From Bacteroidota bacterium (GTDB lineage Bacteria > Bacteroidota > Bacteroidia > AKYH767-A > 2013-40CM-41-45): 64,000 bases of DNA. The DNA is taken from contig SHNE01000048.1 in assembly GCA_004295015.1 (NCBI GenBank), positions 1 through 64,000 of the forward strand. Reading direction: 5' to 3'. The notes under the pieces are model-generated. The model searched no databases. It had not been told where the DNA came from and saw nothing but the letters and a program-made list of their open reading frames with translations. Below, piece by piece: positions 1 to 64,000 of this stretch (its first letter is position 1; each line of letters starts with the position of its first letter). The position numbers and the translations under genes were made by a program.

Positions 1-55
1 CATACTGCTGCAGTATGTTGACAATCTGTGTTTCGGTAAATCTTGATTTTTTCAT
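1..55 (-). CDS. IS3-family transposase OrfA (N-terminal fragment, runs off window)
   Basis: The reverse complement starts with ATG at 55 and reads MKKSRFTETQIVNILQQY before leaving the window. This is the typical beginning of an IS3-family OrfA, the small helix-turn-helix DNA-binding half of the transposase that is usually joined to the OrfB DDE integrase by programmed -1 frameshifting. Only 18 residues are visible, so the group within IS3 and whether the element is intact cannot be judged. It points away from the truncated propeller gene next to it. Confidence 0.7.
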   Translation of the reverse strand, partial: MKKSRFTETQIVNILQQY

Positions 56-126
56 GGCTCATTAAATTTAGAGATTTGTTTTAAATTTCCCTACTTTTAA
101 TTGGCCGAATTTTGGGGGAGCTTACA
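1..126 (-). mobile_element. IS3-family insertion sequence, 5' terminal part
   Basis: The minus strand carries the first codons of an IS3-type OrfA. Between that start and the adjoining gene remnant lie about 70 nt of non-coding, AT-rich sequence, as expected for the terminal region of such an element. I place the outer end at about 126 because the minus strand there reads TGTAAGCTCCCCCAAAATTC, which has the 5'-TG start and C-run common in IS3-family inverted repeats. The interrupted open frame begins directly after it. The other end lies outside the window, so neither the matching inverted repeat nor a target duplication can be checked. Confidence 0.6.
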
Positions 127-1218
127 ACGGGATTTGTCATCGCAGGCCAATATGCTCCTATATTTAATGGAACAATTCTTCGTACACTGAATGGAGGCCT
201 GACTTGGGATACTACGAATTTTAATTATAATAATTATGCAATAAATTTCATTAATGATTCATTGGGTTTTCTCGCAGGTCAAGATATGACCATATATAGA
301 ACCACAGATTTAGGTTTTTCGTGGAATTTTATAAGTGGCGGTGGACCAGGCCTGAATGATATTTCTGGCCTACATTTTTTAAATGCTGATTCAGGATTTA
401 TAACTTCTGGTTTTAGGTTATACAAAACAGACAACGGCAGCCAGAACATTCAAATGGAGTATGATTCTCTTGGCTGGATTGGTTATCCTGAAAGTAGCAA
501 GATATTTTTTACCGATTCGTTAATTGGGTATGTAATCAATTCTTCAATTGCTAAAACGATCAATAGGGGTTTAGATTGGTATAATTTAAGTACTCCAATT
601 AATTTTGTTCCTAAATCAGCTTACTTTTTTAACTCACAAGAGGGTATCATAGTTGGAGATCAAGGTAAAGTATCTAAAACTTTTGACGGAGGTCTGAGCT
701 GGAGCGTTCCTGATTTAATTGGGCTTTATCCACTGCATGACATCCATTTTGTTAGTGATTCGATTGGATTTATTATTGGCGGAAAGGACTCATTTAATAA
801 TCAGGTCTCAAATGGAATAATTTATACAACTTTTAATCGAGGATTAACTTGGACAACTCTTAATAGTAGTTATCATGATGCATTATTAAAATTTTCCTTT
901 CCTTCTGATTCGGTAGGGTATGCTATCGGTTTTAATGGCTTGATAATTAAAATACGTAATGCGAACTCAATGTTTACCTCTATTACTACCTTGTCCACTA
1001 ATCCTAGAAAACACGAGTTTTTTCCAAACCCATGCAGAACTACGTTAAATATAGAGGGAATTGAATCGAGTCCGTTTAGAATTTTTAATGTATTAGGAGA
1101 AATAATAATGAATGGAGCGCTAGATTTTGGAATAACTAGCATTGATGTTTCAGAATTTGCTTCAGGCATTTATATATTGGTCATCGGAAATAGGACGGAA
1201 AAATTTATAAAGGAGTAA
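112..1218 (+). pseudogene. T9SS-sorted YCF48/BNR-like beta-propeller protein, 5'-truncated by IS
   Basis: The open frame encodes repeated blade motifs (GGLTWDT, LGFSWNF, GLDWYNL, GGLSWSV, RGLTWTT) spaced about 45-60 residues apart, typical of YCF48/BNR-type propellers. The last 75 or so residues form a T9SS sorting domain (FFPNPCRTTLNIEG, then VSEFASGIYILVI and a basic end), so the parent protein was exported to the cell surface. There is no signal peptide. The only upstream start is a TTG lying inside the putative IS terminus, so the true 5' end has been removed. I call it a truncated gene rather than a functional one. The stop is followed 28 nt later by the attC-like repeat copy A. Confidence 0.7.
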
Positions 1219-1245
1219 TAAATGAGCAAGTAGAATGGGTATTCC

Positions 1246-1387
1246 GCTAACATTAGGTTAAATGAAATGGCCGGGACATTGCTTGGCGGCTCGAATGTTT
1301 AATTTTAATATTTCGGTTGAGGCGCCATGGAAAGTTATTATCTTCGATTTCCGCCACTTAATTAACCCGGAACGTTAACGGTTATAC
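1246..1387 (+). repeat. attC-like imperfect palindrome, copy A (complete)
   Basis: It begins GCTAACATTAGGTTAAATGA and ends CCCGGAACGTTAACGGTTAT. The span from the 5' AAC (1249) to the 3' GTT (1376) is exactly 128 nt, the same as in copies B and D. Inside is a GC-rich inverted repeat: CTTGGCGGCTC at 1282-1292 faces GAGGCGCCATGG at about 1319-1330. The outer arms also pair imperfectly (AACATT..GGTTAA with TTAATTAACCC..AACGTT). It lies between a stop at 1218 and a start at 1435. The layout is that of an integron attC site. A non-integron REP/MITE element is the alternative. Confidence 0.7.
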
Positions 1388-1434
1388 TTTGGCGGCATCG
1401 CAACTCTGGACCGACTGCAAGAAACATACAGAAA

Positions 1435-3342
1435 ATGAAAAAGCACCTCTTGCTTTTATCCGCAGCACTCCTTTCACTTTGCAGCATTGCACAAGACCAT
1501 TACTTCATCGACTCCTTACAAACTCTATTAAAATATGCTAAGGAAGATACCGGCAAAGTAAACATCCTGAATGAATTTTGCTTGGCAAAATGTGATATTG
1601 GCGAATATGCCGATGCAAAAAAATATGCCAATGATGCCTTGCTGTTAGCAGAAAAGCTTGATTTTAAAAAAGGAATGGCAACTGCATTTCACATTCTTGG
1701 GGTTGTTCATTGGAACGCATCAGACTTCAAAATGGCACTTGAGTATTATCAAAAAGCATTAACTATAAATAAGGATATAGATTATAAAAAAGGAATTGCA
1801 TGGGACCTTGGTGATATTGGGTTGACGTATGGAGCATTAGGCGACTTCCCAAGAGAATTAGATTATTTTCTGCAGGCATTAAATATAAATGAGCAACAGA
1901 ATACTCAGGATGCTATTGCATGGAATCTGCGGAGAATTGGAGTTGTATATAACAGTTTGTCTGACTTCAACAAGGCATTAGAGTATTTTCAAAAGTCATT
2001 ATTATTAGAAGAGAAAATAGGGAATAAGCAGAGCATAGCAAACAATACTTTGTTGATAGGCCAAGTCTATCTTAGTAAACGCTACTACCCTGAAGCATTA
2101 AAGATATTTCTTGATGCTTTAAATATAGCCAAGGAAACCGGAAATAGGGAAATAATGTCCAGCGTTTATAATGATTTAGGAGATGTTCATAATGCTTTGG
2201 GCAATTATTCCGAAGCTCTAAAGAATTATTTTATAGCAATAAAGCTACTTGAAGAAATTGAAGATAAAAATAATCTTGGTCTCACATATTCTTTAATAGC
2301 AAGAATCTATATCAAAGAGAATAAATATCAGGTAGCAAGAGAATTTCTGAATAAGGCGTTGATGCTTTCAGAAGAGACTGGAAGTTTGCTTAACTATCAA
2401 TCAATTTATAAGGGTTTGGCAGAATTAGAAAATGCCTTAGGAAATTATAAAAAGGCATTGGAGTATAAAGATAGGTATTATACTTATCGTGATAGTTTAG
2501 TGAACGGGGAGAGTTCAAAGAAAATAATAACAATGCAAATGCAAAATGATTTTGATAAAAAAGAAGAACTAGCCAAAGCGGATCGGGAAAAGGAAGATAT
2601 ACGGCAACGAAATATCCGAAATTCAATAACAGGTGGACTTGCCGGGGCCTTAATGTTTTTAACAGTTGTTTATCGACAGCGGAATAAAATTAAGAAAGAA
2701 AAAAAACGAAGCGAGGAATTGCTTTTAAACATCCTCCCTGCCGAAACAGCCGAAGAATTAAAAAATACCGGCACAACAAAGGCAAAATATTTCGATGAAG
2801 TAACGGTACTCTTCACAGACTTTAAAAATTTCACAATAATGAGTGAGAAGTTAAGCGCACAGGAACTTGTGAATGAAATAAATTTTTGTTACAGCACATT
2901 TGACAACATCATCACTAAATACGAAATAGAAAAAATAAAAACTATAGGTGACAGCTACATGTGTGCGGGTGGCCTGCCTGTTGCAAATAAAACAAATGCG
3001 GAAGACACAGTGAAAGCAGCATTGGAAATTCGTGATTTCATGCTGACAGAAAAACAAAATCGGGAAGCACTAGGTAAACCGTTTTTTGAGATCCGAATCG
3101 GTTGCAACACAGGTCCGGTAGTCGCCGGAATTGTTGGAATTAAAAAATTCGCTTACGATATTTGGGGTGATACAGTTAATGTTGCTTCCCGCATGGAGAG
3201 CAGCAGCGAAGCAGGAAAAGTAAACATTAGCGGAACTACTTATGGATTGGTGAAGGATAAATTCATGTGTATTCACAGGGGAAAAATTCAAGCTAAGAAT
3301 AAAGGAGAGATTGATATGTACTTCGTTGAAGCAAAAATATAG
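1435..3342 (+). CDS. TPR-domain class III adenylate cyclase
   Basis: The 635-residue protein has an N-terminal signal peptide (residues 1-19), about eight TPR units (residues 40-370), a coiled segment, one transmembrane helix (about 398-416) and a C-terminal class III nucleotide cyclase domain (about 430-635). Metal-binding Asp462 and Asp506 (in TIGDSYM) are present. The purine-selecting positions are Lys502 and Asp575, as in adenylate rather than guanylate cyclases. Transition-state Asn582 and Arg586 (NVASR) are also present. The TPR part should face the periplasm and the catalytic part the cytoplasm, so a periplasmic protein signal may set cAMP synthesis. It starts 48 nt after repeat copy A. 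Substrate specificity is inferred from residues only. Confidence 0.88.
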   Translation: MKKHLLLLSAALLSLCSIAQDHYFIDSLQTLLKYAKEDTGKVNILNEFCLAKCDIGEYADAKKYANDALLLAEKLDFKKGMATAFHILGVVHWNASDFKMALEYYQKALTINKDIDYKKGIAWDLGDIGLTYGALGDFPRELDYFLQALNINEQQNTQDAIAWNLRRIGVVYNSLSDFNKALEYFQKSLLLEEKIGNKQSIANNTLLIGQVYLSKRYYPEALKIFLDALNIAKETGNREIMSSVYNDLGDVHNALGNYSEALKNYFIAIKLLEEIEDKNNLGLTYSLIARIYIKENKYQVAREFLNKALMLSEETGSLLNYQSIYKGLAELENALGNYKKALEYKDRYYTYRDSLVNGESSKKIITMQMQNDFDKKEELAKADREKEDIRQRNIRNSITGGLAGALMFLTVVYRQRNKIKKEKKRSEELLLNILPAETAEELKNTGTTKAKYFDEVTVLFTDFKNFTIMSEKLSAQELVNEINFCYSTFDNIITKYEIEKIKTIGDSYMCAGGLPVANKTNAEDTVKAALEIRDFMLTEKQNREALGKPFFEIRIGCNTGPVVAGIVGIKKFAYDIWGDTVNVASRMESSSEAGKVNISGTTYGLVKDKFMCIHRGKIQAKNKGEIDMYFVEAKI

Positions 3343-3611
3343 GTTAATTGCACATCTGATAACATTAAGATTAAACACAATATTTTTTGTCGGAGGTTGG
3401 TGTGCGGATATAGAGTGTTTACGAATCTACAAGCAGTTTAGTATATTTGAGTGTGATGCTATTTAATCCCCGATAAAAAATACTGCATTAATTCCTACAT
3501 CGTTGTGTGATATGCTGGTCCTTGGTAAATTATAGCCTTTTTATTTTTAATTATTGGTGGTACATTCAGAATAGATTTAATAGTATTGTATGTTGTTTTA
3601 AATGAATAAAT

Positions 3612-3959
3612 ATGAAGAAAAGATTTCCAATTCTATTGTTAATGAGTTTAAGTCTTACATTATTTGGTCAACCATGTAAATTAGTCAAGCCTGGAATGGA
3701 TAAGGCTCAGGTTATTTCTTTAGTTGGTAATCCTGCAGAAATTGATACGGTCATTTCACCAGACGGTTTTGATAAGGGAGAAATTGTCAGTATTGTTTGG
3801 CAATACGGAGATGTTACAAATTATGGGCATCAAAGAATTGAATTTGATGGAGACATTGTTTCTAAAGAAGTAATTGCTGACGGTAAAAAGTTTGATGACC
3901 TAATGAGATCATTCGAGCTAGGTGAATTTCCAGCTAGTGAACTAGATGAACGAATCTGA
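3612..3959 (+). CDS. small exported BamE/SmpA-OmlA-like protein
   Basis: This 115-residue protein has a signal peptide (residues 1-19, cleavage likely after GQ). The mature part has the pattern KPGMDKAQVISLVGNPAEID followed by a beta-rich VWQYGD..RIEFDGD stretch. That resembles the SmpA/OmlA (BamE) fold seen in many small periplasmic proteins, where a helix precedes G-x-P and then strands. No lipobox is obvious, so it is probably soluble in the periplasm. The 269-nt stretch upstream contains a degenerate ATAACATTAAGATTAAAC that may be a decayed repeat end. Repeat copy B starts 50 nt after the stop, so this looks like a one-gene cassette. The specific function is unknown. Confidence 0.7.
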   Translation: MKKRFPILLLMSLSLTLFGQPCKLVKPGMDKAQVISLVGNPAEIDTVISPDGFDKGEIVSIVWQYGDVTNYGHQRIEFDGDIVSKEVIADGKKFDDLMRSFELGEFPASELDERI

Positions 3960-4008
3960 AAGTTAAATTTTGAAGCCTGCAATTAACTGATGCTATAAGA
4001 AGCACGTC

Positions 4009-4146
4009 ACACAACATTGGGTTAAATGAAATGGCTGGTCTCGTGCTTGGCGTCTCGAGTATTTAAATTTTAATATGTTGGTTGAGCCGCCAAAGAAAAG
4101 TCTTAGCTTCGTAGTTGCGCAATCAGTAATCCGGAAAGTTATATGC
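4009..4146 (+). repeat. attC-like imperfect palindrome, copy B (complete)
   Basis: The 5' AAC at 4013-4015 (CAACATTGGGTTAAATGAAA) and 3' GTT at 4138-4140 (CCGGAAAGTTATATGC) are 128 nt apart. The final GTTATATGC is close to the attC R' core (commonly GTTAGATGC or GTTRRRY). The inner stem is CTTGGCGTCTCGAG (4036-4049) facing GAGCCGCCAAAG (4084-4095). The next gene's ATG is only 15 nt beyond the element, the spacing expected of integron cassettes. Confidence 0.75.
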
Positions 4147-4161
4147 AAATTTTAGGACACC

Positions 4162-4632
4162 ATGAAAACATTTTTTACTCTTCTCGTAATTCTGGCCTTC
4201 TATTTTTCTACTTATGGCCAAAAAGCTCTATCGTTTTCGGAAGCGAAGATTGCAAATGTTAATGTTGAACACTTGGATAGTGTTTATAGGAGCGCAGTTC
4301 ATGTAGATACCACACTTTCTGTATTTAAGAATCGTGATAATGAAGTTGGTGAAAGTTATTTTGAAATGCTTCAAAAGCTTGGTAAGTTTTTGAAATCACG
4401 TGATTTTAAATGGGAGAAACCGACAAAGGGATTTAATAGGATTTACTTTAATAAGGATGGAGGTATTGATTACTTCATCTATAGTTTTCGCCCTGACCAG
4501 TTAACTCCCAAACAAGAAAAGCAGTTTGAACAATTATTGAACGAATTTATTAAAGATTATCGCTTCCCTCTGACTGCAGAGGTAGGGTTCGCACAATGTA
4601 GTCCTGTTACGTATAGACCTAGCGAAGAGTAA
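4162..4632 (+). CDS. exported conserved protein of unknown function
   Basis: This 156-residue protein has a clear signal peptide (MKTFFTLLVILAFYFSTYGQ) and a mature part with a helical central segment and the strand-like stretch RIYFNKDGGIDYFIYSF. It ends in a segment (FPLTAEVGFAQCSPVTY) carrying the only cysteine. I do not recognise a catalytic motif. It looks like one of the small periplasmic proteins recurrent in Bacteroidota accessory DNA. It lies between complete repeat copy B (start 15 nt after it) and half copy C (which begins 6 nt after the stop), making it the clearest single-gene cassette in the window. Confidence 0.7.
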   Translation: MKTFFTLLVILAFYFSTYGQKALSFSEAKIANVNVEHLDSVYRSAVHVDTTLSVFKNRDNEVGESYFEMLQKLGKFLKSRDFKWEKPTKGFNRIYFNKDGGIDYFIYSFRPDQLTPKQEKQFEQLLNEFIKDYRFPLTAEVGFAQCSPVTYRPSEE

Positions 4633-4637
4633 AATCT

Positions 4638-4680
4638 GCACGTAACATTGGGACAAATGAAATGGCTGGGACTTTAGTTG
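4638..4680 (+). repeat. attC-like palindrome, copy C (5' half only)
   Basis: GCACGTAACATTGGGACAAA followed by TGAAATGGCTGGGACTTTAG matches the 5' arm of copies A and B. The inner stem and 3' arm are missing, and unrelated sequence takes over near 4680. The element is thus broken, marking either a deletion or the junction between the array and the native cytochrome locus. Confidence 0.6.
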
Positions 4681-4857
4681 GTTACCTTTTAATTCGAAAT
4701 GATGTGTATGGTGAACAAACTGTCCTTTCTTTTCCTAACCAAGCAGCTTTCCAACAAAACGTTCAAATTCCATCCCTATCCCAATCTTTCAATGCCTTAA
4801 AATGATCTAAAAACCTATTTTTCATTCCTTTCCCTTCCAATTTGCACCTCAATTTTC

Positions 4858-4889
4858 TTTTCGTTGCTTTCCAAAAAAAATTAGATTTG
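4858..4889 (+). promoter_or_regulatory. predicted Bacteroidota promoter for the cytochrome/VCBS pair
   Basis: TAGATTTG at 4882-4889 is a perfect match to the Bacteroidota -7 consensus TAnnTTTG. About 20 nt upstream lies a T-rich TTTTC near 4858, an imperfect -33 (TTTG) element. The predicted transcript start is near 4895, about 17 nt ahead of the ATG at 4912. Confidence 0.45.
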
Positions 4890-4911
4890 TACTTCTTATC
4901 AAAAGCCGTTC

Positions 4912-6015
4912 ATGAAGAAGGTCATTTCGTTTTCCGTTTTGGGGTTGTTGTTGCTAATGTTTTTGGATGCTTGTAAAAAGGATTCGCCCGAAGAGGAACC
5001 TTCTCCTGTACCCACTACTCCCGGAAATGAAACGGTTACAGTGAATCTGGATAGTGTACCATATACTAATTTATCGCAATACCGATTTTTTACCGGCGAT
5101 ATGAAGAATAATACGCCAAATGATGGCGTCATTCAATACCGGCCGGCGTCGGAATTGTTTACTGATTATGCGCATAAGAAACGATTTGTGTGGGTGCCGG
5201 CGGGAATGAAGGGGACTTATGTGGCCGATAACAAGATTATCAATTTTCCGGTGGGAACTGCGCTGATCAAAACCTTTTACTACGATAATGTGCAGCCTGC
5301 CAATGTCACTAAGATCATCGAAACGCGGGTGATGATACGTAAATCAACCGGGTGGATATTTGCCGATTATATATGGAGTGAAGATCAGACGGAGGCTACC
5401 CTTTCGGTGAATGGAAGCTTAGTTTCGCTGGACTGGGAAGAAGCAGGTACACCTAAAAGCACCGTTTATCGCATTCCTTCTGAAACCGAATGCCTTATTT
5501 GTCATAAGTCAAATAGCTTGCCTATACCTATAGGCATTAAACCTCAAAACCTGGACAACGATTTTACATATCCTTCCGGAAAATTCAATCAGTTGCAGTA
5601 TTTTATTTCAAAGGGAATTTTGGAAAATAATTTGCCTCCGAACATTGTATCTACAATCGACTATCACGATACTACGCAGACCTTGAAATTACGACTTCGT
5701 TCCTATCTCGACACTAACTGTGGACATTGTCATCAAGAAAACAGTCATTGCGACTATAGGCCTATCCGTCTGGCTTTTTCTGAAACGACGGATCCTGTAA
5801 ACCTCGGACAATGCGTGACACCGGATGATTTGTTTGATCCGACCTTATCTAATGTTATTTTTCCGGGCAATTATAACAAATCGATGATGTATTTCCGACT
5901 TAGTTCCACCGACGAAAACAATCGCATGCCTCTGCTAGGTCGTACTATAGTTGACGAGGCAGGCCTGAAATTGCTCCGGGATTATATTTCCTCCATATCA
6001 AATTGTACAGACTGA
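4912..6015 (+). CDS. lipoprotein c-type cytochrome with two CxxCH motifs
   Basis: The 367-residue protein starts with a lipoprotein signal (lipobox LDAC, residues 18-21) followed by an acidic, Pro-rich linker. It has two haem c attachment motifs, CLICH at 194 and CGHCH at 270, and a late Met-containing stretch (NNRMPLLG, about 340) that could supply an axial ligand. The layout resembles the SO2930-type di-haem cytochrome family found with surface proteins in marine bacteria (recalled, not searched). It would sit in the outer or inner membrane facing the periplasm and carry electrons. The next gene follows after 30 nt, probably in one operon. The electron donor is unknown. Confidence 0.75.
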   Translation: MKKVISFSVLGLLLLMFLDACKKDSPEEEPSPVPTTPGNETVTVNLDSVPYTNLSQYRFFTGDMKNNTPNDGVIQYRPASELFTDYAHKKRFVWVPAGMKGTYVADNKIINFPVGTALIKTFYYDNVQPANVTKIIETRVMIRKSTGWIFADYIWSEDQTEATLSVNGSLVSLDWEEAGTPKSTVYRIPSETECLICHKSNSLPIPIGIKPQNLDNDFTYPSGKFNQLQYFISKGILENNLPPNIVSTIDYHDTTQTLKLRLRSYLDTNCGHCHQENSHCDYRPIRLAFSETTDPVNLGQCVTPDDLFDPTLSNVIFPGNYNKSMMYFRLSSTDENNRMPLLGRTIVDEAGLKLLRDYISSISNCTD

Positions 6016-6045
6016 CCCTTATAAACCCTAAATAATAGAATTAAA

Positions 6046-8322
6046 ATGAAAAATACTTTACTCACACTCGCATTCATCATGCTGTTTAAGTTGATCAGTG
6101 TGGCCCAGCAAACTTGTAATACTGCACTTGTGATAACGGCCGGTATAAACACCATTGCGCCGATCACCGGAACAGAAGTACCCACACAGATGTGCGCAAC
6201 CGGAGGAAGCGGGGCGACTGCCGCGAACTGGTATAAATATACTCCTTCGCAAAATTATTCAGTGACCATCACTACCGATTTTGTTGTTAATGCAGGGGTC
6301 GACAATCGCGTGCATGTGTATTTGGGCAGTTGTGGTTTCTTGGCTTGTCTGGTCGGTGACGATGATGGCGGAACCAACGGTTTGTGCGTGGTATCTTTTA
6401 ATGCCCAAGCAGGGACAGATTATTATATCGTATTTGATGATATTTACACATCGGCAGGTTTTCAATATGAGTTGATCGAAAACAGTATTAACCCTTCGCA
6501 ATTAACCTTTACGCCTACTACGATTAGCACTATAAGAGGAAACTATAAAATAGCCGTTGCCGATATGAATGGCGATTATCTGGATGATATCGTTTCCGTT
6601 TCGGACACCAATATTCAGGTGCATCAGCAAGATATTTCGGGAACTTTTACAATCTCTAACTATACAACCACAGATGCTCAGTATTCACCATCATGGAGTA
6701 TGGCTATGGGCGATCTGAATGAAGATGGCTATAATGATCTGCTGTATGGAAGTGGCAGTGGAGTTACGTTTATGCTTTCAGCAAATGGCGGTACAGCGTT
6801 CAATCAGGTATCCGGACCGGAATATGTTTTTTCGCAGCGCAGTAATATGGTTGATATCAATAATGATGGACACCTCGATGCATTTGTGTGTCATGATGTG
6901 GAACCAAACGTTTACTACCTCAATGACGGCACCGGCAATCTTACATTCTATCAGGGAGGTTTAGGAGATCATCCGAATGGTGGAAACTATGGTTCTATAT
7001 GGGTGGATTACAACAATGACAATCTACCTGATCTGTTTATCGCCAAATGTCGAGGTGGCTCAAGTACGGCCAACATCAACGAGATGCACCGTAACAATGG
7101 TAACGGAACATTTACCGATGTTTCCGTACTGACAGGTCTGGCCGATCCGGTTCAAACATGGTCATCGGCATGGAATGATTTTGACAACGATGGCTGGATG
7201 GACGTCCTTGTTGGTGCAAGTTCAAGCGCTAACGGTATGCACAAGTTAATGCACAATAACGGCGACGGTACATTCAGTAATATTACTGCCGGAAGTGGAT
7301 TCGATAGTTACTCCGGCATGAGTACTGAATATGTCTCCTACGATTTTAACAACGATGGATTTGCGGATGTTTTCACTCCGGGATACATACTTTTTAATAA
7401 CGGCAATGGTACATTTACTGCAGAAACTTATTCGATGTTAATGGGAGCAGTTGGCGATCTGAACAACGATGGTTTTTTAGATATCCAAAATGGAAACACC
7501 ATTTACTTCAACGATGGTAATCCCAACAACTGGATTACCTTAACCGTTAAAGGAACCACCAGCAACAATAATGGTATAGGTGCACGAGTGGAAATTTATG
7601 GCGCATGGGGCAAACAAATTCGGGATATCCGAGCGGGAGTAGGGTTCCGTTATATGGGAACATTGAATGCTCATTTTGGAATTGGCCTTTTTAATAGTAT
7701 AGATTCGGTCGTTGTTAAGTGGCCGTCAGGCAACAAAGATGTAATATGCAATCCTTCGATTAATTCTGTATTGCATATCGAAGAAAATTCAGCTCCTGTA
7801 GCTACTGCCTTTTTCACAGCAAGTGCTACAATGATCAATCAGGCTGACACAATAGACTTCACTGACAATTCAATTCCATGTCCGAATGAATGGAATTGGA
7901 CCGTGAACCCAACATCCGGCTGGAATTTCACGAGTGGTACTACTGCCATGTCAGAAAATCCATCAATTCTTTTCAACGATGCCGGAACATATGTTGTGTC
8001 ACTTACGGCTACCAATGGCAACGGCTCAAGCCTTATCCCGTTTTCCACTGCAATTACTGTGCAATCCACAGTCGGTATCGCAGAGCTAACTCAAGAAGCG
8101 ATCAAAGTATTTCCAAATCCTGCTGCAGATCTCTTATACATAAAATCAGATCAAACGATCAGCGAAGTAAGGATCTTGTCCTTGCTAGGTGAGGAACTTG
8201 CATCATCACTTAAGAGAACAAATAATTCGATTTCGTTAACGCATTTGCCGTCGGGAGTATATTTTCTGAAGATCATCACGCAGGATAATCAGATTAATAT
8301 TACGCGCTTTGTGAAGCAGTGA
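6046..8322 (+). CDS. T9SS-secreted FG-GAP/VCBS repeat protein with ASPIC/UnbV and PKD domains
   Basis: The 758-residue protein has a signal peptide (residues 1-21) and an N-terminal jelly-roll-like region. Its many FG-GAP/VCBS blades carry Ca-binding D-x-N-x-D-G motifs (DMNGDYLDD, DLNEDGYND, DINNDGHLD, DFNNDGFAD). An ASPIC/UnbV-type segment (GIGARVEIYG..VVVKWPSGN, about 510-580) follows, then a PKD-like domain and a T9SS sorting tail (VFPNPAADLLYI). It should be a large extracellular adhesin or substrate-binding propeller. The upstream cytochrome lies 30 nt away, so the two are likely co-expressed. UnbV-type proteins are often neighbours of cytochrome-like or SusD-type genes, but no substrate can be assigned. 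Confidence 0.88.
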   Translation: MKNTLLTLAFIMLFKLISVAQQTCNTALVITAGINTIAPITGTEVPTQMCATGGSGATAANWYKYTPSQNYSVTITTDFVVNAGVDNRVHVYLGSCGFLACLVGDDDGGTNGLCVVSFNAQAGTDYYIVFDDIYTSAGFQYELIENSINPSQLTFTPTTISTIRGNYKIAVADMNGDYLDDIVSVSDTNIQVHQQDISGTFTISNYTTTDAQYSPSWSMAMGDLNEDGYNDLLYGSGSGVTFMLSANGGTAFNQVSGPEYVFSQRSNMVDINNDGHLDAFVCHDVEPNVYYLNDGTGNLTFYQGGLGDHPNGGNYGSIWVDYNNDNLPDLFIAKCRGGSSTANINEMHRNNGNGTFTDVSVLTGLADPVQTWSSAWNDFDNDGWMDVLVGASSSANGMHKLMHNNGDGTFSNITAGSGFDSYSGMSTEYVSYDFNNDGFADVFTPGYILFNNGNGTFTAETYSMLMGAVGDLNNDGFLDIQNGNTIYFNDGNPNNWITLTVKGTTSNNNGIGARVEIYGAWGKQIRDIRAGVGFRYMGTLNAHFGIGLFNSIDSVVVKWPSGNKDVICNPSINSVLHIEENSAPVATAFFTASATMINQADTIDFTDNSIPCPNEWNWTVNPTSGWNFTSGTTAMSENPSILFNDAGTYVVSLTATNGNGSSLIPFSTAITVQSTVGIAELTQEAIKVFPNPAADLLYIKSDQTISEVRILSLLGEELASSLKRTNNSISLTHLPSGVYFLKIITQDNQINITRFVKQ

Positions 8323-8353
8323 TCAGATAAGAAAGCTGAACTTTACAGAATGA

Positions 8354-8661
8354 GATTTGTCCTTCGGATCTAAATCTTTAGAATTTGATCTAATTCGTGG
8401 TCTGATTCATGGATGGTCTAAATCCTTTTATCAGAAAGAAATAATTGGTTGTAATTCTTGCTGTGTTGAGAATTATATGGGAGATCCAGTTTATTTATCA
8501 TTGCATAAAAATTCAAAAGACAATTTACAATAGTTGATCCTTTTAGGCAGATTGGTAGCAGCTGTGACACAACAAATTTTGATATTGGATATTTTGAGAT
8601 CCCAAGTGATGACGAAATGAAAATTGTTAGTACACTCATATTCGAGAATGAATTGGGATAA
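8354..8661 (+). pseudogene. frameshifted remnant of a conserved small protein
   Basis: Two coding-like segments lie end to end in different frames. The first (8354-8533) reads ..EFDLIRGLIHGWSKSFYQKE and continues to LSLHKNSKDNLQ and a stop. The second continues in another frame from about 8524 with FTIVDPFRQIGSSCDTTNFD and ends ..STLIFENELG at a TAA (8659-8661). Together they read like one natural protein of about 100 residues broken by a single-base indel near 8525. No ATG is evident for the first part. The family is not recognised. Repeat copy D begins about 30 nt after the stop, so this appears to be a dead cassette. Confidence 0.4.
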
Positions 8662-8690
8662 ATCGTCGATCGAACGGCGTGAAATAACAG

Positions 8691-8829
8691 CTGATAACAG
8701 CAGGTTAAATGAGATTGCTGAGACATTGCTTGGCGGCCGATCTGTTAATTTTTTTGATATATTGGCTGGGCCGCCAAAGAAATTTGTAGCTTCGATTTCC
8801 GCTTTTCATTAAGCCGGAATGTTTGCTGC
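8691..8829 (+). repeat. attC-like imperfect palindrome, copy D (complete)
   Basis: AAC at 8696-8698 and GTT at 8821-8823 are again exactly 128 nt apart. The inner stem is CTTGGCGGCC (8729-8738) against GGGCCGCCAAAG (about 8768-8779). The outer arms pair well: AACAGCAGGTTAAATGA against TTCATTAAGCCGGAATGTT. The typical block TTGTAGCTTCGATTTCCGC is present in the 3' half. A short open frame over this element (8624-8812) is an artefact of the repeat. Confidence 0.7.
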
Positions 8830-8945
8830 AATGTTGTGACCTGAACTCAAACAGAACAATTGACTTAAGGCCATACTACATTGCGAACAAACAAAGAAGG
8901 ACGAAATAGAAATAGATCACATAAGACAATTTAATTTAGCCAATT

Positions 8946-9218
8946 ATGAATAGAATCATGACAGTAATTTCACTTTCGGACAGTGGAATTGAAACAATAA
9001 AATCAAATCCTGAATTACCAAGAAAAGAAATGGAATTTGTCAATCAATGGAAACAAGAAAATATTTTGGAAAGCTTTTTTATTTCAGTGACAAAAAAGGA
9101 CGCTGTTCTAATCTTTCAAAATGTTGACGAGGCCAGGACGAAAGAACTTATAGAAATCTTGCCTTACTTTCCATATATGGCAAAAATTGAATACCATAAT
9201 TTGAACAAACAGTTTTAA
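8946..9218 (+). CDS. small muconolactone-isomerase/YCII-like protein
   Basis: This 90-residue cytosolic protein has a beta-alpha-beta-beta-alpha-beta pattern: MTVISLSD strand, long helix RKEMEFVNQWKQENILESFFI, strands with KKDAVLIFQ, helix DEARTKELIEILPY, last strand AKIEYHNL. That suggests a ferredoxin-like dimeric alpha/beta-barrel of the YCII or muconolactone-isomerase type. The E-x-x-x-LPYFPYMAKIEYH ending is typical of these. No catalytic residue can be identified. Translation could instead start at the Met codon at 8958. It follows repeat copy D and is followed by a degenerate repeat, so it sits in a cassette-like slot. Confidence 0.65.
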   Translation: MNRIMTVISLSDSGIETIKSNPELPRKEMEFVNQWKQENILESFFISVTKKDAVLIFQNVDEARTKELIEILPYFPYMAKIEYHNLNKQF

Positions 9219-9287
9219 ACCCAATAACCACACTAGACCATCTTTCTGATTACAATGAAATTTTAAGCAAGGACCTGATAGAAAGCG

Positions 9288-9370
9288 CAGCAGGTAACAG
9301 TACATTTGCACTATGAACATAAAGAGATGTAGCTTCGAACAATAATAATCATTTGGCTCGAATGTTAACC
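9288..9370 (+). repeat. degenerate attC-like element
   Basis: This stretch begins AGCAGGTAACAG, contains GATGTAGCTTCGAA (the block conserved in copies B, D and E) and ends GGCTCGAATGTTAACC, similar to the 3' arm of the complete copies. It is about 45 nt shorter and the inner GC stem is missing. It lies between the stop at 9218 and the ATG at 9427, the position expected for a decayed site. Confidence 0.35.
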
Positions 9371-9426
9371 TTCTTCGCCATAAACGATATAGACAGAAGG
9401 AAAAGCAACACAAAAATTTAGGAATT

Positions 9427-9777
9427 ATGCTTACAGAGATAAATCCAAAGTTACCAATGCGTAACAAAAAATTGACGAAAGAATTCTACACAAACCAATT
9501 GGATTTTAAACTAATTGGAGAATATGATGGATATTTAATCATTGGTAAAGATAAAATTGAAATACACTTTTTTGACTTTAAGAAACTTGATCCAAGGGAA
9601 AACTATGGACAGGTTTATATCAGAACGAATAATATTGACAAGCTTTATCAATCATTTCTTGACAATAAATTACGCATTCTTCCTGGCGGTTATTTAGAAA
9701 CAAAACCATGGGGACAAAGGGAATTTGCCTTGCTTGATCCTGATAATAATTTACTGACCTTTGGACAAAAAATTTAA
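9427..9777 (+). CDS. bleomycin resistance protein-like VOC-family protein
   Basis: This 116-residue protein matches the bleomycin-binding Ble group of the VOC superfamily: PMRNKKLTKEFYTNQLDFKL at the start, IEIHFF mid-way, YIRTNNIDKLYQSF and the closing FALLDPDNNLLTFGQ. Family members work as dimers that sequester bleomycin-type drugs rather than degrade them. A weak AGGA lies just ahead of the ATG. The metallo-beta-lactamase ATG is only 4 nt beyond its stop, implying translational coupling. Drug binding is inferred from family only, and other small VOC functions are possible. Confidence 0.8.
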   Translation: MLTEINPKLPMRNKKLTKEFYTNQLDFKLIGEYDGYLIIGKDKIEIHFFDFKKLDPRENYGQVYIRTNNIDKLYQSFLDNKLRILPGGYLETKPWGQREFALLDPDNNLLTFGQKI

Positions 9778-9781
9778 CTCA

Positions 9782-10540
9782 ATGCATATTTTCAACAAGT
9801 ATTTTTCAATAGTTGTAATCACAACTCTGCTTTTGAATTGTAACTCTACTAAACATTTTGCATTTGAACCAAAGGAAGTATACAAAACCAACAATTTAAT
9901 CATAAATCAAATTTCCGATAATTCATTTACTCATATTTCAAATAAACAAACCAACGAATTTGGTAATGTGCCTTGCAACGGACTGCTGGTTAGAAACAAT
10001 AATGAAGCAATTGTTTTCGACACACCAACCAACGACACAAGTGCAAGAGAATTAATAAAATGGATAAAAGAAACGCTTAACTGTAGAATAAATGCCGTTA
10101 TTCCAACTCATTTTCACGATGATTGTTTAGGTGGACTGAAAGCGTTTGAGGAGAATCAAATTCCTTCTTATTCTAATTATAAAACGATTGAACTTTCGAG
10201 GAAGAATAATTTTGTGGTTCCCGAAAATGGTTTTACAGATTCGCTTATTCTAAAAGTTGGCGATAAAATTGTTATTGCAAAATATTTCGGAGAAGGACAT
10301 ACGATAGACAATGTAGTAGGCTATTTCCCTAGTGAAAATATTATGTTTGGGGGTTGCTTAATTAAAGCATTAAAAGCAGGCAAGGGTTATTTAGGCGATG
10401 CAAATGTAGCAAATTGGTCAATGACAGTTGAAAAGGTAAAAAATGAATATCCAAATGTTGAAATTGTTGTTCCGGGTCATGGGGAATATGGCGACAAGAA
10501 ATTACTTGATTACACGATTAATTTATTCAGGAGACGATAA
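9782..10540 (+). CDS. bla: subclass B1 metallo-beta-lactamase (lipoprotein)
   Basis: The ATG at 9782 is preferred over an in-frame TTG at 9761 that lies inside the preceding gene. The 252-residue product has a lipoprotein signal with Cys after LLLN (about residue 19), so it is probably membrane-anchored in the periplasm. All B1 zinc ligands are visible: His110, His112 and Asp114 (THFHDDCLGG), His173 (GEGHT), Cys192 (GGCLIK, with Lys195 in the substrate-carboxylate position) and His233 (PGHG). That set defines true subclass B1 beta-lactamases of the BcII/CcrA/NDM type rather than generic MBL-fold hydrolases. Hydrolysis of carbapenems and other beta-lactams is expected by family but not shown. 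Confidence 0.9.
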   Translation: MHIFNKYFSIVVITTLLLNCNSTKHFAFEPKEVYKTNNLIINQISDNSFTHISNKQTNEFGNVPCNGLLVRNNNEAIVFDTPTNDTSARELIKWIKETLNCRINAVIPTHFHDDCLGGLKAFEENQIPSYSNYKTIELSRKNNFVVPENGFTDSLILKVGDKIVIAKYFGEGHTIDNVVGYFPSENIMFGGCLIKALKAGKGYLGDANVANWSMTVEKVKNEYPNVEIVVPGHGEYGDKKLLDYTINLFRRR

Positions 10541-10724
10541 AAACGTATATAGTTAATACGGGTTTGGCATAATTGATAGATGTGTTTAAATTAATACTGG
10601 TATTTCTATTTAACATATGTATAGAGCTTAACATTTGTAGTAAGAGTTTTGCCTTTTCACTAAATCTAAAATCATGTAAGGTTTAGTACCGGATTATTTC
10701 CACCCGTTCACAAATTGATAAAGC

Positions 10725-11207
10725 ATGAAGCCAAGAATTGAAAAAATAAAAGAGAAAAAATTAGTAGGCCAGCGTCTGGAAATGAGTTTAGCCGATAATA
10801 AGACCGCTGATCTTTGGAGAAGTTTTATGCCAAGACGAAACAATATATCAAACAAACTGACAAATGATTTTATTTCTATGCAAGTGTATCACCCAACACA
10901 CTTTGCAGATTTTAAGCCGACAAATCATTTTGAGAAATGGGCTAGTGTTGAAGTAAGTGATTTTGACACGGTGCCTGATGATTTGGAAACATTCATATTG
11001 AAGGGTGGATTATATGCGGTATTTGAATACAAAGGTCTAAGCACTGACAATAGCATTTTCAGATACATCTTTGGGACTTGGTTACCGGAATCAGAATATG
11101 ATTTAGACGATAGACCTCACTTTGAAGTTTTAGGCGACAAATACAAAAATAATGACCCGGAATCAGAAGAAGAAATCTGGATTCCAATAAAACCTAGGAT
11201 AAAATAG
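10725..11207 (+). CDS. GyrI-like / AraC-type effector-binding domain protein
   Basis: The 160-residue protein consists only of a GyrI-like small-molecule-binding domain: it opens IEKIKEKKLVGQRLEMSLAD, has FEKWASVEVSDFD and GGLYAVFEYKG in the middle, and ends with SEEEIWIPIKP, the usual final strand of the family. No DNA-binding domain is attached, so it is a stand-alone ligand binder or hydrolase. The 184-nt upstream stretch has no clear repeat. A remnant of a similar C-terminus is seen at 29435-29541. The ligand is unknown. Confidence 0.75.
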   Translation: MKPRIEKIKEKKLVGQRLEMSLADNKTADLWRSFMPRRNNISNKLTNDFISMQVYHPTHFADFKPTNHFEKWASVEVSDFDTVPDDLETFILKGGLYAVFEYKGLSTDNSIFRYIFGTWLPESEYDLDDRPHFEVLGDKYKNNDPESEEEIWIPIKPRIK

Positions 11208-11304
11208 AAAGCAACCGGACGTAGGGACAAACTATCAAAGAACCGATAACACAAGATAGCGGGCATTTATAGAGATTACACTACAATACCAAACAGATAA
11301 ATTA

Positions 11305-11883
11305 ATGGAGAATAAACTACTTGCATATTTTCATAGAATTATGCCTCTTTCTGAAGAAGAAGTTAAGGCCATTGTTGAAACTATGAGTATAAAGCATTAT
11401 AAAAAAGGGACTGTATTACTTAAAGAAGGACAAATTTCTACTGAAGTTTATTTTGTTTTAGAAGGTTGCGTCCGACAATATTATTTAGTTGAAGGTGACG
11501 AAAAAACCAATAATTTTTTTACTGAGGAGCAATGGGTAATTTCTATGAATAGTTTTAATCAGAGTACTCCATCAAATCACTTTTTAGATTGCTGCATGGA
11601 TAGTGATTTGGTTGTTGGAAATAGTGAAAAAGCCGAGAGTCTTTATAAAAGATTTCCAAAACTTGAAACCGTCTCCAGAAAAGTGATGGAAAAAGTATTT
11701 GCAGAGCAGCAAGAAATAATGTCATCATACACTACCGACACGGCTGAACAGCGTTATCTGAAGCTATTAAAATCGCGCCCCGACTTGTTTCAAAAGATAC
11801 CTCAATACCAAATAGCAAGTTATGTAGGTGTTAAACCGGAATCGCTCAGCAGAATAAGAAAAAGACTATTTCGTAAAGAGTAG
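11305..11883 (+). CDS. Crp/Fnr-family transcriptional regulator
   Basis: The 192-residue protein has an N-terminal cyclic-nucleotide-binding-type beta-roll (residues 10-115, with KKGTVLLKEGQISTEVYFVLEGCVR) and a C-terminal helix-turn-helix (about 155-190: QIASYVGVKPESLSRIRKRL). The phosphate-binding cassette of true cAMP receptors is not conserved. This is the common short Bacteroidota Crp-like type, whose ligand is usually unknown. It is the last gene of the plus-strand run before two minus-strand genes. A link to the adenylate cyclase in this window is possible but not supported by the binding-site residues. Confidence 0.85.
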   Translation: MENKLLAYFHRIMPLSEEEVKAIVETMSIKHYKKGTVLLKEGQISTEVYFVLEGCVRQYYLVEGDEKTNNFFTEEQWVISMNSFNQSTPSNHFLDCCMDSDLVVGNSEKAESLYKRFPKLETVSRKVMEKVFAEQQEIMSSYTTDTAEQRYLKLLKSRPDLFQKIPQYQIASYVGVKPESLSRIRKRLFRKE

Positions 11884-12015
11884 TACACTCCTATACATAC
11901 TTTTCCAGTATAATGACTTTTAGATTCCTAAGCATAGGCCAATGATACTTTTCTTGATAGAGGAGAATTGATATTTTTAATTTTAATTTTAATCTATGTC
12001 TGATGGATTAAAGTA

Positions 12016-12402
12016 TTATGCTTTGATAAATTTTATTGGTTTCAGTTTCAGGTAGAAATACAATGCAAGCAAAATATCTATTGTTATACAAAATATGTCG
12101 TAGCCATGTGGTGCAACTGAGCTTACATAGGGAAACACAACATCCCAGAGTCCGTGGAGCGCAAGCCCTGCCACAATGAGCATATAATTTTTCTTGTAGC
12201 CCCAATAAGCGAGAAATAAAAAGAATGATGCTCCGGGAATGGTAAGCATAAGGGAGTGGGGATCAATGGAAAACCCTATATAAATAAATGGTATGACTGC
12301 TAAGTTCAGTGAAGCGAAGAACGTCAAATCAATTTTTTTGAATATCTCAGCGAAAGCAATTATAGCTGCTGCAGTAATAAATCCTATACTTAATGCTATC
12401 AT
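12016..12402 (-). CDS. DUF6010-family membrane protein
   Basis: The 128-residue protein is almost entirely hydrophobic, with four predicted transmembrane helices. Conserved polar positions sit in the second half (ALHGLWDVVFPY and APHGYDIFCI). I recall this pattern as the DUF6010 family, whose role is unknown. It lies 11 nt after the dehydrogenase on the same strand, so the two form an operon. Inner-membrane location is expected. Confidence 0.7.
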   Translation of the reverse strand: MIALSIGFITAAAIIAFAEIFKKIDLTFFASLNLAVIPFIYIGFSIDPHSLMLTIPGASFFLFLAYWGYKKNYMLIVAGLALHGLWDVVFPYVSSVAPHGYDIFCITIDILLALYFYLKLKPIKFIKA

Positions 12403-12413
12403 GTTTTCGATTC

Positions 12414-13367
12414 TTAAACGTTAATGATGATGTTCCCTTTTTTATGCCCTTTTTCAGCATAAGCGTGTGCTTCTGCAATTTTCTCCAAAGGATAAGTTCT
12501 GTCAATTACTGGCTTAAGCCTGCCTGTTTCAATGAGCCCCTTGAGGAAAATAATATCTGCTGCTGTATGACCAATTACACCTGTCATAACCTTTTTACTG
12601 CTTGTTTTGGAAATCCATAATCCTTGGAGCATTTCCGAAATTCCTGCTGCGCTTAGAATCATTATTCCATTTTTATTAAGAGACTTTATGGCTTTTGGAA
12701 CAGATATTGCTTTCACAGTATCAAAAATCACATCATAAGTTTCTCCGTTTTGAGTAAAATCTTGTTTTGTATAATCAATTACATTGTCTGCACCGATAGA
12801 TTTTACCAAATCCATATTCGCTGTGCTGCATACACCGGTTACATGAGCACCAAATGACTTTGCTATTTGAACAGCTGAACTGCCTACAGCACCTGAAGCA
12901 CCTATTACAAGTACTTTCTGACCTGGTTTTATCATTGCCTTTTTTATAAAATGATATGCTGTAACTCCACCAAAAGGAATGACGGCTGCTTCACCGTGCG
13001 AAACATTGGCAGGTTTTAATGCTATGGATGCATTTTCAGGCAGACTTTTGTATTCAGCGTAGGAACCAAAATTCATGTCTGTATGACCAAAGACGGTGTC
13101 TCCAATTTTGAATTTTTTTACATCTTTCCCTATACCTTCCACATCACCTGAAAAAACACTGCCTAGAATATTGATTTTAGGTTTTATGAAACCAAAAATG
13201 AATCTGACAGCAAATGGGTCCGCTTTTCTTAGCCTTACATCACCTGAATTTACGGCTGTGGCTTTTATTCGTATAAGAATTTCATTGCCCTTTGGGCTAG
13301 GCATGGCTACTTCTTTAATTTGCAGGACATCCGGTGCGCCGTATTGGGTATAAACTATTGCTTTCAT
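12414..13367 (-). CDS. NAD(P)-dependent medium-chain (quinone-oxidoreductase-like) dehydrogenase
   Basis: The 317-residue cytosolic enzyme is a complete zinc-independent MDR protein. The GroES-like N-terminal domain starts MKAIVYTQYGAPDVLQIKEV, and the Rossmann nucleotide-binding segment GASGAVGSSAVQIAKSFGAHV lies near residue 150. The Cys/His zinc ligands of classical alcohol dehydrogenases are absent, as in quinone oxidoreductases. It would reduce small enones or quinones with NADPH. The first gene of the two-gene minus operon, it is unlikely to be a cassette because it opposes the neighbouring plus-strand genes. Confidence 0.85.
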   Translation of the reverse strand: MKAIVYTQYGAPDVLQIKEVAMPSPKGNEILIRIKATAVNSGDVRLRKADPFAVRFIFGFIKPKINILGSVFSGDVEGIGKDVKKFKIGDTVFGHTDMNFGSYAEYKSLPENASIALKPANVSHGEAAVIPFGGVTAYHFIKKAMIKPGQKVLVIGASGAVGSSAVQIAKSFGAHVTGVCSTANMDLVKSIGADNVIDYTKQDFTQNGETYDVIFDTVKAISVPKAIKSLNKNGIMILSAAGISEMLQGLWISKTSSKKVMTGVIGHTAADIIFLKGLIETGRLKPVIDRTYPLEKIAEAHAYAEKGHKKGNIIINV

Positions 13368-13814
13368 TTTTGTATGTGTTTCGGTTTTATGATTATTTCT
13401 GAGATCAAAAGTAGTTGCGACTTATTGAAATTTCATTGACTTTGGTTAAGAAATAAAATACTAGATTAAGACATTTAAAAAACGACGAAAAGCCACAACA
13501 AATTAAAGAAATTGTCGCTTCTTTGTTAATAGAAGCTAAGTTTTTGATTAAATTGTAACTCTTGTTGGAAGGTTTGTGCTCCGAAGACTGCCTGATAGTA
13601 AAGTCCGAAATCGATTGAGGCAATATTAAACATAGGTGAGAAATGAAGCAGACACTATTAGCAATTATTAACTTTTTAACCGTATTGAATTCAAAAAAAC
13701 AGCCTATTGAAAGTATGCGTTTAAATGATGAGTTCTATTGCTAATCAGAATTGATATTATAAATTTAACTAACTGTACAAGCGGTAAACACCCTTTATTT
13801 AAAACGCTAAAAAT
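13368..13814. other. 447-nt intergenic stretch with possible gene debris
   Basis: No intact gene. On the plus strand, about 13453-13620 reads RLRHLKNDEKPQQIKEIVAS.. and continues in the same frame past a stop with LLLEGLCSEDCLIVKSEID. This may be the decayed tail of a small helical protein. A minus-strand open frame over the same bases (13405-13623) has no recognisable features. No clear repeat copy is present. Confidence 0.35.
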
Positions 13815-14234
13815 ATGAGATCAAAATTTATTCTTGTGTCAATCTTGAGTATGTTGTATTCGATTTTTATTTTTTCTCAATCAGATAAGGCTATTATTGA
13901 TTTTTTGCGTGAAGGATACTGGATTGAATTCAAAAAAGTAGAAGGGAAGTCTACCGGATGGCAACCTAGATCAGATGAACTTGTGTTTACTGATAATGGT
14001 ATAGTGTCCAAAATATTTAAAAGCAAGGAAAAATTTAAATTGTCGGAGTATAGTATGAAACCTCGATATAAGGAGAATGAAACCATTATAATTTTTGAAG
14101 CAACAGGTAAAAATAAGGGCGGTTCCATTTTGCATTGGTCCGGCATGGTAGACGGTTCAAAGATTGAAGGGACATTAAAATGGACTAATCAGTCCGGGAC
14201 TCAATTTTATACTTTCAGTGGCGGAAGAAAATGA
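13815..14234 (+). CDS. exported protein of unknown function
   Basis: The 139-residue product has a signal peptide (residues 1-22, ending FIFSQ). The mature domain is beta-rich with alternating aromatic and charged residues (YWIEFKKVEG, DELVFTDNGIVSKIF, ILHWSGMVDGSKIEGTLKWT). Such a pattern suits a small lipocalin-like or beta-sandwich periplasmic protein in which the signal GxxxGTLKW lies near the end. No catalytic motif or named family is recognised. It stands alone with long spacers on both sides, consistent with a captured single gene. Confidence 0.6.
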   Translation: MRSKFILVSILSMLYSIFIFSQSDKAIIDFLREGYWIEFKKVEGKSTGWQPRSDELVFTDNGIVSKIFKSKEKFKLSEYSMKPRYKENETIIIFEATGKNKGGSILHWSGMVDGSKIEGTLKWTNQSGTQFYTFSGGRK

Positions 14235-14570
14235 ATTGTTAGTGCCATCACCCGTAAATTATGTCGTTCAGCATACATTGTTTGCTTGTACTAAAAGGCC
14301 CCTGAATGTAGAAAGAAATGTAAAATGGAGGAATTTTAAAAAAGACCGGGTCTCACTTCATAGTTGGAATTTTTAGCCATAATTTCTGACCTTGAAGAAT
14401 GAAGAATATATTGAAAAATACTATCGTCTTTATTTGATAGAGAACAAATAAGGTTTAACTTTTTGACCCTCCAGACCTTTTAGTTTAGCAAATTCAGCTA
14501 AAGCAATGGAATACTATAAATATCATTGCTGAGTTTCACTCAACAGCTTTAATTTTCGTTATTTTACAGA
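14235..14570. other. 336-nt intergenic stretch, no gene seen
   Basis: AT-rich sequence with no plausible open frame, hairpin terminator or complete repeat copy. It begins ATTGTTAGTGCC shortly after the stop, faintly like a repeat end but without a partner arm. A TAATTTTC near 14548 is a 7-of-8 match to the -7 promoter element for the helicase, without a convincing -33. Confidence 0.3.
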
Positions 14571-15926
14571 ATGAATACTTTCGATGATTTCAAGATCAAA
14601 AAACAATTACTTAATGCCATTGCCGATTTAGGGTTTGAAAAACCAACACCAATTCAACTAGAATCATATTCTACAATTCTCGGAGGCTCTGATTTCGTGG
14701 GAATTGCTCAAACAGGAACCGGTAAGACAATCGCATACCTGCTTCCAATCTTGCAGGATTTAACGTATTCAGACCAAGCACAGCCCAGAGTATTAATCCT
14801 TGCTCCGACAAGAGAACTGGTCGTTCAGATAGTGGAGCAAATTGAAAAATTATCATCTTACCTCAGTGTGAGAGTATTAGGTGTTTATGGAGGTACGAAT
14901 AATATGAATTCCCAAAAGCAGGCCATTGCAAAAGGCTTGGATATTATTGTTGGTACCCCTACAAGACTTTATGACCTGGCCCTTACCAATGTTCTGCGAC
15001 TAAAATCTATAAAGAAACTGATCATTGATGAGGTTGACATTATGCTTGATTTTGGTTACAAAACTCAACTGAAAAACCTCTTTGAACATTTACCGGTTAA
15101 ACGACAAAACATTCTCTTTTCTGCCACGATGACTACATATGTAGATGAATTGATCGATGGTTTTCTGATTAATCCTGTTAAGAAAACCATATCTATTAGC
15201 GGTACTCCGCTGGAGAATATTCGTCAGGAATCTTTTTGCGTGCATAATTTTTATACAAAGGTTAACTTGTTAAACCACTTATTAAAAGATAAAAACGAAT
15301 ACAATAAAGTCTTGATTTTTGTAGCCGGCAAGCTTAGTGCTGATTTACTGTATGAAACATTAAATTTTAAATCTGAGACTTCTGTTATTCATGCAAATAA
15401 AACAGATAATCATCGTTCTAATTCAATAGAAAAATTTGTAAATGGTACGAGTAGAATACTTATTGCAACTGATGTGATAGCCCGCGGAATTGATATAGAT
15501 AATATTTCTTTCGTTATCAGTTTTGATACACCCTCTTACCCTGAAAATTATATTCACCGCATCGGAAGAACCGGGAGAGCAGAGCAGCAAGGAAGTGCCA
15601 TTCTTTTTTATACGGAGAAGGAGAAAGCGCAAAAAATTGCGATAGAAAGTTTGATGAACTATACTATTCCTTTCAAGGAATTTCCAGAAGAAGTGGAGAT
15701 AAATCCGCAGCTTAGTCCTGAGGAAAAACCGAAACTTTTGGATGAAGATGATTCGGCACATAAAAAGTCACTAATCGAGGTTGGGGCTGCATTTCATGAG
15801 AAATCAGCTAAGAATAGCAAGGAAAAAACCGAAAGAATAAGTTACAAGAGAAAATTGAAAGAGAAGTACAAAAAACCTCTCAGGCGTGGCGACAAAATTC
15901 AGAATTTGAAAAAGAAAAAAAGATAA
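14571..15926 (+). CDS. DEAD-box-family RNA helicase with a DEVD motif II
   Basis: The 451-residue protein has the full SF2 RNA-helicase layout: Q motif (FEKPTPIQ), motif I AQTGTGKT (46-53), PTREL, Ib TPTRL, motif II at 153-156, SAT (motif III), the RecA-like second domain with VIARGIDIDN and motif VI HRIGRTGRAE, then a basic, Lys/Arg-rich tail. Motif II is DEVD instead of DEAD, an uncommon substitution that keeps the catalytic Asp-Glu pair. It should act in the cytosol on RNA duplexes (ribosome assembly, cold adaptation or mRNA decay). It is monocistronic. Confidence 0.92.
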   Translation: MNTFDDFKIKKQLLNAIADLGFEKPTPIQLESYSTILGGSDFVGIAQTGTGKTIAYLLPILQDLTYSDQAQPRVLILAPTRELVVQIVEQIEKLSSYLSVRVLGVYGGTNNMNSQKQAIAKGLDIIVGTPTRLYDLALTNVLRLKSIKKLIIDEVDIMLDFGYKTQLKNLFEHLPVKRQNILFSATMTTYVDELIDGFLINPVKKTISISGTPLENIRQESFCVHNFYTKVNLLNHLLKDKNEYNKVLIFVAGKLSADLLYETLNFKSETSVIHANKTDNHRSNSIEKFVNGTSRILIATDVIARGIDIDNISFVISFDTPSYPENYIHRIGRTGRAEQQGSAILFYTEKEKAQKIAIESLMNYTIPFKEFPEEVEINPQLSPEEKPKLLDEDDSAHKKSLIEVGAAFHEKSAKNSKEKTERISYKRKLKEKYKKPLRRGDKIQNLKKKKR

Positions 15927-16140
15927 TGGTATTTTATTTGTTCTTCCGGAGATGATAAATTACTGCTTGAAGTTGAATCCTTAAAAAATTGTAATTATTT
16001 GAATGAGCTAAGAGGATGATGGACCCAAATTTCAACTCGTCGAGGTTTCGCATAATGTGGAGTTCTTTTGTTGAATAAAATTTTTACAATTCTTTCGCTT
16101 ACCAAAAACTCCTAAATCATTAAGTACAATCTTCAAACCA

Positions 16141-16803
16141 ATGTATAAAATTTTAGTACTGGCAGGCTTTTGTTCCGTTTCTTCTGCACATGCTCAATCT
16201 ATAGAAACAGGTGGCGGATTAAACCGAAATAAATTTTATACCTGGAAGCAGGATGAAGGCCACTCTGCTACTGAATATCATGCAGGAAACGGATTTTCGT
16301 TTTTCTTGAGTGTGGAAGACACAATTTTGAGGAATGTTTTTGTGAAATTTTCCTTGGTGCTTGACAAGTACTATGGCGCATTATCTACTACCGCTGGTGG
16401 GCAAGCAGGGTCCAGCGAAACTTACGCGGATGTCAGCAAAACAACATTAGGATTAGCTTTCTATCCCTTTAATTATAAGTTTTTGAAGTCCGCATTTATA
16501 AATGTTGGGCTGTCCTATAGTTTATTGTTGAATCAGGAAATGGAAGGATATCATTCTTGGTGGTACCTTGGTACTAGCAGTAGTGGCTACGACAGTTTGG
16601 ATAGCATCTCCGATAAATATAAAAACAAATCTGTATTTTCAGCCATTGCTCGTATCGCCTACAAAATTCCTGTGACTGACTCATGGCAGATTGTGCCTCA
16701 ATACACAATGACTTTTGGTTTTAGCAAAGAATTTATTAATCTTGAAGCCGATACTAAGGCATTTCGACATACTTTTGCTCTGGGAATAAGTCGAAGTTTA
16801 TAG
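16141..16803 (+). CDS. outer-membrane beta-barrel-like protein
   Basis: The 220-residue protein has a signal peptide (residues 1-18, AHAQ). The rest alternates hydrophobic and polar residues in amphipathic strands separated by Gly/Asn turns, ending with a strand close to the C-terminus (FRHTFALGISRSL). This is the pattern of a small (8-10-strand) porin-like or opacity-type barrel common in Bacteroidota. No specific family could be named. A decayed attC-like repeat starts 10 nt after its stop, so it may be a captured gene. Confidence 0.6.
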   Translation: MYKILVLAGFCSVSSAHAQSIETGGGLNRNKFYTWKQDEGHSATEYHAGNGFSFFLSVEDTILRNVFVKFSLVLDKYYGALSTTAGGQAGSSETYADVSKTTLGLAFYPFNYKFLKSAFINVGLSYSLLLNQEMEGYHSWWYLGTSSSGYDSLDSISDKYKNKSVFSAIARIAYKIPVTDSWQIVPQYTMTFGFSKEFINLEADTKAFRHTFALGISRSL

Positions 16804-16812
16804 AAAACGAAC

Positions 16813-16943
16813 TGCCCTAAGACATTGTCTTACATTACTTGGCTGCATTTTGAATATAGGGTTGAAAAGCCATGTATTTATTTTTGTTACTGCCAATAAT
16901 TTTGTAGCTTCGAATTACGCCAATCAGCAACCCGAACTATAAC
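16813..16943 (+). repeat. attC-like palindrome, copy E (decayed)
   Basis: The 3' part is close to the complete copies: TTTTGTAGCTTCGAATTACG then CCAATCAGCAACCCGAACTA. The 5' part (CCCTAAGACATTG..ACATTACTTGGCTG) is recognisable but altered. The AAC is interrupted (TAAGAC), the 3' GTT is lost (GAACTATAACC), and the GC-rich inner stem is degraded to TTGGCTGC/ACTGCCAA. It would probably no longer recombine. Confidence 0.5.
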
Positions 16944-17014
16944 CAAAACTGATTGACAAAAATTGGCTTAGTTCCATAAAAGACATTAGAATATTAGATT
17001 TATATATAATACAC

Positions 17015-17485
17015 ATGAAAGCACAAGGAAAAACTGTCGAGGAAATATTGGCAAACCTGCCAAAAGACCGAATTGAGCCTTTTAATAAATTGCATGCGAT
17101 AATAGTAAAAAACCTTCCCAAGGGATTCGAGCCTGGCATTAGTTACGGTGGCTTAGGTTATGTGGTGCCCCATAAACTCTATCCTGCAGGCTACCATTGC
17201 AAACCTGAAGAACCACTTCCATTTGCCGGCATCGCCTCACAAAAAGGGTCGATCAATTTTTATCATATGGGGATTTATGCTGATCCAAAATTGTTTAAGT
17301 GGTTTGTGAGCGAATATCCAAAACACAGTAAGCAGAAACTCGATATGGGGAAAAGCTGTGTTCGTTTTAAGAAGATGGATGACATACCCTATAAGCTCAT
17401 TGGCGAACTAATGAAAAAGATGAGCGCTAAAAATTGGATCGATATGTATGAGAAAAATCTTTTACCGGGACCGAAAAAGAAGTAA
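17015..17485 (+). CDS. DUF1801-family protein
   Basis: This 156-residue cytosolic protein begins with the DUF1801 signature (TVEEILANLPKDRIEPFNKLHAII..LPKGFEPGISYG, written here in part). It continues with GLGYVVPHKLYPAGYHC, INFYHMGIYAD and the Lys-rich C-terminal SCVRFKKMDDIP. The fold is frataxin/YdhG-like. Biochemical function is unknown. It is isolated, starting about 70 nt after decayed repeat E. Confidence 0.85.
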   Translation: MKAQGKTVEEILANLPKDRIEPFNKLHAIIVKNLPKGFEPGISYGGLGYVVPHKLYPAGYHCKPEEPLPFAGIASQKGSINFYHMGIYADPKLFKWFVSEYPKHSKQKLDMGKSCVRFKKMDDIPYKLIGELMKKMSAKNWIDMYEKNLLPGPKKK

Positions 17486-17602
17486 ACATTATAAATTTAT
17501 TTGATGGAACTTGATTAAATGATTAATAAGCTGTCCGGCTCTATGTCAATGGTAAGTTTCTTGAATAGCTTAACGCAGTATTATCTATAACGCTATAAGT
17601 AA

Positions 17603-18760
17603 ATGAAATCATTGGCAGCTATTCTCTTTTCAATTTTGTGTGTATTGTTTTTTCAGATACCCAATGGCATTTTGAATTCAACTATTCACAGTCCGGCTTT
17701 TAAGGAGCTGACTTATCCGGGAGAAATTAGTTTTTTGGAAGAACATAATACAGATTTAACTCCGGGTGACACAGTTTCGGACTTAGATAAAAATATATGG
17801 ATTGTTTTTCAAGATAAGAATGGAAATTTCTGGTTTGGAAGTGATGGACAAGGTGTGTTTCGCTATGATGGTAAAGTTATAATTCGTTTTTCAACCAAAG
17901 ATGGTTTACTTGGCAATAGAATTCGGGGAATTCAGGGGGATAAATCGGGAAACGTTTTTATTACCAGCTTGGATGGGATAAATAAATTTGACGGGAAGAA
18001 ATTTACCACATTACCGGTAACAGAGAAAAATGAATGGAGGCTCGATTCCAATGATTTGTGGTTTTGTATTTTGGGTAAGACAGGGGAAGAAGGGCCATAC
18101 AGATATGACGGGAAAACTTTATACCATTTAAAATTCCCAAAACACCATATGGAGGATAATTATTATGCAGAAAATGGCAAGTACCCCTGGAGTCCGTATG
18201 AGCCTTACTCCATTTATCGGGATAGTAAAGGAAATGTTTGGTTTGGAACCTCCGGATTTGGAATTTGTCGATACGATGGAGAATCATTAAGTTGGATGTA
18301 TGAGAAACACTTAACCTTAATTGAAGGAGGCGGTTCATTTGGTATTCGGTCAATTATCGAAGATAGAGAAGGAAAGTTTTGGTTCAGTAATAGCCGCTAC
18401 CGGTACAATATTTTTCCTTTCGATCTTAATAACAATCCCGATAAGCTGATAAGTTACACACGTGAACAAGGAGTTGGAAAATTTAAATCACCTGAAGGTA
18501 GGGATATGATTTATTTTTCATCCGTACTGAAAGATAGTAACGAAGACCTTTGGATGTTAACGTATGAGCAAGGTGTGTGGAAATATGATGGTGAAAGAAT
18601 AATTCACTACCCGGTCAAAGAAGGATCGAATAATTTAAAGCTTGTTTCGATTTACAAAGACAGGGAAGGTGATCTGTGGCTCGGTACGCAAGAGACCGGA
18701 GCATATCATTTCAATGGAAAAACATTTGAGAAATTTAAACCGGGCTTTACGATTCGTTGA
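17603..18760 (+). CDS. stand-alone two-component-regulator propeller (Reg_prop) protein
   Basis: The 385-residue protein has an N-terminal signal peptide or anchor (residues 1-22) and at least six propeller repeats of the type DKNGNFWFGSDGQGVFRYDG / DSKGNVWFGTSGFGICRYDG / DREGDLWLGTQETGAYHFNG. These normally form the periplasmic sensor half of hybrid two-component systems. Here no histidine kinase or response-regulator part follows, so it is a free periplasmic propeller, perhaps ligand-binding. The next open frame (from 18809) is a separate broken gene. Confidence 0.82.
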   Translation: MKSLAAILFSILCVLFFQIPNGILNSTIHSPAFKELTYPGEISFLEEHNTDLTPGDTVSDLDKNIWIVFQDKNGNFWFGSDGQGVFRYDGKVIIRFSTKDGLLGNRIRGIQGDKSGNVFITSLDGINKFDGKKFTTLPVTEKNEWRLDSNDLWFCILGKTGEEGPYRYDGKTLYHLKFPKHHMEDNYYAENGKYPWSPYEPYSIYRDSKGNVWFGTSGFGICRYDGESLSWMYEKHLTLIEGGGSFGIRSIIEDREGKFWFSNSRYRYNIFPFDLNNNPDKLISYTREQGVGKFKSPEGRDMIYFSSVLKDSNEDLWMLTYEQGVWKYDGERIIHYPVKEGSNNLKLVSIYKDREGDLWLGTQETGAYHFNGKTFEKFKPGFTIR

Positions 18761-18808
18761 TTCAAGTTATAGATGGGCTAATATTCTGTTTAATAATAAA
18801 TTTATTAC

Positions 18809-19188
18809 ATGATCGATCTGCAAAAATCTCTACCCGGGTGGATACTTATAGCATCTGGCCTTTTTGCCTTGCTTAAAGTTCTGGTAAGCCTCTTATTATT
18901 ATTCGATCCACAATCGGTCGTAAAATCTGTTGACCTTAGTGCAAAGAGGGTTGATTAGTCCGTTCAAATGTGGGCTGTGAGGCAATTTGCTTTGGGTTTT
19001 ATTTTTGCCTATGCAAAGTAAAACGCTCAGTGCCCATACTGACAATTGATTATATTTTCTTGTTGCTAATGTTTATTGGTGACTTGTTTGTCGGAGTGTA
19101 CCGGAATGAAAATTCCTTGATCGTGGCTACTTTGATAATGGTTATTATTTCTTCAGCATTGATAGTTATCATTAGCAAAAGAAGATAA
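18809..19188 (+). pseudogene. broken four-helix membrane protein gene
   Basis: From the ATG at 18809 the frame reads MIDLQKSLPGWILIASGLFA and continues to SAKRVD, then hits TAG (18956-18958). The same frame goes on with SVQMWAVRQFALGFIFAYAK to a second stop (19019-19021). The natural continuation KRSVPILTIDYIFLLLMFIG to ..VIISKRR is in another frame ending at 19188. One nonsense mutation and one indel near 19015-19025 therefore split what looks like a single protein of about 125 residues with four membrane spans. The family is not recognised. Confidence 0.6.
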
Positions 19189-19285
19189 TGCTTTCTAAAT
19201 GTTGAACCCTGTTTTAGGTCTATTTTAAGGAAATTATTCCATACTTGTACTTTAAATTTCCGGCGCTTAGCTTATTCAATTAAGA

Positions 19286-19322
19286 AATTTTGTAGCTTAG
19301 GGTTCCGTCAGGCATAGTAATG
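19286..19322 (+). repeat. possible remnant of an attC-like element
   Basis: AAATTTTGTAGCTTAGGGTT followed by CCGTCAGGCATAGTAATGAC resembles the 3' half of the complete repeats (TTGTAGCTTCGATTTCCGCC..AATC). No 5' arm or pairing stem is convincing. Its place, about 100 nt after a plus-strand gene end, fits the array, but the call is weak. Confidence 0.25.
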
Positions 19323-19419
19323 ACGACCTAGTTCATTCATCACGGGTAGAATTTAGAAGAAATTTTTTTTAATTATAAAATTCAACCATTATATTAATTC
19401 ATTTTCGTCTTTTTGAACC

Positions 19420-20319
19420 ATGAAGAGGAAGAAAGATATTCTGAGCATTGAAACACTCGAAATGTTTGAGCGGCTTGTTAATAGGGATGAAAAGTCCTAC
19501 AGTATTGACATGATGGTGATGCCCGGGACATTGGAGGATAAACATAAAAATTGTGATACAATACCGGCATTGAGGAGGCAGTTTAATTTGATTTATTTGT
19601 TGCTGGAAGGAGAACATGATGTAAAACTCGGAGCTGAGCATTTGCAATTAAATCCGAATGATCTTGTAATTGTGCCGGAAAATATGCTTTATGCTAGTGA
19701 CCATATTAAAAATTGCAAAGGATATTGCATTCACTTTAAACCTGAAATTTTAAACCTGCAACTTGCGAAACCACTTGCAGAGGAATTTCCCTATTTTCAC
19801 TTTGACGCACCGCATATTCTTAATTTAAGTCAAACTGAGAGTGAACTTATACAAAATTCATTCAGGAATATTATCCAAGAGTATGATGGAGATTCACAAG
19901 AGAAAAACTATCTGCTTTGTAATCTTATTCTGATACTGCTTTTTAGAATCAGGGAAATTTACAGGATTCGTGTTAAAGAGCTTAATAGAAATTCGAACCG
20001 ACAAGAACAATTAGCCAACAGTTTTAAGTTATTGGTTGAAAAACATTTTATTGAAAATCGCTCAGTAAATCTATATGCGGAGATGTTGCATATCACTCCT
20101 AAATACCTTACTGAAGTGGTAAGTGATACCTTTGGACGTTCTCCTTTGCAAATTATCCATGATATTTTATTACTTGAAGCAAAAGTTCAGCTGCGTTCTA
20201 CTCATAAATCAATTTCGGAGATAGCCTATTCCCTCAAATTTGAAGATCCTTCCCATTTCACGCATTTTATCAAAAGGCGTAGCGGGTTTTCACCGCAAAG
20301 TTTACGCAAGCAACTCTGA
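19420..20319 (+). CDS. AraC-family transcriptional regulator
   Basis: The 299-residue protein has a cupin-like N-terminal sensing domain (residues 25-130: LIYLLLEGEHDVKLGAEHLQLNPNDLVIVPENM) and a C-terminal AraC double helix-turn-helix (about 200-299: LHITPKYLTEVVSDTFGRSP and ISEIAYSLKFEDPSHFTHFIKRRSGFSP). It should bind DNA and respond to a small ligand. The cupin gene 73 nt downstream on the same strand is the likely target or partner. The ligand is unknown. Confidence 0.9.
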   Translation: MKRKKDILSIETLEMFERLVNRDEKSYSIDMMVMPGTLEDKHKNCDTIPALRRQFNLIYLLLEGEHDVKLGAEHLQLNPNDLVIVPENMLYASDHIKNCKGYCIHFKPEILNLQLAKPLAEEFPYFHFDAPHILNLSQTESELIQNSFRNIIQEYDGDSQEKNYLLCNLILILLFRIREIYRIRVKELNRNSNRQEQLANSFKLLVEKHFIENRSVNLYAEMLHITPKYLTEVVSDTFGRSPLQIIHDILLLEAKVQLRSTHKSISEIAYSLKFEDPSHFTHFIKRRSGFSPQSLRKQL

Positions 20320-20392
20320 ATATGACAGCTTTTTCCGAATAATTTACAATTTCAAATCCTGAATGTTGACTTTATTTGCTGTAAAAAAAATC

Positions 20393-20773
20393 ATGGAAAA
20401 AATCAGCAGTATTTCAAGAATGGCGGAATGGAAGAACTTCGGTAAACCTGATGAAGTCCGCGAATTCCCTAAAGGGAGAATTGAACTTATAAAAGTTGGC
20501 GGAGCGACTATTGGTCGTGGAATTTTTGAGCCCGGATGGCGATGGGCCACTTCCGTAAAGCCAATTGCTAAATCCCATAGCTGCGAAGCGCCACATTTTC
20601 AGTATCATGTTTCCGGTATACTTCATGTTGTAATGGATGACGGAACTGAATTTGATTGTAAGCCCGGCGATGTCTCGATGCTTCCTTCCGGACATGATGC
20701 CTGGACTGTAGGTGATGAGCCTGCTGTTGTGATTGACTTCCAGGGAATGGTCGATTATGCAAAGCATTTGTAA
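20393..20773 (+). CDS. cupin-domain protein
   Basis: I prefer the ATG at 20393 (MEKISSISRMAEW) to the upstream ATG at 20363, which would add ten hydrophobic residues. The 126-residue product is a single conserved cupin barrel with the motif-1 segment CEAPHFQYHVSGILHVVMDDG and motif-2 segment CKPGDVSMLPSGHDAWTVGD. His residues in PHFQYH and GHDAW are candidate metal ligands. Enzymatic role unknown. A hairpin about 160 nt downstream probably ends the transcript. Confidence 0.8.
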   Translation: MEKISSISRMAEWKNFGKPDEVREFPKGRIELIKVGGATIGRGIFEPGWRWATSVKPIAKSHSCEAPHFQYHVSGILHVVMDDGTEFDCKPGDVSMLPSGHDAWTVGDEPAVVIDFQGMVDYAKHL

Positions 20774-20930
20774 TGTAGCTTCTATCGATTAATCCGGCTT
20801 AATTTATTCCACTGTTTGCTCTGTACCATTTCAAATAAATGAAGTGAAGGTTCTTGTTTCAGACTTAATTTTGGGGTAGATTTTGAAGTTGACTTTTGAA
20901 TAAAAGATTTTCGGAGTATTATTATTGGAA

Positions 20931-20975
20931 GGCTGAAAGATTAAGTCGAGGTGATTTATTCTTTCAGCCATTTTT
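20931..20975 (+). terminator. predicted intrinsic terminator
   Basis: GGCTGAAAGA (20931-20940) is the exact reverse complement of TCTTTCAGCC (20960-20969), followed by ATTTTT. The 19-nt loop is long for a terminator, but the stem is perfect and the T-run sits immediately after it. It would terminate the AraC/cupin transcript. Confidence 0.55.
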
Positions 20976-21020
20976 CTATATTTGATGGCCGGATCTAACT
21001 GATTTTATCCTTGAATATGT

Positions 21021-21599
21021 ATGAATGGAAAGACAAATAAATCGTTTTGTCCTGCCGGTAGAAAGCAGTGGCGTCGGTGGTTGGAAAAAAATCATGCTTC
21101 GGAAAAATCTGTTTGGTTGATTTACTATAAAAAGCATGCATCAGTGCCTACAATAACATATAATGAGGCTGTTGAAGAAGCTCTATGTTTTGGCTGGATT
21201 GATAGTACGAAAAAGACTATTGATGAAGATAGATTTCAACAGTATTTTTGTAAACGAAAGCCGGATAGTGTTTGGTCTAAAATAAATAAAGCGAAAGTTA
21301 AGCGTTTAATTGAAAGTGGTCAGATGATGCCTGCAGGCTATCAATCTATAAGCAAGGCAAAGCAAAATGGATTCTGGACAATTTTAAATGATGTAGAGAA
21401 CTTAGTAATTCCTAAGGATTTGGATTTTGCACTTAGTAATTTTCCGGGAGCCGGTAAGTTTTTTTTAAGTTTGAATAATTCAACACGCAAGGCGATTTTG
21501 CAATGGTTGGTACTTGCAAGAAAACCTGAAACACGTTTAAGAAGAATTCGCGAAATTGCCGAACTTGCTTCCCGCAAAATGAAACCGAAACAATTTTAA
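21021..21599 (+). CDS. YdeI/OmpD-associated-family protein
   Basis: This 192-residue cytosolic protein shows the YdeI signature: FCPAGRKQWRRWLEKNHASE at the start, then VWLIYYKKHASVPTITYNEA, VEEALCFGWIDSTKKTIDED and QYFCKRKPDSVWSKINKAKV. The C-terminal part (NNSTRKAILQWLVLARKPETRLRRI) is the usual basic helical tail. The family is widespread and poorly characterised, often near antibiotic or stress genes. It is monocistronic. A second ATG just upstream (21017) would change little. Confidence 0.85.
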   Translation: MNGKTNKSFCPAGRKQWRRWLEKNHASEKSVWLIYYKKHASVPTITYNEAVEEALCFGWIDSTKKTIDEDRFQQYFCKRKPDSVWSKINKAKVKRLIESGQMMPAGYQSISKAKQNGFWTILNDVENLVIPKDLDFALSNFPGAGKFFLSLNNSTRKAILQWLVLARKPETRLRRIREIAELASRKMKPKQF

Positions 21600-21778
21600 A
21601 CCTATTTCTTCAGAACGAAATTAAGGTAATCGTAAAAATTAACTGGCTTTTTCATGACCTCAAAAATTTGCCTTAATTTATTGTATAGATTGCTACACAA
21701 TAATCTTAAATTTGATATCGACAAGAAGTAATTTCTACTGTAATGTAGAGTATATCCAAAATAAAATTCTATACTGAA

Positions 21779-22342
21779 ATGAAAAGTAAAATGAGCTTGT
21801 CTTCAACACAGACTAAAGAGTTGCTATCTATTCTAAAAAGCAGATTCGAAAAAAACATGAATCGCCATAGAGGAGTAGAATGGTCTAAAGTTCAGGCCAG
21901 ATTAGAAACCCGTCCTGAAAAATTATGGTCACTGAATGAGATGGAAAAGACAGGCGGCGAACCTGATGTAATTGGCTTTGATAAGAAAAGCGGTGAGTAC
22001 ATCTTTTATGATTGCTCAGAGGAAAGTCCGAAAGGACGAAGGAGCTTTTGCTATGATGCTGAAGCCTTGAAATCCAGGAAAGAACATAAACCCAAGAACA
22101 GTGCAATTGAAATGGCTACTTCAATGGGCATCGAGGTCTTGTCGGAAGAGCAGTACAGGGAATTACAGAAGTTAGGAAATTTTGATAAAAAAACTTCAAG
22201 TTGGCTTAAAACACCTGCGGATATTAGAAAATTGGGTGGAGCCATTTTTGCCGATTTCCGTTTTGGGCATGTTTTTGTATATCATAATGGGGCGGAGTCA
22301 TATTATGCCGGCAGGGCTTTTCGTGGATGCTTAAATGTCTAA
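21779..22342 (+). CDS. DUF4256-family protein
   Basis: The 187-residue cytosolic protein carries the DUF4256 pattern: LLSILKSRFEKNMNRHRGVEW, LWSLNEMEKTGGEPDVIG, CSEESPKGRRSFCYDAEALK, GIEVLSEEQYRELQKLGNFD and the closing FRFGHVFVYHNGAESYYAGRAFRG. The conserved acidic, Cys and basic residues (CSEESP, RRS.CYD) suggest an enzyme, but no function is known. It stands alone between two spacers. Confidence 0.85.
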   Translation: MKSKMSLSSTQTKELLSILKSRFEKNMNRHRGVEWSKVQARLETRPEKLWSLNEMEKTGGEPDVIGFDKKSGEYIFYDCSEESPKGRRSFCYDAEALKSRKEHKPKNSAIEMATSMGIEVLSEEQYRELQKLGNFDKKTSSWLKTPADIRKLGGAIFADFRFGHVFVYHNGAESYYAGRAFRGCLNV

Positions 22343-22660
22343 CGCTTCCACCTCATTGAACGTTGTTTTGTCCTTTACCAAGTTAGCTTTGGATTTTAGA
22401 AAGAGTGTATGAGTACGAAATGCATGAAGGCATAAAATTTTATATACGTTTCAGAAAAATTGAATCAGTAACTTGCTTCGTGTTGATAGATTTTCGTAAT
22501 ATTGGTATGATTTCTACACGATATGTTAGAGGAAAATTTTAAATAAATCTTACCCATTGCTAAATCATTTTGCCATTGATTTAATTGTCGTATTTCGAAA
22601 ATAATCGATACTCAGTATTTCCTTAAACTTACTATAAAAAAACGTCTAACTAAATCTCAA
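22343..22660. other. 318-nt intergenic stretch, no gene seen
   Basis: AT-rich, with no plausible open frame, RNA gene or repeat copy. It should contain the promoter for the T9SS gene that follows, but no good TAnnTTTG element was found. Confidence 0.3.
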
Positions 22661-24016
22661 ATGACCAAAAGATTTTTACTCAGCACATTTGCATTTCTCA
22701 TTTCATCTAATTTGTTATTAGCACAATTTGTCGTCAATGATGTGACTTTTGCTTCTAACAGCGTCTCGGATGAGGGAAAAGTATCCGGGTATCAATTTCA
22801 GTCCGGACCTTATTCTATTTGGCTTCCGGATTCTGGAAATAGTATTATTGATATTGGTGGAGTTGCACCCGGTCTTGGAGTAGGCGGCCAAGCACGATTT
22901 TCTGCAGATGGAAATATTATATCCGGTACCAGTATTGGACTCAACGGCCCGGAAATGTCGAAGTATAATCGTTCTACAGGTCAGTGGACCACAGTTGGTA
23001 GTTTAGGCTTTGCTGTTGATGGAAATGTCAGTAGCGGTTTTTCTGTCTCCGGTGACGGTAATACAGTGGTCGGGCTCTCATGGGCAGACACGACCGGTGG
23101 TTATGCATATGCTCATGCTGTAGCTTCAAGTGTTCTTGAAGGACTGATGGACCTTGGAAGTATTTATGATAGTATCCAAAGAAGCACACGAGCAAATGCT
23201 GTTAGTTTTGACGGAAGTGTGGTCGTGGGTTGGCAGGATTTTAATGGCCCTTGGAAATCTGCAGTTTGGAGAAAGAATCCAGCCGGCGGTTATTACCCCA
23301 ACGAGTATATTCTCATTGATACCAATCAAAACCCTTACGATGAGTTCAATCAAATGGGTGAATGTAGTGCAGTTTCTGCAGATGGTGAATGGATTGGAGG
23401 CTACGGAGATTATGCCAATAATTATCAACCTTGGATTTGGAGTCAGGACTCGGGGGTAATTAACCTGGGAACCATACCAAATGTTGGAAATGGTTTTGTT
23501 TCAGGGATGAGTGCTGATGCATCCATTGTAGTAGGTTGGTTCGACGGACAATTATTTGGTGATCCTCAAACCCCTTTTATTTGGACTCGTGCCGGCGGAT
23601 TGCAGGAACTTAACGCTTACATCAATAATGTTCTCGGCTATCCGACCAATAATTATCAGGTTTATACGGCCGATTGCATTTCGCCAAACGGCCAATATAT
23701 TGCCGGTTACGGTGTGAATAATCTTACATTCAATTATTTTGTCTATCGTGTCAGCCTTTCAGGTGCTGTTAGTATTAATGAGTTGAGTACCACTTCCGGC
23801 TTACAAGTTTACCCTAACCCTAGCAATGGAACAGTTAACATTGAAAAGGCGGGAAATGCCATTGTAAGTATCAGAAGTGTTGATGGAAAGCTTGTATATA
23901 GGAATGAAATAAACGAAAAGTTGCTGCTGGATATTTCTTCCTTTGCCTCAGGGGTTTATTTACTTTCAGTGCAAAACTCAGAATCAATACAGACCAGGAA
24001 GCTGATCAGAAAGTAA
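22661..24016 (+). CDS. T9SS-secreted HAF-type repeat protein
   Basis: The 451-residue protein has a signal peptide (residues 1-21), then repeats of the HAF type in which an xSxDGxxVVGxx core recurs (SGDGNTVVGLSWAD, SFDGSVVVGWQDF, SADGEWIGGYGDY, SADASIVVGWFDG, SPNGQYIAGYGVN). A T9SS sorting domain closes it (VYPNPSNGTVNIEK..ISSFASGVYLLSVQNS). It would be a surface or released propeller-like protein. Function unknown. It is monocistronic. Confidence 0.85.
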   Translation: MTKRFLLSTFAFLISSNLLLAQFVVNDVTFASNSVSDEGKVSGYQFQSGPYSIWLPDSGNSIIDIGGVAPGLGVGGQARFSADGNIISGTSIGLNGPEMSKYNRSTGQWTTVGSLGFAVDGNVSSGFSVSGDGNTVVGLSWADTTGGYAYAHAVASSVLEGLMDLGSIYDSIQRSTRANAVSFDGSVVVGWQDFNGPWKSAVWRKNPAGGYYPNEYILIDTNQNPYDEFNQMGECSAVSADGEWIGGYGDYANNYQPWIWSQDSGVINLGTIPNVGNGFVSGMSADASIVVGWFDGQLFGDPQTPFIWTRAGGLQELNAYINNVLGYPTNNYQVYTADCISPNGQYIAGYGVNNLTFNYFVYRVSLSGAVSINELSTTSGLQVYPNPSNGTVNIEKAGNAIVSIRSVDGKLVYRNEINEKLLLDISSFASGVYLLSVQNSESIQTRKLIRK

Positions 24017-24020
24017 TTTC

Positions 24021-24209
24021 TCATCGCCTTCCTTCAGTATAGGACATTCTCTTGGATTTTCCGGACGTATTATCCGGAGGATTTGTGTTTGTATTTTGAT
24101 TACTTCCGTATAACATTTTGGCTGAAACATTTTGACTTGAAGAGTAATTGGATTCCGGCCGGGGATATCGACTTGCATCTTCAATCAATATCTTCTTCCA
24201 CATTTCCAT
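24021..24209 (-). CDS. possible small Ser/Asn/Pro-rich protein
   Basis: A 62-residue open frame on the minus strand begins MEMWKKILIEDASRYPRPES and is then rich in Ser, Asn and Pro, with a basic end. It has an ATG and its composition is unlike random translation. It lies between a T9SS gene and a divergent acetyltransferase gene, with its start about 28 nt from that gene. No family is recognised and an overlapping minus frame (23984-24184) weakens the case. Confidence 0.3.
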   Translation of the reverse strand: MEMWKKILIEDASRYPRPESNYSSSQNVSAKMLYGSNQNTNTNPPDNTSGKSKRMSYTEGRR

Positions 24210-24236
24210 CTACCGAATAGCAATACCTTTATTTTG

Positions 24237-24740
24237 ATGCACCCGATAAATATTACTGAAGCAATTAGCGAAGCCGATTTTGTCCGGGTAAAAAAATTAA
24301 TTCAGGAGTATCTGGCTTGGCTGATAGCAGAAGGTGGAGAGGGGGTAAGGGAAACTTTGCTTTCTCAGAATATTGAAAATGAAATGGAGACATTGCGCCA
24401 AACCTACACTAAACCCAACGGCTCCGTTTTTCTTGTGTATCATCAAGAAAAGGCGGTTGCGATTGCCGGAATAAAGCGGTTCTCAAAAAATGAATGTGAA
24501 GTCAAAAGAATGTTTGTTCAGCAGGGAAGCAGAGGCTTGGGAATTGGAAAATTGCTCCTTCAAAGTTGCATTGACAGTGCCCAAAAGTTGAATTATGAGC
24601 GCATCAAACTTGACACACTCGACTTTATGAGATCTGCAATCAAACTTTATACTGACTTTGGCTTTGTTGAAATAGATTCTTATCGGTTCAACTCTCATAA
24701 AGAAGCAAGATATTTTGAATTGGATTTAAGAAATTCTTAA
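24237..24740 (+). CDS. GNAT-family N-acetyltransferase
   Basis: I use the ATG at 24237 rather than the TTG just before it. The 167-residue cytosolic protein has the GNAT acetyl-CoA site in motif A (VKRMFVQQGSRGLGIGKLLL, where R-G-L-G-I-G matches Q/R-x-x-G-x-G/A), followed by motif B (RIKLDTLDFMRSAIKLYTDFGF). It resembles PhnO/YjgM-like acetyltransferases that act on small amines. Substrate unknown. It is monocistronic. Confidence 0.88.
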   Translation: MHPINITEAISEADFVRVKKLIQEYLAWLIAEGGEGVRETLLSQNIENEMETLRQTYTKPNGSVFLVYHQEKAVAIAGIKRFSKNECEVKRMFVQQGSRGLGIGKLLLQSCIDSAQKLNYERIKLDTLDFMRSAIKLYTDFGFVEIDSYRFNSHKEARYFELDLRNS

Positions 24741-24975
24741 TTGAATTGTGAATGAAGTTTAGGCGATTTGTCAGCAGGTATTGCGCTGAATGGAATTTCA
24801 CCAATTAGCTACCGGGTTAAAATAAATGAGAGAATTGCCTCATTTTGAGTGTTCATGGAACTTGCAGTATAATTTTTCAGAAGGAATAGCTATACTTGCC
24901 GGTAAATTAGTGCTCGCCTGATCAAGCCTTCAAGTATTATTCAAGCATAGAATTTTCAATAAAAGATCTTGTAAT

Positions 24976-26319
24976 ATGAAATATAAATTACTTCTTCTCT
25001 GTTTTGTCGCTGTGATGCTTCAGGCTTCTGCGCAAACTACTATCAGTGTGATGGAAAACGTCATATACTATGATGGTTATGCAGTAATCGTTAGCAGCCC
25101 GCCACCTCCCCCGGGTGTAATTCAACATCGCAATGATCTCTTTGCACGAAAATTAACCGGTGCTGAACTTTCTTCCATTGGAACCACTCTCCAGATGAAT
25201 GTTGTAATTAAAGCCTTGTGCGACAATTATGACAGGATAGGGAATGTGAATATGGCTTTGGTTCCAAGTGGTTTGTCGACATACATTCCCGATAGTGTAC
25301 AACGGATTGAGCTAGGAAGATTCATTACCCCCTTCATGAACAAGAACATTCAACCGGATACTGTGCCATATACTTTCAACATCGATAATGTCGCTATACT
25401 TCTTAGGGATACCGGTATTACTAACAATTATGATCCATGGATTGAGCTGCAAGTATTCGGTGTGCCCTATGCTGCTCAAACGCAGGTTGCAGGTTGTGCC
25501 GGTCGAAATGATGTTTTTATCGGAAATTTATATTTTGTCACTAATACTCCTGCACCACCACAAAATTCAAATGTTTTATTGCCTTTATTCTTTCAAAATG
25601 ATTTCAATAACTACCAGGTTTGGGCAACTGATCTGCTTGGAACAACGGTAAAGAGCATCACTTTTAATCTTCCTGATGCACTAACAGATGCTTCCTTTTT
25701 TCTTATTACATCGAATCATGGTGCCAATAGCGGAGGAGAAGAGTACAACAGAAGATATCATTATGTTTACCTTGATAATGCATTAAAACTCACCTATAGG
25801 CCAGGACGTACATCCTGCGAACCTTTCCGGCAGTATAATACGCAAGCGAATGGTATTTATGGTCCGACGCCAAGAACCGATACAGAGTGGCAATCTTTTA
25901 GCAATTGGTGTCCGGGCGATGTAATAGATATTCGACAGATTAATCTCGGGTCGCTAGCTGCAGGAAATCACACTTTTTTGATCCGTGTTCCAACTGCTGT
26001 CTTCACCGGTGCTCAGGGTAATTTTCCTCTTTCCCTTTATTTGCAGGGAAAAAGTTCAGGAATTGTTTCAATTTTAAATGAGAATACTGAAAAGGATTTC
26101 CTTGTTCCTGTGTATCCAAATCCCGGCCGGGGAAAATTTAGCCTTGATTTGTCTATGGAAAACACTGAAATTGTTATCACCGACTTGCTGGGAATTCAAG
26201 TGCTAAAAACTCAAACAACAGAAAAGACACTTAATCTTGAGATTGGGAAAAGCGGAGTTTATATTTTGTACGTGAAAACAGGCCGGGGAATCAGTAAACA
26301 AAAACTTATAGTGAATTGA
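24976..26319 (+). CDS. T9SS-secreted PNGase F-like glycoamidase
   Basis: The 447-residue protein has a signal peptide (residues 1-19), two PNGase F-type jelly-roll domains and a T9SS tail (VPVYPNPGRGKFSLDLS). The match to peptide-N4-(N-acetyl-beta-glucosaminyl)asparagine amidase is in SNHGANSGGEEYNRRYHYVY (Glu255-Glu256), LDNALKLTYRPGRTSCEPF and NWCPGDVIDI. CDNYDRIGN at 82-90 probably holds the catalytic Asp equivalent of PNGase F Asp60, and the GGEE Glu the equivalent of Glu206. It should remove N-glycans from glycoproteins outside the cell. The residue alignment is from memory. Confidence 0.8.
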   Translation: MKYKLLLLCFVAVMLQASAQTTISVMENVIYYDGYAVIVSSPPPPPGVIQHRNDLFARKLTGAELSSIGTTLQMNVVIKALCDNYDRIGNVNMALVPSGLSTYIPDSVQRIELGRFITPFMNKNIQPDTVPYTFNIDNVAILLRDTGITNNYDPWIELQVFGVPYAAQTQVAGCAGRNDVFIGNLYFVTNTPAPPQNSNVLLPLFFQNDFNNYQVWATDLLGTTVKSITFNLPDALTDASFFLITSNHGANSGGEEYNRRYHYVYLDNALKLTYRPGRTSCEPFRQYNTQANGIYGPTPRTDTEWQSFSNWCPGDVIDIRQINLGSLAAGNHTFLIRVPTAVFTGAQGNFPLSLYLQGKSSGIVSILNENTEKDFLVPVYPNPGRGKFSLDLSMENTEIVITDLLGIQVLKTQTTEKTLNLEIGKSGVYILYVKTGRGISKQKLIVN

Positions 26320-26357
26320 CCTAAGAAATTTTTAACGTCCTATATTTCTTCAAGATT

Positions 26358-26780
26358 ATGGTTAATTCAATTTACCCTTGCTTTTGGTTTGATAATAATG
26401 CCAAAGAAGCTGCAGAATATTATTGTTCAATTTTTAAATCATCGAAAATCCTACAATGTACTCCGCTGGTCACAAGTTTTGAATTAAATGGAAGCAGATT
26501 TATGGGCTTGAATGGTGGCCCGAAATACCAAGCCGGCCCGGCGGTTTCTTTTGTTGTTGAGTGTGATTCGCAGGAAGAGATCGATTATTATTGGGAAAAG
26601 CTGGGAGAGGGTGGTCGCTATGATATGTGCGGCTGGCTTGCCGATAAATTTGGATTCTCCTGGCAAATTGTTCCTAAGATTCTTCCTGACTTGATGTCAG
26701 ATCCTGTGAAGGGCGAACGTGTTATTCAGGCGTTTTTAAAAATGAAGAAGTTTGACATCAAAACATTATTGGAAGCATAA
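26358..26780 (+). CDS. VOC-family (PhnB-like) protein
   Basis: The 140-residue protein has the PhnB/3-demethylubiquinone-methyltransferase-like VOC pattern: IYPCFWFDNNAKEAAEYYCS, SFELNGSRFMGLNGGP, AVSFVVECDSQEEIDYYWEK and the closing CGWLADKFGFSWQIVP. Proteins of this type bind small hydrophobic ligands; the enzymatic role is usually unknown. Its stop overlaps the ATG of the MATE transporter (TAATG at 26778-26782), so the two are translationally coupled. A TATATTTC at about 26341 may be the promoter -7 element. Confidence 0.85.
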   Translation: MVNSIYPCFWFDNNAKEAAEYYCSIFKSSKILQCTPLVTSFELNGSRFMGLNGGPKYQAGPAVSFVVECDSQEEIDYYWEKLGEGGRYDMCGWLADKFGFSWQIVPKILPDLMSDPVKGERVIQAFLKMKKFDIKTLLEA

Positions 26781-28192
26781 TGACAACTAACTCTGATCAC
26801 ATTCGTAAAGCTTCTATATGGGCTGAACTTAAAGCTGCAATACAGGGGACTGAGGCAGACTATACCAAGGTTACCTTAAAAAGGGCAATTTTTTTACTTG
26901 CTGTTCCGATGATTCTGGAGCTGGTTTTGGAATCAACTTTTGCAGTTGTTGACATTTTCTTTGTAGGTAAACTGGGATCATCGGCAGTTGCAACCGTCGG
27001 CTTAACCGAGACCTATTTATTTCTTTTGTATGCTGTAGGCATGGGATTGTCAATGGCTGTTACAGCTATTGTTGCCCGCAGAGTTGGTGAGAAAGATTCG
27101 AATGGCGCAGGAGTCTCAGCTGTTCAGGCAATGTTGATCGGTATAATAGTTTCTATTCCTTTTTCCATTGCAGGAATATTTTTTGCAAAAGACTTACTTG
27201 GCCTGATGGGAGCTGATGAATGGAGCTTAACACATGGCACCTCCTATACTGCATGGATGTTAGGTGGTAACCTGGTAATCATGCTGCTCTTTGTTATCAA
27301 TGCTATTTTCAGAGGCGCTGGTGATGCAGCAATTGCCATGAGAGTTTTATGGATTGCAAATGGCATAAATATAATTTTAGATCCTTTACTGATTTTCGGA
27401 CTAGGGCCAATTCCTGCAATGGGAATAGAAGGGGCTGCTATCGCAACAAATATTGGTCGTGGTGTGGGAGTTCTTGCTCAACTGTATTATTTATTTCGCG
27501 GCGGCCGGCATATTAAAATTGTAGCAGGCATGATTCGATTTAACCTCAGTGTCATGATCAATATGTTAAAGACATCCTTGGGAGGAATCGCTCAAATGAT
27601 TGTAGCTATGACTTCATGGATTTTTCTAATGAGAATCTTATCTGATATTGGGAGTGAAGCCGTGGCCGGAGCAACAATCAGTATACGGATTATGATGTTC
27701 GTAATAATGCCGGCATGGGGACTATCAAACGCCGCAGCTACATTAGTCGGACAAAATTTGGGAGCCGGAAGTCCCGAAAGAGCCGAGTCTACCGTTTGGA
27801 AGATTGGATTTTACAACATGATATTTCTGCTCGGGATTTCTGTTTTATTCTTTTGCTTTAATAAACAGCTCGTTGGAATATTTACGACTGATTTGAATGT
27901 TATAGCTATTGGTTCGGAATGGTTGCAAATATTGTCATACTCATTTTTCGTGTACGGATGGTGGATGGTTTCAGTCCAGGCTTTCAATGGAGCAGGAGAC
28001 ACTGCTACACCTACCTATATCAATTTAGTTTTCTTTTGGTTGATACAAATTCCTCTTGCTTACATGTTGGCTATTCAATTGAACTGGGCTCATTCAGGTG
28101 TTTTCTGGGCAGTTTTTATTTCAGAAACCTCAGTAGGAATTTTTACCTTGTGGTTGTTTAATAAAGGGAAGTGGAAGAATGTTAAGGTCTGA
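26780..28192 (+). CDS. MATE-family multidrug efflux transporter
   Basis: The 470-residue inner-membrane protein has twelve predicted helices in two six-helix halves. MATE motifs are visible: PMILELVLESTFAVVDIFFVGKLG near the first helix (written in part), NAIFRGAGDAAIAM and the second-half VGQNLGAGSPERAE and FNGAGDTATPTYIN. It should export cationic drugs or metabolites using a Na+ or H+ gradient. It is coupled to the VOC protein by a one-base overlap, so the pair may detoxify the same compound. Confidence 0.93.
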   Translation: MTTNSDHIRKASIWAELKAAIQGTEADYTKVTLKRAIFLLAVPMILELVLESTFAVVDIFFVGKLGSSAVATVGLTETYLFLLYAVGMGLSMAVTAIVARRVGEKDSNGAGVSAVQAMLIGIIVSIPFSIAGIFFAKDLLGLMGADEWSLTHGTSYTAWMLGGNLVIMLLFVINAIFRGAGDAAIAMRVLWIANGINIILDPLLIFGLGPIPAMGIEGAAIATNIGRGVGVLAQLYYLFRGGRHIKIVAGMIRFNLSVMINMLKTSLGGIAQMIVAMTSWIFLMRILSDIGSEAVAGATISIRIMMFVIMPAWGLSNAAATLVGQNLGAGSPERAESTVWKIGFYNMIFLLGISVLFFCFNKQLVGIFTTDLNVIAIGSEWLQILSYSFFVYGWWMVSVQAFNGAGDTATPTYINLVFFWLIQIPLAYMLAIQLNWAHSGVFWAVFISETSVGIFTLWLFNKGKWKNVKV

Positions 28193-28325
28193 ACCGGTGC
28201 AATTGAAAGTGCCTTCTGTGTGCAGCTTTTTATGTTGACATTTTGAATTGCCAATTCTGTTGCAAAACATGTAAGCACTATAAGCGTTTACTTCGAATAA
28301 ATTTTTACTATCAATCATTCAAAAA

Positions 28326-28670
28326 TTGAATTACGTAGTCTACGTTATTGAACTTTCAAAAAAAGTGTATACTGAGGATCGGAAGTTTCGAGAGGCAAAC
28401 CCGCAGTTCAACGGGGTGTTGGAATGTTTGTATGTAGGAATGACCAGCAAGACTCCACAAGAGAGATTTAAGCAACATGTATCCGGTTATAGAAATAAAA
28501 AAGGCTACAAACTTTCTGCCAACATTGTGCAGAAATATGGATCTTACTTGCGCCCGGGTTTGTACAATCATATAAATGTTAAGCCAATGACCAGGGCGGA
28601 GGCACTTAAAATGGAGGCGAAATTGGCTTTGGATTTACGAAGACAAGGTTATGCTGTTTGGTTTAATTGA
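28326..28670 (+). CDS. GIY-YIG-like nuclease-domain protein
   Basis: The 114-residue protein has a GIY-YIG-like order. VVYVIEL gives the first Tyr strand, CLYVGMTSKTPQERFKQHVS the YIG-equivalent, catalytic Arg (RFKQH) and helix, and a later MEAKL the candidate metal-binding Glu. The frame starts at TTG 28326 and no upstream ATG is visible, so the start is uncertain. Such stand-alone domains may be DNA-repair or restriction-like nucleases. It is not linked to neighbours. Confidence 0.65.
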   Translation: MNYVVYVIELSKKVYTEDRKFREANPQFNGVLECLYVGMTSKTPQERFKQHVSGYRNKKGYKLSANIVQKYGSYLRPGLYNHINVKPMTRAEALKMEAKLALDLRRQGYAVWFN

Positions 28671-28747
28671 ATATCTTTGGTAGACCTGAATTTTATTTGT
28701 AGAATTTATAAATTAATAGTAGAAATTAATCATTTAAATTGAAACAG

Positions 28748-29335
28748 ATGACAGCAAGAAATAAAGTGTTATTCAGTTTAGGTTTTGTCCTGGTTCTCTT
28801 TGCATTCTATTCGTTCGAGCTTCCGGAACATTGGTTCATTGCAGGCTCTGAACCTAAAAGCTATGATATGGGCATAGACAAAGGAGCCGGACAGGATGGG
28901 AAGAATGCTGCTACCATAAAATCGAACACCTCAAAAGTTAAGGGCTTTGGTACCCTGATGCAGAATTGTTCGCCTGAAAGTTTTCTGGGTAAAAGGATTA
29001 GAATGTCCGGCTTCATGAAATCAATCGATGTTGATGATAAGGCCGGCCTCTGGTTACGGGTTGATCAGGCAAACTCTGAGAAACCTTTGGCATTTGATAA
29101 CATGTTGTCCAGACCTGTAACAGGAACCACCGCATGGAAGAACTATGAGATTGTGTTGGATGTCCCTTCGAATGCCACAAACCTTGCTTATGGCGCTTTG
29201 CTCGTTGGAACAGGACAGATATGGTTTGATAAGTTAAAATTTGAAATTGTCGATCAATCCGTGCCAACTACTGTGATGGGAAAAGCAGACAGGATGCCGC
29301 TTCCCAAGCCTTTGAATCTTGATTTTGACAATTAA
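28748..29335 (+). CDS. membrane-anchored protein with a carbohydrate-binding-like domain
   Basis: I choose the ATG at 28748 rather than the TTG at 28739. The 195-residue product has an N-terminal signal anchor (residues 8-24) and a jelly-roll-like domain with the recurrent pattern GSEPKSYDMGIDKGAGQDG, GFGTLMQNCSPESFLGKRIR, MSGFMKSIDVDDKAGLWLRV and LAFDNMLSRPVTGTTAWKNY. It ends LLVGTGQIWFDKLKFEIVD. The same domain occurs fused to transcriptional regulators and peptidases and alone (family recalled, unnamed). It would face the periplasm. Function unknown. Confidence 0.75.
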   Translation: MTARNKVLFSLGFVLVLFAFYSFELPEHWFIAGSEPKSYDMGIDKGAGQDGKNAATIKSNTSKVKGFGTLMQNCSPESFLGKRIRMSGFMKSIDVDDKAGLWLRVDQANSEKPLAFDNMLSRPVTGTTAWKNYEIVLDVPSNATNLAYGALLVGTGQIWFDKLKFEIVDQSVPTTVMGKADRMPLPKPLNLDFDN

Positions 29336-29434
29336 TCAATACTCCTTGATAGGTTCAATTGCTTGTTGTCATTTTAAGTAGCTTGTTTCAGACTGCAGCC
29401 GCTTTGCAGACTCTTTAGAATTGGAGGAACTATT

Positions 29435-29541
29435 GAATACTTCATCAATTACACAAGCTGTACAATTTGCCTGATCTGGAGTCTGAGAAATGCCCTGCAA
29501 ATGAAGAAGAGATCCGGATTCCAATCAAGTTCAAAGTTTAA
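29435..29541 (+). pseudogene. possible remnant of an effector-binding-domain C-terminus (in a 342-nt gap)
   Basis: The gap from 29336 to 29677 has no intact gene. The frame ending at TAA 29539-29541 reads LPDLESEKCPANEEEIRIPI followed by KFKV. This resembles the last strand of the GyrI-like protein at 10725-11207 (SEEEIWIPIKPRIK). The upstream frame is closed by a TGA near 29430, so only a decayed tail would remain. The similarity is short and may be chance. Confidence 0.3.
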
Positions 29542-29677
29542 TTCTATTGTACATTTACAAATGATCCTTAGTTCCGATCTTGTTTTTGTTTTTGTCCTTG
29601 ACACTACTTTCGATTGCTTTGATATTCGAAGAATTATTACCTTCGATTTGTTTAATCAGTATTGTTGATTGTTCATT

Positions 29678-30556
29678 ATGAAAAAAGCATGGCGAATGCT
29701 GTTTCGACTTATCCCTTTCAAGAGGGAGATGTTTTCCGTTCTTAGATTTTTCTGGCATCCTTCGGAGTCTGTTTATAAGCATCTTCATTTCAAGGGTGTG
29801 ATAAACGTACCGGTTAAACAATCAGCTTCATTTAAAATTGTTCATCATGGATTTCAAATTGAGAATGAGATTTTTTGGGCAGGACTTACGAATGGATGGG
29901 AAAAGGAATCAATAAGGCTATGGATCAGGTTGTGTGAAGAATCAGATGTCATTATTGACATTGGAGCCAATACAGGTGTCTATGCATTGGTTGCAAAAGC
30001 AATAAACAAAGACGCCAAAGTATATGCTTTCGAGCCGGTTAAAAGAGTCTATGATAAACTTCAGGAAAATATTGTGTTGAACAAGTATGATATTGTGGCC
30101 TTTGAAAAGGCAGCCTCCAATACTGACGGTACTGCATTGATATACGACACAGATGATGAGCATACCCTATCAGTAACTGTTAACAAAAATACAAGGGAGC
30201 CCGGTACAAATGTAATTGCAACAGAAATTCAAACGATAACGCTGAATTCATTTGTTCTGGATAACGATCTGAAAAAAATTGATTTATTGAAAATTGATGT
30301 TGAAACTCATGAGCCGGAAGTGTTAGAAGGCTTTTCAAACTATCTGGCAGAATTTCGTCCTGCTATGCTAATAGAAATTTTAACTGATGATGTAGGTAAA
30401 CGAGTTGAGGCAATAATTTCTGGACTTGGGTATTTGTATTTCAATATTGATGAGAATGGAGGGATCAGAAGGGTGGAACGCATTTTGAAAAGCGATTATT
30501 ACAATTATTTATTATGTAATCAGGCATTGGCTCACAAGCTTGGTCTGAAACTCTGA
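29678..30556 (+). CDS. FkbM-family methyltransferase
   Basis: I choose the ATG at 29678 (MKKAWRMLFRLIPFKREMFS) over the TTG at 29669. The 292-residue protein has the FkbM SAM-binding core: VIIDIGANTGVYALVAKAIN (motif I near 88), VYAFEPVKRVYDKLQENIVL and LLKIDVETHEPEVLEGFSNY. Members O-methylate sugars, polyketides or glycans. The M20 peptidase gene follows 17 nt later on the same strand, so they may be co-transcribed. The acceptor substrate is unknown. Confidence 0.9.
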   Translation: MKKAWRMLFRLIPFKREMFSVLRFFWHPSESVYKHLHFKGVINVPVKQSASFKIVHHGFQIENEIFWAGLTNGWEKESIRLWIRLCEESDVIIDIGANTGVYALVAKAINKDAKVYAFEPVKRVYDKLQENIVLNKYDIVAFEKAASNTDGTALIYDTDDEHTLSVTVNKNTREPGTNVIATEIQTITLNSFVLDNDLKKIDLLKIDVETHEPEVLEGFSNYLAEFRPAMLIEILTDDVGKRVEAIISGLGYLYFNIDENGGIRRVERILKSDYYNYLLCNQALAHKLGLKL

Positions 30557-30573
30557 GCATTTAATTGAATTCA

Positions 30574-32037
30574 ATGAAAACCGGAAAAAAAATACTAGTT
30601 GCTGTATTAATTGGTTTACTTCTTTTTATTTGTTTTCTGTTTTATAATTTATTTTCTTATAAATCCAGGCAAATTAAAGTTGCAACTGTAAAAGAAATGC
30701 CTGTCAGTGAGTCGGCCTTTTACCGCTTGGCATCTTCTTTGAAAATCAAAACCGTTTCTACAGAGTCCGGATTAACGATGGATTCGTTGGAGTTTAATAA
30801 ATTTTCCGACTTTCTTTCAACTAACTATCCGCTCATTGATTCAATGTTGGAAAGGGTGGTCGTTAACAAGTATAGTTCATTATACATTTGGAAAGGCAGC
30901 AACCCTGCGCTCAAGCCGGTAATACTCATGGCTCATTTAGATGTTGTCCCTGTACTTGAGACCGAATTGAAGGATTGGACCCATCCTCCTTTCGATGGAA
31001 AAATTGTTGATGATACCCTGTGGGGAAGAGGAGCAATTGATGATAAGATTGGGCTTATCGGAATTATGGAAGCTGTAGAAGGGCTCTTAGAAAGGGGTTT
31101 CATTCCTGGCAGAACAATGTATATCGCATTTGGTCATGATGAAGAGATTGGTGGTCAAAATGGTGCCGCAGCCATCGCATCCTATCTTAAGGAGAAAGGT
31201 GTGAATGCCGAGTTTGTATTGGACGAAGGCGGCTCTATAGTCCAAAGAATGGTTCCCGGTATAGAAAAGGATGTCGCCTTGATTGGTGTTTCAGAGAAAG
31301 GATTTGTATCATTGGAGTTGATGGTTGACATGGAAGGCGGGCATTCTTCAATGCCCAATAGCGAAACATCTATAGACATTATTGCAAAGGCAATTAATAA
31401 ACTCCGGTCGAATCAATTCCCGGCAAAATTATGTCCGGCACTTGAAGGATTTATTGATGAGCTTGGTCCTGAAATGCCTGCATTGAATAAGTTTGTCTTT
31501 GCCAATCGTTTCATCTTCGAACCGCTGATACTGGATATCTACGAAGGCAGCGCAGCAGGAAACGCATTAGTACGCACAACTTTGGTGCCTACAATTTTTA
31601 ATAGCGGTGTAAAAGATAATGTCATACCCCGGTTGGCAAAAGCAACAATTAATATTAGAATCTTACCGGGCTCATCGATTGATGAAGTAATTAACGAGGT
31701 GAAAGGAATTATTGACGATGAACGCATACGCACTAATAAAAATGATTTCTATTCTGAACCTTCGAAAACTTCCACAACTATTTCAGCGGGATATAGAATA
31801 TTAAATACCTCTATTCTTGAAGTGTTCCCTGAAGTATTAACAGCGCCGAATCTTGTGATTGGAGCAACAGACAGCAGACATTTTGAGAGTATATCTGCTG
31901 ACATTTATCGCTTTTTACCGATCTATATTAATCCCGAAAATATAAAAACATTTCATGGTATAAATGAGCGAATTGCTAAAAGGGATTTCAATTCCGCAGT
32001 CCGGTTTTATTCCCGACTAATCCAAAATTGTAATTAA
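30574..32037 (+). CDS. M20-family metallopeptidase (carboxypeptidase S-like)
   Basis: I take the ATG at 30574 rather than the TTG at 30565. The 487-residue protein has an N-terminal membrane anchor (about residues 6-27) and an M20 catalytic domain. Zinc ligands and catalytic residues are visible: His121 and Asp123 (AHLDVVPV), Asp156 (GRGAIDDK) and Glu190-Glu191 (HDEEIGG). It resembles the CPS1/PM20D1 group (WTHPPFDGKIVDDTLWGRGA). The enzyme should hydrolyse N-acyl amino acids or dipeptides in the periplasm. It follows the FkbM gene by 17 nt. Confidence 0.9.
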   Translation: MKTGKKILVAVLIGLLLFICFLFYNLFSYKSRQIKVATVKEMPVSESAFYRLASSLKIKTVSTESGLTMDSLEFNKFSDFLSTNYPLIDSMLERVVVNKYSSLYIWKGSNPALKPVILMAHLDVVPVLETELKDWTHPPFDGKIVDDTLWGRGAIDDKIGLIGIMEAVEGLLERGFIPGRTMYIAFGHDEEIGGQNGAAAIASYLKEKGVNAEFVLDEGGSIVQRMVPGIEKDVALIGVSEKGFVSLELMVDMEGGHSSMPNSETSIDIIAKAINKLRSNQFPAKLCPALEGFIDELGPEMPALNKFVFANRFIFEPLILDIYEGSAAGNALVRTTLVPTIFNSGVKDNVIPRLAKATINIRILPGSSIDEVINEVKGIIDDERIRTNKNDFYSEPSKTSTTISAGYRILNTSILEVFPEVLTAPNLVIGATDSRHFESISADIYRFLPIYINPENIKTFHGINERIAKRDFNSAVRFYSRLIQNCN

Positions 32038-32133
32038 TGGAGTTTTACATATATTTTAATGCCCCACTTATAAATACCGGAAAGTAAAAAAGAAAAACTT
32101 GATCATTAAAAATAATAGATAATACTAACACAA

Positions 32134-32559
32134 ATGCTACCTGAAGAAAGAATTTCAATTAGAGTGGAAACGGAAGTCATGGCGCCAATCACTAAGGTTT
32201 GGATGATTTGGAATGATCCGGCATACATCACCAAATGGTATAACGCATCAGATGACTGGCATGCACCCTTTGCCGAAAATAATTTGAAAGTTGGCGATCA
32301 GTTTAAAATCAGAATGGCCGCCAAAGACGGCTCGGTAGAATTTGATTTTATAGGCGTTTATACGCTTATTAAAGAGCACGAACAAATTGAATACAGGATT
32401 GAAGATGGCCGGAAGGTAAGTGTCTCCTTCGATGATTTGGGAAAATCCACAAAAGTTATTGAAATATTTGAAGCGGAAAACGTTCATCCACCGGAGGTTC
32501 AAAAAGGTGGTTGGCAGGCAATATTAGATAGCTTTAAAAAATGTGTTGAATCAAATTAA
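32134..32559 (+). CDS. SRPBCC/AHSA1-family protein
   Basis: The 141-residue cytosolic protein is a START/SRPBCC domain of the AHSA1 type. It has EVMAPITKVWMIWNDPAYIT near the start, WYNASDDWHAPFAENNLKVG in the first half, and the C-terminal helix HPPEVQKGGWQAILDSFKKC. These bind hydrophobic ligands or assist Hsp90. Its 3' end converges with the helicase gene after 24 nt. It is monocistronic. Confidence 0.9.
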   Translation: MLPEERISIRVETEVMAPITKVWMIWNDPAYITKWYNASDDWHAPFAENNLKVGDQFKIRMAAKDGSVEFDFIGVYTLIKEHEQIEYRIEDGRKVSVSFDDLGKSTKVIEIFEAENVHPPEVQKGGWQAILDSFKKCVESN

Positions 32560-32583
32560 TCACAGGCTTATTAAAAAACTTGC

Positions 32584-34209
32584 CTATTCTTCGGAGCTGT
32601 TTTCTTCCTCATCTACCAAATCATCCTCCTTTGGAACATCGTTCTCCAAATCACTCAGGGCAGAAATATTCAGCTCAGGATGTTCATGTGATTTTCTGAT
32701 CAAAGTAAATTTTAGTTTTCGTTTGTAATCGTCTTGCAGCCATTTTACATAGCTTTCACTTGTCTTACTTAAACAACGGGAATAAACCCGGACTCTGAAT
32801 TCTATTTCTTCTTTTAACAAATCTGCAAGAACGAGTGCTTCTTCAATCTCATTACTGTTTGCGAGGCACATTGAAATATGTTGCTCCAGGGATCGTTCTA
32901 TGACAACTTTCGGACGTTCATGTCTTGCGATGGCTTCCTGATGTTCGGTTTTAATATCCATGTCAATCGTCTCAGAATTCGGAAATCGATTGCGCAGTAT
33001 TTCCGGCATTTCGTAACGGTAATTCCTCTCAATGTCTTCATCACTTCGGATATCTGCAAGGTACAGTTCAGGATTTTTGAATATTCCCATCCAATCAACG
33101 GGAGCGTCCCAAAGTCCGAATCTGTTCAGATTATTTCCGAGGTCAATAACAAGAAAATCTTTTTTTGTTGATGTAACCCTCGAACCCCTGCCTATCATCT
33201 GAAAGTAGAGAGTAAGCGATTTAGTAGCCCGGTTTAAAATGATACACTCAACTCCGGGTTCATCGAAACCTGTTGTCAGGATACTTACCGAAGTAAGAAT
33301 AGCGTCCGGTTTTTCTTTAAACCATTGCAGGATTTCCTTTCTCTCTTTTGCAGTATGAGTATGGTCAAGATGTTTAATGTCAAATCCTGCATCCTGAAAA
33401 GTGGCATAAACATATTGGGAAGTAGCAATTCCGTTGTTAAATATCAGAGTCTTTTTTCCAACACATTTTTCCTTATAAGCGCTTAGCAATTTATCTTGCA
33501 TAGCATGGTTATTATAAAGTCGTTCTGAGGAACTAACTGTATAGTCTCCATTTCTTCCCACTTTTAGGGATGTCAGACCTACGTGATAATGGTAGGTGGT
33601 AGCTTTTGCCAGAAAACCTGTTTCGATGAGGTTTGAAATTGATTCACCAACAATCAATTCATCATAGTTATCCTTCATCCTTATATTAATATTCGAACTT
33701 AAAGGTGTAGCTGTAACTCCTAAGACAACTCCTTTTTCATAGAACCTGAAAAGCTTTCCGAATGAGTTATAATGCGCCTCATCCACAATCATTAATCCGA
33801 TATTGTCGAGACTCAGGATTTTGTCTCTTAAACGATTGTTGAGTGTTTCAACCATCGCGACAAAACACATATAGTCGTTGGGTACCGGCATTTCTTTCAC
33901 CGCACTATTGATCACCTTATTGGAGACGCCAAATTCATCAAGCATTTGGGATGTTTGTCCGCAAAGTTCAATTCGATGAGTAAGAATCAGGACTTTTTTA
34001 CCGGTTGTTTGGATGTATCGTTTTGCTATCTCCGAAAAAATAACCGTTTTTCCTCCTCCGGTAGGAAGCTGGTAAAGGAGATTATACCGGGCAGCATGGT
34101 CTTCAAGTCTCTTGAAAATTTCTTCAATAGCTCCATGCTGGTATGCATAGAGTTGCTTTCCGTTTTTAGATTCAGAATCTGTGGCTGGGTTAAGTTGGTT
34201 CAAATTCAT
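32584..34209 (-). CDS. SF2 helicase (ResIII/UvrB/XPB-like)
   Basis: The 541-residue protein has SF2 motifs I (LPTGGGKTVIF, near residue 47), Ia (LILTHRIELC), II (IVDEAHYNSFG, a DEAH box), III (GVTATP), IV-V (TSVSILTTGFDEPGVE) and VI (QMIGRGSRV). The C-terminal half has no nuclease motif and ends in an acidic tail (DEEENSSEE). It belongs to the broad group containing type III restriction subunits and XPB-like proteins. No methylase or nuclease gene is adjacent, so it is more likely a repair or nucleic-acid remodelling helicase than part of a restriction system. Confidence 0.88.
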   Translation of the reverse strand: MNLNQLNPATDSESKNGKQLYAYQHGAIEEIFKRLEDHAARYNLLYQLPTGGGKTVIFSEIAKRYIQTTGKKVLILTHRIELCGQTSQMLDEFGVSNKVINSAVKEMPVPNDYMCFVAMVETLNNRLRDKILSLDNIGLMIVDEAHYNSFGKLFRFYEKGVVLGVTATPLSSNINIRMKDNYDELIVGESISNLIETGFLAKATTYHYHVGLTSLKVGRNGDYTVSSSERLYNNHAMQDKLLSAYKEKCVGKKTLIFNNGIATSQYVYATFQDAGFDIKHLDHTHTAKERKEILQWFKEKPDAILTSVSILTTGFDEPGVECIILNRATKSLTLYFQMIGRGSRVTSTKKDFLVIDLGNNLNRFGLWDAPVDWMGIFKNPELYLADIRSDEDIERNYRYEMPEILRNRFPNSETIDMDIKTEHQEAIARHERPKVVIERSLEQHISMCLANSNEIEEALVLADLLKEEIEFRVRVYSRCLSKTSESYVKWLQDDYKRKLKFTLIRKSHEHPELNISALSDLENDVPKEDDLVDEEENSSEE

Positions 34210-34344
34210 AGGGCAGTGTGCACTCCTGCAAAGATACAGGAATAATACTCTGTCCTTCTATCCTTTTATGATTATTTTATATTCTAATAGATTGATTTTT
34301 ATTTTGTCATGGTTACATTCATCTATCTCCCGCCTAAAATTTAG

Positions 34345-37300
34345 TTATGAAAGGATTAGCGGAACTGTAAGGCGTAAGGTCGTCCCTTTACCAGGGATTG
34401 ATTTGACATCCAGTTTGCCATTCATCATCGAGGCTCTTTCCTTCATTCCCAACAGTCCAAATGTCTTGTTTGTAAAACCATCTGAAATTTCAAAACCTTT
34501 TCCATTGTCTGAAATTATCAATTCCATATTGCCATTTTTTTGATTTAATTGAGCAGACACATTGTTAGCACCTGCGTGCTTGACAACGTTAATCAGACTT
34601 TCCTGAAATATTCTAAAAATACCGATGGAAATTTTTGAATCAAGATTTGGTTCGTCCATTGTAATATGAAAATCAAAATTGATATTTGTTCGTCGCTCAA
34701 ATTCTTTAACCTGATGTTCCAGCGTTGCAAACAGGCCAATGTCATCCAGTAAGGAAGGTCGTAGCTCAGAATTAATTCTTCTTACACTTGAAACTGAACT
34801 ATCGATCAATTCTTTAATATCTTTAATCAGCTTTTGAGCTTTTTCATTATCTCCGATATATCCTGATAGCCTTGAAACATCTATCTTAATTGCAAGTAGC
34901 TGTTGACCAATTTCATCGTGTAATTCCCTTGATAATGCCAGTCTTTCTTCCTCTCTTATGTTTTGAAGGTGTGTGGTGAGCTGACGGAGTTGTATCGTGT
35001 ATTCAGCAATTTTTTGTTGAGCTTTGATTTGATCGTCTATATCTTTATAAAATATTGAACACATTGGTTCTCCATCTATATCCATAATAGAAGTACTTAC
35101 CAAAAGATTTACAATTTCTCCATCTTTCCTGATGTGCTTTGATTCAAATTGTAGATGTCTTTCTCTCAGGGTTTCGTCGAATCGTTCCAATCTTCCATCT
35201 GCTGATTTATTCAATTTTAAATCGTTAACTGTCATATTCAATAGTTCCTCTCTTGAATAACCGCTTGTCTGACAATAGGAAGGATTTACCTCAATGATTT
35301 TACCATTCCTGTCAGCCAGCATAAAACCATCCATCATCGTATTTATTACTTGAGCATTTCGCTGGAGCGCTAATTGTTTTTCAAGCTCATACTTTTTAGA
35401 TTCGGTGATGTCTTCGGCGTATCCATATTCGGTTAGATTTCCATTAGCACTTTTAACCACATTTGCTTTAGCTTTAATCCATCTGATACTCCCATCCGGT
35501 TTGATAATGCGATAGCTAATAATATTGAAAAGCGTTGTTGAAATATTCTTGTGTGCAGCAATAACCTTTTGTTTATCTTCAGGATGAACAGATTCAATAA
35601 AGGATGATGGATTTCTATAAAGCTCAGTACCTTTTTTTCCCCAGATAGTCTCATAAGATGGACTTATATACAGTGTTTGATGAGATTTGATATCGTTTAC
35701 CCAGTACACCCCCGGGATGTTTTCTATTAAGTTCTGAAACTGAAGTTTTGAATTGTATAATTCAGTTTGCTCCTTTTTTCTTGCAGTTATATCCTTCGCA
35801 AATACAAGAATTTTATTTGGTTCAATTAATTTCGATGTTACTTCTACAAGAATAGGGTCACCTTTTTTCTTTTTTAGTAAGCGTTCAGATGTCGTTGTTA
35901 AACCTTGATTGACTTCCTCAAATTTGAATGGTACTTTTTCTATATCTTTTTTATATACCAGATCGAATATTGATAAATTACTTAGCTCCTTAGATGTGTA
36001 TCCTGACATTTTGCAAGTGCTACTGTTGACTGATTTAAAATTCCCTTTTTGATCAATAATAAATATGGCATCAGAGGCCTGCTCAACCAAGGTGCGGTAT
36101 TTTTGTTCACTTTTAATTAGCTCTTTTTCTGCTTCAACACGTTTTGTATGATCAATGACAGTTCCCTGGAATTTTATTGCTTTCCCTTTCGAATTACAGA
36201 TAACTTCTAACTCAACGGAAACATAGCGGATTTCTCCATTTCGGTGTTGAACTCTGTATTCCATACTTGCGTCCTTCTTTGTCCTTTCAATCTCTTTAAC
36301 GAGTTTATTATGGTAAGCCCTATCATCAGGATGCAAACAATTTATAACAGCCTGGTAGTTGATTTTAGTTCCCTTTTTAAGGCCATAAATTTCAAACATC
36401 CGATCTGACCAGAAGACCTCATCTTTTGTAATATCCCATTCCCAGAAACCAATTTTACCAATCCGTATAGCAGCTTCAGTTTTTTTTCTGAAACTGTTAA
36501 TCTGAGCATCTGTTTTCTTTTTCTCAGTGATATCTCTGAAGTAGATTGATAGCCCGGTCGGAGAAGGGTAGATGTGGTTTTCAAACCATTTGCCGAGTGG
36601 CGCATAAAATTCTTCCACAAATTTATACTTCTGTTCTCGCATCGACTGTTTATACGCTTTATGAAAAATCTGAGCGTCTTTTGCATCGAATTCGGAACAA
36701 ACATGCTTACCAATAACCGTTGCAGGATCTATATTGAATATTTGAGCTGCTTTTTTATTCATGTAAGTATATCGCCATTTTGTGTCAAGTGCTACAAATC
36801 CATCTGTGATTCTACTTAATGATGTTCGATAATTCTCTTCTGCTTTGCGTAAATTATTTTCTATGGTTAACTTTAAGGTTATATTTTCAGCTACCACCAA
36901 AAGCGAGTGTATTTTTTTCTTATCGGTAAATAGAGGGACGGTTTTATATAGATAGTCCTGATCATCTATTTTCATGTGAAAAGTTTGTGGATGTCCATTG
37001 AAAGTTTTATCATAGGCCTCAACAACTTTGTTCACGAATTTTTTGCCTAAACGCTTTAAGCTTTCCTGAACAGTCATTCCCATATAGGAATCCGGACACA
37101 AATTATTTTTATTGAATTCTTCTCCACCGGCATATTGAATGATGTAATTTGTGTCTACAATTGCAACATAGGATTTTGGGAAATTGTTAGTAACAATTCT
37201 TAACATCTCGTCACTGTTAATAGATTTTCCCGCTGCTGTTTTTTTATATTGAAAGGTGGTATATTTTGTCTTTAATGCAAGTTGGCCAAGAATATTTTTC

Positions 37301-37761
37301 AATACTGCTGGCAACAGGGCGAGATTTTTTTTCAGGATGTATTCTCTGATTCCTAATTTTAAACTTAATGAAAGAGCTTCCTCATTTATCTTATTCAATA
37401 ATAGTATTATCGGTAAATTGTGTCTTGCCGTAATAGACCGTAGTTTGACATAATCTTTCAGCCCCGATTTTTGATCGACAATAATTAAATCTGATTTGAA
37501 TTTTTTTACATGATTAGCCAAACTATCTAAATCATCAAAAGCATGAAGTGTGAACTTCTTGTTCAGTTTGGATTTTACCTGATGTTCGTCCCCTTTTATG
37601 GAACTGAATAGAATAAGATTTAATTCATTAATCATCCGGATCAGATTAGGATAAAAGAGTACGGAATTGTCTTTATAAAAATATACATAATTATAAATCC
37701 CATGTGTTTCTACAGTGATTATAAATGCCTGAAAAACAGCCATAAGCGTGATTTTAGACAT
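34345..37761 (-). CDS. six-PAS sensor histidine kinase with degenerate receiver (NarL-type HK)
   Basis: The 1138-residue protein begins with a degenerate receiver-like domain (about 45-165: IIVDQKSG keeps the Asp, but the acidic pair and the Thr are missing). It has six PAS/PAC repeats (about 180-915) and a HisKA_3 dimerisation domain with phospho-acceptor His948 (SRELHDEIGQ). A HATPase_c domain follows with N (LINVVKHAG), G1 (DNGKGFEI) and G2 (GLLGMKERA) boxes. No transmembrane segment is evident, so it senses in the cytosol, as redox or light sensors do. No response regulator is adjacent. A start inside the first 40 residues is possible. Confidence 0.9.
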   Translation of the reverse strand: MSKITLMAVFQAFIITVETHGIYNYVYFYKDNSVLFYPNLIRMINELNLILFSSIKGDEHQVKSKLNKKFTLHAFDDLDSLANHVKKFKSDLIIVDQKSGLKDYVKLRSITARHNLPIILLLNKINEEALSLSLKLGIREYILKKNLALLPAVLKNILGQLALKTKYTTFQYKKTAAGKSINSDEMLRIVTNNFPKSYVAIVDTNYIIQYAGGEEFNKNNLCPDSYMGMTVQESLKRLGKKFVNKVVEAYDKTFNGHPQTFHMKIDDQDYLYKTVPLFTDKKKIHSLLVVAENITLKLTIENNLRKAEENYRTSLSRITDGFVALDTKWRYTYMNKKAAQIFNIDPATVIGKHVCSEFDAKDAQIFHKAYKQSMREQKYKFVEEFYAPLGKWFENHIYPSPTGLSIYFRDITEKKKTDAQINSFRKKTEAAIRIGKIGFWEWDITKDEVFWSDRMFEIYGLKKGTKINYQAVINCLHPDDRAYHNKLVKEIERTKKDASMEYRVQHRNGEIRYVSVELEVICNSKGKAIKFQGTVIDHTKRVEAEKELIKSEQKYRTLVEQASDAIFIIDQKGNFKSVNSSTCKMSGYTSKELSNLSIFDLVYKKDIEKVPFKFEEVNQGLTTTSERLLKKKKGDPILVEVTSKLIEPNKILVFAKDITARKKEQTELYNSKLQFQNLIENIPGVYWVNDIKSHQTLYISPSYETIWGKKGTELYRNPSSFIESVHPEDKQKVIAAHKNISTTLFNIISYRIIKPDGSIRWIKAKANVVKSANGNLTEYGYAEDITESKKYELEKQLALQRNAQVINTMMDGFMLADRNGKIIEVNPSYCQTSGYSREELLNMTVNDLKLNKSADGRLERFDETLRERHLQFESKHIRKDGEIVNLLVSTSIMDIDGEPMCSIFYKDIDDQIKAQQKIAEYTIQLRQLTTHLQNIREEERLALSRELHDEIGQQLLAIKIDVSRLSGYIGDNEKAQKLIKDIKELIDSSVSSVRRINSELRPSLLDDIGLFATLEHQVKEFERRTNINFDFHITMDEPNLDSKISIGIFRIFQESLINVVKHAGANNVSAQLNQKNGNMELIISDNGKGFEISDGFTNKTFGLLGMKERASMMNGKLDVKSIPGKGTTLRLTVPLILS

Positions 37762-37862
37762 ATATGCTGTAAATCCTGGTTTATTTTAAATTTGCAAGAG
37801 GACATTTGAAGAAGCTATAAAGGAATTTATTCAATTTAATCAGGGAATAGTTTATTGAGTTT

Positions 37863-37892
37863 GGCTCCCGGTGTTCTAATTAATCGGGAACC
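37863..37892. promoter_or_regulatory. inverted repeat upstream of the ECF sigma operon
   Basis: GGCTCCCG at 37863-37870 pairs with CGGGAACC at 37885-37892 with one mismatch across a 14-nt loop. It sits in the 175-nt divergent region between the PAS kinase and the sigma-factor gene. There is no T-run, so a terminator is unlikely; an operator is possible. Confidence 0.3.
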
Positions 37893-37936
37893 AGATTGCT
37901 TATACATTAGGTAAATTTTAAAATTCTGCCAGAGGG

Positions 37937-38515
37937 TTGGCAGATTATTTTATCAAAGATTCATGCAGTATCTTGTCAGAAATATTTTCCGTGGAATTTA
38001 ATCAGCTCTATACTTTGCATAAGGATATGGTATTTAATTTATCCTTGCAGTACGTGCAGAATGTTGAAGATGCTGAAGAAATTACGCAGGATGTTTTTCT
38101 TTCTATCCATCGGAATTTGGATAAGTTTAGGCAAGAAGCGGATTATTCAACCTGGATTTACCGCATCGCTATCAATAAATCCCTTGATTTTATCAAAAGG
38201 AAAAAAAGAAAGAAGCGCTTCGCCTTTTTGACTTCCCTGTTTTATGAAGATGGCAATGCAATTAAACATGACCATTCAGACTTCAGCCATCCCGGAGTTG
38301 CACTCGAACAAAAGGAATCAGTTGCCTCTTTGTTTAAGTTGATTAATGAACTGCCTGAAAAACAGAAAACCGTGTTAATATTATTAAAGATTGATGGCCG
38401 ATCACAGAAAGAAGCAGCATTAATAATGAATTTGACAGAAAAAGCCATTGAGTCTTTGTTGCAAAGGGCTAAAAAGAATTTGGACATCAAGCTTGCTAAA
38501 ACGAAGGATTTGTAA
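37937..38515 (+). CDS. ECF RNA polymerase sigma factor
   Basis: The 192-residue protein has sigma region 2 (about residues 25-95: YTLHKDMVFNLSLQYVQNVE, DAEEITQDVFLSIHRNL, STWIYRIAINKSLDFIKRKK) and region 4 (about 130-190: LPEKQKTVLILLKIDGRSQK, EAALIMNLTEKAIESLLQRA). No regions 1.1 or 3 are present, as in ECF factors. The assigned start is TTG at 37937, with AGAGGG just before it. It is the first gene of a six-gene plus-strand run. Its size and its two small membrane-associated neighbours match the CnrH/CnrY/CnrX arrangement. It probably controls this operon and perhaps the downstream efflux genes. Confidence 0.92.
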   Translation: MADYFIKDSCSILSEIFSVEFNQLYTLHKDMVFNLSLQYVQNVEDAEEITQDVFLSIHRNLDKFRQEADYSTWIYRIAINKSLDFIKRKKRKKRFAFLTSLFYEDGNAIKHDHSDFSHPGVALEQKESVASLFKLINELPEKQKTVLILLKIDGRSQKEAALIMNLTEKAIESLLQRAKKNLDIKLAKTKDL

Positions 38516-38547
38516 TTAACTATCGTCTAACCTCACAAACAAGAAGA

Positions 38548-38817
38548 ATGAAAATCGAAGAAAAATTGGATTTGTTGAGAACTATTCAAAAGGTTGAGGC
38601 TCCACCTTACCTCTTTACACGGATTGTGGCGAAAATTAAGAATGAACCGGAAGTAGAGGTTTCAACCGGCAAAATTACAGCTATTGGTCTCGCTTTATTT
38701 ATATTGCTACTTGTCAATATTGCTATAATCAGCAATAATGTTAGCCGGAAGAATTCTCAAACCGGAATTGCCCAATCTTATGGCTTAAGTTCAACTAACT
38801 CGTTTTACCATGACTAA
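38548..38817 (+). CDS. one-TM small protein, candidate anti-sigma factor
   Basis: This 89-residue protein has an N-terminal charged region (residues 1-45), one transmembrane helix (about 46-63) and a short periplasmic tail. Its length and N-in topology resemble CnrY (about 95 aa), the anti-sigma factor of the Cupriavidus nickel/cobalt system. Sequence similarity to CnrY is not evident by eye. It starts 32 nt after the sigma gene and its 3' end overlaps the sensor gene by 8 nt. The anti-sigma role is inferred from context and topology only. Confidence 0.7.
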   Translation: MKIEEKLDLLRTIQKVEAPPYLFTRIVAKIKNEPEVEVSTGKITAIGLALFILLLVNIAIISNNVSRKNSQTGIAQSYGLSSTNSFYHD

Positions 38818-39256
38818 ATTAGCAGTTTCAAGAACCATAGCCATAATCTTGTTGGTTCTAAATCTTAGTTTAATTTCACTTCTCCTCTTCAAAAAACCTC
38901 CACGTCCGGAAGGACCAAGGAATCTCATTATTGAAAGACTTGCCATGGATGAAAATCAGGTATCAGCCTATGATGAATTAATTAAAATGCATCAGGATCA
39001 GATTCGATTAGCTGATTTGCAGATTATCAAGTTGAAAAAAACCTTGTATTCAACTTTGCATTCTGATTCCGTCGGTGATTTGAAAGATTCTTTAATCTAT
39101 AAACTGGCAGATGCTCAATCCAAAATTGAAGAAATACATTACAAGCATTTTATCGACATCAAAAAACTCTGTAAGCCTGATCAAATTCCTCGGTTCGAAC
39201 TCCTGACTCAGGATCTTGCAAATTATTTTTCACCCAAAGAGAGAAGGAGGAAATAG
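38810..39256 (+). CDS. membrane-anchored Spy/CpxP-like periplasmic metal sensor
   Basis: The 148-residue protein has an N-terminal anchor (about residues 8-27), a Pro-rich linker and an all-helical periplasmic hairpin. It belongs to the Metal_resist/Spy/CpxP type (LAMDENQVSAYDELIKMHQD and the late CKPDQIPRFELLTQDLANYF). Candidate metal ligands are Met60-His61, His84, His110 and His113 (EIHYKHF) and Cys121. Its length equals that of CnrX (148 aa), the nickel/cobalt sensor. It probably binds a metal and releases the sigma factor through the 89-aa partner. Ligand identity is unknown. Confidence 0.78.
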   Translation: MTKLAVSRTIAIILLVLNLSLISLLLFKKPPRPEGPRNLIIERLAMDENQVSAYDELIKMHQDQIRLADLQIIKLKKTLYSTLHSDSVGDLKDSLIYKLADAQSKIEEIHYKHFIDIKKLCKPDQIPRFELLTQDLANYFSPKERRRK

Positions 39257-39257
39257 A

Positions 39258-39947
39258 TTGAAGAAATTCTTGGTCTTTTGCGTTTTCTTGCTGAGCCTTT
39301 ATTCATCTCATGGGCAAAATGATACTGTCCATTTTGAGATTAATTTTACTTTCAACAAGGAGGATCTGCAATTGAATAAATATTATTTATTGAACGGAAC
39401 CGACTCAGTAGAGATCAACACCTTGAAGTTTTATATTTCAGCTATTTCACTCTTGCATAATGGTGAAACTGTGTGGAAGGAAGCCAACAGCTTTCATTTG
39501 ATAGATGCTGAACTGAATAAAAGCACAAAGTTCGATCTTGCAGTCAAAGAGGGTGTCATTTACGATAAGTTTCGTTTTAATTTGGGGATTGATAGTCTGA
39601 CGAATGTTTCCGGTGCCATGGGAAATGATCTTGATCCTTCAAAAAATATGTATTGGACCTGGCAGAGTGGATATATCAATTTTAAACTGGAAGGTCGCTC
39701 GAATGTTTGTTTGGCAAGGAAGAATGAATTTAAATTTCATTTAGGAGGATATCAGTTCCCCTATAATTGTATACAGCAAGTTGAATTCACTCTGCCCCAA
39801 CCGGATCTCATTCATCTTCAAATCGACCTTGCTGAAATTATTTCTGAACTAAGATTCGGTGAACTGGACCATATTATGTCGCCATCTTTTTCTGCAATGG
39901 AATTGTCTTCAAGCATAGCAAAGAAAATTCGACTCCGGATACCATGA
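39258..39947 (+). CDS. MbnP-like periplasmic copper-binding protein
   Basis: The start is most likely the TTG at 39258, one base after the preceding stop, because it begins a clean signal peptide (LKKFLVFCVFLLSLYSSHGQ read with fMet). The 229-residue protein has the MbnP family pattern: VHFEINFTFNKEDLQLNKYY, LKFYISAISLL, and the hallmark MYWTWQSGYINFKLEG near the middle. In methanotrophs MbnP binds copper after MbnH converts a Trp to kynurenine. The gene overlaps the MbnH-like gene by 4 nt (ATGA), supporting a joint function. The Trp modified here is not identified. Confidence 0.8.
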   Translation: MKKFLVFCVFLLSLYSSHGQNDTVHFEINFTFNKEDLQLNKYYLLNGTDSVEINTLKFYISAISLLHNGETVWKEANSFHLIDAELNKSTKFDLAVKEGVIYDKFRFNLGIDSLTNVSGAMGNDLDPSKNMYWTWQSGYINFKLEGRSNVCLARKNEFKFHLGGYQFPYNCIQQVEFTLPQPDLIHLQIDLAEIISELRFGELDHIMSPSFSAMELSSSIAKKIRLRIP

Positions 39948-40966
39948 AGAAGTCATTCATACTGCTATTCATTTATGTTTATTTATTTTCCTCGTTCCGG
40001 ATTTTGAACGAAAAAAGTTTTATTGTACCCACAGGATTTCCGGAACCTGCTTATGATTTTTCAAAAAACATATTGACTACTGAAAAGATTGAACTGGGAA
40101 GAGCTCTGTTTTATGATCCGATTTTATCCCGCGACAATAGCATTTCCTGCTCATCTTGTCATTCTGTATACAATTCCTTCGCTCACACGGATCATGATCT
40201 TAGTCACGGGATAGACGATCTTATCGGGACAAGAAATGCTCCTGCATTGATTAATCTGGCCTGGCATAAGAGCTTCATGTGGGATGGAGCCGTAAACCAT
40301 CTGGAAGTACAAGCATTGGCTCCTATTACTCATCCCAAAGAAATGGATGAGAGTATGAACCATATAGTTTTTAAGTTATCTCAATCGGATCTGTATACAA
40401 AGCTATTTATGAATGCTTATAACGATACTTCAATTACCGGAGAGAAAATTTTAAAGGCCCTCACTCAATTTCAGTTGATTTTTGTCTCATCTTCTTCCCG
40501 GTACGATAGTATGACCCAAAAGCAAATAAAGTTTACATACCAGGAAGAGAACGGATACAATTTATTTAAAAAAAATTGCAATACCTGTCATGCAGAACCG
40601 CTGTTTAGTACCTATACCTTTGCAAACAATGGTTTAGGATTGGATACGACTCTTAATGATTTTGGAAGAATGCAAATCACGAAGGAGCGGAGTGACTCAC
40701 TCAAATTTAAAATTCCTACTCTCAGAAACATTGAGTATTCACCACCCTATATGCACGACGGCCGATTCAAGAGTCTCTTTGCAGTCTTAAATCATTATAC
40801 AAGCGGAATACATCAAACTACCAACCTTGCTCCGGAGCTTAAAAGTCCAATTATCTTATCGGAGAATGAAAAGGTTGATTTAATTGCATTTTTACTCACA
40901 TTGAGTGATAAAAAATTTATCTTCAATCCTGATTTCAGTTATCCAAGAGAATTATTTGCGAAATAG
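39944..40966 (+). CDS. MbnH/MauG-like di-heme c-type cytochrome (CCP family)
   Basis: The 340-residue periplasmic protein has a signal peptide and two haem motifs, CSSCH (69-73) and CNTCH (212-216). Other CCP/MauG-family motifs are GRALFYDPILSRDNSISC, the GTRNAPALINLAWHKSFMWD block and a final TLRNIEYSPPYMHDG. It should be a di-haem enzyme using peroxide or O2 to form a bis-Fe(IV)-like oxidant. Its 4-nt overlap with the MbnP-like gene argues that it is the MbnH that modifies MbnP, rather than a free peroxidase. The activity is inferred. Confidence 0.85.
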   Translation: MKKSFILLFIYVYLFSSFRILNEKSFIVPTGFPEPAYDFSKNILTTEKIELGRALFYDPILSRDNSISCSSCHSVYNSFAHTDHDLSHGIDDLIGTRNAPALINLAWHKSFMWDGAVNHLEVQALAPITHPKEMDESMNHIVFKLSQSDLYTKLFMNAYNDTSITGEKILKALTQFQLIFVSSSSRYDSMTQKQIKFTYQEENGYNLFKKNCNTCHAEPLFSTYTFANNGLGLDTTLNDFGRMQITKERSDSLKFKIPTLRNIEYSPPYMHDGRFKSLFAVLNHYTSGIHQTTNLAPELKSPIILSENEKVDLIAFLLTLSDKKFIFNPDFSYPRELFAK

Positions 40967-41018
40967 CGAGGGATCCGGAATTACATGTCGTCTAATTTTA
41001 TAAAACAATATCATCAAA

Positions 41019-42380
41019 ATGGTCAGAAAAATTTCATTACTCACGCTATTATCATATTTTAGTCTTTCAATGCAAGCTCAGACGAATCCGGCAATACTCT
41101 CCTGGTTACAGAATAATTCGGTCTTGGGTAGCTACTACATGCAGGGAAATTCTGTCGCTTTGTCAAACAACACTCTTGTTAACGTACAAACTGTACAGTA
41201 TTCAGCTAACTGGGTTTATGTTTCTACGCAAGGTATCCCTTCTTATCCGACCGGGCCCTTTCTTGATGGAAACCCGAGTCAGGCAACTGCTCGAAATGCC
41301 ATTTTCAAAATTCCGTTGAATCCGGTTCAGAATCCCGGAACGCCGACAAATACAAGTCCGGGTAATATTGGAATCTTTGTCAATGGAGTTGCACTGTTCG
41401 ATTACCGTGATGGTGTTTCCTGGAAAAATTCTACAAACTCACTTGCCGGTGGCCCGGGTGGGGGAATGGGAGATAATGTTTGGAATCGTGATGCTATTGT
41501 TGCAGAACGCGCCGGCTTCGACTGTTCTAAAGGTCATCCTGCTATGGGAAACTACCATCATCACCAGAATCCTTCAGCCTTTAAATTGGACCTTGTTGTG
41601 ATTTCTAACATTTGTAATTTGTATGATGCTGACGGCCTCTATGTGATCGACAGCACACAGCATTCACCGCTTATTGGTTTTGCCTACGATGGTTTTCCTA
41701 TCTATGGAGCTTATGCCTTTAAGGAAGTGAATGGAACAGGTGCTATTGTCAGAATGCAATCTTCTTATCAGCTCCGAAATATTACAACAAGAACTACGTA
41801 TGCAAATGGTTCCACCGTCACTCCCGGTCCTCCTGTGAGCTCGACCTATCCTTTGGGGTATTTCAGAGAAGATTATGAGTACATCGCGCATCCATCTGAA
41901 CCTGAATTTTTGGATGAACACAATGGAAGATTTTGTATCACTCCTGAGTATCCTGCAGGAACCTATGCATATTTTTGTACAGTAAACGAAAACTGGAATT
42001 CTGCCTATCCCTATGCCGTAGGGCCAACATTTTATGGAACGAAAGTGGCCTCTTCCGTGACTTCAATAACTGAAGCAGTTACCCAGTACAGCCCGGTTAC
42101 ATCTTCCATTTCTGAATCGGATTTTGAGGAACTGAACGTTTCCGTCTATCCCAATCCAGCCGGTGATTTAATTGCCGTTCAAATAAAAGGATTACTCAAA
42201 GAAGATCTTATTGTAAAACTATTTGATTTATCAGGTAAGCTAATCGCCGAATCAGGAATTACAAAAGGAAGTACAATTGCTTACTTTGATACCCGTACCT
42301 ATTATTCAGGAATGTATTTGTTGAAGGTGAGTAAAGGTGACATGGAGCTCAGCCGAAAGGTTTCAATCAATAGAAACTAA
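41019..42380 (+). CDS. T9SS-secreted YHYH-domain protein
   Basis: The 453-residue protein has a signal peptide (residues 1-20), the YHYH domain (about 85-320, containing HPAMGNYHHHQNPSAFKLDL, YDADGLYVIDSTQHSPLIGF, AYDGFPIYGAY) and a T9SS sorting tail (VYPNPAGDLIAVQI). The His-rich segment could bind a metal ion. YHYH proteins of Bacteroidota often occur beside MbnP and copper genes (recalled), and here the gene follows the MbnH-like gene after 52 nt. It is probably the outermost, surface-displayed member of the metal operon. Confidence 0.82.
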   Translation: MVRKISLLTLLSYFSLSMQAQTNPAILSWLQNNSVLGSYYMQGNSVALSNNTLVNVQTVQYSANWVYVSTQGIPSYPTGPFLDGNPSQATARNAIFKIPLNPVQNPGTPTNTSPGNIGIFVNGVALFDYRDGVSWKNSTNSLAGGPGGGMGDNVWNRDAIVAERAGFDCSKGHPAMGNYHHHQNPSAFKLDLVVISNICNLYDADGLYVIDSTQHSPLIGFAYDGFPIYGAYAFKEVNGTGAIVRMQSSYQLRNITTRTTYANGSTVTPGPPVSSTYPLGYFREDYEYIAHPSEPEFLDEHNGRFCITPEYPAGTYAYFCTVNENWNSAYPYAVGPTFYGTKVASSVTSITEAVTQYSPVTSSISESDFEELNVSVYPNPAGDLIAVQIKGLLKEDLIVKLFDLSGKLIAESGITKGSTIAYFDTRTYYSGMYLLKVSKGDMELSRKVSINRN

Positions 42381-42503
42381 TACGCGATCCTTCAAAATTT
42401 ACACTTCATCTCCGGAGATTATTTTGTGAATTATTCCTTTGTTTTTTTCATTTTATTTTTGTATATTACAACTAATCAATAAAACTTTATAAAATAATAA
42501 AAC

Positions 42504-42716
42504 ATGGATAATATTGTAAAAATGGTTACCGAGAAGGCCGGGATTTCAGAATCTCAGGCTAAGTTGGCAGTTGATACTGTCGTTTCGTTTTTGAAAGATA
42601 AGATGCCTGCTGGAGTAGGCTCACAAGTAGAATCTTTCATGAAAGGTGGTTCCGGGTCTTTTGGAGATTTGGCCGGAGGATTAAAAGATAAAGTGGGTGG
42701 AATGTTTGGGAAGTAA
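42504..42716 (+). CDS. small Gly-rich conserved protein
   Basis: A 70-residue protein: the first 35 residues are an amphipathic helical segment (MVTEKAGISESQAKLAVDTV, then VSFLKDKMP) and the rest is Gly-rich with alternating Lys (GLKDKVGGMFGK). It has no signal peptide. Similar small proteins with a helix-turn-helix-like DUF2267/DUF937-type N-terminus are common in Bacteroidota; function unknown. It has its own predicted terminator and an upstream T-rich region, so it is probably expressed separately from the flanking operons. Confidence 0.65.
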   Translation: MDNIVKMVTEKAGISESQAKLAVDTVVSFLKDKMPAGVGSQVESFMKGGSGSFGDLAGGLKDKVGGMFGK

Positions 42717-42739
42717 TTTCCCTTTCCATCAAATAGTTT

Positions 42740-42780
42740 AACGGGTCTGTCTTAATTTCAGGACAGGCCCGTTTTCTTTT
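42740..42780 (+). terminator. strong intrinsic terminator
   Basis: AACGGGTCTGTC (42740-42751) and GACAGGCCCGTT (42762-42773) form a 12-bp stem with one G-T pair and a 10-nt loop, followed by TTCTTTTATCC. It directly follows the 70-aa gene and separates the sigma operon region from the efflux unit. Confidence 0.85.
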
Positions 42781-42848
42781 ATCCTTTGAAGGAAAAGAAG
42801 TACCTGTTATGACATTCATTTAGACGACAAAATGTTCCTGGGAATTTA

Positions 42849-42880
42849 TTTGATTTAAATCACTGATTTATCTACATTTG
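42849..42880 (+). promoter_or_regulatory. Bacteroidota-type promoter, probably giving a leaderless transcript
   Basis: TTTG (42849-42852), 20 nt, TACATTTG (42873-42880): a perfect match to the -33/-7 consensus. The GTG start codon (42886) lies only 5 nt beyond the -7 box, so transcription should start at or next to the start codon. Confidence 0.65.
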
Positions 42881-42885
42881 TCTTC

Positions 42886-43263
42886 GTGAAAAAAGCTTTG
42901 GCTCTGCTCTTATTTTCTGCATACCTGATCTCAACAACTGAGATTGGTCAGCTTCTTAAATTGCCTCTGCTAATTGAGCATTTTTTTAAGCATAAAGAGC
43001 AAAGTGAAAGTCATTCGATCTACGACTTTTTCAGTATGCATTATGGCGAACATGCCGGATCAGACAAGGAGCATGAAAAGCTTCCTTTTAAATCACATGA
43101 TGGATGCATAAATTCCATATTGCTCGTTTCTGTTTCTAACACATTTTCTGCTCCGTCCATCAGTTCATTTTCTTTTGAAATAAAAACTTTTAATTTTTAC
43201 GACGACTTATTTTTAACTTCCTCCTTCCAGGCCAACATTTGGCAGCCTCCAAAATTCAGCTGA
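42886..43263 (+). CDS. small His-rich exported protein of the efflux operon
   Basis: The 125-residue protein starts at GTG 42886, where a signal peptide (KKALALLLFSAYLIS) begins immediately. The region LIEHFFKHKEQSESHSIYDF continuing into MHYGEHAGSDKEHEK has eight His residues in about 40 positions and several acidic residues, and later there is a single DGCIN. It ends NIWQPPKFS. Small proteins of this kind directly precede czcA-type genes in other Bacteroidota (recalled). It is 82 nt ahead of the pump gene. Periplasmic metal binding or delivery to the pump is the likely role, unproven. Confidence 0.75.
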   Translation: MKKALALLLFSAYLISTTEIGQLLKLPLLIEHFFKHKEQSESHSIYDFFSMHYGEHAGSDKEHEKLPFKSHDGCINSILLVSVSNTFSAPSISSFSFEIKTFNFYDDLFLTSSFQANIWQPPKFS

Positions 43264-43345
43264 TTATTTCTTGAAAATTATTTTTAAATCGAGGTCATTC
43301 TTGGTTTAAATTTCTGTATAATTTCAATATTATAATAAGCAAGTT

Positions 43346-46300
43346 ATGCTAAATAAAATAATAGAATTCTCGATAAAGAATAAGCTCATTATTGGACTTT
43401 TTGTCATTGGCCTAATCATATATGGATCCTTCCAGATAACAAAATTACCAATTGATGCCGTCCCTGACATCACAGATAATCAGGTACAGGTAATTACCAT
43501 TGCTCCATCCTTTGGCGCAACTGACATAGAGCGACTCATTACTTTCCCAATCGAGCAGGCGAATAGTAATATTGATGGCATAAAAGAAATTAGAAGTTTT
43601 TCCCGCTTTGGGCTTTCTTTGGTTACTATAGTATTCACTGATAAGACAGATATTTATTGGGCCAGACAACAGGTTGCAGAACGATTGGCGCAGGTACAAT
43701 CTCAAATTCCTCAGGGTATCGGAACACCTGAATTAGGACCTATTTCTACAGGCCTTGGTGAAATTTATCAATATGTAATCAGGCCTGAGCCCGGATTTGA
43801 AAATAAGTACAACGAAACTGATCTGCGAACTATACAGGATTGGATTGTGAGAAGGCAGTTGTTGGGTGTGAAAGGTGTAGCGGAGGTAAGCAGTTTCGGT
43901 GGAAAAGTTAAGCAGTACGAAATTGCCGTCGATGCAAACAGATTACAGGCCTTTAATATTAATATTAATGATGTCTTCTCTGCTGTTGAAAAGAATAATC
44001 AGAATACCGGAGGAGCCTATATTGAAAAAGGACCGACGGTATTATTTATTCGTAGTGAAGGCTTGATTGGAAGTAAAGAAGACATAGAGAATATTTGTAT
44101 AGAGAATGCTGAAGGAGAAATGCCTTTATTCATCCGGGATGTGGCAGAAGTGAAGATAGGGCATGCAACGCGTTTTGGCGCCATGTGTTATAATGATGAA
44201 GGGGAAGTGGCAGGTGCCATCGTAATGATGCTTAAAGGGGGGAATAGCAATGAAGTCATTAAGAATGTAAAAGACAGAATAGCGCAGATCCAGAAAACTT
44301 TACCCGAAGGTGTAATTATTGAACCATTTTTAGATAGAACTAAAATGGTGAATAATGCAATCTTTACGGTAGAGAAGAATTTATTGGAAGGTGCACTCAT
44401 CGTGGTGTTTATCCTCGTTTTGTTTTTAGGAAATTTCAGGGCAGGTTTTTTGGTCGCTTCGGTCATTCCGCTTTCAATGCTTTTTGCAGTTTGTATGATG
44501 AATGCATTTGGAGTAAGCGGGAACCTTATGAGTCTTGGAGCTCTTGATTTTGGATTAATTGTCGACGGAGCAGTAATTATTGTAGAAGCAGTAATGCATC
44601 AACTGGCTCACATTAAGCGACCTGGTTTGTCTGACAAGCTCGAGCAACATGAAATGGATTCTAAAGTTAAGGATTCTGCAAGTAAAATGATGAACAGTGC
44701 AGTTTTTGGACAAATTATAATTCTTATTGTATACCTCCCGATACTAACACTTCAGGGCATTGAAGGAAAAATGTTTAAGCCCATGGCTCAAACTGTTGCC
44801 TTTGCCTTGCTTGGTGCTTTTATTCTTTCCCTGACGTACATACCAATGATGAGTGCTTTAGTACTGAGCAAAAAAGTTAAACATGCTCCAAATATGTCAG
44901 ACAAAGTGATGTTTCGTATTGAAATGTTTTTTCAAAAAACTTTATCCGGAGTTTTGAATTTTCCTAAAGCCGTTCTTTCCATAGTCTTAATTTTGTTCGT
45001 GCTTGCTATTTTTACACTTTCAAGGATGGGAGGCGAATTTATTCCCGCACTCGAAGAAGGTGATTTTGCCGTAGATACAAGAGTGCTTACAGGTAGCAAT
45101 CTAACTACTACGATCGAAGCTACACAGAAAGCGGCTCATATTTTGAAAACTCAATTTCCTGAAGTCGAAAAGGTAGTCACCAAAATTGGTAGTGGGGAGG
45201 TTCCGACAGATCCCATGCCAATGGAGGCAAGCGATATGATGGTTATTCTAAAACCTAAAAAGGAATGGACTTCGGCCAAAACTTTTAATGAACTGGCAGA
45301 GAAGATGAGTAAAGCACTCGAATCAGTTCCCGGTATCACTGCCGGATTTCAATACCCTGTTCAAATGCGCTTTAATGAACTCATGACAGGTGCGAGGCAG
45401 GATGTAGTATGTAAAATCTTTGGCGAGAACCTCGATTCTCTGGCTGTCTATGCAGAAAAGTTGGGAAAAATTGCTTCAAAAGTTGAAGGTAGTCAGAATT
45501 TATTTGTTGAACCGGTGACAGGTATACCACAAATCATTATAGAGTTTAATCGGGCATCAGTTGCACAATACAAATTAAATATTTCTGATATAAATAAGAT
45601 TATAAATACAGCTTTTGCCGGACAAGTATCAGGATTGGTTTTTGAAGGGGAGAGGCGATTTGATTTAGTTGTTAGATTGAAGGACGAAAAGCGGAGAAGC
45701 CTGAGAGATGTTCAGAATCTTCTTATACCTACACCTCAAGGCTCTCAAATTCCTTTAGGACAACTTGCAACGGTTAAATTACAAGACGGGCCAAATCAAA
45801 TTCAACGTGAAGATGCAAAACGACGGATTGTAGTCGGGTTTAATGTCAGAGGACGAGATGTCCAGAGTATAGTGAATGAACTGCAGGAAAAGGCAGATAA
45901 GCAATTAAATTTACCTACAGGCTATTTTATTACCTATGGAGGAGCGTTTGAAAATTTGAATGCTGCCAAGAATCGACTGATGATTGCAGTCCCTATTTCG
46001 TTGTTGTTGATTTTTATTCTATTGTATTTTGCCTTTAGTTCTATCAGGCATGGATTGTTGATTTATACTGCTATTCCTCTTTCAACCATAGGTGGAATAT
46101 TCTTTTTAGCGATGCGAGGTATGCCATTCAGTATTAGCGCCGGTGTTGGTTTCATTGCCTTGTTTGGCGTTGCAGTCTTGAATGGAATTGTCTTAGTAGC
46201 CGAATTCAATCGACTTAAAAAAGTGGGAAGTCAGGATCTTAGAAGAATCGTACTCATGGGAACTAAAATTCGTTTGCGACCGGTATTGATGACTGCATTT

Positions 46301-47695
46301 GTCGCTTCGCTAGGATTTTTGCCAATGGCATTGAGCAATGGAGCAGGAGCAGAAGTTCAAAAACCATTGGCAACGGTTGTAATTGGTGGATTACTCATTG
46401 CCACATTCCTTACACTCTTTGTCTTGCCAATATTGTATATCATGTTCGAGAAAGGTGGAAGATTAAATGTTTCAGCTAAAAGCCTGATGGTGGCTTTTCT
46501 GTTCTCCTTTTCGATTCTGACCGCAGACGCACAGACCCCAATCAGTCTCCAGGCTTCCATTGATACAGCTCTTAAAAGCAATCTTCTTATAAAAAATGAA
46601 ATCTTGAAGGAGGAGTATCATAAGAAGCTCCGGAATTCAGGAATTTCAATACCTCATACGAATGTAGCATTTGAGGGAGGAGAAATAAATAGCGCCTATA
46701 CAGATAGCAGGTTTTCTATTGTACAATCCTTCAGTTTTCCTACTGTGTATTCCAGGCAAAGGAAAGTCCACACTGAAGAATGGAAACTGGCAATGTTTAG
46801 CACAGATTTGAAAGAAGCTGAGATCAAAAGAGCAGTTGCACAAAAATTCAGTTCAATTTTGCTTTTGAAAGAGAAAGAGAAGTTATTGACTGAGGCGGAT
46901 AGCAACTTTTCTGCATTTCTTGTGAAAGCCAATGCCCGTTTTCAAAGTGGAGAAAGCAATATATTAGAGAAAGCAACTGCCGAAAGCCAACAAGCTCAAG
47001 TAAGGTTGCAACTAAGATCTCTTCAGCAAGAACTTGAGTTAAACCGACTTGAGTTCCAATTATTGCTTAATACAGAAACAATACTCGACCCAACAAGCGA
47101 TGTACTCAGGTTTTCTTCACTTATTATCTCAGATAGTCTTGATGTCAATACGCATCCAATTTTGAAATTATCAGATCAACAAAAAAGTCTCGCTAAAGGA
47201 ATCACCAGGCTGGAGAGAGCTAAATTAATTCCGGAGATTAGTCTTGGATATTTTAATACGAGCATGCGTGGTACGGGAGCTGATGACATTTATTATCCAA
47301 GAGAAAGTCGCTTCAGCTCAGTTGAAATTGGAGTAGGCATACCCTTGTTTTTTGGATCTCAGAAATCAAAAATCAGAGCTTCAAGGGTAAATGAGCTTAT
47401 TGCAGATAATAATCATCGAATGCAAGTTCAAAATCTCAGGAAGGAATATCAGGCTGCTCTGCTTCAATATAAAAGCAGTTTGGCAAAGGTTAATTATTTT
47501 GAAGAAAGTGGTATGCTAAATTCAAAATTAATTTCAACTACCGCTTCTCAGCAATTTTCTTCCGGTGAGATAAACTATTTAGACTGGGTGCTTTTGAATA
47601 ATCAGGCTTACTCCATCCAGAATGATTATCTGGAATCTTTAAATTTATTAAATGAAAGTATTATCCTTATTAATTATCTTACTTCTAAACAATAG
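43346..47695 (+). CDS. czcA: CzcA-type RND heavy-metal efflux pump fused to TolC-like outer-membrane factor
   Basis: The first ~1035 of 1449 residues form a complete HME-RND pump with two large periplasmic loops and twelve membrane helices. Helix-4 motif DFGLIVDGAVIIVEA (Asp401, Asp407, Glu414) is the divalent-cation (Zn/Co/Ni) type, not the Cu/Ag CusA type; the usual final Asn is Ala. A second, signal-peptide-like segment (residues 1048-1062, FSILTADAQ) then introduces a TolC-like domain (about 1065-1449) of paired long helices and outer-membrane strands. The fusion is known among Bacteroidota CzcA proteins (recalled). The adaptor gene starts 4 nt after its stop. The TolC half must reach the outer membrane, so cleavage is likely. 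Confidence 0.92.
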   Translation: MLNKIIEFSIKNKLIIGLFVIGLIIYGSFQITKLPIDAVPDITDNQVQVITIAPSFGATDIERLITFPIEQANSNIDGIKEIRSFSRFGLSLVTIVFTDKTDIYWARQQVAERLAQVQSQIPQGIGTPELGPISTGLGEIYQYVIRPEPGFENKYNETDLRTIQDWIVRRQLLGVKGVAEVSSFGGKVKQYEIAVDANRLQAFNININDVFSAVEKNNQNTGGAYIEKGPTVLFIRSEGLIGSKEDIENICIENAEGEMPLFIRDVAEVKIGHATRFGAMCYNDEGEVAGAIVMMLKGGNSNEVIKNVKDRIAQIQKTLPEGVIIEPFLDRTKMVNNAIFTVEKNLLEGALIVVFILVLFLGNFRAGFLVASVIPLSMLFAVCMMNAFGVSGNLMSLGALDFGLIVDGAVIIVEAVMHQLAHIKRPGLSDKLEQHEMDSKVKDSASKMMNSAVFGQIIILIVYLPILTLQGIEGKMFKPMAQTVAFALLGAFILSLTYIPMMSALVLSKKVKHAPNMSDKVMFRIEMFFQKTLSGVLNFPKAVLSIVLILFVLAIFTLSRMGGEFIPALEEGDFAVDTRVLTGSNLTTTIEATQKAAHILKTQFPEVEKVVTKIGSGEVPTDPMPMEASDMMVILKPKKEWTSAKTFNELAEKMSKALESVPGITAGFQYPVQMRFNELMTGARQDVVCKIFGENLDSLAVYAEKLGKIASKVEGSQNLFVEPVTGIPQIIIEFNRASVAQYKLNISDINKIINTAFAGQVSGLVFEGERRFDLVVRLKDEKRRSLRDVQNLLIPTPQGSQIPLGQLATVKLQDGPNQIQREDAKRRIVVGFNVRGRDVQSIVNELQEKADKQLNLPTGYFITYGGAFENLNAAKNRLMIAVPISLLLIFILLYFAFSSIRHGLLIYTAIPLSTIGGIFFLAMRGMPFSISAGVGFIALFGVAVLNGIVLVAEFNRLKKVGSQDLRRIVLMGTKIRLRPVLMTAFVASLGFLPMALSNGAGAEVQKPLATVVIGGLLIATFLTLFVLPILYIMFEKGGRLNVSAKSLMVAFLFSFSILTADAQTPISLQASIDTALKSNLLIKNEILKEEYHKKLRNSGISIPHTNVAFEGGEINSAYTDSRFSIVQSFSFPTVYSRQRKVHTEEWKLAMFSTDLKEAEIKRAVAQKFSSILLLKEKEKLLTEADSNFSAFLVKANARFQSGESNILEKATAESQQAQVRLQLRSLQQELELNRLEFQLLLNTETILDPTSDVLRFSSLIISDSLDVNTHPILKLSDQQKSLAKGITRLERAKLIPEISLGYFNTSMRGTGADDIYYPRESRFSSVEIGVGIPLFFGSQKSKIRASRVNELIADNNHRMQVQNLRKEYQAALLQYKSSLAKVNYFEESGMLNSKLISTTASQQFSSGEINYLDWVLLNNQAYSIQNDYLESLNLLNESIILINYLTSKQ

Positions 47696-47699
47696 AGAA

Positions 47700-48830
47700 A
47701 TGTACAAAGTATTATATATAGCCATCCTTATATTTTTATCTGCATGTTCCTCGGAGCCGGATACCTCTAATCCTGTTTCCGGTGCAACTGAAACGGAGAA
47801 TATCGTTGTCCTGTCAGAGGCTCAAAACAAGTCTGCAGGGATTAAATTTTCTACTATTGAACAACGTAGCATTTCATCCATCCTGAAAGTGAACGGAATT
47901 ATTGATGTGCCACCTCAGAACATGGTATCAGTTAGTATGCCACTTGGTGGATACCTAAAGACTACAAAACTTCTACCCGGCATGCACATTGCAAAAGGCG
48001 AGGTGATTGCTACGATGGAAGACCAACTATACATTCAGCTTCAGCAAGAGTATTTAACTGCCAAGTCAAAATTGCAATTTGCCGAAGCTGAATATGAAAG
48101 ACAGAAAGAGTTAAACCAAACTAAGGCAAGCAGTGATAAAGTTTATCAACAGGCATTGATGGAGTATAAAAACCATAAGATAGCTTTGAGTGCATTGACC
48201 GAAAAATTGAAATTGATCAATATTACCCCGGAGAATTTAACTGAATCAAATTTATCCAAGAATATAAATATTTATAGTAGTATTGATGGCTTCGTTTCTA
48301 AAGTGAATGTAAACATAGGAAAGTATGTGAACCCAAGTGATATTTTATTCGAATTGGTCAACCCTGATGACATTCATCTCAATATGAAAGTTTATGAGAA
48401 AGATTTAGGGAAACTTAGTGTAGGGCAAAAATTGGTGGCTTATACAAATGATCAGCCTGAATTGAGGCATCCTTGTGAGATTATTCTTATCAGTAAAAAC
48501 GTAAATAATGACAGAAGTATTGAAGTGCATTGTCATTTTATGGATTACGATAAAGCACTCATTCCCGGAATGTATATGAATGCTGAAGTAGAAATTCTCA
48601 GTAAAAATACGTATAGTATTCAGGAAGATGCAGTCGTTAATTTTGAAGCCAAGAAATTTCTCTTTGTACAGATTGCCGATAAAAAGTTTGAAATGATTCC
48701 AGTAGAAACGGGTACTTCTGAAGGTGGTTTTACAGAAATTTTAAATCCCGAAGAGCTTCAGACGAAAAATATTGTCGTTAAAGGTGCATACACTCTTTTA
48801 ATGGTCTTGAAAAATAAGGAGGAAGAATAA
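47700..48830 (+). CDS. czcB: CzcB-type RND periplasmic adaptor (lipoprotein)
   Basis: I choose the ATG at 47700, 4 nt after the pump stop, because it gives a lipoprotein signal (MYKVLYIAILIFLSACSSEP). An in-frame ATG at 47652 inside the pump gene would bury the lipobox. The 376-residue adaptor has the membrane-fusion layout: barrel-sandwich strands (GGYLKTTKLLPGMHIAKGEV), a helical hairpin (about 100-165), a lipoyl half (INIYSSIDGFVSKVNVNIGK) and a beta-barrel domain (LSVGQKLVAYT). It should link the pump to the TolC domain. No extra metal-binding N-terminal extension is seen. Confidence 0.9.
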   Translation: MYKVLYIAILIFLSACSSEPDTSNPVSGATETENIVVLSEAQNKSAGIKFSTIEQRSISSILKVNGIIDVPPQNMVSVSMPLGGYLKTTKLLPGMHIAKGEVIATMEDQLYIQLQQEYLTAKSKLQFAEAEYERQKELNQTKASSDKVYQQALMEYKNHKIALSALTEKLKLINITPENLTESNLSKNINIYSSIDGFVSKVNVNIGKYVNPSDILFELVNPDDIHLNMKVYEKDLGKLSVGQKLVAYTNDQPELRHPCEIILISKNVNNDRSIEVHCHFMDYDKALIPGMYMNAEVEILSKNTYSIQEDAVVNFEAKKFLFVQIADKKFEMIPVETGTSEGGFTEILNPEELQTKNIVVKGAYTLLMVLKNKEEE

Positions 48831-48940
48831 ATCGAGAGCAGGTACACAATAATTATGAAGAACCAAGCACTTCTTGATTTTTCTTGCTGGAGTTTCATGT
48901 AACAAGTTGTTTAATGAAACGTATCTCGAATTATACTCTG

Positions 48941-50791
48941 TTATTTGATGATGAATTTTCCCTGCAATACTGATGGATCATCAAAGTTTGTGATTGACAA
49001 AAAGTACATTCCTGAATTCAACTCATTCTTATAAACAATAAACGAGTCTTCAGAATTTACCTGACTTCTGACTTTTCTTCCCGTGATATCATAAATACTA
49101 AGTTCACATCGATCATTGTTGGCATTGCTAAATTTAATGGTAGCCGCATTTCCAAAAGGATTAGGATATACCAAAATTCCTTTAGTCGATGAAATCAGTT
49201 GATCCACACCTACAGAAAGTGTAATAGTGTTGAACACAGTGTTTGTTACGACCGCAGAATTGAAATCAAAATAAATATAGGCCGTGTTTTCCAAAAGATA
49301 AGAAGCCGGTTGAAGAATAGGATTGCATCGAAAACGCACAAATCCATTACTGCCGGGCTCATCTACATTGCTGTCCGGTAATAAAATATTCTCAAATCTG
49401 AATTCAACCAGGTGATCCAGAATTGTAACGCTGACCGGGTGGCTGCTGGCAACAAATTCGAAACTGTTAATGTCGAAGTTTGTATGCAGCTCATCAAGTA
49501 TGACCACCTGAAATGCCGTGTCTGTACCTGTGTTTTGAAAGCGGATATAGTAATCCAATGTAGGAGTTTCATCCAGAAAGGTCATATGTTGTGAGCCAAT
49601 TCCTTCCGGGCTTACCGCTTTATCATTAGGATCAAAAGAGCATACTATAGTTTGATTTATTGTGTCGGTGCAAACACTTATAACCACATTATTGCTATCA
49701 AATAATGTAGTTTCCAGATAGGTATAATAGTTGTAGCCCATGTTGGATGGCAGTAATACTTGAGCATTAATATTCATGGAAGAATAACCTGTATTCCCCG
49801 GTAAATCCCAAATTATAGTGTCTCCACTAACAGAAGTTGAGGCAGGATTCGAAGCCTGAAAAATAACCGCTGAGTCCAGAATTAATTTAATTGTCGAATG
49901 AACATTACTATAGTTGAATTGGGAGCTCGAAATGTATAATGCTGCCAATGTTCCACAACGAGCCAGCCCTCCGGACAAAGTACAGGTAATACTTCCTGCA
50001 TTTGGAATTTTAATTCCAAAATCATTATTCGTATAAGTTCCGGTCTGTGCATCTATAGTATAACTTAAAGAGTCAGAAGAAATACTCCAACCGGGTTGGA
50101 GGAAAACTGAAACAGTATGAAGGCCTGTATCTGCATGAAAAATATAATTTCCGACTGAATCAGTATAGGTAACTAAATTATCAGGCGCTAACATTATTTT
50201 TGTATAGGATATTCCACCTTCAGCTATGTCTTTAGTTCCGTTACTGTCAATATCAAAATAAATATTCCCTGAAATTTCAAATGGTCCGGTACCCAGATTA
50301 CCTATAAGGACATCACAACTTTCGCTGGCACTACAACCATTTCCGTCAACCACACTCAATGTATAGGTTCCTTGACCTACTCCTGTCAGAAATGGAGCGA
50401 ATGATCCGGTTGACCAGCTGTAACTGTATGAAGGGAATCCACCAAAAACTGTGGCGTAGACGCTACCATCTGTACAAGTATCACAGCTCGTACCGAAACA
50501 GTCTAATGATATGCTTAAAGGGGCTGCCATAAATAGAAAAACACTGTCGCTGCAGGTATCACTTTGTGCATTTATAACACTTACACCATAGGTGCCCGGG
50601 CCAAATACCATTGTAGTTTGCCCTGTAGCACCGGTAGACCATAAATAGGAGACAAAGCCGGGGCCGGCATCAAGCATTATAGGTGCATTGGCACAGATCA
50701 TTCGATCCGGACCGAGATCGACAATACATTGAGAGTAGGAATGCTGAATTGACAGCAGAGATAGAATTAAAAGTGTAGCCAGCTTTTTCAT
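48941..50791 (-). CDS. T9SS-secreted SprB-repeat/DUF7619 protein
   Basis: The 616-residue protein has a signal peptide (residues 1-20) and two Ig-like repeats with paired cysteines (LGPDRMICANAPIMLDAGPG and a SprB-type DGNGCSASESCDVLIG). It continues with a CNA-B-like stretch (GNIYFDIDSNGTKDIAEGGI), a DUF7619-type domain (CSFDPNDKAVSPEGIG, NTGTDTAFQVVILDEL) and a T9SS tail (VYPNPFGNAATIKFSN). It should be a surface adhesin-like protein. It is monocistronic, and the convergent efflux unit ends about 110 nt away. Confidence 0.85.
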   Translation of the reverse strand: MKKLATLLILSLLSIQHSYSQCIVDLGPDRMICANAPIMLDAGPGFVSYLWSTGATGQTTMVFGPGTYGVSVINAQSDTCSDSVFLFMAAPLSISLDCFGTSCDTCTDGSVYATVFGGFPSYSYSWSTGSFAPFLTGVGQGTYTLSVVDGNGCSASESCDVLIGNLGTGPFEISGNIYFDIDSNGTKDIAEGGISYTKIMLAPDNLVTYTDSVGNYIFHADTGLHTVSVFLQPGWSISSDSLSYTIDAQTGTYTNNDFGIKIPNAGSITCTLSGGLARCGTLAALYISSSQFNYSNVHSTIKLILDSAVIFQASNPASTSVSGDTIIWDLPGNTGYSSMNINAQVLLPSNMGYNYYTYLETTLFDSNNVVISVCTDTINQTIVCSFDPNDKAVSPEGIGSQHMTFLDETPTLDYYIRFQNTGTDTAFQVVILDELHTNFDINSFEFVASSHPVSVTILDHLVEFRFENILLPDSNVDEPGSNGFVRFRCNPILQPASYLLENTAYIYFDFNSAVVTNTVFNTITLSVGVDQLISSTKGILVYPNPFGNAATIKFSNANNDRCELSIYDITGRKVRSQVNSEDSFIVYKNELNSGMYFLSITNFDDPSVLQGKFIIK

Positions 50792-51236
50792 TGTACAGGT
50801 TTAAGGATACCAAATGTATTAAAATACAGACAAGGCATATATAGTTTGCCGGATTAATTTCTGTATAAAAGCCATAAAAATTCACATTTCGGGTGAATTG
50901 CTTTACTTATAATTAAATATTATCAACTAGCACCTTATAGCTTGGGTCTTCCAAAACATTGACATCCTTAATTTCTTCAGCGTTTTTTAAAAGTTTTTTT
51001 GCAATCCGGACTCAGATGTTTTAGATGAAGTTTTTTTCCGACCTTAAGATACCGTAAAAGGCTTTAGTTTTTACCTGAAGATGCGCAAAGCTAATAAAAT
51101 CAAATTATACCATTGAATTGACGTATTTTGATTTCAAAGCTTGAACCATATCGGATATATTTTTAAATTCGCCGGGTGTTTAGTGTTGTATTGAGTTTCA
51201 AACTTCATCACTCCTATTATAATTTAATAAAAAGCT
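50792..51236. other. 445-nt divergent intergenic stretch, no gene seen
   Basis: AT-rich region between a minus-strand T9SS gene and a plus-strand membrane-protein gene, so it must hold two promoters. Apart from the -7 element already listed, I see poly-T runs and no open frame, repeat copy or RNA gene. Confidence 0.35.
50813..50820 (-). promoter_or_regulatory. -7 promoter element for the SprB-repeat gene
   Basis: The minus strand reads TACATTTG at this position, a perfect TAnnTTTG, 21 nt ahead of the ATG. A TTTG at the expected -33 distance was not found, so the call rests on the -7 box only. Confidence 0.35.
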
Positions 51237-51653
51237 ATGAGCCCTATTCTAAAAAATAGTTTAGCAGTTATCACAGGTATTGTTGTAGGCAGCGTCGTAA
51301 ATATGGGAATCATTACGATCAGCGAATCTATCATTCCTCCTCCTGAAGGTGCTGATCTCAAAACTTTAGAAGGGATGAAAGCTTCAATACACCTATTGGG
51401 TCCGAAGCATTTTATATTTCCGTTTTTGGCTCACGCCGGTGGGACTTTTGTTGGAGCCTGGTTGGCAGCACTCATTGCTGCCACTTATAAAATGCGATTT
51501 GCGATGGCCATTGGATTTGTATTCTTAATCGGCGGAATCATGGCCTCCATTATGATTCCGGCTCCAACATGGTTTAAAGTGTTTGATATTGTCTTCGCCT
51601 ATATCCCGATTGCCTGGTTGGCGGGAAGGTTTGTATCAGCTAAGTCAAATTGA
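51237..51653 (+). CDS. four-TM conserved membrane protein
   Basis: The 138-residue protein has four predicted membrane helices (about 8-27, 55-83, 86-108, 113-132), with the motif-like stretches HFIFPFLAHAGGTFVGAWLA and VFAYIPIAWLAGRFV. No known domain is recognised. The type is common in Bacteroidota and function is unknown. It ends 5 nt before the convergent deiodinase-like gene. Confidence 0.7.
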   Translation: MSPILKNSLAVITGIVVGSVVNMGIITISESIIPPPEGADLKTLEGMKASIHLLGPKHFIFPFLAHAGGTFVGAWLAALIAATYKMRFAMAIGFVFLIGGIMASIMIPAPTWFKVFDIVFAYIPIAWLAGRFVSAKSN

Positions 51654-51658
51654 AAAGC

Positions 51659-52987
51659 TTAATTGAGAATAATTTTTCTCAATACGTGTTCTCTGCCTGT
51701 CAACTCAAAGTAGTAAATTCCTTTTGCAAATTCTTTTAATGTGATCTTAGTTTTGCCATGCTGCAAAATCCTATCTGACTTTATTAATCTCCCCTCAGCA
51801 CTATATAAATTAGCGAATTCAAATTGGTCAAGCTGATCGACAAACAGATTATCATTAACAGGATTAGGATAGATTTTCCATTGCTGATTGCCAATTACAC
51901 TTTCCTCTATACCTGAGGTTAGGGTGGATCCATAGAATCGTTGGGTGTATTGATTCGAAGAGTTTCCCTGATTGATAAACCGTACCTGAGCCATTCCGTT
52001 TGCGGGAACGGTATCCGTATAAAAATAAAAAATAAAAGCTTGTACGAAGCCGGGAGGAATTGTTACCTGTGCAGAATTCGTACTAGGCGGATAACAAATA
52101 TCTGTGCATAGGGCGGTCAGCCAGGATGCCGGCATCTGAGTGCCTTGTCTTTGTATATTAACGACAACATTTTCCGTTGCAGATTGATTCGTCAAGGTTG
52201 CATTCACAGCTATAAAAAATCCGGGTATACCATAATCAATTGTATCTCCTTCAAGTGTGAATGTTCCACCATTCCCAAACGAAGTACATAGCCCGCTGTT
52301 GTTACCAAGCAAACTATCTATTTCACAAAAAATATTATCCGGTGCTTTGTCAAACCATTGTTGGAAAGCAAAGACTCTTCCATCCGGTTTAATAAGCGTG
52401 GCACTATTTGGTTCAGTTCCATAGTTGAGCCACCATTCATTACAAGGCCCATCAATTAAAATTGTTGATCTGATATAATTATTGCTCATCAGTGAACTAA
52501 GAACTGATTTGCGTTCTCCATATGTTTTTGGTTGCTCAAACAAAACTCCCTCTGTTTGGTTCGTACTCGTCGTCCATACATTTCCACTGTAAGGGCTAAC
52601 ATCGATGATTGGATGCGCTTCAACCGTATAGATAATAAATACAGCAAGCTGACCTTGATAAATGCTGTCAACCTGATTTATTACCGGAATTTTCCCTCTG
52701 AATACCGGACAAGTATAACTGGAAGAAATAAGCAGAACCGGTATATTTGTTTGTAAAACTTCAGAGAGCCTTACAGAATCTCCTGCCAATGTATAGAGTT
52801 TGAAATCGGGAACTAAATTTCCCGCAGATATCCCGGGAACGCTACCGCTTCCTTGTGCTATGGGTATGGTACAAACGCTGTCGTTGTCTGACGGAAGGTG
52901 ACTTAGTCCAATGCTTGGTAGCAATTGAGCTCTGCTGTTAAGCGATACGGAGAATACAAATAGGAGAAGAAGAAAATGTTGTTTCAT
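51659..52987 (-). CDS. T9SS-secreted deiodinase/redoxin-like protein
   Basis: The 442-residue protein has a signal peptide (residues 1-20), a thioredoxin-like domain (about 55-215) and a T9SS tail (IYPNPVNDNLFVDQ). Around Cys93 the motif SYTCPVF aligns with the deiodinase motif SCTUPPF, with Cys in the selenocysteine place. VEAHPIIDV further on matches the conserved REAHP. This suggests an iodothyronine-deiodinase/AhpC-like redox domain, with no resolving Cys nearby. A second beta-rich domain follows. It is most likely a surface-attached peroxidase or thiol enzyme; iodine chemistry is speculative. Confidence 0.78.
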   Translation of the reverse strand: MKQHFLLLLFVFSVSLNSRAQLLPSIGLSHLPSDNDSVCTIPIAQGSGSVPGISAGNLVPDFKLYTLAGDSVRLSEVLQTNIPVLLISSSYTCPVFRGKIPVINQVDSIYQGQLAVFIIYTVEAHPIIDVSPYSGNVWTTSTNQTEGVLFEQPKTYGERKSVLSSLMSNNYIRSTILIDGPCNEWWLNYGTEPNSATLIKPDGRVFAFQQWFDKAPDNIFCEIDSLLGNNSGLCTSFGNGGTFTLEGDTIDYGIPGFFIAVNATLTNQSATENVVVNIQRQGTQMPASWLTALCTDICYPPSTNSAQVTIPPGFVQAFIFYFYTDTVPANGMAQVRFINQGNSSNQYTQRFYGSTLTSGIEESVIGNQQWKIYPNPVNDNLFVDQLDQFEFANLYSAEGRLIKSDRILQHGKTKITLKEFAKGIYYFELTGREHVLRKIILN

Positions 52988-53142
52988 GCTAACGGGCTTG
53001 TTATATAAGCAGACCGGATTTTCATATAGAGGTTTAATATCAACTTGTTTAAAGATAAGAAATTCTAAACCGGAATTTTACCATTCCGATAAATTCCTGC
53101 TATTTAGCCTAATTTCATATCTTCGTATCTTGTCTCAGCACC

Positions 53143-53649
53143 TTGAAAAGAAGCACTTGCATATTCTTAGTTTCCATTATTCTCCTCCAATCCGGGGTTA
53201 TGTTGCTTTTATGTCAGGTTCGGCAAGTAAGTATTCAATACAGCATGCATCGTTTGCTTGAAAAGAAAGATACTCATTTTCAACGCATGGTGTTGGATAT
53301 TGAAACTTACAAGAGGAGCAAGGTAAACTCAAAGGAGATACTTCTGGATGGAGAAATGTATGATATTAAATCCCTGATTTTTTCAGATAATAATGTTGAA
53401 TTATTGGTGCTTCACGATAAGCATGAAAGCAGCATCCTGAAGAAAATTCAGCTTTTACTGCGGACGAGTTCAGAGCAAAATTCCAGCATACCCAATTACC
53501 TGATTCAACTCATAGGCCTGTTTTACCTTTCTTCATTTTCTGAATTTATTTTCAATGACATTAGTTATTCGAATATAAATTATTTTTCCGGCGAAGATTT
53601 TTTTAAATCTCACTGCTCCAAAATAAATTGCCCTCCTCCTGAAGCTTGA
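53143..53649 (+). CDS. membrane-anchored protein of unknown function beside a TonB receptor
   Basis: The 168-residue product begins at TTG 53143 (KRSTCIFLVSIILLQSGVML follows). It has an N-terminal hydrophobic anchor (about 5-25) and a mixed alpha/beta remainder containing EMYDIKSLIFSDNNVELLVL HDKHE (broken here), and it ends with a two-Cys tail HCSKINCPPPEA. No catalytic motif is seen. A TonB-dependent receptor begins about 95 nt downstream on the same strand. Small proteins of this type often precede metal- or haem-receptor genes in Bacteroidota (recalled), so co-expression is plausible. Confidence 0.6.
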   Translation: MKRSTCIFLVSIILLQSGVMLLLCQVRQVSIQYSMHRLLEKKDTHFQRMVLDIETYKRSKVNSKEILLDGEMYDIKSLIFSDNNVELLVLHDKHESSILKKIQLLLRTSSEQNSSIPNYLIQLIGLFYLSSFSEFIFNDISYSNINYFSGEDFFKSHCSKINCPPPEA

Positions 53650-53743
53650 TATCGCTTTTTTATGATTTCTTCAACATTCACTCGCTTAGTATTAGTGGGC
53701 TGAATGAATTTGTATTTTGTATTCACCCAATCAGAAATGTACT

Positions 53744-55966
53744 ATGAAATTTATGAAAGTTGCAATATCTGTATTGCTTATATTAATATTAAAAACCCAT
53801 CATCTATATGCCCAGGAGGCTGACTCCATCCGCAAAGATGTAGTCGATCTTGAAGAAGTAATTATTTCCGTCAACAAATCGGAGGAGTCGAAGAAATTTG
53901 TCACTCAACAAATACAGGTTATTAATGCCCGTCAAATTGAATCACTGCAATCACAAACTACGGCTGATCTGATTGCCAATTCAGGCAATGTCTTCGTGCA
54001 GAAAAGTCAAATGGGTGGAGGTAGTCCGGTGATAAGAGGATTTGAAGCAAGTCGCATTGTTTTGGTTGTTGATGGAGTTAGAATGAATAATATTATTTAC
54101 CGCTCAGGACATTTACAGAATATTGTAACAATGGATAACAGCATTCTGGAACGTGCGGAGATACTATTCGGCCCTTCCTCTACAATTTATGGAAGCGATG
54201 CCCTGGGTGGAGTGATTCATATGTTCACAAAAAAGCCACTCTTCTCGGGACACGAGGAAAAAACGAAGTTCAAGGTAAACGCATTTACCCGTTATGGTTC
54301 TGCCAATAATGAAATGACCGGACACCTTGACGTGAATGTCGGTGGAGAGAAGCTTGCTTCCCTTACATCGCTTACCTATTCTTCATTTGATGATTTAAAG
54401 GGAGGAAAGAATCAGAATCCATTTTATGTCCGGTCTTATGGTGAGCGACCCTACTATGTTGAAAGAATCAATGGGGTAGATTCACTTGTCAAGAATAAAG
54501 ACAGATATCTGCAGGTTCAAAGTGGATACAGTCAGTATGACCTTTTGCAGAAACTATCTTTCAAACAGAATGAGCATTTGAGTCATGGATTGAATATTCA
54601 GTTTTCCAATTCTTCAGATGTTCCGCGCTATGATCGCCTGACTGATCCGGATGCTAATGGATTGCGATTTGCCGAATGGTACTATGGACCTCAGAAGCGT
54701 TTGTTGGCCGGATATGAGTTTAAATTTCTTAACCATAAAGCATTGTTTCAGACAGTGCAGGCAGGAATTAATTTTCAGGATATCGAAGAAAGCCGCCACA
54801 CCAGAAGATTTGGACGTAATGCACTCAGTCATCGCACGGAGAATGTAAATGTATACGGAGTTGATTTGGATTTTCAACGAATAACTGAAAAACACAAGTT
54901 GCGCTTTGGTTTGGAAGGACAGTATAATACATTAAAATCAACAGCCAATGAAGAAAATATACTAAGCGGAGTGACTTCGGCTCTGGATACGAGATACCCG
55001 GATGGAGACAATTCAATGTCCGATCTGGCAATTTATTATTCACACACCTGGAAGATCAACAATGAACTAACTGTAACAGATGGTATACGCATTGGTATGG
55101 TAAGTCTGTCTTCGACTTTTGTTGATACATCATTTTTTCATCTTCCTTATACGAAAGCCGAGCAAAGTAATGTGGTTTATTCCGGGAGCTTAGGTTTGAT
55201 TCATTTACCCTCCGATGATTTGAAATTATCTCTAATGGTTTCTTCCGGATTTCGTGCTCCGAATGTAGATGATCTCAGCAAAGTATTTGAATCTTCTCCG
55301 GGATTGGTAATCGTTCCTAATGCTGATTTGAAACCCGAGAAAACAGTCAATACTGAATTCGGAATAACCAAAATATTCAACCGGAAAACAAGTTGGGAGA
55401 ATGTTGTTTATTATACTCACTTCATTGACGCTGTTGTTACGGATAAATTTAAATTGAATGGCCAGGATTCTATCTTTTATGACGGAGCCATGAGTCAGGT
55501 TCTTGCCAATCAAAATGCAGGAGAAGCATACATTTATGGACTTTCATCAAATCTCAAGTCCCAATGCACCGACAACCTGAGCCTGAATTTTAGTTTGAAT
55601 TATACTTACGGCAGGGTAAAAACCGACAGCAGTGACTATCCATTGGATCATATTCCTCCCTTCATGATGCGTTTACAACTCAGTTATGTTTATGAAAAAT
55701 TTAATGCCGACTTTTTCGTAAACTACAATGGTTGGAAAAAACTTAAGGATTATTATTTGAATGGTGAGGACAACGAACAATATGCAACAGCAGAAGGAAT
55801 GCCTGCATGGTTTACATTGAATTTCCGGGCATCATATAAACTCCATAAATTTGTAACACTACAGGCAGGAGTTGATAATATATTTGATACCCAATACCGT
55901 ACTTTTGCAAGTGGAATTAATGCACCCGGAAGAAATGTGATTGCAGCATTAAGGTTTCACTATTAA
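53744..55966 (+). CDS. TonB-dependent outer-membrane receptor
   Basis: I use the ATG at 53744 (MKFMKVAISVLLILILKTHH) rather than the TTG at 53717. The 740-residue protein has a signal peptide, a plug domain (about 45-165: VINARQIESLQSQTTADLIA, then GNVFVQKSQMGGGSPVIRGF and VDGVRMNNIIYRSGH) and a 22-strand barrel with the C-terminal strand ending FHY. FRAPNVDDL followed by PNADLKPEKT resembles the FRAP/NPDL pair of haem- and haemoglobin-type receptors. It should import haem or another metal chelate with TonB energy. The ligand is not established. Confidence 0.9.
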   Translation: MKFMKVAISVLLILILKTHHLYAQEADSIRKDVVDLEEVIISVNKSEESKKFVTQQIQVINARQIESLQSQTTADLIANSGNVFVQKSQMGGGSPVIRGFEASRIVLVVDGVRMNNIIYRSGHLQNIVTMDNSILERAEILFGPSSTIYGSDALGGVIHMFTKKPLFSGHEEKTKFKVNAFTRYGSANNEMTGHLDVNVGGEKLASLTSLTYSSFDDLKGGKNQNPFYVRSYGERPYYVERINGVDSLVKNKDRYLQVQSGYSQYDLLQKLSFKQNEHLSHGLNIQFSNSSDVPRYDRLTDPDANGLRFAEWYYGPQKRLLAGYEFKFLNHKALFQTVQAGINFQDIEESRHTRRFGRNALSHRTENVNVYGVDLDFQRITEKHKLRFGLEGQYNTLKSTANEENILSGVTSALDTRYPDGDNSMSDLAIYYSHTWKINNELTVTDGIRIGMVSLSSTFVDTSFFHLPYTKAEQSNVVYSGSLGLIHLPSDDLKLSLMVSSGFRAPNVDDLSKVFESSPGLVIVPNADLKPEKTVNTEFGITKIFNRKTSWENVVYYTHFIDAVVTDKFKLNGQDSIFYDGAMSQVLANQNAGEAYIYGLSSNLKSQCTDNLSLNFSLNYTYGRVKTDSSDYPLDHIPPFMMRLQLSYVYEKFNADFFVNYNGWKKLKDYYLNGEDNEQYATAEGMPAWFTLNFRASYKLHKFVTLQAGVDNIFDTQYRTFASGINAPGRNVIAALRFHY

Positions 55967-55979
55967 TAAAAACTGATTT

Positions 55980-56744
55980 ATGAAAATTAAGGATCCATCA
56001 TTCGACTATGAACAGAAAGGACTTCAGTATGCCGGTCAAAGACGAACGGATCCCATGATTGCCTCGTATATTCAAAAAGCTCTCGGCTCTGCATCAACCT
56101 TATTGAACGTTGGTGCAGGTGCCGGGTCTTATGAGCCTTTAGACCGATATGTGATTTCCGTGGAACCTTCTGCATCCATGAGGCGCCAAAGACAAGTACT
56201 GGGTAGAATGCCTGCTATTGATGCAAAGGCAGAGAAATTGCCATTTGATGATAATTCTTTTGATGCATCCATGGCTCTATTGACCGTGCATCATTGGCCC
56301 GATGTAGCATTAGGACTGATGGAAATGAAAAGAGTTACGAGCGGGAAGATTATCATTATGACTTATGATCCCGATGCACTTCACACTTTTTGGAATATTG
56401 ACTATTTCCCAAAATTGATTGAAGTAGAAAAGGCCAGATACCCAAAGATAGATTCCTTACTCAATGTTCTGGGTAATAATTCTGAGGTCATACAAGTCCC
56501 TATTCCTTTAAACTGTGTAGATGGCTTCCAGGAAGCTTACTACGGCCGACCGGAGGGATTTTTAAACGAGGAGGTTAGAAGGGCTCAGTCTGCCTGGGGT
56601 TTTTTATCGAAGGGACTTGAAGCAGAATATGTTCAAACATTAGCAAAGGCTTTGGAAAACGGCGACTGGGATAAAAAGTTTGGGCATTTCAGAAATGAAC
56701 CCTATTTCAATGGTGCTTTGAGATTAATCGTTGCAAATGGCTAA
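55980..56744 (+). CDS. class I SAM-dependent methyltransferase
   Basis: The 254-residue cytosolic enzyme has the SAM motifs LLNVGAGAGSYEPLDRYVIS (motif I near 38), VEPSASMRRQR (motif II) and FDASMALLTVHHWPDVALGL (motif IV). It resembles UbiE/Methyltransf_11 proteins. It begins 13 nt after the TonB receptor stop and may be co-transcribed, though a shared role is unclear. The acceptor is unknown. Confidence 0.85.
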   Translation: MKIKDPSFDYEQKGLQYAGQRRTDPMIASYIQKALGSASTLLNVGAGAGSYEPLDRYVISVEPSASMRRQRQVLGRMPAIDAKAEKLPFDDNSFDASMALLTVHHWPDVALGLMEMKRVTSGKIIIMTYDPDALHTFWNIDYFPKLIEVEKARYPKIDSLLNVLGNNSEVIQVPIPLNCVDGFQEAYYGRPEGFLNEEVRRAQSAWGFLSKGLEAEYVQTLAKALENGDWDKKFGHFRNEPYFNGALRLIVANG

Positions 56745-56893
56745 GCCAGTCTGGCCTATTTTAAGCGTTTCGATTTTATAACTATCTTTTAATCACCATT
56801 GAATGAATTTGTAAATCCATTTTCTAACCCTAAATTGTGACAAAACCTGCCGGGATGGAACAAGCGCCATTCTGATTTACTCTTTAGAAAGAT

Positions 56894-58090
56894 ATGCCCA
56901 TAGTAATCATCATCACCATTTGCTCCTTACTGCTCTTGGCTTACATCTTTGATATTAGTTCTGCCCTGACAAAAATACCTTCGGTGATACTATTATTACT
57001 TACCGGATGGGTGGTCAGACAACTTACCTTTCTTTTTGCTATTGAGATTCCGGATCTGAATCCATTACTTCCAATATTTGGAACTATAGGTTTAATCCTC
57101 ATCGTCCTGGAAGGTTCTCTCGAATTGCAACTAAATAAAACTAAAGTTCCTGTTATTAAAAAATCTTTTTTAATAGCACTCCTTTCAATGGTTGTTCTGG
57201 CATTCATTTTGGCTTATACTTTTCAGTATTATGAATATATTTCTTTTAAATCTGCATTGTTAAATGCAATTCCTTTTTGTGTAATAAGCAGTGCTATTGC
57301 CATTCCCAGTGTTCGTGGCCTGAGTTCAGGTAATAAGGAGTTCGTAATTTATGAAAGCAGTTTATCCGATATACTTGGTGTTCTCTTTTTTAATTTTATT
57401 GCAATGAATGAGATTATTAATGCTCAATCTTTTGTACACTTTGGATTTTCCATCATCATTGTTGTTGTCGGATCATTTGTGTCAGTGTTGGGACTTTCAT
57501 TCCTTCTGAGTCGAATCAGACATCACGTAACTTTTTCTCCGATCATTCTATTAGTAATACTTATTTATGCTATAGCCAAATTGTTTCATTTGCCGGCGCT
57601 TATTTTTATTTTCGTTTTCGGTTTATTTCTTGGCAATTTGGATGAGCTTAAAAGATTCAAATGGATTGAAAAATTTCGCCCGGTAAAACTTGACCGCGAG
57701 ATTGCCAAGTTTAAGGAAATTACGATCGAAGCCACATTTCTCATCAGAGCTTTGTTCTTTTTACTCTTTGGTTTTCTCATGTCTGCCCACGAAATATTGA
57801 ACACAGAAACTTTGCCTTGGGCAGTTGGAACCGTCATAGCGATCATAGCCATTCGTTTGATTGCACTCAAGGTTGCAAAATTTCCTGCACAGCCATTACT
57901 GTTTATTGCTCCACGTGGTTTGATCACTATCCTGCTTTTCATAGCAATCGTTCCTGAGCAGGCATCTGCAATTGTAAATCAATCTTACATCATACAAACA
58001 ATTGTGCTCTCTGTCTTTGTGATGATGATTGGCATAATGACGAGTAAAAAAGACAAGGCTAAGCCTCTAACAAGCACTTCTCAATCGTAA
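56894..58090 (+). CDS. cation/proton antiporter (CPA family)
   Basis: The 398-residue membrane protein has about twelve hydrophobic segments arranged as in Na+/H+ exchangers. The LEGSLELQL stretch corresponds to helix 3, and VIYESSLSDILGVLFFNF holds a candidate ion-binding Asp in helix 5 of the CPA-type core. It probably exchanges Na+ or K+ for H+. There is no fused TrkA-N domain. It is monocistronic. Confidence 0.85.
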   Translation: MPIVIIITICSLLLLAYIFDISSALTKIPSVILLLLTGWVVRQLTFLFAIEIPDLNPLLPIFGTIGLILIVLEGSLELQLNKTKVPVIKKSFLIALLSMVVLAFILAYTFQYYEYISFKSALLNAIPFCVISSAIAIPSVRGLSSGNKEFVIYESSLSDILGVLFFNFIAMNEIINAQSFVHFGFSIIIVVVGSFVSVLGLSFLLSRIRHHVTFSPIILLVILIYAIAKLFHLPALIFIFVFGLFLGNLDELKRFKWIEKFRPVKLDREIAKFKEITIEATFLIRALFFLLFGFLMSAHEILNTETLPWAVGTVIAIIAIRLIALKVAKFPAQPLLFIAPRGLITILLFIAIVPEQASAIVNQSYIIQTIVLSVFVMMIGIMTSKKDKAKPLTSTSQS

Positions 58091-58313
58091 TTTGACTTTG
58101 CATTTGAATGAAGTCAATGCAAAATGTTTGAATTTTTATGCCTCTTGCCCTAAAAAATTGATTTTCAGCAATGAAATTTTAATTAATGATCAATTGATTC
58201 CTTTTGATAAATTTTATAAACATTTCTTTAAAGCAGTCCCTTGTCCCGTAATATTGGTATTTTTAGCCAATGAAATTTGAAACAGGCACAAACGTTTGTT
58301 TCTTAATAAGAGA

Positions 58314-60647
58314 ATGAATCCAAATTATCTTGATGAGTTAAACGAGCCCCAGAAAGCGGCTGTTCAAAATACGGAAGGACCGGTCATGATTATCGCCGGT
58401 GCCGGATCTGGTAAGACGCGTGTGCTTACATACAGAATTGCTCATCTCCTTCGTTCAGGAGTGGATTCATTTCAAATATTGGCTCTGACTTTTACAAATA
58501 AGGCGTCCAAGGAAATGCGTAATCGCATTGAAAAGATCGCCGGAATTGAGGCAAAAAATTTATGGATGGGCACATTCCATGCTGTCTTTGCCAAAATACT
58601 TCGTATTGAAGCTGAGAAGTTAGGCTACCCGTCAAATTTTACTATTTACGATACAGATGATGCCAAAAGTCTGATGAAGGATTTGCTGAAAGAGCATAAT
58701 CTTGATGATAAATTGTATAAACCTGAAACTGTCCTCAACAGAATTTCTGCAGCAAAAAATAATTTATATTCCTGGTCTGAGTATCAAAACAATGCAACAT
58801 TTGTATCTGACGATGCTGCTGCCGGCCGACCGAAAACCGGAATGCTCTATGAAGCTTATGTAAAACGATGCTTCAAAGCGAGTGGGATGGACTTCGATGA
58901 TCTATTATATAACATGTACGTCCTACTGAATAAATTTCCGGAGGTGCTGTATAAATATCAACATAAGTTCAAGTACGTTCTTGTCGATGAGTTTCAAGAT
59001 ACGAACTATGTACAATACATGATTCTGAAAAGACTTTCGGCCGTCTATGAAAATATTTGTGTAGTAGGCGATGATGCCCAATCCATTTATGCCTTTCGTG
59101 GAGCTAATATTCAAAACATACTTTCCTTCGAAAAAGACTATCCGGATTTAAGGGTTTTTAAGCTTGAACAAAACTACCGTTCTTCAAATAATATTGTTCA
59201 GGCGGCAAATAGTTTGATTGAAAAAAATAAAAATCAACTGAAGAAAGAAGTCTGGACGGCCAATGATCTCGGTGAAAAAATTGCACTCATGCGGGCTTTC
59301 AGCGATAATGAAGAAGGAATGCTTGTTGCTAATTCAATATTCGAGACGAAGGTAAACAGGCAATGGAGAAATAAAGATTTTGCCATTTTATATCGTACCA
59401 ATGCTCAGTCGAGGTCGATGGAGGAAGCATTACGAAGAATGAATATTCCATATCGGATCTATGGCGGATTATCGTTTTATAAGCGTAAGGAAATTAAAGA
59501 TCTCTTGGCTTATTTCAGATTGGTAATTAATCATAATGATGAAGAGGCTTTAAAGCGGATAATTAATGTGCCTGCAAGAGGAGTCGGTAAAACGTCTATT
59601 GAAAAAATGATCGTTTGCGGATCTGCCGAGGATAAAAGTATCTGGCAAATCATCGAGAATCCATTGTATAATCCTTGCGGTTTTAATAATGGAATGCTTG
59701 GTCGTCTCGGTGATTTTTGCACGATGATAAAAAGTTTTTCTGTACAGTTAAAAAGCCTGAATGCCTTTGACCTGGCCTCTTCCATTGCATCTTCTACAGG
59801 CTTGCTTCGTGAACTCTATGATGATAAAACACCTGAAGGATTAAGCCGCTATGAAAACGTTCAGGAATTATTGAATGGTATTCGGGAATTTGTCGATACA
59901 GGTCGCAGCATCACTCCTCAAGCGGATGAAGATGTGAATCAGGATCCTGATGCACTGCGAACTCTGGACTTGTTTATGCAGGATATTGCATTGCTGACGG
60001 ATGCTGACGATGATGACAAGGAGAATGATGATAAAGTATCCCTGATGACATTGCATGCTGCAAAGGGCCTTGAATTTCCGGCAGTGTATGTAGTGGGATT
60101 GGAAGAAAACCTCTTCCCGTCACAGCGCTCTTTAGATTCCAGGGAAGATCTCGAAGAGGAACGCCGTTTGTTTTATGTGGGAATTACCCGGGCAGAGAAA
60201 AAGTTAAGCATATCTTATGCAACTTCCAGGTATAAATGGGGAAATCTTACTACTTCTGAGCCAAGCCGCTTTATTGAAGAGATTGCACCTGAATTTATGG
60301 AAGAGTTAAGCCCGGCACCTAAAAGTAATCGTATGCCATTTGATGAACCGGTGCTTGACAGATGGAGTAAGGGGCGAACAGCGACACAGAAAAAAGATGT
60401 CCCTTTGAAGAACCCGGTCGTCCCTTCTCATATGAAAAAAGTTTCTTCAGCTGCGGTGCAGAATTTTAGTGGCAATAACATCTCCGAAATCCAAACAGGT
60501 ATGCAGGTGGAGCATGAAAAATTTGGTGTCGGAAAGGTCGTCCAACTTGAAGGGAAGGCCGGTGATTTAAAGGCAACCGTTTTTTTTCAAGGTGTTGGAA
60601 ACAAGCAACTTCTGCTTAAATACGCCAAACTGAAGATAATTGGCTAA
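58314..60647 (+). CDS. uvrD: UvrD/PcrA-family DNA helicase
   Basis: I take the ATG at 58314 (MNPNYLDELNEPQKAAVQNT) over the TTG at 58296. The 777-residue SF1A helicase has motifs Q/I (GAGSGKTRVLTYRI), Ia (LALTFTNKASKEM), II (VLVDEFQDTNYVQY), III (GDDAQSIYAFRGA), IV (QNYRSS), V (LMTLHAAKGLEFPAVY) and VI (FYVGITRAEKKL). A C-terminal Tudor-like tail (VEHEKFGVGKVVQLEG) is typical of PcrA/UvrD. It translocates 3'-5' on ssDNA in nucleotide-excision and replication-restart repair. It is monocistronic. Confidence 0.95.
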   Translation: MNPNYLDELNEPQKAAVQNTEGPVMIIAGAGSGKTRVLTYRIAHLLRSGVDSFQILALTFTNKASKEMRNRIEKIAGIEAKNLWMGTFHAVFAKILRIEAEKLGYPSNFTIYDTDDAKSLMKDLLKEHNLDDKLYKPETVLNRISAAKNNLYSWSEYQNNATFVSDDAAAGRPKTGMLYEAYVKRCFKASGMDFDDLLYNMYVLLNKFPEVLYKYQHKFKYVLVDEFQDTNYVQYMILKRLSAVYENICVVGDDAQSIYAFRGANIQNILSFEKDYPDLRVFKLEQNYRSSNNIVQAANSLIEKNKNQLKKEVWTANDLGEKIALMRAFSDNEEGMLVANSIFETKVNRQWRNKDFAILYRTNAQSRSMEEALRRMNIPYRIYGGLSFYKRKEIKDLLAYFRLVINHNDEEALKRIINVPARGVGKTSIEKMIVCGSAEDKSIWQIIENPLYNPCGFNNGMLGRLGDFCTMIKSFSVQLKSLNAFDLASSIASSTGLLRELYDDKTPEGLSRYENVQELLNGIREFVDTGRSITPQADEDVNQDPDALRTLDLFMQDIALLTDADDDDKENDDKVSLMTLHAAKGLEFPAVYVVGLEENLFPSQRSLDSREDLEEERRLFYVGITRAEKKLSISYATSRYKWGNLTTSEPSRFIEEIAPEFMEELSPAPKSNRMPFDEPVLDRWSKGRTATQKKDVPLKNPVVPSHMKKVSSAAVQNFSGNNISEIQTGMQVEHEKFGVGKVVQLEGKAGDLKATVFFQGVGNKQLLLKYAKLKIIG

Positions 60648-60920
60648 TCCGGTCTTTTTGGATATATTTGTGCTTTCCCTACACAATACAAAATCGATTT
60701 CTCATTGGCGAACATTATCTTGTTGGGATAAGTTAGCATTCCCGACATTATCTCTGAGCATATATTTATCCGGAAAAATTATTTCCTCGTCCAACAGAAT
60801 TTCAGGATTAAATAATGAAGGAGGATCGATCCTGCCTCCGGCATTTACAAATGATAATACGGGTTAATCTCTTTATCACTAACAGCATCAATCAAAATAT
60901 TTAAAACGCAAATTAACCGA

Positions 60921-61616
60921 ATGGCAAAAGAATCAAAAAGAAGAGCAGAGCCAAGCAATGAAAGACATTTTGTCTCTATTGACAATCTTGAATACAATAC
61001 CCAACGGGATCACCTGTTGATATCCGAGTATGGACGAAATGTTCAGAAAATGATAAAGCATACAATTAATATCGAAGACAGGGAAGTAAGGAACAAAGCT
61101 GCTCAGACAATTGTCAATGTCATGGCATATCTGAATCCATCAGTACGTGAGTTGGTCGATTACAAACACAAACTTTGGGATCACCTTTTTATATTATCTG
61201 ATTTTAAATTGGATGTTGATTCGCCTTTCCCGATGCCGGAAAAAGAAAAAGTCAATGCAAAACCAAAACGGGTAGAATATCCCGCAAGTAAAATACGCTA
61301 TAAGTATTACGGCAAAGTTATGGAGGATATGATCCGGAAGATTGCCGAAATGGAGGAAGGGCAGCGGAAGGAGCAGATCACGCAGAATCTTGCTAACTTT
61401 ATGAAGATGTCTTACCTGACCTGGAATAAAGACACCGTTGATGACTCAACAATAGTAGGCCATCTCGAAGAACTGTCGAAAGGCAGTTTAAAGTTGCATG
61501 AATCAGCAAGGTTAAATCATACAGCTGAAATCCTTGCTATGAATAAAGAAAAAATGATGCGTGAAAATGCAGCTAAAAATAAATTGAAGAATAAGAGAAA
61601 AGTGCGCAAGAAATAA
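60921..61616 (+). CDS. DUF4290-family protein
   Basis: The 231-residue cytosolic protein matches the Bacteroidota DUF4290 family: LEYNTQRDHLLISEYGRNVQ, KMIKHTINIEDREVRNKAAQ, ELVDYKHKLWDHLFILSDF and a Lys/Arg-rich tail (KNKLKNKRKVRKK). Function unknown; it is usually next to murA. Here a desaturase gene separates it from murA, with about 48 nt to the desaturase start. Confidence 0.9.
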   Translation: MAKESKRRAEPSNERHFVSIDNLEYNTQRDHLLISEYGRNVQKMIKHTINIEDREVRNKAAQTIVNVMAYLNPSVRELVDYKHKLWDHLFILSDFKLDVDSPFPMPEKEKVNAKPKRVEYPASKIRYKYYGKVMEDMIRKIAEMEEGQRKEQITQNLANFMKMSYLTWNKDTVDDSTIVGHLEELSKGSLKLHESARLNHTAEILAMNKEKMMRENAAKNKLKNKRKVRKK

Positions 61617-61664
61617 TCTTTTACTACTCAACAATCCGGAATTTTCTACAGCCTTCCATTTAAG

Positions 61665-62639
61665 ATGCAAGAACCAAAGTCATTTAAGTATTCTCCCGAG
61701 CCGGAGCCACATAAAAGCCGGACAAAAAAGATTTTAAAAAGTCATCCGGAAGTTCGTAATCTTATAGGGAAAAATCCATTTACTATTTTTGCCATTTTAT
61801 TCTGCGTTGGCTCAATGATAGGCATTGCCTACCTGGTTCATGATGTTTCGTGGTGGATAGTTTGGCTTGTTGCATATTTTGTGGGTGCATTCTTTAATCA
61901 TGCATTGTTTGTAATGATTCATGAATGTTCACATAACTTGTTGTATAAAGGGAAGACAGGAAATTACCTTGCCTCGATTCTGGCTAATCTTCCTCATACC
62001 TTTCCCAGTGCGGTTTCCTTTACACGTTATCATTTGATGCATCACTCCTGGCAGGGACATCATTTGCGTGATGCAGACTTACCGGATTATTGGGAGGCCA
62101 GGGTTTTTGGAAACAATTTCTTCAGTAAGGCATTGTGGTTATTTTTATTTCCATTCTTTCAGGTTGGACGAACTTTCCGGATGAAAGAAATCAAACCTTT
62201 GGATGCCTGGATTATTTTTAACTGGATCGTACAAATAGCATTCAATGTGGCAATATGGATGCTGTGGGGACCTAAAGCATTTTTCTTTCTCATGATTAGC
62301 TTCTTTTTCTCTGTAGGTTTACACCCATTGGGTGCCCGATGGATTCAGGAACATTTTCTCACACTCGATCCAGAACAGGAAACCTACAGTTATTACGGTC
62401 CATTGAATATTGTTGCCTTTAATGTCGGTTACCATAATGAGCACCATGATTTCCCATCAGTGCCTTGGAACAAATTACCACAGTTAAAGAAGACGGCACC
62501 CGATTTCTATCAAAGCCTCAAATCGCACCCCTCCTGGACATTGCTTTTCTTCCGCTTTCTGTTTGACAATAAGATAACCTTGCATTCCAGGATGGTAAGG
62601 GATGAAAAAAGTTTGCAAAAGGATTCTGTCGAAAATTAA
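61665..62639 (+). CDS. DES1-like sphingolipid delta-4 desaturase
   Basis: The 324-residue membrane protein starts with a lipid-DES-like N-terminus (FKYSPEPEPHKSRTKKILKS then HPEVRNLIGKNP). It has four hydrophobic stretches and three His boxes of membrane desaturases: His86-His90 (HECSH), His123-His127 (HLMHH, with HH at 131-132) and His257-His261 (HNEHH). SYYGPLNIVAFNVGYHNEHH followed by DFPSVPW is nearly identical to eukaryotic dihydroceramide desaturase DES1, and the His positions and length agree. It should desaturate a sphingolipid or acyl chain using a di-iron centre. It lies between DUF4290 and murA. Confidence 0.85.
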   Translation: MQEPKSFKYSPEPEPHKSRTKKILKSHPEVRNLIGKNPFTIFAILFCVGSMIGIAYLVHDVSWWIVWLVAYFVGAFFNHALFVMIHECSHNLLYKGKTGNYLASILANLPHTFPSAVSFTRYHLMHHSWQGHHLRDADLPDYWEARVFGNNFFSKALWLFLFPFFQVGRTFRMKEIKPLDAWIIFNWIVQIAFNVAIWMLWGPKAFFFLMISFFFSVGLHPLGARWIQEHFLTLDPEQETYSYYGPLNIVAFNVGYHNEHHDFPSVPWNKLPQLKKTAPDFYQSLKSHPSWTLLFFRFLFDNKITLHSRMVRDEKSLQKDSVEN

Positions 62640-62799
62640 GATGCTGCCTGTCTAAGGGTGAAATTGCTTTAATAATAATTTGTTAAAAACTATTCACTCT
62701 TTCGGAGATTCGTTTACTGGGAACTCTTTATTTCGTCACCTGAAAGATTGATATTAATTATAGAAAATTCAGAGAATAAAGCTGAAAAATACATAGACT

Positions 62800-64000
62800 A
62801 TGGCTGGAAGTTTCGAAGTTACCGGAGGCATTGAATTGCAGGGCGAATTGGTTCCGCAAGGAGCAAAGAATGAAGCCTTGCAAATTATATGTGCCACTTT
62901 GCTTACACCTGAAAAAGTTCAGATCAGAAATATTCCTGATATCCGCGATGTAAACAAGCTCATCGAGCTACTTCAACTCATGGGAGTAGAGGTGGAACAG
63001 ACGGGAGTGTTGAAAGGCGAATTTACTTTTCAGGCTAAAAACATTAAACTCGATTTTTTAGAGACAAAGGAATTTAAAAATCAGGCTGCCGCTCTCCGGG
63101 GTTCGATTATGATCGTTGGCCCTTTGCTTGCACGCTTTGGAAGAGCAAGTATTCCTAAGCCCGGCGGCGATAAAATTGGGCGAAGACGACTTGATACACA
63201 TTTCATCGGCTTCCAAAATCTTGGAGCCAAATTTATTTTTAACGAAGCGGATAGTTTTTATACCGTTGAAGCAAAGAAATTAAAGGGTAGCTACATGTTG
63301 TTGGATGAAGCCTCTGTAACAGGTACTGCCAACCTCGTGATGGCCGCATCCTTAGCAGAAGGTACAACAACTATTTATAATGCTGCTTGTGAACCATATC
63401 TTCAGCAGTTATGTAAAATGCTAAACCGCATGGGGGCGAAAATATCCGGCATCGGATCTAATCTCCTTAGCATTGAAGGTGTATCAGGTTTAAAAGGAAC
63501 AGAACATAAGCTGTTACCTGACATGATTGAAATCGGTTCTTTTATTGGACTGGCAGCAATGACAAAATCTGAAATCACTATCAAGGAAGTTGGGTATGAA
63601 CACCTCGGTGTTATACCTGATGTATTCAAGAGGATGGGAATTCAAATGGAACTCCGGGGTGATGATTTGTATATACCCCGACAGGAAAAGTATGAAATTG
63701 ATACATTCATCGATGGTTCGATTCTCACTGTTGCTGATGCCATTTGGCCCGGATTTACTCCTGATTTATTGAGTGTCGTACTCGTAACTGCCACTCAGGC
63801 GGCAGGCACAGTTCTCATTCATCAAAAGATGTTTGAGAGCCGCTTGTTCTTTGTGGACAAACTCATCGACATGGGAGCTCAAATCATTTTATGTGATCCT
63901 CATCGCGCCACAGTTATAGGTTTGAATCGAAAGGTTCCTCTTAAAGCTATCCAGATGACTTCTCCTGACATCAGGGCAGGGGTCGCTTTGTTAATCGCTG
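62800..64000 (+). CDS. murA: MurA, UDP-N-acetylglucosamine 1-carboxyvinyltransferase (partial, runs off window)
   Basis: From ATG 62800 the frame is open to the window end (about 400 residues of an expected ~435). It encodes an EPSP-synthase-type enzyme of peptidoglycan synthesis: GGIELQGELVPQGAKNEALQ (with the catalytic Lys of GAKNEAL), ALRGSIMIVGPLLARFG, the active-site loop PKPGGDKIGRRRLDTH and late DGSILTVADAIWPGFTPDLL. The Cys normally found in the loop is Asp124 here, a form known to resist fosfomycin. It transfers enolpyruvate from PEP to UDP-GlcNAc in the cytosol. Confidence 0.95.
   Translation, partial: MAGSFEVTGGIELQGELVPQGAKNEALQIICATLLTPEKVQIRNIPDIRDVNKLIELLQLMGVEVEQTGVLKGEFTFQAKNIKLDFLETKEFKNQAAALRGSIMIVGPLLARFGRASIPKPGGDKIGRRRLDTHFIGFQNLGAKFIFNEADSFYTVEAKKLKGSYMLLDEASVTGTANLVMAASLAEGTTTIYNAACEPYLQQLCKMLNRMGAKISGIGSNLLSIEGVSGLKGTEHKLLPDMIEIGSFIGLAAMTKSEITIKEVGYEHLGVIPDVFKRMGIQMELRGDDLYIPRQEKYEIDTFIDGSILTVADAIWPGFTPDLLSVVLVTATQAAGTVLIHQKMFESRLFFVDKLIDMGAQIILCDPHRATVIGLNRKVPLKAIQMTSPDIRAGVALLIA

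Follow-up and report, generated by a model that had tools for sequence, protein, structure and literature searches.

The described metal-sensing systems closest to the locus studied here are CnrYXH and NccYXH of Cupriavidus metallidurans, which sense Ni and Co and in which the metal ligands of CnrX are H42, H46, E63, H119 and M123. With respect to the genes that follow the sensing module, the reference is the MbnP-MbnH pair, for which Manesis et al. 2021 reportedly described a kynurenine-dependent binding of copper by MbnP with MbnH. Methanobactin operons carry an ECF sigma factor (MbnI) and a FecR-like protein (MbnR) near MbnP/MbnH, while isolated mbnPH pairs are found near MbnI/MbnR homologues (PMC3621798). 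The preliminary description of the present locus proposed a CnrHYX-like module ahead of MbnP, MbnH and a YHYH protein, and regarded the combination as one without precedent; since MbnI and MbnR exist in methanobactin operons, sigma control of MbnPH is not new, although this precedent is of a different class.

In the window (the whole stretch of 64,000 nucleotides that was analysed, from a Bacteroidota genome of 3.86 Mb in 56 contigs), six open reading frames are arranged head to tail between positions 37937 and 42380, all on the + strand and with short gaps or overlaps, in the order ECF sigma factor, 89-aa one-TM protein, 148-aa membrane-anchored sensor, MbnP, MbnH-like enzyme and YHYH protein. 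Analysis of the reading frames, Pfam matches, structure and relatives established that these six genes are real and that their positions and classes had been assigned correctly at the outset. The anti-sigma gene (38548 to 38817) overlaps the sensor gene (38810 to 39256) by 8 bp, the latter is 1 bp apart from the MbnP gene (39258 to 39947, with a TTG start), and the MbnP and MbnH genes (the second at 39944 to 40966) overlap by 4 bp. Larger gaps within the unit occur only before the anti-sigma gene (32 bp) and before the YHYH gene (41019 to 42380; 52 bp), and it is at these gaps that the promoter elements discussed below are located.

The sigma factor matched Sigma70_r2 (E 1e-15) and Sigma70_r4_2 (E 2e-14) of Pfam. 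Its longest open reading frame starts at a TTG at 37937 and encodes 192 aa; however, the homologues' reading frames are mostly 170–180 aa long and a terminator-like hairpin at 37925 to 37944 (+ strand; a consensus match in a scan) overlaps this codon, for which reasons the GTG at 37991, upstream of which the hairpin lies, is probably the start of a 174-aa product (37991 to 38515). The agreement between 192 aa and the 191 aa of CnrH, on which the CnrHYX comparison had partly been built, is consequently no evidence, and gene-size matching to CnrH, CnrY and CnrX is weak evidence in general. The 89-aa protein matched no family in Pfam or NCBIfam and no solved structure, and CnrY was not found in the PDB with a profile of the 89-aa family, whose shortness and divergence give this search little weight for or against a CnrY-type (class II) anti-sigma factor. 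In the relatives of the 89-aa protein an L..I.KVE.P.FL.TRI segment at the N-terminus is followed by a TM helix and, in the periplasm, by a short tail that closes with N-x-L/F-Y, of which Tyr87 is invariant (n=17). On the basis of its position and of this alignment it is a putative anti-sigma factor, with the tail as a candidate contact to the sensor.

The 148-aa protein of the window, searched alone, matched no family, while 14 of 26 sensor relatives matched Metal_resist (PF13801; best E 4e-13). An AlphaFold2 model generated from the alignment of the 26 relatives (pLDDT 92) comprises a TM helix and a four-helix domain; the first six PDB matches of this model in Foldseek were CnrX (best E 5.5e-3), and VIA-align placed model residues 35–142 on CnrX 40–148 with a Z of 11.6 over 105–108 residues, a value to be read in the knowledge that helical bundles readily reach middling Z, a caveat also given by the alignment tool. 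The weight of the predicted CnrX fold therefore lies in the first rank of CnrX, the coverage of the whole domain and the PF13801 matches of the relatives. Alignment to NccX by two methods equated window His113 with His119, Ile58 with Glu63 and Ile117 with Met123, so that only H119 of the five CnrX ligands is kept in this sensor, and metal specificity is for that reason not transferable from CnrX. Conservation among 52 sensors was highest for Gln125 (52) and the TM residue Asn18 (51), followed by His61 and His113 (50 each), Cys121 (47) and Glu107 (46). In the predicted hairpin formed by helices 48–84 and 89–120, His61 and His113 lie across from one another at equal height, a helix register (as distinct from coordinates) that suggests a bis-His site. 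By analogy the sensor may work as CnrX does, with its own set of His61, His113 and Cys121; the fold and layout of the proposed CnrHYX-like module thus hold, while its ligand set does not.

It could be argued that this protein is instead a Spy/CpxP-like chaperone or stress sensor, and that MbnP, MbnH and the YHYH protein serve in envelope repair or as surface proteins and not as copper proteins, as Spy was the best PDB profile match of the sensor (E 0.008), CpxP and Spy were also fold matches of the model, and the CotH, VTC and urea transporter-M23 genes of the regulon described below are not obviously copper-related. By fold, however, CnrX ranks above both Spy and CpxP, His61, His113 and Cys121 are strongly conserved, and MbnP, SCO1 and multicopper oxidases as targets point to copper, rendering such an envelope-stress role improbable.

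A search of 199 related genomes yielded sensor matches in 40. Among the 20 sensors most closely related to that of the window, 14 have MbnP-MbnH directly downstream, and in 11 of these 14 YHYH is the next gene (in two of the remaining three the contig breaks off, and in the third, L038, YHYH is encoded elsewhere); the genomes with this arrangement represent about 11 Bacteroidia families besides the window's own. In four others of the 20 (L043, L046, L054 and L057) the module is followed by a short YHYH protein and two small genes, identified by Pfam in L043 and L054 as encoding a MORN-repeat protein and SCO1/SenC, and in L053 it precedes a T9SS multicopper oxidase. Viewed from the MbnH side, the sensor was present in 18 of 72 loci with enough upstream sequence, and the presence of sensor and YHYH was associated (odds ratio 10.5, Fisher p 0.0012, 61 MbnH loci). 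Because this gene order is found in many families, the neighbourhood of the module and MbnP/MbnH/YHYH is, on that basis, far above chance. MbnP-MbnH pairs without the sensor module are common (the window's own genome has two further ones) and the sigma module stands alone in L049, as would be expected if an unrelated sigma module had come to neighbour copper genes by chance, but this explanation is refuted by the conserved order, by a common and co-varying promoter element and by the spacing spectrum of that element, and retains practically no probability. The possibility that the place of the module is taken by TonB-dependent receptors in MbnP-MbnH-YHYH loci lacking the sensor was rejected, judging by the appearance of the sequences: the genes upstream of these loci (727–899 aa) do not look like receptors, the 727-aa product resembling a RecQ helicase and the others being unrelated.

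The element in question, CGAAGGA-N15-CGTCTAA, is present in two copies at the window locus, both on the + strand. P1 (38502 to 38530), an exact copy, is about 20 bp before the ATG of the anti-sigma gene, with its -35 half still within the sigma gene, at the 3' end of the latter, while P2 (40967 to 40995; CGAGGGA-N15-CGTCTAA, one mismatch) directly follows the MbnH stop and precedes YHYH. Where lineage variants (CGAAGGA, CGAATGA, CGCAAGA or CGCAAGT with CGTCTAA or CATCTAA) and up to two mismatches were allowed, the element was located upstream of 43 of 45 anti-sigma genes and of 30 of 39 YHYH genes, counts which are not fully independent, since some of these loci had served to discover the motif and to choose its variants. 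Independent controls are provided by the internal-gene windows, the spacing spectrum and the distal sites. Scanned alike, internal genes were preceded by the element in 4 of 131 cases (sensor 2/52, MbnP 1/39, MauG 1/40), and the sigma gene itself in 10 of 49. In 24 sensor-bearing genomes, a whole-genome scan for CGAAGG-N4-30-CGTCTAA returned 47 matches, of which 33 had one and the same spacer length; 20 relatives without the sensor gave 9 matches, none with that spacer length. Furthermore, the anti-sigma and YHYH sites of one genome carry the same variant, with a summed distance of 31 versus a permuted mean of 65.4 and minimum of 41 (10,000 permutations). Exact k-mer pair enumeration upstream of sigma genes produced no overall signal above shuffles, the element, which is located before the anti-sigma gene and not before the sigma gene, having been reached through one weak pair, CGAAG-N17-CGTCT. 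A reversed-pattern control at one mismatch gave as many matches as the element itself; as reversal alters the CpG content, the spacing spectrum was taken as background. From the position and co-occurrence of the element we infer that it is read by the module's own sigma factor, and it probably drives MbnP/MbnH/YHYH as well as related genes elsewhere in the genome. The conserved neighbourhood and the common promoter element together lead us to regard the module and MbnP/MbnH/YHYH as one regulatory unit; the operon, the predicted fold, the element and the regulon membership all follow from the sequence.

Distal copies of the element were identified before YHYH genes in G039, G194, G156 and G163, before CotH-LTD-T9SS genes in the window's own genome (C4:7484) and G030, before a CotH-like ORF in G156 (assigned by resemblance), before a VTC/DUF4956-like/CotH cluster in G103, before MauG-type genes in G078 and, with one mismatch, G062, and before a multicopper oxidase cluster in G147 (one mismatch). 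A further site precedes a urea transporter-M23 gene in G163, accompanied by a PLP decarboxylase and an ATP-grasp gene, and by resemblance also in G081. At least two other distal sites (peptidase M43 and PKD protein in G015) may be due to chance. The CotH/VTC/DUF4956-like genes and the urea transporter-M23 gene with its PLP decarboxylase and ATP-grasp neighbours have no obvious copper role. A CusA-TolC fusion and CusB encoded downstream were considered as targets and rejected, as no element precedes them and a strong terminator-like hairpin (42740 to 42773, + strand, from a scan) divides the unit and a 70-aa ORF from these genes; no CusA/CusB match was obtained in 80 MbnH loci.

The window MbnP matched PF20243 with an E of 1.3e-42 and 146 bits against a Pfam cut-off of 27, and in the relatives' alignment the WxW motif is present (W133 invariant, W135 in at least 90%) and His161 is invariant. 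The MbnH/MauG-like di-haem enzyme matched CCP_MauG (PF03150, E 3e-50) and contains two CxxCH motifs (CSSCH and CNTCH; C69-H73 and C212-H216), while Tyr285, at the distal-ligand position, is invariant (n=17) and aligns with a Tyr of 6e1c, which we take to be the MbnH structure. Both proteins are below the corresponding NCBIfam cut-offs (MbnP 35 bits against 140 for TIGR04052, the enzyme 199 against 363 for TIGR04039), indicating that the pair is distant from the characterised one; kynurenine formation in this MbnP by the MbnH-like enzyme would follow the characterised example. The YHYH protein combines PF14240 (E 2.5e-57) with a T9SS sorting domain (Por_Secre_tail, PF18962), and its His173, His180, His182 and Asp168 are invariant (n=22). 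Its structure model was poor (pLDDT 66), and the best Foldseek matches extended over no more than small Ig-like or T9SS-tail-like domains. In YHYH proteins, Zn binding has been predicted for three His and an Asp (PMC7824862).

Copper is favoured as the signal, since the targets repeatedly include MbnP, SCO1 and multicopper oxidases. A response to Zn, Ni, Co, Fe or Mn, with the metal handled by the MbnP site or the YHYH protein, would be in keeping with the Ni/Co response of CnrX/NccX, with the new ligand set of the sensor and with the Zn prediction for the YHYH domain, yet these three target families are copper proteins and a non-copper signal is unlikely. Concerning the direction of the response, the locus might, in the sense of the acquisition operon proposed in the preliminary description, be a copper-starvation operon in which sigma is released at low copper and the metal is collected at the cell surface by MbnP, MbnH and YHYH. 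Methanobactin operons do contain MbnPH, copper represses CorA/CorB-type pairs (PMC3621798), and one variant operon (L054) contains SCO1 together with a TonB-dependent receptor. A CnrX-type switch, on the other hand, is known to turn on with metal, and the 727–899-aa genes noted above do not look like receptors; acquisition under starvation is accordingly a minority possibility, though the strongest of the rivals considered. We lean slightly towards a switch thrown by metal excess, as in CnrX, rather than by shortage, as in methanobactin genes.

The reading we favour, to which as a whole mechanism we assign a probability of roughly 0.6, is that of a Bacteroidota ECF sigma regulon responding to metal in the cell envelope. 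The anchored CnrX-fold sensor would sit with the one-TM anti-sigma factor, which would hold sigma; periplasmic metal, most likely copper, would be bound at or close to His61/His113, together with Cys121, and would change the sensor, a change perhaps passed on via the N-x-L-Y periplasmic tail of the anti-sigma factor, and sigma would be freed as in CnrYXH. Free sigma would then transcribe from CGAAGGA-N15-CGTCTAA promoters, with P1 driving the anti-sigma factor, sensor, MbnP and MbnH (negative feedback together with output), P2 driving YHYH, and the distal sites driving further YHYH, CotH and MauG-type genes as well as multicopper oxidase or SCO1 operons in relatives. A tryptophan of the MbnP WxW motif would probably be oxidised to kynurenine by MbnH, enabling MbnP to bind copper, and the YHYH protein, exported by T9SS, is a probable metal-binding surface protein. 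The more specific version, in which a CnrX-like copper-sensing sigma system with a new bis-His plus Cys site commands a dispersed regulon via one element and joins MbnP kynurenine maturation with T9SS-exported YHYH, CotH and multicopper oxidase proteins, is put forward tentatively, at slightly less than even odds.

No description of a CnrX-like sensor, common promoter and YHYH/CotH regulon was found in the literature searched, most subscription journals being outside it, and this copper-linked regulon is apparently undescribed. It would provide the barely studied YHYH family with a regulatory context, tie the MbnP/MbnH pairs found outside methanotrophs to a sigma factor dedicated to metal sensing and, if correct, amount to a programme of copper handling at the cell surface whose sensor site is new. 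It may also help to explain how Bacteroidota ECF sigma factors are controlled, few of which (6%) have class I anti-sigma partners (PMC7406223). The element allows the whole regulon to be predicted and tested in cultured Flavobacterium, of which F. paronense CECT 8460 carries the operon (L094) with the element variant CGCAAGA-N15-CGTCTAA/CGTCAAA.

Compared with the MbnP-MbnH pair of Manesis et al. 2021, the locus has a PF20243 MbnP with WxW, an adjacent MauG-like di-haem enzyme and the Tyr at the distal-ligand position, while its two proteins fall short of the equivalog cut-offs and kynurenine in its MbnP is a prediction. CruR/DUF2946-headed copper operons similarly gather MbnPH-like, SCO and other copper genes behind a copper regulator, which in their case is an upstream ORF acting post-transcriptionally, unlike the sigma factor and promoter of the window (PMC9426467). 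The MbnI/MbnR/MbnT methanobactin operons also place an ECF sigma factor and a membrane anti-sigma regulator beside an MbnP-MbnH pair; theirs is sensing of the FecI/FecR/TonB-transporter type, whereas the window has a CnrX-like sensor and neither a methanobactin gene nor a receptor (PMC3621798). With CnrYXH/NccYXH the locus has in common an ECF sigma factor, a short one-TM anti-sigma factor and a membrane-anchored sensor encoded together, the predicted sensor fold and the equivalent of His119 (window His113), and differs in its sigma-anti-sensor gene order, in a sensor without H42, H46, E63 and M123 and with a family-specific His61, and in targeting MbnP/MbnH/YHYH in place of an RND efflux operon. 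The window system would appear to work like CnrYXH while departing from it in two defining features, the ligand set and the RND target.

Beyond the sigma module, the predicted promoter element (CGAAGGA-N15-CGTCTAA) also precedes genes of other kinds. An exact copy at position 7484 of contig C4, in the window's own genome, lies upstream of a gene for a CotH kinase-LTD-T9SS protein (L183:3035-5311, an excerpt of that contig), and CotH genes again follow the element in other genomes. The element likewise precedes urea transporter-M23 peptidase genes at L195:1094-5916 and L188:3688-6142 (the latter assigned by resemblance), the former accompanied by a PLP decarboxylase, an ATP-grasp protein and a small PqqD-like ORF, and a comparable gene set adjoins distant sensor modules in loci L062 and L065.

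The sigma module is patchily distributed, since the sole same-genus genome among those searched (G001) contained neither the sensor nor, in the genome scan, a match to CGAAGG-N4-30-CGTCTAA.

In the window, an ORF of 1138 aa that diverges from the sigma gene (34345-37761, minus strand) resembles a sensor histidine kinase with multiple PAS domains. Further downstream, a 125-aa ORF with His residues (42886) is located ahead of a CusA/CzcA-type RND pump gene (43346-47695), whose 1449-aa product carries a fused C-terminal TolC-like outer-membrane factor and which is overlapped by a CusB-type adaptor gene at 47652.

MbnP-MbnH pairs also occur without the sigma module, with two further such pairs in the window's own genome (L058:7652-9483 and L059:9281-11088). 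In Chryseobacterium and Sphingobacterium, MbnP-MbnH operons without the sensor have upstream genes for Cys-containing membrane proteins of approximately 120 aa (L144:3443-3808, L144:1118-1477 and L126:3641-4018), for which no clear Pfam family was found; these proteins are reminiscent of CruR-like copper leaders, the upstream-ORF regulators that head copper operons.
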